Shown piece by piece: positions 1 to 30,430 of a DNA stretch of 30,430 nt. Both the position numbers and the translations under genes were made by a program. This stretch comes from a virus. The DNA is taken from the IMG/VR virus record IMGVR_UViG_3300044995_000299, positions 1 to 30,430 of that record; one strand, given 5' to 3'. The notes beneath the pieces are model-generated. The model saw only the letters and a program-made list of their open reading frames with translations, did not search any database and was not told where the DNA came from. Position 1 is the first letter of the stretch. Every line of letters begins with the position of its first letter.

Positions 1-2
1 AC

Positions 3-152
3 ATCACGACCACCGGCTCGCAGGGATTGCGGGCCACCTGCGCTGTCACCAACTTTAGCCGCAACGAGCCGCTGGAAGAGGCGATCACTGTCAGCGTGAC
101 CGTCAAGCCAACGTACTCGGCGAACCCGCCGGAGTGGATGACTGTTGCCTGA
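3..152 (+). CDS. Phage tail-tube-like protein, C-terminal end (5' truncated)
   Basis: An open frame enters from the left edge and stops with TGA at 150-152, giving about 49 C-terminal residues. The visible part contains 'NFSRNEPLEEAITVSVTVKP' followed by a YSANPPEW stretch. This resembles the C-terminal strand of phage tail tube (major tail) proteins, which end in an alternating V-x-V-x-V strand and a 'PPEW' tail; this is pattern recognition, not a search. The location fits, since a tail assembly chaperone and tape measure follow in the usual siphovirus order. The start and most of the protein lie outside the window, so the family call is tentative. Confidence 0.6.
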   Translation: MTTTGSQGLRATCAVTNFSRNEPLEEAITVSVTVKPTYSANPPEWMTVA

Positions 153-169
153 TTCCCCAAGGAGTACCC

Positions 170-1174
170 ATGCGTTTGTTGTTCGCTCTCGCTCTGCTCG
201 CTCTGGTTCCGCTCACCGCCGGCGCGGAGCCGATCCGCATCGCCGGTGAGACAAAGTACAAGCCGCACTCACTGGTTCGGCTCCGTGCCGAGGGTGTCGA
301 TCCGAAGGCCGCGATCCTCTGGCGCGTTCATCCGGCGAAGGACGTGCAGCGCGCGACCACGCCCCGAGGGGTGCTGGAGTTCGCGGCGCATCCCGGCACC
401 TACGAGATCGAGTTGCTGGTGATCCGGCAGACCGACGACGGGCTGATCGTCGAGGAGAGCCAGGTCACGGTCACCATCGAGGGGTGCGGCCAGGCGCCGC
501 CCCAGCCCGAGCCGAAGCCACCGGGGAAGGCCAACGCCGAGCAAGCCATCGGCAAACTCCGCTTTGGTAATGCCGGTTGCACCGCGACCGTGATCGGCCC
601 GAGACGCAGCGACGGGAAGTGGGACATCCTCACCGCGGCACACTGCACCGGCGGGGTCGGCAGTCGAGGGACGTTCACCCTCAAGGACGGTCGCACACTC
701 GCGGTCACCGTCGCGGCGCGGAACGCCGACGCGGACCTCACTTGGCTCGTGACCGACGCAGCGGTGGACGATCTGCCGGTCGCCAACCTCGCCGCGAAGA
801 ACCCGCCGGTCGGCACCGAGATTTGGCACATGGGCTACGGGATCGACAAACCCGGCAACCGCGAGGATGGGCGCGTGACCGGAACGGAAACGCGCGACGG
901 GCAGTTGCCGATGGAACTGAGCGTCTCCTCCGGCGACTCGGGCGGGGGCATCTTCCGCGCCGACACCAACGAGCTGATCGCGGTGGTCTGCTGCACCACG
1001 GAGCGTGGTCGCAAGGTACTGATGTTCGGCGGCAGCGCCGAGCGGGCAGCGCGGCTGCGGCCGGTGGTGAAGACCGACATCGACACGTGGGAACCGCTCG
1101 CGATTCCCATCTGCATCGTCAAGAAGACCGATGCCGATTGGCAACCCATCGACATTCCCGTCCGGCAAAAGTGA
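170..1174 (+). CDS. Exported trypsin-like serine protease inside the phage tail module
   Basis: This 334-residue protein begins at ATG 170 behind an AAGGAG ribosome site; an in-frame GTG at 134 is rejected because the signal peptide starts at 170. Residues 1-19 form a hydrophobic signal peptide ending in 'LTAGA'. Residues 20-105 look like a beta-sandwich (Ig/PKD-like) domain, followed by a Pro/Lys linker near 107-122. The catalytic domain starts near 130, with His158 in 'LTAAHC', an Asp at 187 or 189 in 'NADADL', and Ser257 in 'SSGDSGGG', which together make a plausible complete triad. It should cleave peptide bonds outside the cytoplasm or in the virion. It sits 17 bp after the tail-tube-like gene and 35 bp before the next ORF. 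Possible roles are processing of tail proteins or digestion of host surface proteins during entry; the role is inference, while the protease family is secure. Confidence 0.85.
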   Translation: MRLLFALALLALVPLTAGAEPIRIAGETKYKPHSLVRLRAEGVDPKAAILWRVHPAKDVQRATTPRGVLEFAAHPGTYEIELLVIRQTDDGLIVEESQVTVTIEGCGQAPPQPEPKPPGKANAEQAIGKLRFGNAGCTATVIGPRRSDGKWDILTAAHCTGGVGSRGTFTLKDGRTLAVTVAARNADADLTWLVTDAAVDDLPVANLAAKNPPVGTEIWHMGYGIDKPGNREDGRVTGTETRDGQLPMELSVSSGDSGGGIFRADTNELIAVVCCTTERGRKVLMFGGSAERAARLRPVVKTDIDTWEPLAIPICIVKKTDADWQPIDIPVRQK

Positions 1175-1209
1175 TCTCAGCGCCATTCCGATTGGGAAGG
1201 GGAATCGCG

Positions 1210-1419
1210 ATGTGGGGCTTCTTCCAACCGAAGCGGACAGTGTTGTCGGTCATCCAAGAGCTTGTGGAGGGCGTCGAGCAGGGGACGGTCGCTCTGCCGT
1301 GCCCGGAAGAGGAACTGTCCGCTACCGATGACGCACCCGATGCGGATGATGGCGAGGTGCGGCGCGTGTTCGAGTTCCTGAGTGTGCCCATTCCGACTGA
1401 GGGGATGAAGGATGCATAG
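1210..1419 (+). CDS. Small acidic tail-module protein of unknown function
   Basis: A 69-residue ORF begins at ATG 1210 behind an AAGGGG ribosome site and ends 8 bp inside the next gene, which suggests translational coupling. The N-terminus 'MWGFFQPKRTVLSVIQ' precedes a helix-prone stretch, and residues 34-52 are rich in Asp and Glu ('PEEELSATDDAPDADDGE'). I do not recognise a family. Its position just before the tail assembly chaperone, in a compact run of late phage genes, makes a minor tail or chaperone-associated role possible. The longer open frame running upstream is a shadow of the protease gene. Confidence 0.6.
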   Translation: MWGFFQPKRTVLSVIQELVEGVEQGTVALPCPEEELSATDDAPDADDGEVRRVFEFLSVPIPTEGMKDA

Positions 1420-1909
1420 CTTCCGCGACAACGTCGGGCGAGTCTGGACCGTCACCATCAACGTGGCCGCGGTCAAGCGTGTCCGCGGGCTCGTCGGCGT
1501 CGATCTATACAAGCTCGTGGACGATGGCTTCAAGCCGCTCGCGGCGCTGGTCTCCGACCCGGTGCAACTGGCCGACGTCCTCTTCTGCCTGTGCAAGGAC
1601 GAGGCCGACGCCAAGCAGGTCACCGACGAGGACTTCGGGCGGGCGCTGGCCGGCGACGCGATCCTCCTGGCGGCCGAGGCGTTCGTGGAGGAACTCATCG
1701 ATTTTTTCCCCGACGCCCGGACGCGGGCCAGCTTCCGCAAGCTGAACGCGACCGGGAAGGAGGTCAAGGCGCGCCTGCTGGATCACGCGGAGACGGTCCT
1801 CGACGAGATCGATCCAGAGGAGGAAGCGAGCAAGTTGATCGCCTCGTTTGGGAACTCGCCGGAATCCTCGGCCTCGACCCCGGCCCCTTCACCCTCCGCG
1901 AACTCGTGA
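1412..1909 (+). CDS. Phage tail assembly chaperone, zero-frame product (gpG-like)
   Basis: A 165-residue protein begins at ATG 1412, overlapping the previous stop by 8 bp. It is largely helical and acidic, with 'DLYKLVDDGFKPLAAL' and 'LADVLFCLCKDEADAKQVT' and then 'DFGRALAGDAILLAAEAFVEE'. This matches the pattern of proteins found between tail tube and tape measure genes that chaperone the tape measure during tail assembly. The last 18 residues are a Ser/Pro/Ala-rich low-complexity tail ending at TGA 1907-1909. That tail overlaps a -1 frame encoding a much more protein-like sequence, so the chaperone may be made in short and long forms like lambda gpG/gpGT. The family call rests on position and composition. 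Confidence 0.65.
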   Translation: MHSFRDNVGRVWTVTINVAAVKRVRGLVGVDLYKLVDDGFKPLAALVSDPVQLADVLFCLCKDEADAKQVTDEDFGRALAGDAILLAAEAFVEELIDFFPDARTRASFRKLNATGKEVKARLLDHAETVLDEIDPEEEASKLIASFGNSPESSASTPAPSPSANS

Positions 1910-1911
1910 CG

Positions 1912-2112
1912 ATGGCCGAGGGGCGAAGCCGCGTTGCGTGGTGGCACTCGTCGCACCTGATGTGCCTGGTCGCCAACGCCAACCGCGACCCGAAGAAGAC
2001 CCGCCCGTTCCGGCCCGCTGACTTCGACCCCCACCTGCGGAAGAAGGAGCCGGTCGCGGCCAAAGTCGGCATCGACGTGCTGAGACAAGTGTTCGTAGAG
2101 CGGAGAGCGTAA
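1912..2112 (+). CDS. Tail assembly chaperone, -1 frame extension (gpT-like)
   Basis: The first ATG in this frame is at 1912, two bases after the zero-frame stop, and would give 66 residues. It has no ribosome site, and protein-like sequence in the same frame extends upstream through 'WELAGILGLDPGPFTLREL' (from about 1849). The rest includes 'MAEGRSRVAWWHSSHLMCLV' and 'NRDPKKTRPFRPADFDP', a combination I associate with stand-alone or fused tail chaperone C-terminal segments (LAGxLGxDPxPFTLREL...NRDPKK). The most economical reading is that it is normally made as an extension of the upstream protein by -1 frameshifting before 1909. Independent translation from 1912 is the alternative. Confidence 0.55.
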   Translation: MAEGRSRVAWWHSSHLMCLVANANRDPKKTRPFRPADFDPHLRKKEPVAAKVGIDVLRQVFVERRA

Positions 2113-2115
2113 GCG

Positions 2116-2655
2116 ATGGCAACGGCGGGAATGTGTCGGCGGTGTAAGCAGCGGCCGGCATCTGACGGCAGAACCAAGTGTGCGCCGTGTCTGGCCAATG
2201 CCATTCGCCAGCAACAAGCCGTCCGCGAACGGGCCAAGCGGAATCGGCTCTGCATCCGGTGCTACCAGAAATTACCCGATGAATCAGTGCGCGTAACTTG
2301 CCCGACCTGCGTGGCGAAACACAAGCGGACTCATCAGCGATGGGCGAGGCGGCTCAAGCAGGAGGTTCTCGCTCGGTACGGCGGCGCGAAATGCGTTTGC
2401 TGTGGGGAGACTGGCATTGCGTTCCTGTCGATTGACCATGTTCACGGTGATGGTGCTGAGCATCGCCGGGAACTCGGATTCTCGGGGTCCAACTTTTACC
2501 GCTGGCTCAAGCAGCAAGGCTTCCCGCCGGGTTACCAGGTCTTGTGCATGAGTTGCAACTGGGCCAAACGGCGCGGGGGCTGCTGCCCGCATCAGCTGGT
2601 CCCCGAAAGGGCCGGGGAAATCCAGGAACTCGTAGGGACGGATTGGGTGATTTAG
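2116..2655 (+). CDS. HNH-type endonuclease with zinc-binding Cys pairs
   Basis: A 179-residue basic protein begins at ATG 2116, three bases after the preceding stop. Two treble-clef-like Cys sets come first (Cys7, Cys10, Cys22, Cys25, then Cys46, Cys49, Cys62, Cys65). The C-terminal nuclease-like domain has 'CVCC' at 93-96, 'LSIDHVHGDG' at 104-113 with Asp107-His108 as the expected catalytic pair, and 'QVLCMSCNWAKRRGGCCPH' near 141-159 supplying the C-x2-C-N element. This is the HNH (His-Me finger) arrangement: divalent metal, double-stranded DNA cleavage. Its place between chaperone and tape measure genes, which are usually adjacent, suggests a free-standing homing endonuclease. Target and activity are unknown. 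Confidence 0.75.
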   Translation: MATAGMCRRCKQRPASDGRTKCAPCLANAIRQQQAVRERAKRNRLCIRCYQKLPDESVRVTCPTCVAKHKRTHQRWARRLKQEVLARYGGAKCVCCGETGIAFLSIDHVHGDGAEHRRELGFSGSNFYRWLKQQGFPPGYQVLCMSCNWAKRRGGCCPHQLVPERAGEIQELVGTDWVI

Positions 2656-2680
2656 CAGCTGAACGTGCAGAAGGGGAATC

Positions 2681-4303
2681 ATGGCCGGCGTTCAAGCAGT
2701 CCGGGCGGGCGCGGCCTACGTTGAATTGTACGTCCGCGACAACCGGCTGGTCGCGGGCTTGAACGCCGCCGTCAGGCGGCTCAAGGCGTTCGGCGCGAGC
2801 ATCGCCGGGATCGGCGCACGCCTGGGAGCGGTTGGCGCACTCGTCACCGCGCCGCTGCTCGGCTTCGTCCGGACGTTCGCTTCGGTGGGCGACGCGCTGG
2901 ACAAGGCCGCCGCCCGCACCGGACTGTCGGTCGAGGCGCTCTCGGAGCTGGGCTTCGCCGCCGAGCAGTCCGGGGCCGACCTGGAGACGCTGGAAGTGGG
3001 CATCAGGAGCATGCAGCGGGCCATCGCCTCCGGGCTGGCCGGTCCCGGACTGGCCGGGATGACCCCCGAGGAACAGTTCCTCACGCTTGCCGAGCGGATC
3101 AGCCGCGTCGAAGACCCGACCCAGCGGGCGGCCCTGGCGATGCAGGTCTTCGGGAAATCGGGGCAGCGGCTGATTCCGCTGTTGGCGAGCGGGGCGAAGG
3201 GGATCGCGGCTCTGCGGCGGGAAGCCCGCGCGCTGGGGCTCTCGATCAGCACCGAGCAGGCCAAAGACGCCGCCGCGTTCACCGATGCCTGGAACCGACT
3301 CACCCGCACGATCAAGGCGGCGGTATTCGCCCTCGGCGGGGCGCTGGCCCCGACGATCACCGACCTGCTGGGCCAGCTCATGCCGGCGGCCGTCTCGGTG
3401 GGGCAGTGGGCGCGGCAGAACAGCCGGCTGGTCATCACCATCGCCGCGGTCGCCGCCGGGGTGGTCGCGGCGGGGATCGCGATCATCGGCCTCGGCGCAG
3501 TGCTATCGGCGGCAGGCACGATCCTCGGCACCGTGACGGCCGCGATCAGCCTTGCGGGGACCGTGCTGGGCGCGCTCCTCAGTCCGGTCGGGCTGGTGGT
3601 CGCGGCGATTGTGGGTCTGGGCATCGCCTGGCTGACCATGAGCGACCGCGGCAAGCAAGCAACGGCGGCGGTGCGGGAAGCGCTCCGCGGCATGGCCGTG
3701 GAATTCGGCGAGGTCTGGTCGGGGATCGTTGCGGCGGTGCAGGCGGGCGACCTCGAACTGGCGCTGGAGATCGTCGCCGCTTCGATGCGGCGAATCTGGG
3801 CGGGCGCGATCCTCGCCATTCGCGAGGGCTGGAACGAGCTGATTCGAGGAATCGTCAAGTCGCTGAAAGACAACCCGTGGATCCTGCCCCTGGCCGGCGG
3901 GGTGGCCGGCTGGACGGTGGGCGGCCCGTGGGGCGCAGCGGCCGGCGTCGCGGGCGGCATCGGACTGACGATCTTCGCCGACGACATCGCCGAGGCGCTG
4001 ACGGTCGAGGTGAGCGACGCAGCCGCGAAACTGCGGGCGGCGAAGGACGATCTCACCCGACTGATCAACCGCAGCCGGGGCTTGCCGCCGCGAACGGTCC
4101 CTCTGCTGACATCGCACTACCCGACACCGGAAGAACTGCGGGCGTCGCTGACCGGGGCACGCGGGGCCTTCGCAACGCCCTTCGCCGCCGGGCAGTTGGG
4201 CCTGGACGACCGGATCAAGCGGCAGGAAGAGCTGCTCGACGACCTGGTCGGCGAGGTCAAGCAGATCAAGGACATTGTCCGCGGCGGCCTCATGTTCCAG
4301 TGA
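2681..4303 (+). CDS. Phage tail tape measure protein (short form)
   Basis: A 540-residue protein begins at ATG 2681 behind an AAGGGG ribosome site. Features typical of tape measures are visible: an N-terminal Ala/Gly/Leu-rich helical region, a segment around residues 67-190 with 'AARTGLSVEALSELGFAAEQ' and 'AALAMQVFGKSGQRLIPLL' (the pattern of the conserved TP901 tape-measure core), and long hydrophobic segments from about 245 to 325 that could act at the host membrane. The C-terminus is a short charged helix ending in 'GLMFQ'. The protein would set tail length and leave the tail during DNA injection. At 540 residues it implies a short tail if all of it is in the measuring rod. It follows the tail chaperone, separated only by the HNH gene. 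Confidence 0.8.
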   Translation: MAGVQAVRAGAAYVELYVRDNRLVAGLNAAVRRLKAFGASIAGIGARLGAVGALVTAPLLGFVRTFASVGDALDKAAARTGLSVEALSELGFAAEQSGADLETLEVGIRSMQRAIASGLAGPGLAGMTPEEQFLTLAERISRVEDPTQRAALAMQVFGKSGQRLIPLLASGAKGIAALRREARALGLSISTEQAKDAAAFTDAWNRLTRTIKAAVFALGGALAPTITDLLGQLMPAAVSVGQWARQNSRLVITIAAVAAGVVAAGIAIIGLGAVLSAAGTILGTVTAAISLAGTVLGALLSPVGLVVAAIVGLGIAWLTMSDRGKQATAAVREALRGMAVEFGEVWSGIVAAVQAGDLELALEIVAASMRRIWAGAILAIREGWNELIRGIVKSLKDNPWILPLAGGVAGWTVGGPWGAAAGVAGGIGLTIFADDIAEALTVEVSDAAAKLRAAKDDLTRLINRSRGLPPRTVPLLTSHYPTPEELRASLTGARGAFATPFAAGQLGLDDRIKRQEELLDDLVGEVKQIKDIVRGGLMFQ

Positions 4304-4307
4304 GGAT

Positions 4308-4468
4308 TTCACCGCGGAGGACGCGGAGAACGCGGAGAGAAGAGAAGTTTGACAGGATTAACAGGATGAACACGATGAAGTCCGATCCTGTCGCATCCTG
4401 TGATCCTGTCTGAACTCTGCTCTCTGTCTTCTGATTCTCTCTGCGTCCTCCGCGTTCTCTGCGGTGAA
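4308..4468 (+). repeat. Nested inverted-repeat element filling the gap after the tape measure gene
   Basis: The outer arms are 4308-4344, built on 'CACCGCGGAGGACGCGGAG' and its variants, and 4433-4468, with the near reverse complement 'CGTCCTCCGCGTTCTCTGCG'. Inside are a second pair: 4350-4367 'TGACAGGATTAACAGGAT' and 4384-4410 with repeated 'GATCCTGTC/GCATCCTGT'. The transcript could fold into a long, purine/pyrimidine-segregated hairpin. Both motif types resemble non-coding dispersed repeats I associate with intergenic regions of many environmental bacteria, so this looks like a REP/MITE-style insertion. It starts 5 bp after the tape measure stop and ends 6 bp before the next start codon. 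Confidence 0.75.
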
Positions 4469-4474
4469 TCATTC

Positions 4475-5563
4475 ATGCCCATTGAAATCACCGAGCGCAA
4501 CATCTCGCGGGAGGTCCGCTACGGCACGACCGGCGGCTCGGAGGTGCAGCTCTTCACCGCGACCGGCTCCAGCGACCAGGTCGCGGTCTACGCGGCGGTC
4601 GTGGCCGGCACGCCCGCCGTCTGGGACGGATTCGTCCGCCGCGAAATCCGCCTGCGCCCGGTCGGCGACGACGACCACTGGGACGTGGAGGTCGAGTACG
4701 GCTCAGTCGGGCAGGACGGCACACTCGACCCCGTCGGCACCGACCCCTCGACCCCCTCGGGGCCGTCATCGGCCCTCGAGCCGCTCCGAGGTGGGTACTC
4801 GTTCGACCTGACCGCCGACACGATCCACGTCACGCAGTCGCGCCGGACGATCGGCCGCGTCCAGGCGGGCGGGCCGGTCGGCGGAGGAGCGACGCTCGCG
4901 GTCGTCGGCGCGGCGAACACTGTCAACCCGGCACCGTTCACGGTCGAAGCGGAGCACTTCGGGCAAACAGTCTGGATCATCGGCGGGCCGGCGGCGTGGG
5001 CGCTGGGCGGCTACGTCATCACCGGTGTCGATGTGGTGAATAACCTCTGGACCCTCGACCGCCCGCCCGCTGCGGTCGGTTCGATCAACGGCGTCTGGAC
5101 GATGCTCCCGCAGGGTCCGGACTATCGCGGCGCGATTGGCGTCTCCGACGACCGGATCGAGGGATGCGACATCTTCGGCCCGCGCTTCGAGTGGAGCCGG
5201 ACGGTGTCGCTGCCGGTGGTGACGCGGGCCTACCTGATGACGCTGCGAAACCTGACCGGTCGGAAGAATGCCGCCGCGTTCTACGGTGCCCGGCCCGGCG
5301 AGGTGCTCTACCTGGGCGCGACCGGGAACTACTCGCAGGGGGAGCGGTGGTCGGTGACGCACAAGTTCTCGGAGATCGCCAACCAGTCCAACGTCGAGAT
5401 CCGCCCCGGGCTGGTGGTGCCGTACAAGCGGGGCTGGGACTACCTCTGGGTGCGCTACACGCCGGAGGTCGTGGACGGACAGATCCTGCACCGGGCCGCG
5501 GCGGCCTACGTCGAGGACGTGATCCCCGACGGCGATTTCGCGCTCATCGGCATCGGGGCGTGA
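4475..5563 (+). CDS. Tail-module structural protein of unknown family
   Basis: A 362-residue protein. The start is set at ATG 4475 ('MPIEITERNISREVRYGTT') because upstream in-frame codons lie in the inverted repeat. No ribosome site precedes it; the repeat ends at 4468. The sequence is rich in predicted beta strands, including 'GGSEVQLFTATGSSDQVAVY', a middle section with two 'VGGGATLAVVG'-type glycine turns, and a C-terminal part with 'YLMTLRNLTGRKNAAAFYGA' and 'GEVLYLGATGNYSQGERWSV'. Position directly after the tape measure is where distal tail or baseplate-type proteins are encoded. I do not recognise a named family. The next gene begins after one intervening base, so they are probably co-translated. 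Confidence 0.7.
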   Translation: MPIEITERNISREVRYGTTGGSEVQLFTATGSSDQVAVYAAVVAGTPAVWDGFVRREIRLRPVGDDDHWDVEVEYGSVGQDGTLDPVGTDPSTPSGPSSALEPLRGGYSFDLTADTIHVTQSRRTIGRVQAGGPVGGGATLAVVGAANTVNPAPFTVEAEHFGQTVWIIGGPAAWALGGYVITGVDVVNNLWTLDRPPAAVGSINGVWTMLPQGPDYRGAIGVSDDRIEGCDIFGPRFEWSRTVSLPVVTRAYLMTLRNLTGRKNAAAFYGARPGEVLYLGATGNYSQGERWSVTHKFSEIANQSNVEIRPGLVVPYKRGWDYLWVRYTPEVVDGQILHRAAAAYVEDVIPDGDFALIGIGA

Positions 5564-5564
5564 C

Positions 5565-6245
5565 ATGGACCCACTCCGACCGGTGCGGCCCGGCGACCCG
5601 GCCGGCCGCGTGCTGCGGGCCGACACGTTCAACGCGCTCCTGGACGCGGCGGCACTCGTTCGCGGGTTGCGCGGGGCCGATGTGGGCTCGCCGCCGGTCG
5701 GCCTGCTCGACGTCAAGCCGCACAACACGGTCTGGGTCCGCGCCCACGCCGCTCTGCCGATCGGTGCGGTCGTCCGGATCGTCGGTGCGGCGGCGTGGAA
5801 CCCGGCGCTCGATCCGGTGACCGCGTCCCGCCGGCCGGCATTCGACACGGCGAGTCCGGCGAAAGGTGAGCCGTTCGTGATCCTCCAGGAACCGGCCGCC
5901 GACGCCGATGTGCTGGCGCGGGCGGCGGTCTCCGGCGCGGCGCTGGTCCGGCTGCGAGTCGCGGACGAACTCTACGACTTTGCGGACGTGGAGCCGGGCG
6001 ACACCGCGGCGCTCAAGAGCGTGCCGCACGGCGCGGCGCGGGTGCTGTGGGTCGAGGAGACCGGCTCGGCCGAGCGCTGGGCCGTGGTGCGGCTGGACGA
6101 TGGCGACTTCCAGGCGCACGTGCTCATCACCGGCAACGTGCCCGACGCCGACGGATACTACCCCGGCGAGGTCCAGCGCTACGACGTGGCGACGAAGACG
6201 TGGCAGACGCTCTTCGCGTGCAAGGTGGTGGACATCAACCAGTGA
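5565..6245 (+). CDS. Tail-module protein of unknown function
   Basis: A 226-residue protein begins at ATG 5565, one base after the preceding stop. The N-terminal 45 residues are helical and include 'GRVLRADTFNALLDAAALVR', which looks like a coiled or trimerising segment. The remainder is beta-rich ('GAVVRIVGAAAW', 'AALVRLRVADELYDFADVEP', 'ERWAVVRLDDGDFQAHVLIT'). The end 'VQRYDVATKTWQTLFACKVV' resembles the repeated strands of phage attachment proteins. No known domain is recognised. The gene is fused by a GTGA overlap to the Ser/Gly-rich fibre-like gene, so it is probably part of the same tail-tip complex (inference). Confidence 0.65.
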   Translation: MDPLRPVRPGDPAGRVLRADTFNALLDAAALVRGLRGADVGSPPVGLLDVKPHNTVWVRAHAALPIGAVVRIVGAAAWNPALDPVTASRRPAFDTASPAKGEPFVILQEPAADADVLARAAVSGAALVRLRVADELYDFADVEPGDTAALKSVPHGAARVLWVEETGSAERWAVVRLDDGDFQAHVLITGNVPDADGYYPGEVQRYDVATKTWQTLFACKVVDINQ

Positions 6246-7372
6246 TTCACGAGCAGCGATACCTGGCGCGCTTCGTGGGCCGGACCGGCGACACGCCGCT
6301 GTTCGCGCTCGGCTGCCCCGGCTCCGGTTCGGGGCCAGCCGCGTTCCAGTCGTCCGTGCCGCGGGTGCTGGCCCGGTTCCTGGGGCTGACCGAGGGCGTC
6401 CCGCTCTACGGCTACTCCACCTGCGAGTTCCCGCGCATCGGCCGCTACCTGATGCGCTTCGTCGGCATGACGGCGGACGACGTGCCGGTGTACGCGCTGG
6501 GCTGCTGCCCGGAGTCGTCGAGCGGCTCCTCCGGGGAGAGCGGGTCATCGGGCGAAAGCTCGGGCTTCAGCGGCTCCTCGGGGGAAAGCGGATCGTCGGG
6601 CGAAAGCTCCGGGTTCAGCGGGTCGTCCGGGGAGAGTTCCGGCTTCAGTGGCTCGTCGGGCGAAAGCTCGGGGCTGAGCGGTCCCTCAGGTGACAGCTCC
6701 GGTTTCAGCGGCTCGTCAGGCCCATCGGGACAATCCGGCTCGTCGGGAGAGAGTTCCGGCCCGAGCGGGTCGTCGGGCGAGGGCTCCAGCTCTTCCGAGG
6801 CCAGCTCGGGCAGCAGCGGGTCGTCGGGCCTTTCCGGTTCTTCGGGAGCGAGTTCCGGCCCGAGCGGGTCGGTGAGTGGTTCCGGGTCCGCCTCGGGTTC
6901 CGCCAGCGCAGGCACGAGCGGGGCCAGCGGCTCGTCGGGGGAGAGCGGATCGGGATCGGCAGCGGGCAGCGACGCGGGGAGCGGCTCGGCTTCCGGTTCA
7001 CAGCCCGGCTCCGCGTCCGGCCCGCCCAGCGGGAGCGGCTCCGCCTCCAGCGGTGCGCCGGGATCGGGCTCCGCCTCGGGAAGCAGCCCGCCGGCGAGCA
7101 GCGGTGTCGGCTCGCCGGCCAGTTCCGGCGTCGGTGCGTCCGGCGCGGGATCGTCCGGTGCGGCCAGCGGCTCCGCGCCCGGCTCCGTGCCCAACTCGGG
7201 ACCGGGCAGCGTTCCCGTGCCGGAGGGGTCGGGAGCGGGCAGTTCCGGGTCGTCGGGCTCTGGGTCGGGGAGCGGCGACGGCTCCGACTCCGGCGACGGC
7301 GGCTCGTCCGGCCCCGGGTCGGACGCGGGCCAGGCCAGCGGCAGCCTCTTTTACCGAGAAGACATCGTGTAG
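6242..7372 (+). CDS. Ser/Gly-rich fibre-like protein with triplicated N-terminal motif
   Basis: A 376-residue protein initiates at GTG 6242, overlapping the previous TGA (GTGA). Residues 6-25, 41-61 and 68-88 are three copies of a motif of the form R-x-L-x-R-F-x-G-x-T-x(3-4)-P-x-[FY], each followed by a Cys. From about residue 91 to 365 the protein is almost only Ser and Gly with scattered Glu, Phe, Pro, Ala and Asp. Its 10-residue period 'GSSGESSGFS' is clearest at 95-170. The last nine residues, 'SLFYREDIV', return to normal composition. It is probably an extended, flexible fibre or spike linker. The dense Ser content makes it an obvious substrate for the glycosyltransferase encoded next. 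No other family is recognised. Confidence 0.75.
   Translation: MIHEQRYLARFVGRTGDTPLFALGCPGSGSGPAAFQSSVPRVLARFLGLTEGVPLYGYSTCEFPRIGRYLMRFVGMTADDVPVYALGCCPESSSGSSGESGSSGESSGFSGSSGESGSSGESSGFSGSSGESSGFSGSSGESSGLSGPSGDSSGFSGSSGPSGQSGSSGESSGPSGSSGEGSSSSEASSGSSGSSGLSGSSGASSGPSGSVSGSGSASGSASAGTSGASGSSGESGSGSAAGSDAGSGSASGSQPGSASGPPSGSGSASSGAPGSGSASGSSPPASSGVGSPASSGVGASGAGSSGAASGSAPGSVPNSGPGSVPVPEGSGAGSSGSSGSGSGSGDGSDSGDGGSSGPGSDAGQASGSLFYREDIV
6512..7342 (+). repeat. Imperfect tandem coding repeat for the Ser/Gly tract
   Basis: This in-frame low-complexity tract has units of about 30 nt (10 codons), most regular between roughly 6520 and 6780. They encode variants of 'GSSGESSGFS', and two early units are extended to 48 nt. 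Third-position differences among units show they are not recent exact copies. Downstream the period fades into irregular Ser/Gly/Ala/Pro codons. Such tracts change length by slippage and recombination, so strain-to-strain variation in fibre length is expected (inference). The tract also creates long false open frames on the opposite strand. Confidence 0.8.
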
Positions 7373-7392
7373 CGCGTTCCTTGGGGGTCGTG

Positions 7393-8733
7393 ATGAGTGC
7401 CACGCTGCTTGACGAGAAGGCCATCGACTGGACCAGCTGCGCGTCGGCCGCGCCGGAGTTGTCGGTCGAGCAGATGATCCGGCTGATCGCGCACGCCCCG
7501 CCCGGCCCGTGGCCCAACGGCTGGGCGTCGTGGGCCAATGTGAACGAAGCCCATCGCGTCATGGCCAGGCGGTTCGCTCAGACGCTGCGGACGCCGCGCC
7601 TCAGCTACCCGCAAGAGCGCGGGATCGTCATCGCCGGCGGCGGGCTGAAATACTTCCCGAGCGTCTGGGTCGGCGTCAACCTGATCCGCCACTTCGGCTG
7701 CACGCTGCCGATCCAGCTCTGGCACCTCGGCACCGGCGAGATCGACCCCTACCTGCACCGGCTCCTCAAGCCGCTCGGCGTCGAGTGCGTCGACGCCCGC
7801 GAGGTCGAGAAGGAGCACCCGTGCCGGATTCTGTGCGGCTGGGAGTTGAAGCCGTTCTCGACGTTGCATTCGCCGTTCGCGGAGGTCCTATTCCTCGACG
7901 CCGACTGCGGGCCGTGCCGCGACGTGACCGAAGTCTTCGCCTGGCCGGAGTACCTCGACAAGGGCGCGATCTTCTGGCCCGACTACGCCTGCTGGCAGCT
8001 CAAGCGCGACGTGTGGGAGATCTTCGACATCCCGGAGGTCGCGGCCCGCTGGCAGCAGGAGACGGCGTTCGAGAGCGGCCAGTACCTGATCGACAAGAGA
8101 CGCTGCTGGCGCGAACTCCGCATGGCGCTGTGGTACGCGGAGCATTCCGACTTCGTGTTCCGGGTCGTCTACGGCGACAAGGAGTGCTTCCACCTGGGCT
8201 GGCGCAAGCTCGGCAGCGACTACGCCATGCCCACCAAGGCCCCCGGCTGGAACCAGCACACCATCGTCCAGTGGGACTTCCGCGGGCAGCAGATGTTCAA
8301 CCACCGCTGCCAGGACAAGTGGAAGCTCGGCGGCGGTAATAAACGCAACGACTCCCTCGCCAACGAGGAGCTGTGCTTCAACCTCGTGGCCGACCTCCGC
8401 AAGCGCTGGGACGGCGTCCTCTGGCACAACCCCGACCCGCTTCCCGAAGAACAGCGAGTCATCGACGAACTGACCGGCCGGCGCTTCCTCTACCGCCGCG
8501 TCGGGCACGACGAACGACCGATGCGTCTAGAACGGGCGGCGAAGGTGGGCGAGGGCGCGGCCGAGTGCGAGCGTCGCTGGGATGTGAACATCGACGACGG
8601 TCACGCGATCCTGACGCTCAGCCGACTGGACCGGCCAACGTGTCACCTGCAGCGCACCGGCGACGGTTCGTGGTACGGGCAGTGGCTCGAACATGAGCGG
8701 ATGCCAGTCGAGTTCATCCCCCTGGAGGCCTGA
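7393..8733 (+). CDS. DXD-motif glycosyltransferase of the phage tail cassette
   Basis: A 446-residue protein. ATG 7393 is chosen because it has a GGGGG ribosome-like site a few bases upstream; GTG 7390 or TTG 7381 are possible alternatives. Residues 77-84 'GIVIAGGG' begin a nucleotide-sugar-binding fold. 'EVLFLDADCGPCRD' holds the DXD metal/sugar-nucleotide motif at 169-171. A later 'QYLIDKRRCW' and 'GDKECFHLGWR' follow the layout of the MNN1/alpha-mannosyltransferase-like family (Mannosyl_trans3). It has no signal peptide and no membrane segment, so it acts in the cytoplasm on a soluble acceptor. The gene lies 20 bp after the Ser/Gly-rich fibre gene and 2 bp before the FkbM gene. Fold class is well supported; donor, acceptor and family subdivision are inferred. 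Confidence 0.75.
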   Translation: MSATLLDEKAIDWTSCASAAPELSVEQMIRLIAHAPPGPWPNGWASWANVNEAHRVMARRFAQTLRTPRLSYPQERGIVIAGGGLKYFPSVWVGVNLIRHFGCTLPIQLWHLGTGEIDPYLHRLLKPLGVECVDAREVEKEHPCRILCGWELKPFSTLHSPFAEVLFLDADCGPCRDVTEVFAWPEYLDKGAIFWPDYACWQLKRDVWEIFDIPEVAARWQQETAFESGQYLIDKRRCWRELRMALWYAEHSDFVFRVVYGDKECFHLGWRKLGSDYAMPTKAPGWNQHTIVQWDFRGQQMFNHRCQDKWKLGGGNKRNDSLANEELCFNLVADLRKRWDGVLWHNPDPLPEEQRVIDELTGRRFLYRRVGHDERPMRLERAAKVGEGAAECERRWDVNIDDGHAILTLSRLDRPTCHLQRTGDGSWYGQWLEHERMPVEFIPLEA

Positions 8734-8735
8734 CC

Positions 8736-9566
8736 ATGCCGCTACCGCCTCACGTTCTGTCCAACCGCGCCGAACTCGAAGAAGTCAGTCGCAAGAGGGC
8801 CGCCAGCGTTTACTACGGCGAGAACCGCTTGCTCGCGCGGCTCTTGGGCGACTACCTCGCGTTCGTCGATGCGCGCGACCTGATGCTCGGCCCGCGGCTG
8901 GTGCTGGATGGGTTTTGGGAGTCGTGGGTGACGCTCGCCATCGCCCGGCACCTGCGCCCCGGCATGTGGTGCGTCGATGTCGGCGCGAACTACGGCTACT
9001 ACACGCTGCTCGTGGCCGCCGCGTGTGGCCACGAGGGGCGCGTCGTGGCTTGCGAACCAAATCCGCTCCTCGCCGAGACGTACCTGCCGCAGAACCTGGC
9101 GCTGAACGGCTTCTACCACGGCGTCGAGATCTGCCCCAAAGTGGTCGGCAACATCGATGACCGCACGGTAGATTTCGTCCTGCACGACGGCGACTTCGCC
9201 ACCTCGTCGTTGGAGCGCTGGGCCTACGCGCACCGCTGCGGCACGGTGCAGGCACCGGCGATCACACTTGACCGGCTCTGCGCGGACTGGCCACGTCTCG
9301 ATTTGGTGAAGATCGACGCCGAGGGCGCGGAGGCGCTGGTCTGGGACGGGATGCAGGAAACGCTGCGCCGCTTCCCGCATGCCGCAGTCGTCCTCGAACT
9401 GCACCTCCAGCGCGACCCACCGCATTCGGTCGGTCTGCTGCACGAGATCGAACGCGCGGGCTACCAACTTCGGTGCGTCAACTACGAGGGCGAGGTCGTC
9501 CCGGCCGATGCCAACACGATCCTTGCGCAGCCGGAGGAGCACTGGACCCTCTGGTTGGGCAAGTGA
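8736..9566 (+). CDS. FkbM-family SAM-dependent methyltransferase
   Basis: A 276-residue protein begins at ATG 8736, two bases after the glycosyltransferase stop. SAM-binding motif I is 'CVDVGANYGYYTLLVAA' at 79-95 and the acidic ribose-binding residue is Glu107 in 'VVACEPNP'. The family-typical 'DLVKIDAEGAEALVWDG' lies at 189-205. The C-terminal strand 'AVVLELHLQ' and end 'HWTLWLGK' complete the FkbM pattern. Members O-methylate sugars or natural products. Coupled to the glycosyltransferase after the fibre gene, it may methylate the added glycan (inference). It is the last gene of the tail run: 257 bp without a convincing gene follow. Confidence 0.85.
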   Translation: MPLPPHVLSNRAELEEVSRKRAASVYYGENRLLARLLGDYLAFVDARDLMLGPRLVLDGFWESWVTLAIARHLRPGMWCVDVGANYGYYTLLVAAACGHEGRVVACEPNPLLAETYLPQNLALNGFYHGVEICPKVVGNIDDRTVDFVLHDGDFATSSLERWAYAHRCGTVQAPAITLDRLCADWPRLDLVKIDAEGAEALVWDGMQETLRRFPHAAVVLELHLQRDPPHSVGLLHEIERAGYQLRCVNYEGEVVPADANTILAQPEEHWTLWLGK

Positions 9567-9823
9567 ACGTGGGAATGAGGCCGATCAGCGGCTGAGTTCG
9601 TTGCGGTGCCAACAGCTGCACCGTATTGCCCACCACGATGCGCCGCGGCGCTCACACCTCGTCTTCGCTTGGCATTCGCCGGCCCGGGCGCGCTGCCCCA
9701 ACTCGCGGCCGTCGGTAGATTGTTTCCATGTCCGCCCTTGTGGTGCGGGTCGGGATCGGCTCCCGCGTCGATCAGTCGGGTCGATCCATCGGCGAAACTT
9801 CTGGACCTCTTCGGGAATAGCCT

Positions 9824-11995
9824 GTGCCCCCGCTGCCGGATTACATCGTCGCCATCTTCTGGCTCCTTTCAAACGCCCTACTGGGGGCAGCAGGATGGGT
9901 AACCGCGGCACGATTGTTTCCCAGAGATGCGATCCTGACCAGGATCGGGCACACCATCGGGTTCGGCTGGGCCTGCATCGTGTTGGTCAGTACCATCCTC
10001 GGGGCGACGGGCTTGCTTTGGCCGGCGGCGCTCATGGCCGGCGTCGCCAGCACGGCAGTGCTGATCCTAGTCCTGGTGATCCGGCGAGTGCCTGCGCCCG
10101 CCGCTGCGGATTGCGACCAGACTGACTCACATCCCGCCGCCGCACCGCCATCCCGGGTGACGCGGTGGCTCTGGGCCACCGTCTGGGCTGTCCTGTTCGC
10201 GTTCTGGGCGGGTCACGTGGTTACCGCCGGACTCCTCCGATTCCCCGATGATTTTGACACTCTGATGTACCACCTGCCGCTGGTGGACCACTGGCTCCAG
10301 GCCCGTAGTCTGTACGCCCCCGACGGTCTCCGGTGGAGCGACCCCGGGAACAACGAGTTGATTACGCTGTGGCTGGTTGCCCCCTTCTCAGGTGATTTCC
10401 TCTATGCGCTGACCAACCTGCCCGTCGCCGTACTCCTGGCCTGTGCCTCCGTCGAACTCGGCCGACAGCTCGGCCTGTCCGCATCGTTTCGGCACCTGGC
10501 CGGGCTGGCGGTGGTGACGAACTTCGTGGTCTTCAAGCAGCTAGTCGACACCGAGAACGACGTGGCCGTGGCCGCCCTCTTCCTGGCGTGCCTCGCCTAC
10601 GCACTGCGCTACGCCGATCGGCACCGCACCGCGGACCTGATCTTCGGAGTCGCTTGCTTGGGGCTGCTGGCCGGGGTCAAGTACTACGCCCTCGGCTACG
10701 CCGCCGTCGCGGTTGCGGTCGCGGTTCCCCTAATCGCTTCCCGCATGGGGTGGCGTGATGCGTTGCGGGCTAGCGGTTACGGCATCGTCGGGTTGTTCCT
10801 GTTCGGAGGCTACTGGTACCTGCGGAATTGGATTGGTGGGGGGAGCCCCTTGCATCCACTCGGGCGGGCGGTCGCGCCCGACGAGTTCGACGGGTTCTAT
10901 CCCGACGTGTGGCAAACCACATTTGTCGGCAACGGTCGCCCGGAACTTCTACCACTCGCGGTCAATGCCATCCGTTCCCTCGCGGGGCCAGTCCATCTCC
11001 TTGCGGTGGCCGCCATCCCGCTAACAAGCCTCTGGCTTGTGATTAGCTGTTACTGTCGATTCCGCCGCGGATCGCTGGTGAGTTATCGTGGGGGGCGACG
11101 CGCACTTGTCGCGGCCACGGTCGGCGCGGGCCTCATCCTCGCCGTCACGCCATTCGCAGTGGAGGATACCCCAGGGACATTGAACCAGATGCACTGGAAG
11201 TACTGCCCGGTCCGTTACGGGATGTGCTTCCTAAGCTTAGCGGTTCTCGCCTTGATTGTCGTCCTCGATGACATTTCGCGATTGGTCCAGGCAGTCGGAG
11301 CAGGACTGGTACGGTCCGTGTCGCACCGGGGCGCTGATCGCGAGGAGGAATCGGAACGTGCCGAAGTGGTGGCCGGTTGCCTGTTCGGTGCGGTTGTCCC
11401 GGTGGCGCTTGTGGCCGGACTTGCGGTCCAGTTCGTCGAGCACGTGCGGGCCGTCAAACTTGAGTGGGTAGACTCGCTGTTGATCGCGGCGAATCTCCTG
11501 CTCATCGGCTTCAACCTTTCGCTCCTCGCGAGTCATCGCGGGCGTTATCGCTGGGTGCTCGTGTCGGTGGTAGGTCTGATTTGTGCTCTCGGCGCGGCGT
11601 TCGGGGTCGAACACCTCAGTCAGCGGTGGCACAAGGGGTTCGTCCCATTCTATGACCGGATGTTGGGCGGGGGAGTGTTCGAGTACACTGCTCGGAATAT
11701 CCCACCGGGTACGACCATCTGCGTTCTGGACCACAGGCCATACCCGTTCTACGGGTCCGCCCGGCAGTTCCGGGTCTGTCAGCCCGTGTCGATGCGCACG
11801 TCGTACCCGTCCTGGGAGCAGTACCTGCGCGAGCGGCAGGTAAGGGTGCTCGCGGCACGTTTCGACATGGGACTGGATTGGCGCGGGTGGAAGAACGCCG
11901 GAGTTTGGACCGTCGATCGGCCGGATGTTTTTGTCCCGATCGATGGCCACCATTGGCCCTACAACGTCTACCGGCTGAATTGGAACGGCAAGTGA
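9824..11995 (+). CDS. Polytopic membrane glycosyltransferase, GT39/ArnT-like
   Basis: A 723-residue membrane protein starting at GTG 9824; the ribosome site is weak, and a slightly later start cannot be excluded. It has around a dozen hydrophobic segments. After the second or third lies an acidic periplasmic loop with 'FPDDFDTLMYHLPLVDHW' (142-157), the Asp-rich first-loop signature seen in GT-C glycosyltransferases (PMT/ArnT/GT39). These use polyprenyl-phosphate sugars and act at the outer face of the inner membrane. The C-terminal about 120 residues form a soluble domain ('NIPPGTTICVLDHRPYPFYG', 'MRTSYPSWEQYL'), also usual for the class. It is separated from the phage cassette by 257 bp and probably belongs to the envelope block. 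Confidence 0.7.
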   Translation: MPPLPDYIVAIFWLLSNALLGAAGWVTAARLFPRDAILTRIGHTIGFGWACIVLVSTILGATGLLWPAALMAGVASTAVLILVLVIRRVPAPAAADCDQTDSHPAAAPPSRVTRWLWATVWAVLFAFWAGHVVTAGLLRFPDDFDTLMYHLPLVDHWLQARSLYAPDGLRWSDPGNNELITLWLVAPFSGDFLYALTNLPVAVLLACASVELGRQLGLSASFRHLAGLAVVTNFVVFKQLVDTENDVAVAALFLACLAYALRYADRHRTADLIFGVACLGLLAGVKYYALGYAAVAVAVAVPLIASRMGWRDALRASGYGIVGLFLFGGYWYLRNWIGGGSPLHPLGRAVAPDEFDGFYPDVWQTTFVGNGRPELLPLAVNAIRSLAGPVHLLAVAAIPLTSLWLVISCYCRFRRGSLVSYRGGRRALVAATVGAGLILAVTPFAVEDTPGTLNQMHWKYCPVRYGMCFLSLAVLALIVVLDDISRLVQAVGAGLVRSVSHRGADREEESERAEVVAGCLFGAVVPVALVAGLAVQFVEHVRAVKLEWVDSLLIAANLLLIGFNLSLLASHRGRYRWVLVSVVGLICALGAAFGVEHLSQRWHKGFVPFYDRMLGGGVFEYTARNIPPGTTICVLDHRPYPFYGSARQFRVCQPVSMRTSYPSWEQYLRERQVRVLAARFDMGLDWRGWKNAGVWTVDRPDVFVPIDGHHWPYNVYRLNWNGK

Positions 11996-12053
11996 GCAGG
12001 CGGTTTGCCAGCCGAGGCCATTCGATTGGTGTGGACAATCTCGGCGCAGTCCG

Positions 12054-12082
12054 TTGACTTGAGGCAATCGTCATGCGATAAA
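12054..12082 (+). promoter_or_regulatory. Sigma70-type promoter for the exported protein gene at 12139
   Basis: TTGACT at 12054-12059 and GATAAA at 12077-12082 are separated by exactly 17 bp. The -35 matches consensus at 5 of 6 positions and the -10 at 4 of 6. The predicted start of transcription is near 12089, giving a leader of about 50 nt with a GGAGGAG ribosome site at 12127-12133. The promoter follows the stop of the membrane glycosyltransferase by about 60 bp. Confidence 0.5.
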
Positions 12083-12138
12083 AGCTTGTGCAAGAACGAA
12101 AGTCACAACAGGGCAGATCCAATCGGGAGGAGCCAGCG

Positions 12139-13563
12139 ATGTCGAGGTTGCCTTACTGGGCCATGTTGTTCTTCGGCTTCGGTGTGATCTGCGACACCGC
12201 TTTCGGCCAACAACCCGGTGGGTTGAGCGTGAGCGCCACGGCGGGCTCGACGACCCCGTACTGGTCCCTCGTCGGTGAAGAAACCAGTACTCCCGTCAGC
12301 GGAGAGATCTCGAACCCGCCCGCGTTCGTTTACGGACCGACCTTCACTTGGTCTATCCCGACCGTCTTGTACGCAGCAAGCCCTCCTCCCATCGCGCCGG
12401 CTGAAGGCGGTTACTATGCGTATTTTGAAGACCCGAATGCCGCACAGACCACTCTCAAAGCTACTCTTTACACCGCAGGATACTGGCACTTCGATCTACG
12501 TCTGGATGTGTACGGTTTGATCGACGGCTATCCCCCAGTGCCGGTCGGCGGCACCGCGTTCTGCGCGGCCGAGCCGGTCGCGGCAGATGAACTCGTCATC
12601 AAGAGGCAGAAAGACGGCGGCAATGCTTACGACCCGATCGGGGCGAACAATAAGGACATGCTCCCAGGAGAGTACGTCGATCTCAAGGTCGAGGACCCAA
12701 ATGGGGGTGCGGTCGCAAATATCCAGTGGACGGTCCCAGCGACGATCTTCAAGGATTACACGTCATCGACGAAGGAAGCCAAGAAGACCGATGTCGCGGC
12801 GAACGACCTCAAACAGCAGGTGATCAACTTTTTTTGGTCAGATAGCGGAGATAAGGCGGTATCTGTGCAGGCGACGGTAGGTGGAAAGCCGGGGAAGGCC
12901 AAGGCGACATTGTCCGTGAAGCAGCCAACTACTTCGCTCACCGCGAGCGAGTTCGGCGACGTGTACCTCGTTCCGAACTACAACCCACCCAGCCAACCGG
13001 GTGTGACGGCAACGGCGTTTGGGGTATTCAAGGACAAGGACGGCACTCCGCCGGGGATCAAGCTGTCAGGGAAAGTGCAGGTGCCGCAAGGCTTCGCAGA
13101 AGGCTCATGGCGGTTCGTTCAGCTAGTCAATAGCAAGCAACTATCCCTGAAGGGAAAGGACGAATTACTGAAGATCGATACGGGCGGTTTCGTTCTCGAC
13201 ACGGACTTGCCGTATAAAACCCTCGAGAAGGGAGGCAAAGATTTAGCCACGGGGGACACAGCCTACACTATGGTCGATACGCTCGAGGCGTACTGTCTCC
13301 TGAAGAATGACACGATGGAGATAGTCTTGGACAGTGCCGAGCGTTCCGACGCTTTCAAGACGTACATCATGTTCAAGCCGGCCGGCGCCAAATCGCAGTA
13401 CGTTCCCCTCAAACGGTTCGACTGGAACTGGTCTGGGAAGGCGATCAGGGATGCGAACGCGAAGACGTACACTCTACAAAAGGGCGCCGAGGCCAAGAAG
13501 GCCGACGCGGCCGCGGACGACGCCAAGCATCCCGAATGGTCGAAGAATTACACTGATTTCTAA
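12139..13563 (+). CDS. Exported protein of unknown function, Ig-like strands
   Basis: A 474-residue protein. ATG 12139 is chosen for its GGAGGAG ribosome site and because the signal peptide 'MSRLPYWAMLFFGFGVICDT' begins there, with a cleavage site likely after 'AFG' near residue 25; in-frame codons from 12088 are leader. The mature protein has many short beta segments and resembles secreted multi-Ig-domain planctomycete proteins. Examples are 'LVIKRQKDGGNAYDPIGANN' and 'DLKVEDPNGGAVANIQWTVP', where 'NGG..xIQWTVP' is PKD/Ig-like. The C-terminus is Lys/Ala/Asp rich ('KGAEAKKADAAADDAKHPEW'). GC content is visibly lower than in the phage module. I cannot assign a function; export is well supported. 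Confidence 0.7.
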   Translation: MSRLPYWAMLFFGFGVICDTAFGQQPGGLSVSATAGSTTPYWSLVGEETSTPVSGEISNPPAFVYGPTFTWSIPTVLYAASPPPIAPAEGGYYAYFEDPNAAQTTLKATLYTAGYWHFDLRLDVYGLIDGYPPVPVGGTAFCAAEPVAADELVIKRQKDGGNAYDPIGANNKDMLPGEYVDLKVEDPNGGAVANIQWTVPATIFKDYTSSTKEAKKTDVAANDLKQQVINFFWSDSGDKAVSVQATVGGKPGKAKATLSVKQPTTSLTASEFGDVYLVPNYNPPSQPGVTATAFGVFKDKDGTPPGIKLSGKVQVPQGFAEGSWRFVQLVNSKQLSLKGKDELLKIDTGGFVLDTDLPYKTLEKGGKDLATGDTAYTMVDTLEAYCLLKNDTMEIVLDSAERSDAFKTYIMFKPAGAKSQYVPLKRFDWNWSGKAIRDANAKTYTLQKGAEAKKADAAADDAKHPEWSKNYTDF

Positions 13564-13603
13564 TCGAAATGTCCCCCCGAGTCATGGACCGACTCGTTCG
13601 GCC

Positions 13604-13632
13604 TTGAGCCGGGACTGGGTGGCCGCTATAAG
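13604..13632 (+). promoter_or_regulatory. Sigma70-type promoter for the exported protein gene at 13680
   Basis: TTGAGC at 13604-13609 and TATAAG at 13627-13632 are spaced by 17 bp. This is one of the best promoter matches in the window. The start codon lies 48 bp downstream of the -10. A small hairpin, GAGTC-N7-GACTC at 13580-13596, lies just upstream and may end the preceding transcript weakly. Confidence 0.5.
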
Positions 13633-13679
13633 TGCCGACTTCATGCTTGGCTGTTTCTGCTGCCTCCCTGGGTACTCGA

Positions 13680-14276
13680 ATGAATACGTATTTCTTACTC
13701 GCGGTGACGGTTGGAATCCCGATGCTCGCAGTCGCTGGGGCGGGAAGCGCCGAGCCGCTGCCGACCGATCCAGCGGTACCGGAGACGCTACTCGTCGGCC
13801 CGGAGACGGGAACGATGAGCGCCACGGACGGCAACCGAACGTTCGCGGCGCGCGTCCCCAAGGCCGTGGCTGCGGGAGAGCCGATCCGAATCGATGCCGA
13901 ACTCCGCAACACCGGAACGGGTGTGATCAAGGTCGATGTGTCGAATCTGGATATTCCTCCAGTGCGCATCCAGGTGCGGACTGCGGCCGGTGAACCCGTC
14001 CCGCTGACGCGGTTCGGTGAGAGCGTGCTCGGGAAGGGGAGCCTGAAGGCGCTCATTCGCCGCGGGGCCAGTTCAATCGCCTTTCCACTCGCGCAGAACG
14101 ACAGCATACCGTTCTCTATCCGCAACTTGGCTCTATATTACGACTTGACCATTCCTGGCGAGTACACGGTTACAGTTTCACGGACGTTCCGCATCGGTGA
14201 CAATCTCCGTGACGCGAAGTTTCAGGAGTTGGTTGTGGGTCCGATTCCGTTTACTGTGATCTCACATAATAGATGA
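13680..14276 (+). CDS. Exported beta-sandwich protein of unknown function
   Basis: A 198-residue protein starting at ATG 13680; the in-frame ATG at 13632 overlaps the promoter and is rejected. Residues 1-21 form a signal peptide ('MNTYFLLAVTVGIPMLAVAG'). The body has 'PKAVAAGEPIRIDAELRNTG' followed by 'VIKVDVSNLDIPPVRIQV' and 'YYDLTIPGEYTVTVSRTFR'. This is the strand order of small extracellular Ig-like or BsuPI-type proteinase-inhibitor folds, with an opening 'LRNTG' turn and a closing 'PGEYTVTV' strand. No catalytic residues are apparent. It sits between two other exported proteins of unknown role with its own promoter. Fold suggestion is tentative; export is well supported. Confidence 0.65.
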   Translation: MNTYFLLAVTVGIPMLAVAGAGSAEPLPTDPAVPETLLVGPETGTMSATDGNRTFAARVPKAVAAGEPIRIDAELRNTGTGVIKVDVSNLDIPPVRIQVRTAAGEPVPLTRFGESVLGKGSLKALIRRGASSIAFPLAQNDSIPFSIRNLALYYDLTIPGEYTVTVSRTFRIGDNLRDAKFQELVVGPIPFTVISHNR

Positions 14277-14355
14277 CGTGCCCCGTCAATCTCCGATACA
14301 GTGAGTTCTCTGGAGGGATGTTGGTGCCCAGGTGTTTCAATCGTGCGTGCCCTGG

Positions 14356-15000
14356 ATGTCTGCCATGCGACGCCGCTCCCGGTTTGTTGGCTTGCGCGTG
14401 ATCGCCCTGCTGGGTGTCTTCCTCATCAATTCCTCGCCGCGCGCGCAGGCAGATCAGCACGCCGATGACGCGCTACCGGGAGAGGTGGTCGATCTGCGAA
14501 CGGTCCCTGAGTTGCGTGTACTCGTCAGCGGGGCGTTTCTTCAGCCGACTCCTGCCGACGTGATCAATTCGTTACGCGACCAGACGAAATTACCTCTCTC
14601 TCTTGACCATTCCGTACTCGCGGACCGGCCGCTTCAAGGGTTCACCAAGTTTGCCAACATTCCCGCTTGGGGAGCGATGGAGCAACTTGCGCGGAACAAG
14701 TACATCCTCGGCAAGTGGCGGCGGGTTGGAGCGGAGTACCGATTATTCGCAACCTACACAGGTCCGCCTCCACCCGTGCCGCCCGCTGTCCCTCCCCCTG
14801 TAGTAAATGCAATCCGCAAGAACACCCCCCTGACCACTTCGGTCCCAGCCCCAGAAGCGGTTCAACCGACGGGGAGGCCAATCTTGGGGCTGACCGCTGT
14901 TGGACTGCTCCTGCTCGCCCTGTTGGGTTTCGGCGCAAAGTACCTACGCTGGATTAGGAGATCAGCAGGCCGTCTGTCTGGAAGCGACCCCCCGACTTGA
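14356..15000 (+). CDS. Exported protein with C-terminal membrane anchor
   Basis: A 214-residue protein. ATG 14356 is preferred, placing basic residues before the signal segment 'GLRVIALLGVFLINSSPRAQ'; GTG 14332 and ATG 14365 are alternatives. Residues of about 40-130 ('RVLVSGAFLQPTPADVINSL', 'LPLSLDHSVLADRPLQGF', 'MEQLARNKYILGKWRRVG') recall STN/secretin-N-like modules, in which a short helix-strand unit binds partner proteins. A Pro-rich linker follows, then one C-terminal transmembrane helix ('ILGLTAVGLLLLALLGFGA') and a basic cytoplasmic tail. The protein would be tethered facing the periplasm. The resemblance to STN is weak and could be coincidental. Confidence 0.6.
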   Translation: MSAMRRRSRFVGLRVIALLGVFLINSSPRAQADQHADDALPGEVVDLRTVPELRVLVSGAFLQPTPADVINSLRDQTKLPLSLDHSVLADRPLQGFTKFANIPAWGAMEQLARNKYILGKWRRVGAEYRLFATYTGPPPPVPPAVPPPVVNAIRKNTPLTTSVPAPEAVQPTGRPILGLTAVGLLLLALLGFGAKYLRWIRRSAGRLSGSDPPT

Positions 15001-15088
15001 CGACCATTGCCCTCGTCGGCGTAGGTGCCATCGCTGTGTTCAAGCACGGGCGACAACCGCAGGCGTACACGCGAAATGAGGTCGAACA

Positions 15089-16015
15089 ATGAGCGCGATC
15101 CGAGCTGCACCAAGGCATGCTTTCACGCTAATTGAATTATTGGTGGTCATCGCCATTATCGCTGTTCTAGTCGGTCTGCTCTTGCCCGCCGTGCAGAAGG
15201 TCCGTGAGGCGGCCGCGCGCCTGAAGTGCGCCAATAACCTCAAGCAGATCGGCTTGGCAGTCCACGGCTACCACGACGCCCACAATCGTTTCCCGGAGAA
15301 CTCCCTCGCGGGATCGTGGGGGCCGTACGGCCCGCAGACGAAAGCCTGGAGTTGGCTGGCCCGCATCCTCCCCTACGCCGAGCAAGACAACCTCTACCGC
15401 CAGGCCGGTATCCCGTCACGCACCCTGTACGAGGCCCGGGACGTTGTCGCCACCCCGGTCAAACTCTACCTGTGTCCGAGCGACTCGGCCGGGCAGCCCC
15501 GAGACGACGCGGCCGACCTGGGGATCTGGAACCCGCCCTTCATCGCCGCCGCCCCCACCAACTACAAGGGGGTGAGCGGGGCCAACTGGGGGTGGGGCGA
15601 CCCGCAGTGGCGCAACCCCGGCACCAACGGAAGCTGGGACGGACTCAACCAAGGCGACGGCGTCTTCTACCGCGTCGATTGGAAGTCGCCCAAAGGCCTT
15701 CTCGCCATCACCGACGGCACGAGCAGCACATTCCTGATCGGGGAAATCCTGCCAGAGTACACCCACTGGTTCGCCTGGGCCTACGCCAACTCCGCGACCG
15801 CGACCTGCGCCATCCCCCCGAACGTCCAGTACCCGCCCGACGACGACTACTCCTGGAAGTGGGAGTACTCCACCACCTTCCGCAGTCGGCACCGCGGCGG
15901 CCTGAACTTCGCCCTGGCCGACGGGTCGGTCCGCTTCGTCAGCGACTCAATTGACCTGACGACCTACCGGGCCTCGGCCACCATCCGCGGCGGCGAGGTC
16001 GTCAGCCTCCCGTGA
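15089..16015 (+). CDS. DUF1559 domain protein with type II pseudopilin N-terminus
   Basis: A 308-residue protein. Near the N-terminus is the prepilin-type sequence 'AFTLIELLVVIAIIAVLVG', with the cleavage-proximal Phe and Glu at positions 1 and 5 of the mature hydrophobic helix. It continues into 'LLPAVQKVREAAARLKCANN' and 'LKQIGLAVHGYHDAHNRFP'. The C-terminal 'RHRGGLNFALADGSVRFVSD' is the hallmark of the DUF1559 family. Such proteins are encoded in large numbers in planctomycete genomes and are thought to be exported by type II secretion or pilus-like machinery, though their role is unsettled. A TGAGG ribosome site lies upstream of ATG 15089. This is the strongest taxonomic marker in the window. 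Confidence 0.92.
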   Translation: MSAIRAAPRHAFTLIELLVVIAIIAVLVGLLLPAVQKVREAAARLKCANNLKQIGLAVHGYHDAHNRFPENSLAGSWGPYGPQTKAWSWLARILPYAEQDNLYRQAGIPSRTLYEARDVVATPVKLYLCPSDSAGQPRDDAADLGIWNPPFIAAAPTNYKGVSGANWGWGDPQWRNPGTNGSWDGLNQGDGVFYRVDWKSPKGLLAITDGTSSTFLIGEILPEYTHWFAWAYANSATATCAIPPNVQYPPDDDYSWKWEYSTTFRSRHRGGLNFALADGSVRFVSDSIDLTTYRASATIRGGEVVSLP

Positions 16016-16095
16016 CCGACCCGGCGAATTGCCGGACCCTGTTAACCGTTAACTGCTCCCGACACCGATTGATGGGCACGCTCCGGGAATCCGAC

Positions 16096-17391
16096 ATGCT
16101 GCGAACAGTTTGCGAGGCTCCGATACTTGACAGCGCGAACGCCACCGAGGAGATCGAGGTGTCGGTCGTGATGCCGTGCCTCAACGAGGCGCGGACGGTC
16201 GGTGTCTGTATCGGCAAGGCGATCCGCGCGCTCCGCGAGATGGGCGTCACTGGCGAGGTGATCGTCGCCGACAACGGCAGCACGGACGGCTCCCAGAAGA
16301 TCGCCTCCGCGGCTGGTGCCAGGGTCGTCCCCGTCGTTCGGCGGGGGTATGGGGCAGCGTTGCAAGGCGGGATCGCCGCCGCCCGCGGCCGCTTCGTCGT
16401 CATGGGTGACGCCGACGACAGCTACGACTTCACTCAAATCGCGCCGTTCGTCGAGCGGCTGCGCGCCGGGGACGAGTTGGTGATGGGGAACCGGTTCAAG
16501 GGCGGCATCCGGCCGGGGGCGATGCCCTGGCACCACAGGTACATCGGCAACCCGGTCCTGACCGGGCTGTTGAACCTTTTCTTCCGGGCCGGGGTCGGGG
16601 ACGCCCACTGCGGGCTGCGGGCCTTCCGCCGGGACGCCTACGAGCGATTAGAGATAGTGACCACGGGGATGGAGTTCGCCAGCGAGATGGTCGTCAAGGC
16701 GGCGCTGCGGGGGCTGCGGATCGGCGAGGTGCCGGTCGTCCTGCACCCCGACGGGCGGGATCGACGACCGCACTTGCGCAGCTTTCGGGACGGCTGGCGG
16801 CACCTGCGATTCCTCCTGCTCTTTTGCCCCCTCTGGCTCTTCCTGCTCCCAGCCCTGTTCCTGTTGATCATGGGCGGGGGCCTGATGATCTGGCTGACAC
16901 CCGGGCCGCGGCCAGTGGGGGGCGTCGTGCTGGACGTCCACACGATGCTCCTGGGCTCGCTGTGCCTGATCCTCGGCTACCAGACGCTGTGGCTCGGGGT
17001 CTACAGCAAGGTCTTCGGTCACCGACTCGGACTACTCCCCCCAGATGCGATCACGCGCGCGGTCGGCAGCTGGCTCACGGTCGAGCGCGGCTTGGCCGTA
17101 GGCGGGTGCCTGTTCGCTGCCGGCCTCGGCATGAACGTGTGGCTCGTCGTTCAATGGTCGAACGTGTCGCTGGGCGAACTGGATGTGGGCCGGACGATGC
17201 GAGGTGCCCTGTGGGGGCTGTCGGGGATGGTCCTGGGCGTCCAGACCGCCTACAGCGCGTTCTTCATCGGCCTCCTCGACCTCTGGAAGCCGGACGCCGG
17301 GCCGGATCGAACATCCGAAGACAGCCCGCGTCCGCCATCCGCTTCTCCTTCGGTAAACGGGCACATGGGCAGTCGCGAGGGCGCGGAATGA
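16096..17391 (+). CDS. Membrane-anchored GT2 glycosyltransferase, dolichyl-phosphate-sugar synthase type
   Basis: A 431-residue protein from ATG 16096. GTG 16012 (overlapping the previous stop) and ATG 16072 are in frame, but the extra residues look non-coding. The catalytic domain has 'VSVVMPCLNEARTVGVCIGK', 'VIVADNGSTDGSQK' and the DXD-like 'VMGDADDSYDFTQI', then 'GNRFKGGIRPGAMPWHHRYI' and 'CGLRAFRRDAYERL'. All are typical of DPM/DPG-synthase-like GT2 enzymes, which charge polyprenyl phosphate with a sugar at the cytoplasmic face. After about residue 235 there are four or more transmembrane helices. It could supply polyprenyl-phosphate donors to the GT39-like enzyme at 9824 (inference). The stop overlaps the next start (ATGA). 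Confidence 0.85.
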   Translation: MLRTVCEAPILDSANATEEIEVSVVMPCLNEARTVGVCIGKAIRALREMGVTGEVIVADNGSTDGSQKIASAAGARVVPVVRRGYGAALQGGIAAARGRFVVMGDADDSYDFTQIAPFVERLRAGDELVMGNRFKGGIRPGAMPWHHRYIGNPVLTGLLNLFFRAGVGDAHCGLRAFRRDAYERLEIVTTGMEFASEMVVKAALRGLRIGEVPVVLHPDGRDRRPHLRSFRDGWRHLRFLLLFCPLWLFLLPALFLLIMGGGLMIWLTPGPRPVGGVVLDVHTMLLGSLCLILGYQTLWLGVYSKVFGHRLGLLPPDAITRAVGSWLTVERGLAVGGCLFAAGLGMNVWLVVQWSNVSLGELDVGRTMRGALWGLSGMVLGVQTAYSAFFIGLLDLWKPDAGPDRTSEDSPRPPSASPSVNGHMGSREGAE

Positions 17392-17858
17392 CCCCACGCC
17401 GGAAACCGTCTGCCCTCCTGTTGGTCGCGCTCATCGTCGTCGCCAGCGGATGCGGGCGGAAGCCGACAGAATCTCCGGACGCCCAGGTACTCGAAGCCCT
17501 CGCGGCCTACAATGCCATACCGACCCTGGACGGCCGGGGGAGGGTCGTCGAACTGAAGCTGGAGGGTCCGCAGGTCGATGACCGGGCGCTGGAGTTCGTC
17601 AAGCAACTCCCCGAACTCAAGACGCTCAGCCTCTATGGGTCGTCGATCACCGACGACGGGCTGGCGAACCTGAAGGACGCGCGGCGGCTGGAAGCGCTGG
17701 GGTTGGGTAAGACGAAGGTGACGCGTCGGGGCCTGGCCCACCTCGAACGGCTCCCGGCCCTCCAGTGGCTGTGGATCACCGAGAACAAGACCCTCACCCC
17801 GACCCAGATCGAGGACTTCAAGAAGAAGGCCGTTCCCGGAATCACGGTCTACCGGTGA
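17388..17858 (+). CDS. Leucine-rich-repeat lipoprotein
   Basis: A 156-residue protein begins at ATG 17388, overlapping the glycosyltransferase stop by 4 bp. The signal peptide 'LLLVALIVVASGCGRK' contains a lipobox (V-A-S-G-C), so Cys near residue 22 should be lipidated. From about residue 45 there are LRR units: 'VVELKLEGPQVDDRALEFVK', 'ELKTLSLYGSSITDDGLANL', 'RLEALGLGKTKVTRRGLAHL' and 'ALQWLWITENKTLTPTQIED'. The repeats follow the roughly 24-residue planctomycete LRR consensus (L-x-L-x-x-T-x-[IV]-T-D-x-G-L). Such domains bind proteins, but the partner is unknown. Translational coupling to a glycan enzyme suggests a shared envelope function, but this is inference. Confidence 0.85.
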   Translation: MTPRRKPSALLLVALIVVASGCGRKPTESPDAQVLEALAAYNAIPTLDGRGRVVELKLEGPQVDDRALEFVKQLPELKTLSLYGSSITDDGLANLKDARRLEALGLGKTKVTRRGLAHLERLPALQWLWITENKTLTPTQIEDFKKKAVPGITVYR

Positions 17859-17897
17859 CGCTCCGGAAGCCTTGGGGGGTTGTGAAGGTGGTGTCTG

Positions 17898-19532
17898 ATG
17901 CGGTGGCTCGACCGCGTCCTCCAGCGGTGGCGGGGTTCGGTCGCACGGCGGTGGATTCCGCGCGGTGCGCGTGTACTTGACGTGGGGTGTCACCAGGGGG
18001 AGTTCCTCCGTGGTCTCGGTTCCCGTCTCGGGTTCGGGTTCGGGCTCGACCCGCTGGCCACCCCCTCGTCCGGCCCGCGGTGGACGCTCATCCGCGACCG
18101 GTTCCCGCCGAAGACCCCGCTCCCATCTGCCTCCTTTGATGCGGTCGTCATGCTCGCCACCCTCGAGCACATCCGCGACAAGGACGAGTTGGTCGAGGAG
18201 TGCTTCCGCGTTCTGCGGCCGGGCGGCCGGGTCGTCGTCACCGTTCCGTCGCGGCTCGTGGACCCCATCGTCATGGCGTTGGCCCGGCTGGGGCTGGCGG
18301 ACGGGATGTCGCTGGACGAGCATCACGGGTTCGACCCGTCGCAGACGCGCAGGCTGTTCATGCGCCACGGATTCCGGTTCCACCGCTGGCAGGAGTTCCA
18401 GTTCGGGCTCAACCACCTCTTCGTCTTCACGAAATCCGTCACGAGCTTGCGATCCGCAATGCCCAGTTCCCATTGCGGCTCACCGTGCGTGGCCAACCCC
18501 GTCGATGAGTTCCGCGCGGAGCGCCAGCAGGAATCGTTGCCCGTGTCGAATAGCCGGAGGAACCGTCCCTGGCTCTCCGTCCTGATGCCGACGTATAACG
18601 GCGCTGCCTATCTCGCCTCGGCCTTGGAGAGTGTCCGGTCGCAGGGGGATCGGGAGATCGAGGTCATCGCCGTCGATGACGGCTCAACCGACTCGACACT
18701 CATGATTCTTCAGGCCTTCTCTGGTCGGATGCCGCTGAAGATCATCCGCCATGCCCGGGTCGGGAATTGGGCGGCCAATACCAACGAGGCCCTCGCCCAT
18801 GCGCAGGGGGAGTACGCCTGCCTGCTCCACCAAGACGACCTGTGGCAGCCGCACCGCCTTGTGACGCTAAGGCGCCTGCTGGGGGATCGGCCCGGCCCGG
18901 TGATGCTCCTCCACCCGTCGTGGTACATCGACGCGGGCGGGCGGCGCGTGGGGCTGTGGCGGTGTCCGCTGTCCGCCTGGAGGCACCACCCGCCCGAGTT
19001 CGTGGTCGAGCGGCTGCTCGTGCAGAACTTCATCGCGGCCCCCGCACCGCTGTTCCGCCGGGAGGCGGCTCTGAGTGTCGGCGGTCTCGACCCGAAACTG
19101 TGGTACGCGGCCGACTGGGACTTGTGGCTGAAGCTGGCGGCCGCGGGGCCGGCGCTGTACTGCCCGCGGCCGCTGACAGCATTCCGGGTACACCCCTCAT
19201 CCCAGTCGGTCGTAAGCGGCGACCGGGTTGAAGAGGTCGGACGGGAACTCAAGTTGGTATTGCAGAGGCACCTCAAGGCGTGGGAGGGGCGGCCCCCCGC
19301 GCGGCCAGCGGTCCGGCGTGCGGCCTCCTTCTCGACGGTGTTGAACGCCGAGCTGCTGGCCTACTACCACGGCCGCCGGCCGCGCTGGCTTCGACTGTTC
19401 TGGCAGTTCCTCGCGCTCGGCCCGAGCGGGTGGCACCGCTACTTCCGCGACTCCCGCATCGTCGAGCGCGTCCGGGCGCGCCTCCGAGCGGATCTGGGCA
19501 ACTGCAGAAATGCTGACCTCGACACGATGTAG
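17898..19532 (+). CDS. Fusion of SAM-dependent methyltransferase and GT2 glycosyltransferase
   Basis: A 544-residue two-domain protein from ATG 17898. Residues 1-175 form a class I methyltransferase: motif I 'RVLDVGCHQGEFLRGLG', then 'FDAVVMLATLEHIRDK' and 'ECFRVLRPGGRVVVTVP', a Methyltransf_11-like pattern. A linker of about 40 residues is followed by a GT2 domain starting near 224. Its motifs are 'LSVLMPTYNGAAYLASALES', 'IEVIAVDDGSTDSTLMILQ', 'EYACLLHQDDLWQPHRL' (DXD-like), 'APAPLFRREAALSVGGLD' and 'ADWDLWLKLAAAGPALYCPR'. Both domains look intact. No signal peptide or membrane helix is seen, so it is probably cytoplasmic and builds and modifies a glycan in the same envelope pathway as its neighbours. 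It is the last gene of the block. Confidence 0.85.
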   Translation: MRWLDRVLQRWRGSVARRWIPRGARVLDVGCHQGEFLRGLGSRLGFGFGLDPLATPSSGPRWTLIRDRFPPKTPLPSASFDAVVMLATLEHIRDKDELVEECFRVLRPGGRVVVTVPSRLVDPIVMALARLGLADGMSLDEHHGFDPSQTRRLFMRHGFRFHRWQEFQFGLNHLFVFTKSVTSLRSAMPSSHCGSPCVANPVDEFRAERQQESLPVSNSRRNRPWLSVLMPTYNGAAYLASALESVRSQGDREIEVIAVDDGSTDSTLMILQAFSGRMPLKIIRHARVGNWAANTNEALAHAQGEYACLLHQDDLWQPHRLVTLRRLLGDRPGPVMLLHPSWYIDAGGRRVGLWRCPLSAWRHHPPEFVVERLLVQNFIAAPAPLFRREAALSVGGLDPKLWYAADWDLWLKLAAAGPALYCPRPLTAFRVHPSSQSVVSGDRVEEVGRELKLVLQRHLKAWEGRPPARPAVRRAASFSTVLNAELLAYYHGRRPRWLRLFWQFLALGPSGWHRYFRDSRIVERVRARLRADLGNCRNADLDTM

Positions 19533-19757
19533 GGGCTTGGGCACTGCGACTCTGTTAACGTCAACCGGGCTGTGGCTTTCCGCAGTTACGGAAACCGACT
19601 TGGGCTACTACAACAAGGCAACAATGCCGTCACAGATGGGTTAACAGCAGCGGGCCGCAAGCCGCCGAGGGGGCCATCGTGAGAGACTCGTTACGCAGAC
19701 TGTCCCTTTCGGGGAGCTTTCCACTATTTCTACGGGCTGGCCAACCAGACCAGTTGA

Positions 19758-19820
19758 CGCGAACCGCCGAGAGCCACATGCCTCGGCGGTTCGCGTTTTC
19801 CGCGATTTCTCGCGGCTTTT
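19758..19820 (+). terminator. Tandem rho-independent terminator-like hairpins
   Basis: A perfect 14-bp stem (CGCGAACCGCCGAG at 19758-19771 with its complement at 19782-19795) has a 10-nt loop and is followed by TTTT at 19796-19799. A second stem, CCGCG/CGCGG at 19800-19815 with TTTT at 19817-19820, follows at once. The first is the clearer. It lies 226 bp after the stop of the methyltransferase-glycosyltransferase gene, so it may end that transcript, or a short untranslated RNA starting within the gap. Confidence 0.6.
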
Positions 19821-19870
19821 GACCCCTTCCACCCATCCGCTCTCTTCTCCGTTACAGACGAGACACTCGG

Positions 19871-19907
19871 CGGCCCGAGTGCAACCCGCCGGGTTACGCT
19901 CGGGCCG
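19871..19907. repeat. Long near-perfect inverted repeat upstream of the recombinase operon
   Basis: Arms CGGCCCGAG (19871-19879) and CTCGGGCCG (19899-19907) pair perfectly. Inside, AACCC (19883-19887) pairs with GGGTT (19891-19895) around a GCC loop. Only the T-G-C / A-C-G step between the two stems is imperfect. Overall this is a stem of about 17 bp. No T-run follows (CTAAAATCTCC), so it is a poor terminator. A recombinase or regulator binding site is possible. Confidence 0.5.
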
Positions 19908-20017
19908 CTAAAATCTCCCGCCCGAACTCTCAGAATCTCTGGTTGACAACCCCCTCCCGGTTAACAACTCCGTATCTCTCGGCGGTACGGAATCTTCCCT
20001 CTCGCTTGCGTCAGTGA

Positions 20018-20077
20018 GTCTCGCGGCCGGGTAGGTAACGGGTAGAGGCTCCGTCTTCCTGGTCCCGACCGCGAGAC
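20018..20077 (+). promoter_or_regulatory. Leader motif copy 1 (tandem GGGTAG) within a hairpin
   Basis: Positions 20027-20049 carry two GGGTAG half-sites whose starts are 11 bp apart, in the context CCGGGTAGGTAACGGGTAG. Positions 25982-26004 carry the same 23 nt with one difference (A to G in the spacer). Here the motif begins inside the left arm of a hairpin: GTCTCGCGG (20018-20026) pairs with CCGCGAGAC (20069-20077), extended by CGGG/CCCG after one mismatch. The first gene of the recombinase operon starts 73 bp downstream of the motif. Confidence 0.55.
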
Positions 20078-20122
20078 CGTTCGCCGGCGATCGTCGTTAG
20101 GGGCCTTCTTCTCGGAGGTTCC

Positions 20123-20335
20123 ATGCGACCCGACTACGACCCCGATCCCCTCTCGCCCCACGACCGTCTCTGCGAGGTGGCCCGCCTCCTCGCCGCGGGC
20201 GTGCTGCGCCTGCTCGATAGGCCCGCTCAGGCCGCGTCTGTCGAAGCACAGTCCGCCCCGGAAAACCTCGACGACGTGCCGCGAGATTGCCTTGAGGTTC
20301 CCGGCGAAACCGTGCTCAGTGTCCAGGACGGTTGA
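20123..20335 (+). CDS. Small protein heading the recombinase operon
   Basis: A 70-residue protein starting at ATG 20123 behind a strong GGAGG site (20115-20119). Residues 8-33 ('DPLSPHDRLCEVARLLAAGV' then 'LRLLDRP') form a conserved-looking amphipathic helix, and the C-terminus is variable and acidic. I associate short proteins of this form ('ERLxEVAxILAAGLLRL') with the 5' end of serine recombinase cassettes, but they have no assigned function. It is followed 38 bp later by the DUF2924 gene. Because translation start and spacing are clean, I regard it as a true gene rather than a shadow. Confidence 0.7.
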   Translation: MRPDYDPDPLSPHDRLCEVARLLAAGVLRLLDRPAQAASVEAQSAPENLDDVPRDCLEVPGETVLSVQDG

Positions 20336-20373
20336 CGCCCGCCGAGAACCACCCGAACGACGGAGGACACGCC

Positions 20374-20877
20374 ATGAGCCAGACCCTGGCCCGAGAGATC
20401 GCCGCTTTGCAGCGGCTGACCGTGAAGCAACTGCGACAGAGGTACGCCGAGGTCTTCGACGAGGAGACCAACGCTCACAACAAGGTCTGGCTGGTGCGCC
20501 GGATCGCCTGGCGGCTGCAGGCCCTGGCCGAAGGCGACCTGAGCGAACGCGCCCGCCGCCGGGCGGGCGAGTTGGCCTGCGACGCCGACCTGCGGATGAA
20601 CCCGCCCGTCCCCACGCCCGTCGCGGTGGCCGAGCCAGAGGAAGCACCGCCGCCGCGGGTGCTGCCCTTCCAGGCCGACGACCGCTTGCCGCCGCCGGGC
20701 ACCTTGCTCACGCGCGAGTACAAGGGCAGCCAGGTGCAGGTACGCGTGCTGGCCGACGGCTTCGAGTACGACGGGCAGGTCTACCGCTCCCTCAGCGCGG
20801 TCGCCAAGGCGATCACCGGCAGCCACTGCAACGGCTACTTCTTCTTCCGCCTGGGTGGGAAAGGAGACGGCCGATGA
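20374..20877 (+). CDS. DUF2924 family protein
   Basis: A 167-residue protein from ATG 20374 with a GGAGG site (20362-20366). The N-terminal half has 'EIAALQRLTVKQLRQRYAEV' and 'VWLVRRIAWRLQALAEGDLS', the basic helical core of DUF2924. The C-terminal half has 'PGTLLTREYKGSQVQVRVLA' and 'YRSLSAVAKAITGSHCNGYF', a small beta-rich module seen in this family ('REYKGxxHxVxVxxDGFExxGxxYxSLSxVAxxITGTHxNG'). DUF2924 proteins are recurrently encoded next to large serine recombinases and are presumed to help recombination or DNA binding; the biochemical role is not established. The ATGA overlap with the recombinase start supports coupled translation. Confidence 0.88.
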   Translation: MSQTLAREIAALQRLTVKQLRQRYAEVFDEETNAHNKVWLVRRIAWRLQALAEGDLSERARRRAGELACDADLRMNPPVPTPVAVAEPEEAPPPRVLPFQADDRLPPPGTLLTREYKGSQVQVRVLADGFEYDGQVYRSLSAVAKAITGSHCNGYFFFRLGGKGDGR

Positions 20878-22448
20878 GCAAGCACACCCCGCGGGCGACC
20901 GTGCCGGTCGTCCGCTGCGCCGTCTACACGCGCAAGAGCACCGAGGAAGGGCTGGAGCAAGAGTTCAACTCGCTCGACGCCCAGCGCGAATCGTGCGAGG
21001 CGTTCATCCGCAGCCAGGCGCACGAGGGCTGGACGCTCCTGCCCGACCGCTACGACGACGGCGGCTTCACCGGCGGAAACATGGACCGGCCCGCTCTGCA
21101 ACGGCTGATGGCCGACATCGAGGCCGGGCGGGTGGACTGCGTGGTGATCTACAAGGTGGACCGCCTGTCCCGCAGCCTGCTCGACTTCGCCCGCATGATG
21201 GAGACGTTCGAGCGGTACAAGGTCTCCTTCGTCTCGATCACCCAGCAGTTTAACAGCGCAACCAGCATGGGCCGGCTGGTGCTGAACGTCCTGCTCTCCT
21301 TCGCCCAGTTCGAGCGCGAGATCATCTCCGAACGCACCCGCGACAAGATCGCCGCCACCCGCCGCAAGGGCAAGTGGGCCGGCGGCCACCCGATCCTGGG
21401 CTACGACGTGGACCCGCGCGGCTACAAGCTGGTGGTGAACGAGCCGGAGGCCGAGCGGGTGCGGGCCGTCTTCCGGCTCTACCTCGAACACGAGTCGCTC
21501 CTGCCGGTGGTGCAGGAGTTGGAGCGGCGCGGCTGGGCGAACAAGCGGTGGCAGACCCGCAAGGGGCGCGAGCGCGGCGGAAAGCCGTTCGACCGCACGA
21601 CGCTGTACCGGCTGCTGACCAACGTCGCCTACGCCGGCAAGATCCGCTACAAGCACGAGGTCCACGCCGGCGAGCACCCCGCGATCGTCGAGGCCGACAC
21701 GTTCGCAAGCGTCCAGGCCCTGCTCCGCCGCAACGGCCGGACCGGCGGGGCCGCGGTGCGGAACCAGTTCGGGGCGCTCCTGAAGGGGCTCATCCGCTGC
21801 GTCCCCTGCGGCGCGGCCATGACGCCGATCCACACCACCCGGCACAAGACCAAGCGCTACCGCTACTACGTCTGTTCGAGCGCCCAGAAGAAGGGCTGGC
21901 ACACCTGCCCGTCGAAGTCGATCCCTGCCGGGCAGATCGAAGCCCTGGTGGTCGGCCAGGTCCGCGGCATCGGCCGCGACCCGGCCGTTCTGCAAGAGAC
22001 GATCCGGCAGGCCCGCGTCCGCGACGAGGAGCGGCTGGCCGAACTGGACGCCGAGCGGCGCAACCTCGACCGCGAACAGGCCCGCTGGCACGCCGAGGTC
22101 GGCAAGCTGCCGCCGCTGCCGCAGGACGACCCGACGCTTGCCCGGCTGGCCGACCTGCAGGAGCGCATCCGCCTGGCCGAGGCGCGGGCCGCCCGGGTGC
22201 GGGAGGTGGCGGCCGCCGTCCGCCGCCGGCGGATCGACGACGACGATGTCGCCCTGGCCCTGTCGGTCTTCGACCCGGTCTGGGAGTCGCTGACGCCGGC
22301 CGAGCAGGCGCGGGTGGTGCATCTGCTTGTCGAGCGGGTGGACTACGACGGGTCGAAAGGGAAGGTGACGATCACCTTCCAGCCGACGGGGATCAAGACG
22401 CTGGCCGAGGAGCGGGCCGACGCCGGCCCAAAGGAGAAGACGGCATGA
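20874..22448 (+). CDS. Large serine recombinase
   Basis: A 524-residue protein from ATG 20874, overlapping the DUF2924 stop (ATGA). The resolvase domain has the nucleophile Ser22 in 'CAVYTRKSTEEGLEQEFNSL', 'DGGFTGGNMDRPALQRLM', the 'VVIYKVDRLSRSLLDFARMM' catalytic Arg motif, and 'EREIISERTRDKIAATRRKG' at the start of the long helix. Next come the recombinase domain ('GYDVDPRGYKLVVNEPEAER'), a zinc ribbon ('LIRCVPCGAAMTPIH' with 'CSSAQKKGWHTCPS'), and a coiled-coil segment around 380-430. All domains look intact. It should integrate and excise the element by Ser-DNA chemistry at att sites. Confidence 0.93.
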   Translation: MSKHTPRATVPVVRCAVYTRKSTEEGLEQEFNSLDAQRESCEAFIRSQAHEGWTLLPDRYDDGGFTGGNMDRPALQRLMADIEAGRVDCVVIYKVDRLSRSLLDFARMMETFERYKVSFVSITQQFNSATSMGRLVLNVLLSFAQFEREIISERTRDKIAATRRKGKWAGGHPILGYDVDPRGYKLVVNEPEAERVRAVFRLYLEHESLLPVVQELERRGWANKRWQTRKGRERGGKPFDRTTLYRLLTNVAYAGKIRYKHEVHAGEHPAIVEADTFASVQALLRRNGRTGGAAVRNQFGALLKGLIRCVPCGAAMTPIHTTRHKTKRYRYYVCSSAQKKGWHTCPSKSIPAGQIEALVVGQVRGIGRDPAVLQETIRQARVRDEERLAELDAERRNLDREQARWHAEVGKLPPLPQDDPTLARLADLQERIRLAEARAARVREVAAAVRRRRIDDDDVALALSVFDPVWESLTPAEQARVVHLLVERVDYDGSKGKVTITFQPTGIKTLAEERADAGPKEKTA

Positions 22449-22891
22449 CCGAGACGTTCACGCTGGAGTGCGAGGTCCACTTCGACCGCCGCGGCCGGGG
22501 CAGCCGCAAGGTGCTGGAAACCGGGCCGGGGCCGTTCCGCCCGGCCGAGCCGGGCCGGGTGCCCCGCGTCGCCCGGCTGATGGCTCTGGCGATCCGCTTC
22601 GACGGGCTGCTGCGCGAGGGGGCGGTCGAGAGCTACGCCGAACTGGCCCGCCTGGGCCACGTCACGCGGGCGCGGGTAACGCAGATCATGAACCTGCTGC
22701 ACCTGGCCCCGGACATCCAGGAGGAGATCCTCTTTCTGCCGCGAACCCGGACCGGCCGCGACGCCCTCATCCTCGTGCAGCTGCAAGCGATCGCCCAGGT
22801 CCTCGACTGGCAGAAGCAGCGGCGGATGTGGCGGGCGCTGGCCGCACAAGCCGCACAGGTCGCACAAGCCGAAGAACCGGCCGAAAAATGA
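22445..22891 (+). CDS. Helix-turn-helix protein coupled to the recombinase
   Basis: A 148-residue protein from ATG 22445, overlapping the recombinase stop by 4 bp. Residues 62-90 ('ESYAELARLGHVTRARVTQI' then 'MNLLHLAPDI') form a ParB/KorB-like helix-turn-helix. The N-terminus 'VHFDRRGRGSRKVLETGPGP' is basic and probably contacts DNA. The C-terminal part ends in an Ala/Gln-rich helix. It may control the operon, bind att-proximal DNA, or act as a recombination directionality factor; position favours an accessory role to the recombinase. The assignment as a DNA-binding protein is solid, while the precise role is inference. Confidence 0.75.
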   Translation: MTETFTLECEVHFDRRGRGSRKVLETGPGPFRPAEPGRVPRVARLMALAIRFDGLLREGAVESYAELARLGHVTRARVTQIMNLLHLAPDIQEEILFLPRTRTGRDALILVQLQAIAQVLDWQKQRRMWRALAAQAAQVAQAEEPAEK

Positions 22892-22933
22892 TCCGGAAAG
22901 TCCGAAAGACCCTCATCGGCCCCGACAACGAAA

Positions 22934-22966
22934 TTGCGACGCCCCTTTGGGTTATGTTAGTATACT
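22934..22966 (+). promoter_or_regulatory. Candidate promoter for the unknown gene pair
   Basis: A good -10 hexamer TATACT lies at 22961-22966 in an AT-rich patch that stands out from its high-GC surroundings. The best -35-like hexamer, TTGCGA at 22934-22939, is 21 bp away, longer than standard spacing. A strong purine-rich ribosome site (AAGGGGGG, 23020-23027) precedes the ATG at 23039. The 147-bp gap between the recombinase cassette and this gene would allow separate control. Confidence 0.35.
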
Positions 22967-23038
22967 CCCGTTCAGCTTCTATGGGTCCGACTCGGCCGGT
23001 TCTCCGGCAGGGGGAACAGTTAAGGGGGGATACCAAGC

Positions 23039-24238
23039 ATGTCACGCGCGTTTTCGATTCCGACGGTCTTGCGGATGGTCCCGAACCATCTGCTCAAGGA
23101 GTTCTTCGCCCGGCTCGGCCACGGCGAATTGGGGGTGGATTGGGACGAACTGGGCGAACGCGAGGTCGATCCGATCATCCGGGCGGTCAACGACCTGCCG
23201 GCCGGGGCGTTCGACACGGTCGAGGCGTCGCTGCACAACGTCTTCGACCTGGCCTGCGAGACGGGCATCAGTGCCATCCTCGAGGCCGGCGTCCTGGCCG
23301 GCGACGACGACCTGCCCGCCGCCCTGCCGCAGGACGCCGGGCCGTACCACAAGGCGATGTGGGCCTGGCTCAACCGCACCGAGGTGGTCGGCCGGGCCCT
23401 GCTCATCCACCAGGTCGAACACCTGGCCTGGTGGCGCAAGCGGAACGACCTGCCGGCCGTCGCGCCGGACACCTCGCCCGAGACGACACGCGAGTTCGCC
23501 CGGGCGCTGTCGAACCTGCTGCTGAGCGAACAGGGGCGGGGCAAGGTCTGCACGGTCGATACGCTGTGCCGGCGGGGCACCGACTACGTCTTCGCCCACC
23601 CCGACGACTTCGTCCAGAACGTCACCGCCCACGACGGCGAGGGCAAGCTGGCGGCACGCACCTTCCGCCAGACCTTCCCCATCGTCTTCGCCTACGGCCG
23701 CAGTGAGGGCACGCTGGAACTGTTCGCCCGGGTGCCGACCAAGCTCAAGCCGCGGCTGGAAGAACTGTTCGCGCAGGTCATCCTCGGGGTCGAACTGGAG
23801 GACTGGGCTCCCGACGCCGCCTACGACCTCAACCCCTTGAAGCACCGCAGCTTCTCCCTGGCCACGGACCCGCAGGACTGCGTGCGGCCGCGCGTCCGGC
23901 GGATGCGTCTGTCGTTCAAGAACAGCCACCGCCGCCTGACCCTGGAGGCCGACCCCGACTCGGGCGTCGAGGACGTCTACGACATGCTCGACGAGGTCCT
24001 CGACCGCGAGCGGGTGCCGCTGTCGGCGGTGAACGTCACGCTGGTGACGTTCTGCTTCGAGTTCCTGCCGCTGGACGGCCGCAAGCCGGGGACGCTGACG
24101 TTCGACGTGGCCTACCCGAGTAGCTGCAGCCTGCGCAACCAGCGCCCCGAGCGGATCGAACTGGCCCAGAAATACCTCAAGCGGTGGGGGATCGATGTCG
24201 CACGAACCGTTCCGGCGGACGTTGCGGCGGCTGGATGA
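23039..24238 (+). CDS. Unknown conserved protein, first of a two-gene module
   Basis: A 399-residue protein from ATG 23039. It opens with 'MSRAFSIPTVLRMVPNHLLK' and a motif near residue 37, 'WDELGEREVDPIIRAVNDLP'. A middle helical region contains 'HKAMWAWLNRTEVVGRALLI' and 'QVEHLAWWRKRNDLP', and there are beta-rich segments such as 'GTDYVFAHPDDFVQNVTAHD', 'RTFRQTFPIVFAYGRSEGTL' and 'ERIELAQKYLKRWGID'. No classic nuclease, ATPase or transferase motif is visible. The sequence is well formed with no interruption, and I have seen closely similar proteins paired with the next gene in other bacteria, although I cannot attach a name. It shares 44 bp with the next gene. Function unknown. Confidence 0.72.
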   Translation: MSRAFSIPTVLRMVPNHLLKEFFARLGHGELGVDWDELGEREVDPIIRAVNDLPAGAFDTVEASLHNVFDLACETGISAILEAGVLAGDDDLPAALPQDAGPYHKAMWAWLNRTEVVGRALLIHQVEHLAWWRKRNDLPAVAPDTSPETTREFARALSNLLLSEQGRGKVCTVDTLCRRGTDYVFAHPDDFVQNVTAHDGEGKLAARTFRQTFPIVFAYGRSEGTLELFARVPTKLKPRLEELFAQVILGVELEDWAPDAAYDLNPLKHRSFSLATDPQDCVRPRVRRMRLSFKNSHRRLTLEADPDSGVEDVYDMLDEVLDRERVPLSAVNVTLVTFCFEFLPLDGRKPGTLTFDVAYPSSCSLRNQRPERIELAQKYLKRWGIDVARTVPADVAAAG

Positions 24239-25145
24239 CGAGCCGCCGGTGTTCTTCGCCGACGAGGTCGAACGACACCTCTCCCCGATCCGCGACCGGC
24301 TGGTCGGCCTGGGCCTGCTGCGCGAGACGAGACCGGCGACCTGCGTGCCGTGCGGCAACGCGCACGTCGCCCGAGTGGAGTTCGTCCGCAGCAGCCGGAC
24401 CGGGCGGACGCACGCCTACCTCCCCTGTCCGGAGTGCGGCCCCGTCGAGATCCGGCCCGACCACCTGAAGCGCTGGACGGTAGATGCCGCCGCGCTGGTC
24501 GCCGTTCTGGCCCCGGCCGCCGGCATTGCCGGCACGGCCGAGGAGGTCGTGGCCGGGCGGCTGTGGCGGGTGGGCAAGGCGTCCTGGGGCGGCCGGCCGC
24601 GCGAGGCCTACTTCGCCCGCCACGTCCACGAGGGCTGTCGCCCGGCCGTCCTGGCCGAGCTGGCCCGGCGGCCCAAGGCCCTCGTGTTCGTGCCGATCGA
24701 GGAGACCGCCCGCCGCTGGGGCGACGGCATCCCGAACCCGGTGCTCGCCCTGGAGGCGGTGCTGTCGCTCGGCACGGACGGCCCCGAGTTCGACACGTCC
24801 TGCGTGGAGGTGCGGCTGGCCGACGCGGGCCTGCTCGACGCCCCGGCCAGGAAGCCGCCGCGCAAGCGGGCCGAGCGGGCCGGCAAGATCGAGGCCCTCG
24901 TCCGCGAGATCGCCGAGCACCTCCGCGCCGCCCGCGACCACGCCTTCACGACCCGCGACACCCTGGGCACCCCGGAACTGCTGCCCCGCCCCAGCCAGCA
25001 GGACCTGGCGAAGCGGGCCGGGCTGACCGAGACGGACGTGAGCCGGTGCCTGAAAGACCCGGCGGCGCGTGAGCTGCGCCTGCTGTGGGAGACGGCCCTC
25101 GAACTGGACAAGGTCCTCGGCTGGAAAGGGAGGCCCCATCGCTGA
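24195..25145 (+). CDS. Unknown protein with zinc ribbon and C-terminal HTH, second of a two-gene module
   Basis: A 316-residue protein from ATG 24195, lying 44 bp inside the preceding gene in another frame, a strong sign of co-translation. Residues 50-81 carry a zinc ribbon: 'CVPCGN' (Cys50, Cys53) and 'CPECGP' (Cys78, Cys81). The middle contains a predicted helical stretch ('PPRKRAERAGKIEALVREIA'). Residues 265-290 form a clear HTH ('PSQQDLAKRAGLTETDVSRC'), with 'ELRLLWETALELDKVL' after it. The combination suggests DNA binding and recognition, perhaps guiding the partner protein. No catalytic residues are obvious. Its transcript ends at the hairpin at 25220-25254. Function unknown. Confidence 0.72.
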   Translation: MSHEPFRRTLRRLDDEPPVFFADEVERHLSPIRDRLVGLGLLRETRPATCVPCGNAHVARVEFVRSSRTGRTHAYLPCPECGPVEIRPDHLKRWTVDAAALVAVLAPAAGIAGTAEEVVAGRLWRVGKASWGGRPREAYFARHVHEGCRPAVLAELARRPKALVFVPIEETARRWGDGIPNPVLALEAVLSLGTDGPEFDTSCVEVRLADAGLLDAPARKPPRKRAERAGKIEALVREIAEHLRAARDHAFTTRDTLGTPELLPRPSQQDLAKRAGLTETDVSRCLKDPAARELRLLWETALELDKVLGWKGRPHR

Positions 25146-25157
25146 GCCCCGAGCGGG

Positions 25158-25196
25158 CGAGTTGCACTTCGGTCGATTTCGTGCAAGTGCAACTCG
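25158..25196. repeat. Perfect 12-bp inverted repeat upstream of the sigma factor gene
   Basis: CGAGTTGCACTT at 25158-25169 and AAGTGCAACTCG at 25185-25196 are exact complements with a 15-nt loop. It is 13 bp after the stop of the preceding gene and has no T-run, so it is not a clean terminator. It contains three of the five TGCAA/TTGCA pentamers found in this 194-bp gap (25162, 25182, 25188, 25268 and 25295), and may be an operator for a dimeric regulator. Confidence 0.5.
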
Positions 25197-25219
25197 GAAT
25201 TTCCTGAACCCAACGGACG

Positions 25220-25254
25220 GCGGCGCAACCACTTCGGTCGTGCCGCTCTTTTTT
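25220..25254 (+). terminator. Rho-independent terminator after the two-gene module
   Basis: GCGGC (25220-25224) pairs with GCCGC (25242-25246), and the stem continues partly (GCAAC with GTCGT, one mismatch and one wobble) around a CACTTCG loop. It is followed at once by TC and six T residues (25249-25254). This is the clearest terminator in the window, separating the unknown pair from the sigma factor gene. Confidence 0.65.
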
Positions 25255-25339
25255 CGCGCCGCGGTCATGCAACTCCGCCGGCGGGTGGTCGCTGTGCAAC
25301 GGGCACGGCGGGAAACACCACCCGTTCGGGCAATGGAAC

Positions 25340-25957
25340 ATGACTCACGAGCAACCGTCCGCATCCATTTCCACCACTTCCGTATCCGCCACTCCCCGAC
25401 ACCTCGACGCTTTCGCCCGGCGTCTGATCCGCCGCAAGGCCCGGCAGTTGGCCTGCCGGTCGGGCTTCACCCGGAGTGACCGCGACGACATCGAGCAGGA
25501 CCTGACGCAGAAGCTGATCCAGCAGATCGAGGCGTTCGATCCCGCCGCGGCCCACTGGTACGCGTTCGTCACCACGGTCGTCGAGCGGCAGACGGCCACC
25601 CTACTGCGGGACCGGCAGGCGGCCAAGCGGGACCGCCGCCGGGTGACGACGCTGCACGTCCTGATCGACGGCGACGACGGCCCCGTCGAGTTCGCCCAGA
25701 CGATCGCCTCCGACGAACACCTCAACCGCACCGGCCGCTGGCGGCGTTCGGACGCCGAGCGTGCCGAGTTGGCCTTCGACACGGCCACGGTGTTGGCCAC
25801 GCTGCCCGAAGACCTGCGCGACCTGGCGGTGCGGCTGATGGACGCCTCGCTGTCGCAGGTGGCCCGCGATTTGGGCGTGCCGCGCTCGACGCTGCAGCGG
25901 CGGCTGGAGCACCTCCGCCGGCACTTCGAGGACGCCGGGCTGCGGGATTATCGCTGA
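25340..25957 (+). CDS. Element-encoded sigma-70 family RNA polymerase sigma factor
   Basis: A 205-residue protein from ATG 25340. An in-frame region-2-like segment spans about 26-98, with 'FARRLIRRKARQLACRSGFT', 'DRDDIEQDLTQKLIQQIEAF' and 'WYAFVTTVVERQTATLLRDR'. Region 4 is at about 150-202, with the HTH 'DASLSQVARDLGVPRSTLQR' and 'RLEHLRRHFEDAGL'. This is the two-domain layout of ECF-like sigma factors. Its genes' neighbours are phage-type replication proteins, so it may direct polymerase to element promoters. The start of its transcript lies after the terminator at 25254. A second copy of the GGGTAG leader motif begins 25 bp after the stop. Confidence 0.82.
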   Translation: MTHEQPSASISTTSVSATPRHLDAFARRLIRRKARQLACRSGFTRSDRDDIEQDLTQKLIQQIEAFDPAAAHWYAFVTTVVERQTATLLRDRQAAKRDRRRVTTLHVLIDGDDGPVEFAQTIASDEHLNRTGRWRRSDAERAELAFDTATVLATLPEDLRDLAVRLMDASLSQVARDLGVPRSTLQRRLEHLRRHFEDAGLRDYR

Positions 25958-25981
25958 GCGGTGCGTCAACTCGTCGGCCGA

Positions 25982-26004
25982 CCGGGTAGGTGACGGGTAG
26001 AGGC
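25982..26004 (+). promoter_or_regulatory. Leader motif copy 2 (tandem GGGTAG)
   Basis: This copy reads CCGGGTAGGTGACGGGTAG followed by AGGC and differs from the copy at 20027-20049 by one base in the spacer. The two GGGTAG half-sites again start 11 bp apart, one turn of the helix. It ends 19 bp before ATG 26024, with the GAGGGAG ribosome site between. The closeness leaves room for translational or transcriptional control of the replication operon. Confidence 0.55.
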
Positions 26005-26023
26005 CCATCACGAGGGAGAACCC

Positions 26024-26344
26024 ATGACCCGAGAAGTGTACCGCTACACGTTCGCGCCGGGCGTGCCGACGGAGGACGTCGAGGCCTCGCTGCTGTTGGC
26101 CATCTGGGGCACCCAGAGCCTGCACGGCGAGGTCCAGGCCCGCCTCGACGCCGCCCACTACCTCGACCCGCGCGGCGGCGGCTGCGTCATCGACGCCGGC
26201 ACGCCCGTCGGCCGCGACTTCAACCGCCTGTTCCTCGGCTTCCTGCAGCGCGAGTTCGGCCCGGACAGCTTCCGCGTCGAGCGCGTCACCGCCCCGGGTG
26301 CGGAGCAGACCACCGCCCGCCCGAGCGAGGAGGTGTGCGTGTGA
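26024..26344 (+). CDS. Small unknown protein heading the replication operon
   Basis: A 106-residue protein from ATG 26024 with a GAGGGAG ribosome site. The sequence has a patterned fold ('VYRYTFAPGVPTEDVEASLL', 'AHYLDPRGGGCVIDAGTPVG' and 'FNRLFLGFLQREFGPDSFRV') without known motifs. Phage replication operons of this type often have such a small protein before the ATPase. It overlaps the ATPase start by 4 bp (GTGA), so translation is coupled. Function unknown. Confidence 0.65.
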   Translation: MTREVYRYTFAPGVPTEDVEASLLLAIWGTQSLHGEVQARLDAAHYLDPRGGGCVIDAGTPVGRDFNRLFLGFLQREFGPDSFRVERVTAPGAEQTTARPSEEVCV

Positions 26345-27138
26345 GCCTGCTCGCCAAGGTCCAGCGCGGCCGCACCCCGCGGCCGCCCCGCTTGCTCGTC
26401 TACGGCACGCCCGGCATCGGCAAGAGCACCTTCGGCTCGCAAGCGCCCAAGCCGATCTTCGTACCCACTGAGGACGGCCTGGACGAGATCGACTGTGCCA
26501 AGTTCCCGCTCGCCGCCACGCTCGACGAGGTGCTAGCCGCGATCGCGGAACTCCGCACGCAACCGCACGACTTCGAGACCGTCGTCCTCGACAGCCTCGA
26601 CTGGCTCGAACGCCTGATCTGGGACCGGGTGTGCGCCGAGTTCTCGGTCAAGAACATCGAGAAGGCCGACGGCGGCTACGCCCGCGGCTACACCCACGCC
26701 CTCACGCACTGGCGTGAGGTCATCGACCAACTCAACTTGTTGCGTTCGCAGCGCGGCATGGTGGTCGTGCTGATCGCCCACGCCAAGGTCGAGAAGTTCG
26801 AGGACCCCGAGGCCCCGCCCTACGACCGCTACTCACCGCGCCTGCACAAGCACGCCTCCGCCCTGATCACCGAGTGGTGCGACGCGGTGCTGTTCGCCAC
26901 CCGCAAGTTTCGCACGCAGAGCGAGGACGCGGGGTTCGGCCGGAAGCGGACCGTCGCGTATGCCGTCGGCAAGGACGGCGGCGAACGCGTGCTGCGCACC
27001 GTCGGCGGGCCGTCGTGCGTCGCCAAGAACCGCTACGGCCTGACCGAGGAACTGCCCCTGTCCTGGGCGGCGATCATGGCCGCCCTCACCACCCACCAAC
27101 CGAACGACTCAACGACCGAGGAACCGACCCATGGCTAA
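26341..27138 (+). CDS. Phage AAA_24/Sak4-like RecA-fold ATPase
   Basis: A 265-residue protein initiating at GTG 26341, which overlaps the previous stop (GTGA). Walker A is 'YGTPGIGKSTFG' at 21-32, and a Walker B-like strand is 'FETVVLDSLDWLERLIW' near 79-95. 'MVVVLIAHAKVEKFEDPEAP' carries the sensor strand ending in His, as in Sak4-type single-strand annealing ATPases. A family-typical tail with 'RTVGGPSCVAKNRYGL' follows. These proteins act in phage recombination and replication, often beside a DUF669 (single-strand-binding-like) gene and a helicase, and both are present here as remnants. The protein looks complete. Confidence 0.85.
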   Translation: MSLLAKVQRGRTPRPPRLLVYGTPGIGKSTFGSQAPKPIFVPTEDGLDEIDCAKFPLAATLDEVLAAIAELRTQPHDFETVVLDSLDWLERLIWDRVCAEFSVKNIEKADGGYARGYTHALTHWREVIDQLNLLRSQRGMVVVLIAHAKVEKFEDPEAPPYDRYSPRLHKHASALITEWCDAVLFATRKFRTQSEDAGFGRKRTVAYAVGKDGGERVLRTVGGPSCVAKNRYGLTEELPLSWAAIMAALTTHQPNDSTTEEPTHG

Positions 27139-27514
27139 CCTGAACGGCTTCGACGCCAACCAGGTGGAGCCGTCGAGCGACTTCGAGCGGTCCCGGCCGG
27201 CAAGTACCTGGCCGTCATCACCGAGAGCGAGATGAAGCCGAACAAGGCTGGCCACCGGCAGCTACCTGCAGCTCACCTTCGAGATCCTCGACGGCCCGCA
27301 CAAGGGGCGGCTGCTCTGAGCGTGGCTCAACCTCGACAACCCGAACGCGACGGCGGTGCAGATCGCCCGGGCGGAGCTGTCGGCCAGAGCTATACACTTG
27401 GACTTCCAGGACACGACCGGCATCCGGGCCGACCACCAACGGTCGCCCCAGGAACGCGAGCGCACCCAGGTCCGCCAGCAGGTTCCGTTGGATTGGCCGA
27501 GTAAGTTCAAGTAA
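27131..27514 (+). pseudogene. Decayed DUF669 gene
   Basis: ATG 27131 overlaps the ATPase stop by 8 bp, and the N-terminus 'MANLNGFDANQVEPSSDFE' is typical of phage DUF669 proteins. One base appears lost near 27190, moving 'GKYLAVITESEMKPNKAG' to another frame; an extra base near 27250 shifts 'SYLQLTFEILDGPHKGRLL' again; and a TGA at about 27317-27319 stands where a Trp codon is expected. 'NLDNPNATAVQIARAELSA' then appears, but the sequence breaks to unrelated residues after 27390. At least three separate lesions make this a pseudogene. DUF669 proteins bind single-stranded DNA or assist replication. The terminal open stretch to TAA 27512-27514 could be a fused remnant of another gene. Confidence 0.8.
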
Positions 27515-27660
27515 GATCGGATGCTGGGAACCAGTCTGTGGCCGATTCCATCAAGTCTACATCAGGTCGTTAGCTGCGCCGGTTGGCTCTTGCACTATCG
27601 CCAAGGTGCTCTACCATGGCGTAGGATCTTTTCTTCTGGAACCAAAGCGATTCTTAGGTT

Positions 27661-27690
27661 TTGAACGTGTTCGTCCTGTCTGGACATAAA
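27661..27690 (+). promoter_or_regulatory. Candidate promoter for the DUF3239-like gene
   Basis: TTGAAC at 27661-27666 and CATAAA at 27685-27690 are separated by 18 bp in AT-richer DNA. Each element matches consensus at about four positions. The gene starts 47 bp downstream with GGAGG at 27724-27728. Since the upstream DUF669 gene is broken, this gene probably needs its own promoter. Weak evidence. Confidence 0.3.
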
Positions 27691-27737
27691 AGAGCATGTT
27701 CTTGCACGACGCATGATTCCTGTGGAGGACGCCTCGG

Positions 27738-29003
27738 ATGATGGGACAAGAAAAATCAGGTGATACAGGTGAAAGCCGTTCGGAAACTGTCAGCGCCCTC
27801 ACTCGTTGGTACACGAAGGTACCAGCAAGTAACCCGGCACTGTTGTCACTCAGTCCCTTTCGTTATTGGCGCTGTTTCCCACTATTCTCAACCCTGCACG
27901 TTATTGGGCCAGTCTTAATGCTTGTTATGGTTTTTCTCGTGCATTGGGTATTTGCTATTGCCGTCTTGGCTTGGCTCCTGATCCTGGGCTTGTTCTGGTT
28001 GCAACGGTATGTAGTTGCCGACGGTGGTGATCTGTGCCCAGCCATGATCGTTCAGACCCATCCATATCGTATCGCCATTCGAGCTGATCTGACTTTCGGG
28101 CTTGATTCTTGGCCAGTAATCAAAGTCATTAATCAGCCGCTCGGACGAACCCGAATGCGACCGCTGGCAGTTGGCACGCTCCTTCCTGTCGTGGCCACAT
28201 ATTATAAACTCGACGGTCTGAATCATTGGGCCGACATCGATGCTTTTGCTGCCCCTTGTCTGACCGACGACCAATCAGCCATCGACCAGACTGTTCGTCG
28301 TATCCCCGATGCAGAGTGGCAGGCTCTTCAAAGCGACTGGGCCAAGCTGAATCGACCTGAGCTACCCGGACTCTACCACCTTCGTCCGGACGGAAGCTGC
28401 AGCATTCCACTCAGCCGCTGGCGGTATGCACGCGCTAACCCGCTTCTGCCAATCATCACCTCCGTCCTGGTCGTCGGTCCGCTGATTGTCGGCTTCTTTT
28501 ATCCCGTCTGGTGGGTGTGGAGCCTAAGTGGCTTGGGGTTGCTGTTTTGGTGGTTGTGGGAACTTGGCGCCCGGCAGACCGCACAGTACGGTTTCTCGTG
28601 TGCTGCCAAGTTCGTCGATGAAAAGGCAGGTCTCATTGCGATCTATGCGAACCTCAGCACCGGGGACGGCTTCTACCCAGCAATCAAGGTTATCGCAATT
28701 CCTTCTTGGCTAGCCCAGCTGGCTCAAATAAACGAAGGGAATCGCGTCCCAGTGGTGGCATTATTCAGCAACAAAGACCCAAGTGAAGACTTTTGGACTG
28801 ACTTGGCCCCTGAGTTGGTGCAGGCCCTGACGGATAATCCGCACGAAGCACAACGGGTGCTGTCTCGACTACCAGCCGAAGCGTGGCAGCTTCTCGATGT
28901 AGGGTTGCGTCAGCTTGATCAGCCTCAGCCGGGTGTGCATCGACTGAACCTGCCCGATGCTGATTGGCCCGACCTCGAGCTCAGTAGCGATCAGCAGAAT
29001 TAG
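27738..29003 (+). CDS. Tandemly duplicated membrane protein, DUF3239-like
   Basis: A 421-residue protein from ATG 27738, preceded by GGAGG at a 9-bp spacing. It has two similar halves. Each starts with two transmembrane helices ('LFSTLHVIGPVLMLVMVF' and 'IAVLAWLLILGLFWLQRY'; then 'LPIITSVLVVGPLIVGFFY' and 'WVWSLSGLGLLFWWLWEL'). Each continues into a soluble segment with matching phrases: 'RIAIRADLTFGLDSWPVIKV' versus 'LIAIYANLSTGDGFYPAIKV', and 'IPDAEWQALQSDWAKLNRPE' versus 'LPAEAWQLLDVGLRQLDQPQ'. The soluble segments recall DUF3239. GC content is clearly lower than in flanking phage genes, suggesting recent acquisition. Cargo or immunity-type function is possible but unsupported. Confidence 0.75.
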   Translation: MMGQEKSGDTGESRSETVSALTRWYTKVPASNPALLSLSPFRYWRCFPLFSTLHVIGPVLMLVMVFLVHWVFAIAVLAWLLILGLFWLQRYVVADGGDLCPAMIVQTHPYRIAIRADLTFGLDSWPVIKVINQPLGRTRMRPLAVGTLLPVVATYYKLDGLNHWADIDAFAAPCLTDDQSAIDQTVRRIPDAEWQALQSDWAKLNRPELPGLYHLRPDGSCSIPLSRWRYARANPLLPIITSVLVVGPLIVGFFYPVWWVWSLSGLGLLFWWLWELGARQTAQYGFSCAAKFVDEKAGLIAIYANLSTGDGFYPAIKVIAIPSWLAQLAQINEGNRVPVVALFSNKDPSEDFWTDLAPELVQALTDNPHEAQRVLSRLPAEAWQLLDVGLRQLDQPQPGVHRLNLPDADWPDLELSSDQQN

Positions 29004-29415
29004 GCCGGTTTGCAATCTCTCGACTGGCTCTCCTCGGACTTCTGGGGAGTTGGGCTCCTCACTGAATTCCTTTCATGGGCAATTGCGGGTGTCAACTGCG
29101 GAGCGGTCCGGCGACTCGAAGGGAGGAGACCATACCCCTAGTCATCCCCTGCGCTCGTTTCCGCCGAAGAATTTGCTGCCGTTCCAGGCGGTTTGCTCAT
29201 TGGTACTCAGCAGGGCGAAGAACTCGTCGGCAGCCAACTAAGGTGTCTCCACGTCGCGGTCCTCCGCCCATTGACAGGCGCGTTGGCCACCAGGAATCTT
29301 TTCACCCCGCTAGCAGGAAGACCGGGCCAGCCGTCGCCGTGGCTGACTTTTTGCTCCGCCAGTTGATGGGCACGTATCACGTCGTCGAGTCAGGCTCCTA
29401 CGCGGCGCCAAGTAA
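29004..29415. other. 412-bp stretch without a recognisable gene
   Basis: No open frame here has codon use or motifs like a real protein, on either strand. A short minus-strand phrase ('LAADEFFALLSTNEQTAWNG') is bounded by stops and has no start, so it is at most a fossil. The region probably marks the junction where helicase sequence was lost. Confidence 0.5.
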
Positions 29416-30009
29416 GCTCCCTGGCAGGAATTCACCCACGGACGTTTCGGCGTAATAGTCGGTTCCGGCAACGCGGTCGACCAGCTCCAGGTCCGGGAGC
29501 GTGCCACAAGCGGCGTCGGCGAGGCCCCGGCCAAGGAGTGCCCCGAGTGCCGAGCCCTGATCGCGGCCGGGTACGCCGTCTGCCCCGAGTGCGGCTACGA
29601 GTTCCCGCCGCCGGACCGGGCCAAGCACGCGGCCAAGGCCAGCGACGCCGGGATCCTGTCCGGCCAGGTGACCGTCGAGACGCTGCCGGTGCGGGACGTG
29701 ATGGTCAGCGTCCACACCAAGCGGGGCGTGGCGGAGGATGCCCCGAAGTCCCTGCGGGTGGACTACAAGATCGGCTGGCACCGGTGGAAGTCGGAGTGGG
29801 TCTGCCTGGAGCACGATGGCTTCGCCCGGCAGAAGGCGGTGGCGTGGTGGAGGAAGCGGTCGAAGGTGCCGGTGCCGGCGACGGCGGCCGAGGCCGTCGC
29901 GATCGCCAACGCGGGCAGGTTGGCTGCGACCACGTCGATCACGGTGCGGTCGGTGAGTGGCAAGGAGTACGACCGCATCAGCGCCCACGAATTAAAGCCA
30001 AATGTCTAA
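29416..30009 (+). pseudogene. C-terminal remnant of a phage DEAD/DEAH-box helicase
   Basis: Reading from after a TAA at 29413-29415, the frame has 'CPECRALIAAGYAVCPECGY' (about 29542-29601), two CxxC pairs forming the zinc ribbon usual near the C-terminus of this phage helicase. It continues with 'RVDYKIGWHRWKSEWVCLEH', 'GFARQKAVAWWRKRSKVPV' and 'TSITVRSVSGKEYDRISAHE'. I recognise the pattern as the tail of helicases lying downstream of AAA_24/DUF669 genes in phage replication modules. The motor domains, with Walker motifs and DEAD box, are missing; in their place are the DUF3239-like gene and non-coding DNA. GTG 29668 could start a truncated product. A helicase lacking its motor cannot unwind DNA. 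Confidence 0.75.
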
Positions 30010-30092
30010 CTACTCTTGAGCATCCTATGAGTCCAAGTTGCTGTGTTGAAGACATCTTGAGCGAGCTGGACCTGATCGGTTAGACCAGAGTT

Positions 30093-30430
30093 ATGAAGAC
30101 CTCGACCGCACGGAATCGGCTGGTACGGGTGGCGGAGTTGGCTCTGGCGGTGGCGGCCGACGAATCCCGCGTACTCGTGCCCGAAGAGCCCGCGGCGGTT
30201 TACCCAACCGCAACTGCTCGCCTGCCTGGTGTTGCGGGCGTATGCCAAGCAGACGTACCGCGGGGTGGTCGACCTGCTGGGGGCGTCCGACGACCTGCGG
30301 CGGGTACTCGCCCTGACCCGCGTGCCGAACTCCTCCACCCTCCAGCGGTTCGCCGACCGGGCCGTCACCCCAGCCCTACTCGACCGCGTTCTTGGGCGGT
30401 TGATCGAGCGGGTCAGGCCGGTGGTCGAGG
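30093..30430 (+). mobile_element. IS transposase, 5' part with a frameshift (runs off the right edge)
   Basis: ATG 30093 opens a frame with 'RNRLVRVAELALAVAADE', then the reading shifts by +1 near 30155-30170. The second frame continues 'YSCPKSPRRFTQPQLLACLV', 'LRAYAKQTYRGVVDLLGASD', 'DLRRVLALTRVPNSSTLQRF' and on to the edge. The pattern (PPYS-x-KSPRRYTQPQLLACLVL..YRG..D) is that of DDE transposases of the IS4/IS5 superfamily. The DDE residues and right end lie outside the window. Its left terminus may be just after 30009, but without a right end the inverted repeat cannot be named. It could be a dead copy or depend on programmed shifting. Confidence 0.7.

Follow-up and report, generated by a model that had tools for sequence, protein, structure and literature searches.

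A Ser/Gly-Rich Tail Protein Encoded with a Glycosyltransferase and an FkbM-Type Methyltransferase: A Putative Tail-Glycosylation Cassette of Planctomycete Phages

The Tail Operon and Its Last Three Genes

The window, i.e., the whole stretch of DNA analyzed here, spans 30,430 bases and corresponds to an entire IMG/VR record. A single rightward operon fills its first 9.6 kb, in the order protease, g2, g3, tape-measure-like gene, g5, g6, SG (Ser/Gly-rich) protein, glycosyltransferase (GT), and FkbM (Table 1). The operon belongs to a phage, because in the relative L206 this operon is preceded by portal and head/protease genes. These genes and the tape-measure matches agree with the first-pass annotation, which had placed the last three genes at the end of a phage tail operon; its coordinates and gene content for the three were borne out. 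Neither the SG protein nor the products of g5 and g6 matched a PHROG or Pfam family, and a structure model of g6 was dropped (mean pLDDT 54). The SG gene lies distal to the tape-measure gene, the position of a phage tail fiber gene, and its product is a putative fiber.

Table 1. Features of the tail operon in the window.
Feature	Coordinates	Strand	Evidence or remark
Trypsin-like protease gene, late operon	134..1174	+	PF13365, E 4e-14
g2, conserved small tail-operon protein	1412..1909	+	41–82% identity in relatives
g3, putative Zn-ribbon-like protein	2116..2655	+	Weak PHROG/Pfam matches only
Tape-measure-like protein	2681..4303	+	Matches to several tape-measure PHROGs, best E 4.5e-30
g5, conserved tail protein, anchor of the comparative set	4400..5563	+	No named family
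g6, tail protein	5565..6245	+	Alignment; Ser tract fused to g6 in sister phages
SG protein, complete, 376 aa, no C-terminal tip domain	6242..7372	+	
SG protein, N-terminal domain	6242..6511	+	Three conserved-Cys repeats of ~25 residues each
Ser/Gly tract, putative glycan acceptor and stalk	6458..7363	+	302 aa
GT71-type glycosyltransferase	7381..8733	+	PF11051, E 1e-27; possible alternative ATG start at 7393
DAD (DXD) motif of the GT, residues 173–175	7897..7905	+	Invariant in 26 relatives
FkbM-type methyltransferase	8736..9566	+	PF05050, E 1.3e-16; PHROG 8156, E 9e-25

Translation of the SG protein starts at GTG 6242, in a 4 bp overlap with the g6 stop, and ends at 7372. The Ser/Gly tract covers residues ~73–374 (39% Ser, 28% Gly), close to the length of about 275 residues initially annotated. 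Its Ser residues are encoded by 77 TCN and 42 AGY codons, and the two alternative frames give Ala/Arg/Pro or Arg/Gly/Leu. Because both Ser codon families are used and Ser/Gly appears in one frame only, the tract is kept as protein and not as a DNA repeat. The protein begins with MIHEQRYLARF and ends with ASGSLFYREDIV; read by eye, it contains neither a hydrophobic signal nor an LPXTG motif. The N-terminal repeat domain (~90 aa), with 34–84% identity across 21 relatives and invariant C25, C61, and C88, is probably the tail anchor.

Among relatives, the SG protein varies both in the length of its tract and in a C-terminal addition. A domain of ~130 aa closes many of them (L025:8615-9013, L040, L041, L002) and is absent from the window copy; it has no Pfam match and is a candidate receptor-binding tip. 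A similar-looking domain forms a stand-alone protein, without tract or GT, at L267:13020-13637. At L371:3228-4781, and also in L359, L365, and L368, a Hint (intein/hedgehog-like) domain splits two Ser/Gly stretches, with a Hint_2 match (E 5e-4) below the cut-off; such interrupted proteins are possibly self-cleaving stalks. Many contigs of the lineage stop within the tract. Both ends of the 36-kb contig IMGVR_UViG_3300014796_000030 (L010 and L071) fall inside an SG tract gene, as expected if the genome is circular and assembly broke it at the tract repeat; the contig has no exact terminal overlap. Another phage contig with an SG cassette encodes a 1,143-aa collagen-like (GPQGPQGEPG) protein (L012:2-3430).

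The GT gene follows the SG gene by 8 bp if translation starts at TTG 7381, or by 20 bp from ATG 7393, as first annotated. Its product belongs to PF11051 (Mannosyl_trans3), scoring 97.5 bits against a curated cut-off of 22. The motifs DAD, YGDKECFHL, and HRCQDKW are invariant, consistent with the initial assignment as a DXD glycosyltransferase. The predicted structure (pLDDT 88) has a GT-A fold and was matched by Foldseek to yeast MNT2 (E 2.8e-11), which was also the best solved match (Z 20.4, 289 residues, 3.6 Å). Its additional C-terminal domain of ~100 residues is duplicated in L010, L026, L027, and L039. The FkbM gene starts 2 bp past the GT gene, the spacing noted at first pass, and its PF05050 score of 61.7 bits (cut-off 22.7) places the product in this family. 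Both enzymes are under purifying selection, with dN/dS values of 0.12–0.26 for the GT against near relatives and 0.14–0.22 for FkbM.

Other phages have the GT in fusion with a second domain, GT-A-like or GT2, and encode a further FkbM-type enzyme in place of FkbM or alongside it. Two candidates were rejected: a sulfotransferase-like segment suspected by eye in the fused GT of L027 and L039, for which Pfam gave no family, and FkbM relatives in one Streptomyces and one Rhodococcus phage, considered as a model, which do not lie beside tail genes.

Association of the Ser Tract with Glycosyltransferases

Scans with the GT identified 38 viral and 14 genome loci, the latter nearly all planctomycete. 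An SG tract gene precedes the GT in every relative with intact upstream sequence, usually within a few bases; in the Pirellula type, one small gene sits between the two. Apparent lack of the SG gene was traced to contig ends or decayed loci, and the L170 contig stops before the gene upstream of the GT. The g6–SG–GT order is kept and the 4 bp g6/SG overlap is found in nearly all relatives, with identities in syntenic loci dropping to 21% (g6) and 56% (GT). The intervening gene of the Pirellula-type phages (L046:8454-9002, with equivalents in L015 and L020) encodes a small Cys-rich protein that has no Pfam family.

In the decaying loci L112/L276, SG and GT were lost together and FkbM remains. 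Here (contig IMGVR_UViG_3300043543_000720), a minus-strand DUF1559-like gene takes the place of the SG protein and the GT; L048, L052, and L053 are further members of this natural decay series. FkbM had been counted as part of the cassette from the beginning. Its coupling proved looser, and the methylation predicted for it fits a glycan but is optional: FkbM persists in the degraded L276, and in many phages a different FkbM-type enzyme or other enzymes for trimming take its place.

To avoid selecting for the answer, we anchored the comparison on g5, a tail gene upstream of the cassette, which is present in 42 of 392 sampled genomes from one phylum (that of the L042 genome). Some planctomycete genomes hold many copies of the tail system, with nine g5 copies in G356 and five in G376. 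Viral contigs and planctomycete genomes yielded 116 distinct loci that were not degraded and extended far enough downstream. A Ser tract counted as long when windows of at least 40% Ser covered 80 aa or more, and GTs were scored within the first ~4.6 kb. A GT was present in 51 of the 54 tract-bearing loci and absent in 3, whereas 56 of the 62 loci without a tract had none and 6 had one; the set includes loci first found via the GT, so the tract-bearing share is not a natural frequency. Loci found only via g5 or g2 gave the same pattern. The local GT profiles were built mostly from tract-bearing loci. A Pfam scan of 63 proteins from tract-less loci found no GT, and a scan of 101 proteins from such loci found one (L391) among the 25 families listed.

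The exceptions run in both directions. L359, L365, and L368 have a tract and no clear GT, carrying methyltransferases or a weak MptE-like match, and in L391, L351, and L382 a GT occurs but no long tract. An intact homologous locus with both enzymes and no Ser-rich protein, which would speak against the pairing, was not found, leaving aside L170, loci in decay, and the three loci L250, L252, and L254, where a divergent GT71–methyltransferase fusion is accompanied by no more than a short stretch of Ser. The Fisher value for the association (3.7e-22) is descriptive only, because supported phylogenetically independent pairs are too few: 2–4 pairs were usable, nearly all in the same direction, with p of 0.125–0.5 and none significant. 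Directly after g6, L351 encodes on the minus strand a GT2-like protein with a TubC docking domain (L351:5023-7404; E 1e-9).

Cassette Types and Module Exchange

The enzymes beside the tract represent GT71, GT4, GT2, GT25, GT8, and GT32, together with LicD, polysaccharide pyruvyl transferase, and FkbM. In the GT71 type, which may also have FkbM and a second GT, the tract is interspersed with Gly and forms a separate protein. In the GT4+GT2 type, a tract of Ser runs is fused to g6, and LicD, pyruvyl-transferase, or FkbM domains follow. GT25, GT8, or GT32 adjoin other tracts. The chemistry of the tracts does not overlap between the GT71 and GT4 types: the former are GSSG-like, with a median S:G of 1.58 and a mean Ser run of 1.53, and the latter SSSG-like, with values of 3.95 and 2.78, respectively. 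Throughout this uncultured lineage, the pairing of tract and GT persists although the enzyme families are unrelated, which suggests, at the level of sequence, that these phages carry sugar-coated tail appendages.

The types are interleaved on the g5 tree. L003 and L040 (GT71) are sister to L185 and L275 (GT4) with support of 100/94, and the window groups with L246 and L247, its closest relatives by tail, both of which lack tract and GT (100/98). The starred branches alone demand at least five label changes for GT71 and at least four for GT4/GT2. This interleaving fits an exchange of modules, one that has taken place between almost identical tails.

Proposed Function and Known Systems

In our view, this planctomycete phage locus is a cassette for tail glycosylation, in which the tract is glycosylated, the glycan is O-methylated, and the modules are exchangeable; the probability of this reading is about 0.7. 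The SG protein would be translated along with the tail proteins and attach by its N-terminal repeat domain beside g6, near the tail tip, with the Ser/Gly tract forming an extended stalk. In the cytoplasm, ahead of assembly, the GT71-type enzyme would draw on a nucleotide sugar of the host, by analogy GDP-mannose, and add sugars to Ser residues of the tract or lengthen sugars already present. The FkbM enzyme would then O-methylate the glycan, a step that may be frequent but optional. Related phages would swap the entire acceptor-plus-enzyme module for unrelated ones, such as GT4+GT2 with Ser-run tracts or GT25, GT8, or GT32, with added LicD, pyruvyl-transferase, or other methyltransferase domains. 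The glycan would therefore vary by exchange and the glycosylated Ser-rich appendage would be retained. Any benefit is a matter of speculation and could lie in adsorption, protease resistance, or stealth.

The simplest reading of these sequence data is that the adjacent enzymes use the tract as their acceptor, and the first-pass proposal to this effect gains support from them. We regard it as unlikely that the enzymes modify the host surface, in lysogenic conversion or superinfection exclusion, and that the Ser/Gly protein is merely a neighbor. Phage-borne GTs often change host polysaccharide, and the LicD, pyruvyl-transferase, and GT2 domains of sister loci are also present in cell-surface pathways; this explanation is nevertheless disfavored because the enzymes lie within the late tail operon a few bases past the tract gene, with no separate transcription unit. 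They also come and go with the tract, whose type tracks that of the GT, and neither a membrane domain nor a flippase partner was seen in the cassette.

S/G linkers are common, and S/G tracts also act as plain linkers. The tract could accordingly be a flexible or spacer stalk only, with another virion protein (capsid, tail tube, or g6) as the glycosylated one, as described for capsid and tail tube of mycobacteriophages (PMC12363180). We judge this improbable: a capsid acceptor would leave unexplained why the GT is missing from nearly all tract-less g5-anchored sisters, and it is disfavored because the enzymes are linked to the tract and not to the capsid or the lineage. Least probable of all is that tract and enzymes co-travel as one linked block by shared ancestry, with no enzyme–acceptor relation; all loci belong to one tail lineage and the independent pairs are too few for significance, but non-homologous GT families recur with differing carriers (separate, g6-fused, or another separate protein) and the tree forces repeated label changes.

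Returning to the tail-glycosylation reading, protein glycosylation of phage particles is, to our knowledge, known from few phages; virion glycosylation of mycobacteriophages was reportedly described by Freeman et al. in 2023. Mycobacteriophages (Che8, Corndog, Myrna) glycosylate capsid and tail tube proteins by their own GTs (PMC12363180, PMC11256854), and Corndog has GTs and an O-methyltransferase among its structural genes (PMC4351075). The present locus likewise holds phage GT and methyltransferase genes within or next to structural genes, and would likewise glycosylate a virion protein. The presumed acceptor, however, is a dedicated Ser-rich tail-end protein and not capsid or tail tube, and the cassette lies at the end of the tail operon, whereas in Corndog the corresponding genes are located between the portal and protease genes. 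A further difference is that the window GT had no tblastn match at E 1e-3 in 50,697 phage records.

In streptococcal Ser-rich repeat adhesins, a Ser-rich stalk is encoded beside the GTs that decorate it. Staphylococcal Ser-Asp repeat (SDR) proteins are similarly encoded beside their decorating GTs, SdgA and SdgB (PMC3794999). As in these glycoproteins, a long Ser-rich low-complexity tract adjoins GT genes in the window; the likeness to SdgA/SdgB is one of gene arrangement. The adhesins are secreted cell-wall proteins with a signal peptide and LPXTG, whereas the phage SG protein has neither. No accessory Sec export gene was among the Pfam matches of the window.

MNT2 and MNN1 act in the fungal Golgi, where they lengthen chains of mannan. 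The phage GT shares with these yeast α-1,3-mannosyltransferases (GT71) the fold, the Pfam family, and the DXD motif; unlike them, it is soluble and has the extra C-terminal domain. A starter enzyme might be needed, because MNT2 extends existing O-mannans and does not start them.

Virion glycosylation and pairs of Ser-rich proteins and GTs are already known; an uncultured lineage that combines the two in its tails would be a new variation. No cultured members of the lineage were found in the phage collection, and none of the papers searched deals with tail-protein glycosylation in planctomycete phages. A broader proposition, to which we give even odds, is that a widespread, uncultured lineage of planctomycete phages has mucin-like tail appendages, with Ser-rich stalks that are matched in sequence chemistry to exchangeable, non-homologous glycosylation cassettes and a glycan coat swapped by module exchange as receptor-binding tips are. 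If true, tail glycosylation would be a general, testable strategy, given the spread of the lineage and the unrelated enzyme families; the cassettes would offer enzyme–acceptor pairs for glycoprotein production in bacteria and would explain long unannotated Ser-rich phage proteins.

Beyond the operon, attachment ends were sought: no tRNA was found, and no 13-mer is common to 9561-10700 and the window beyond 11.5 kb. The segment 9824-22448 encodes a membrane protein, a DUF1559 pilin-like protein, and two GT2 proteins, one of them with a methyltransferase domain, followed by a large serine recombinase. Host DNA, cargo, and a second element are candidates for this segment; the GC content of the window falls to 58–59% at 12–15 kb.
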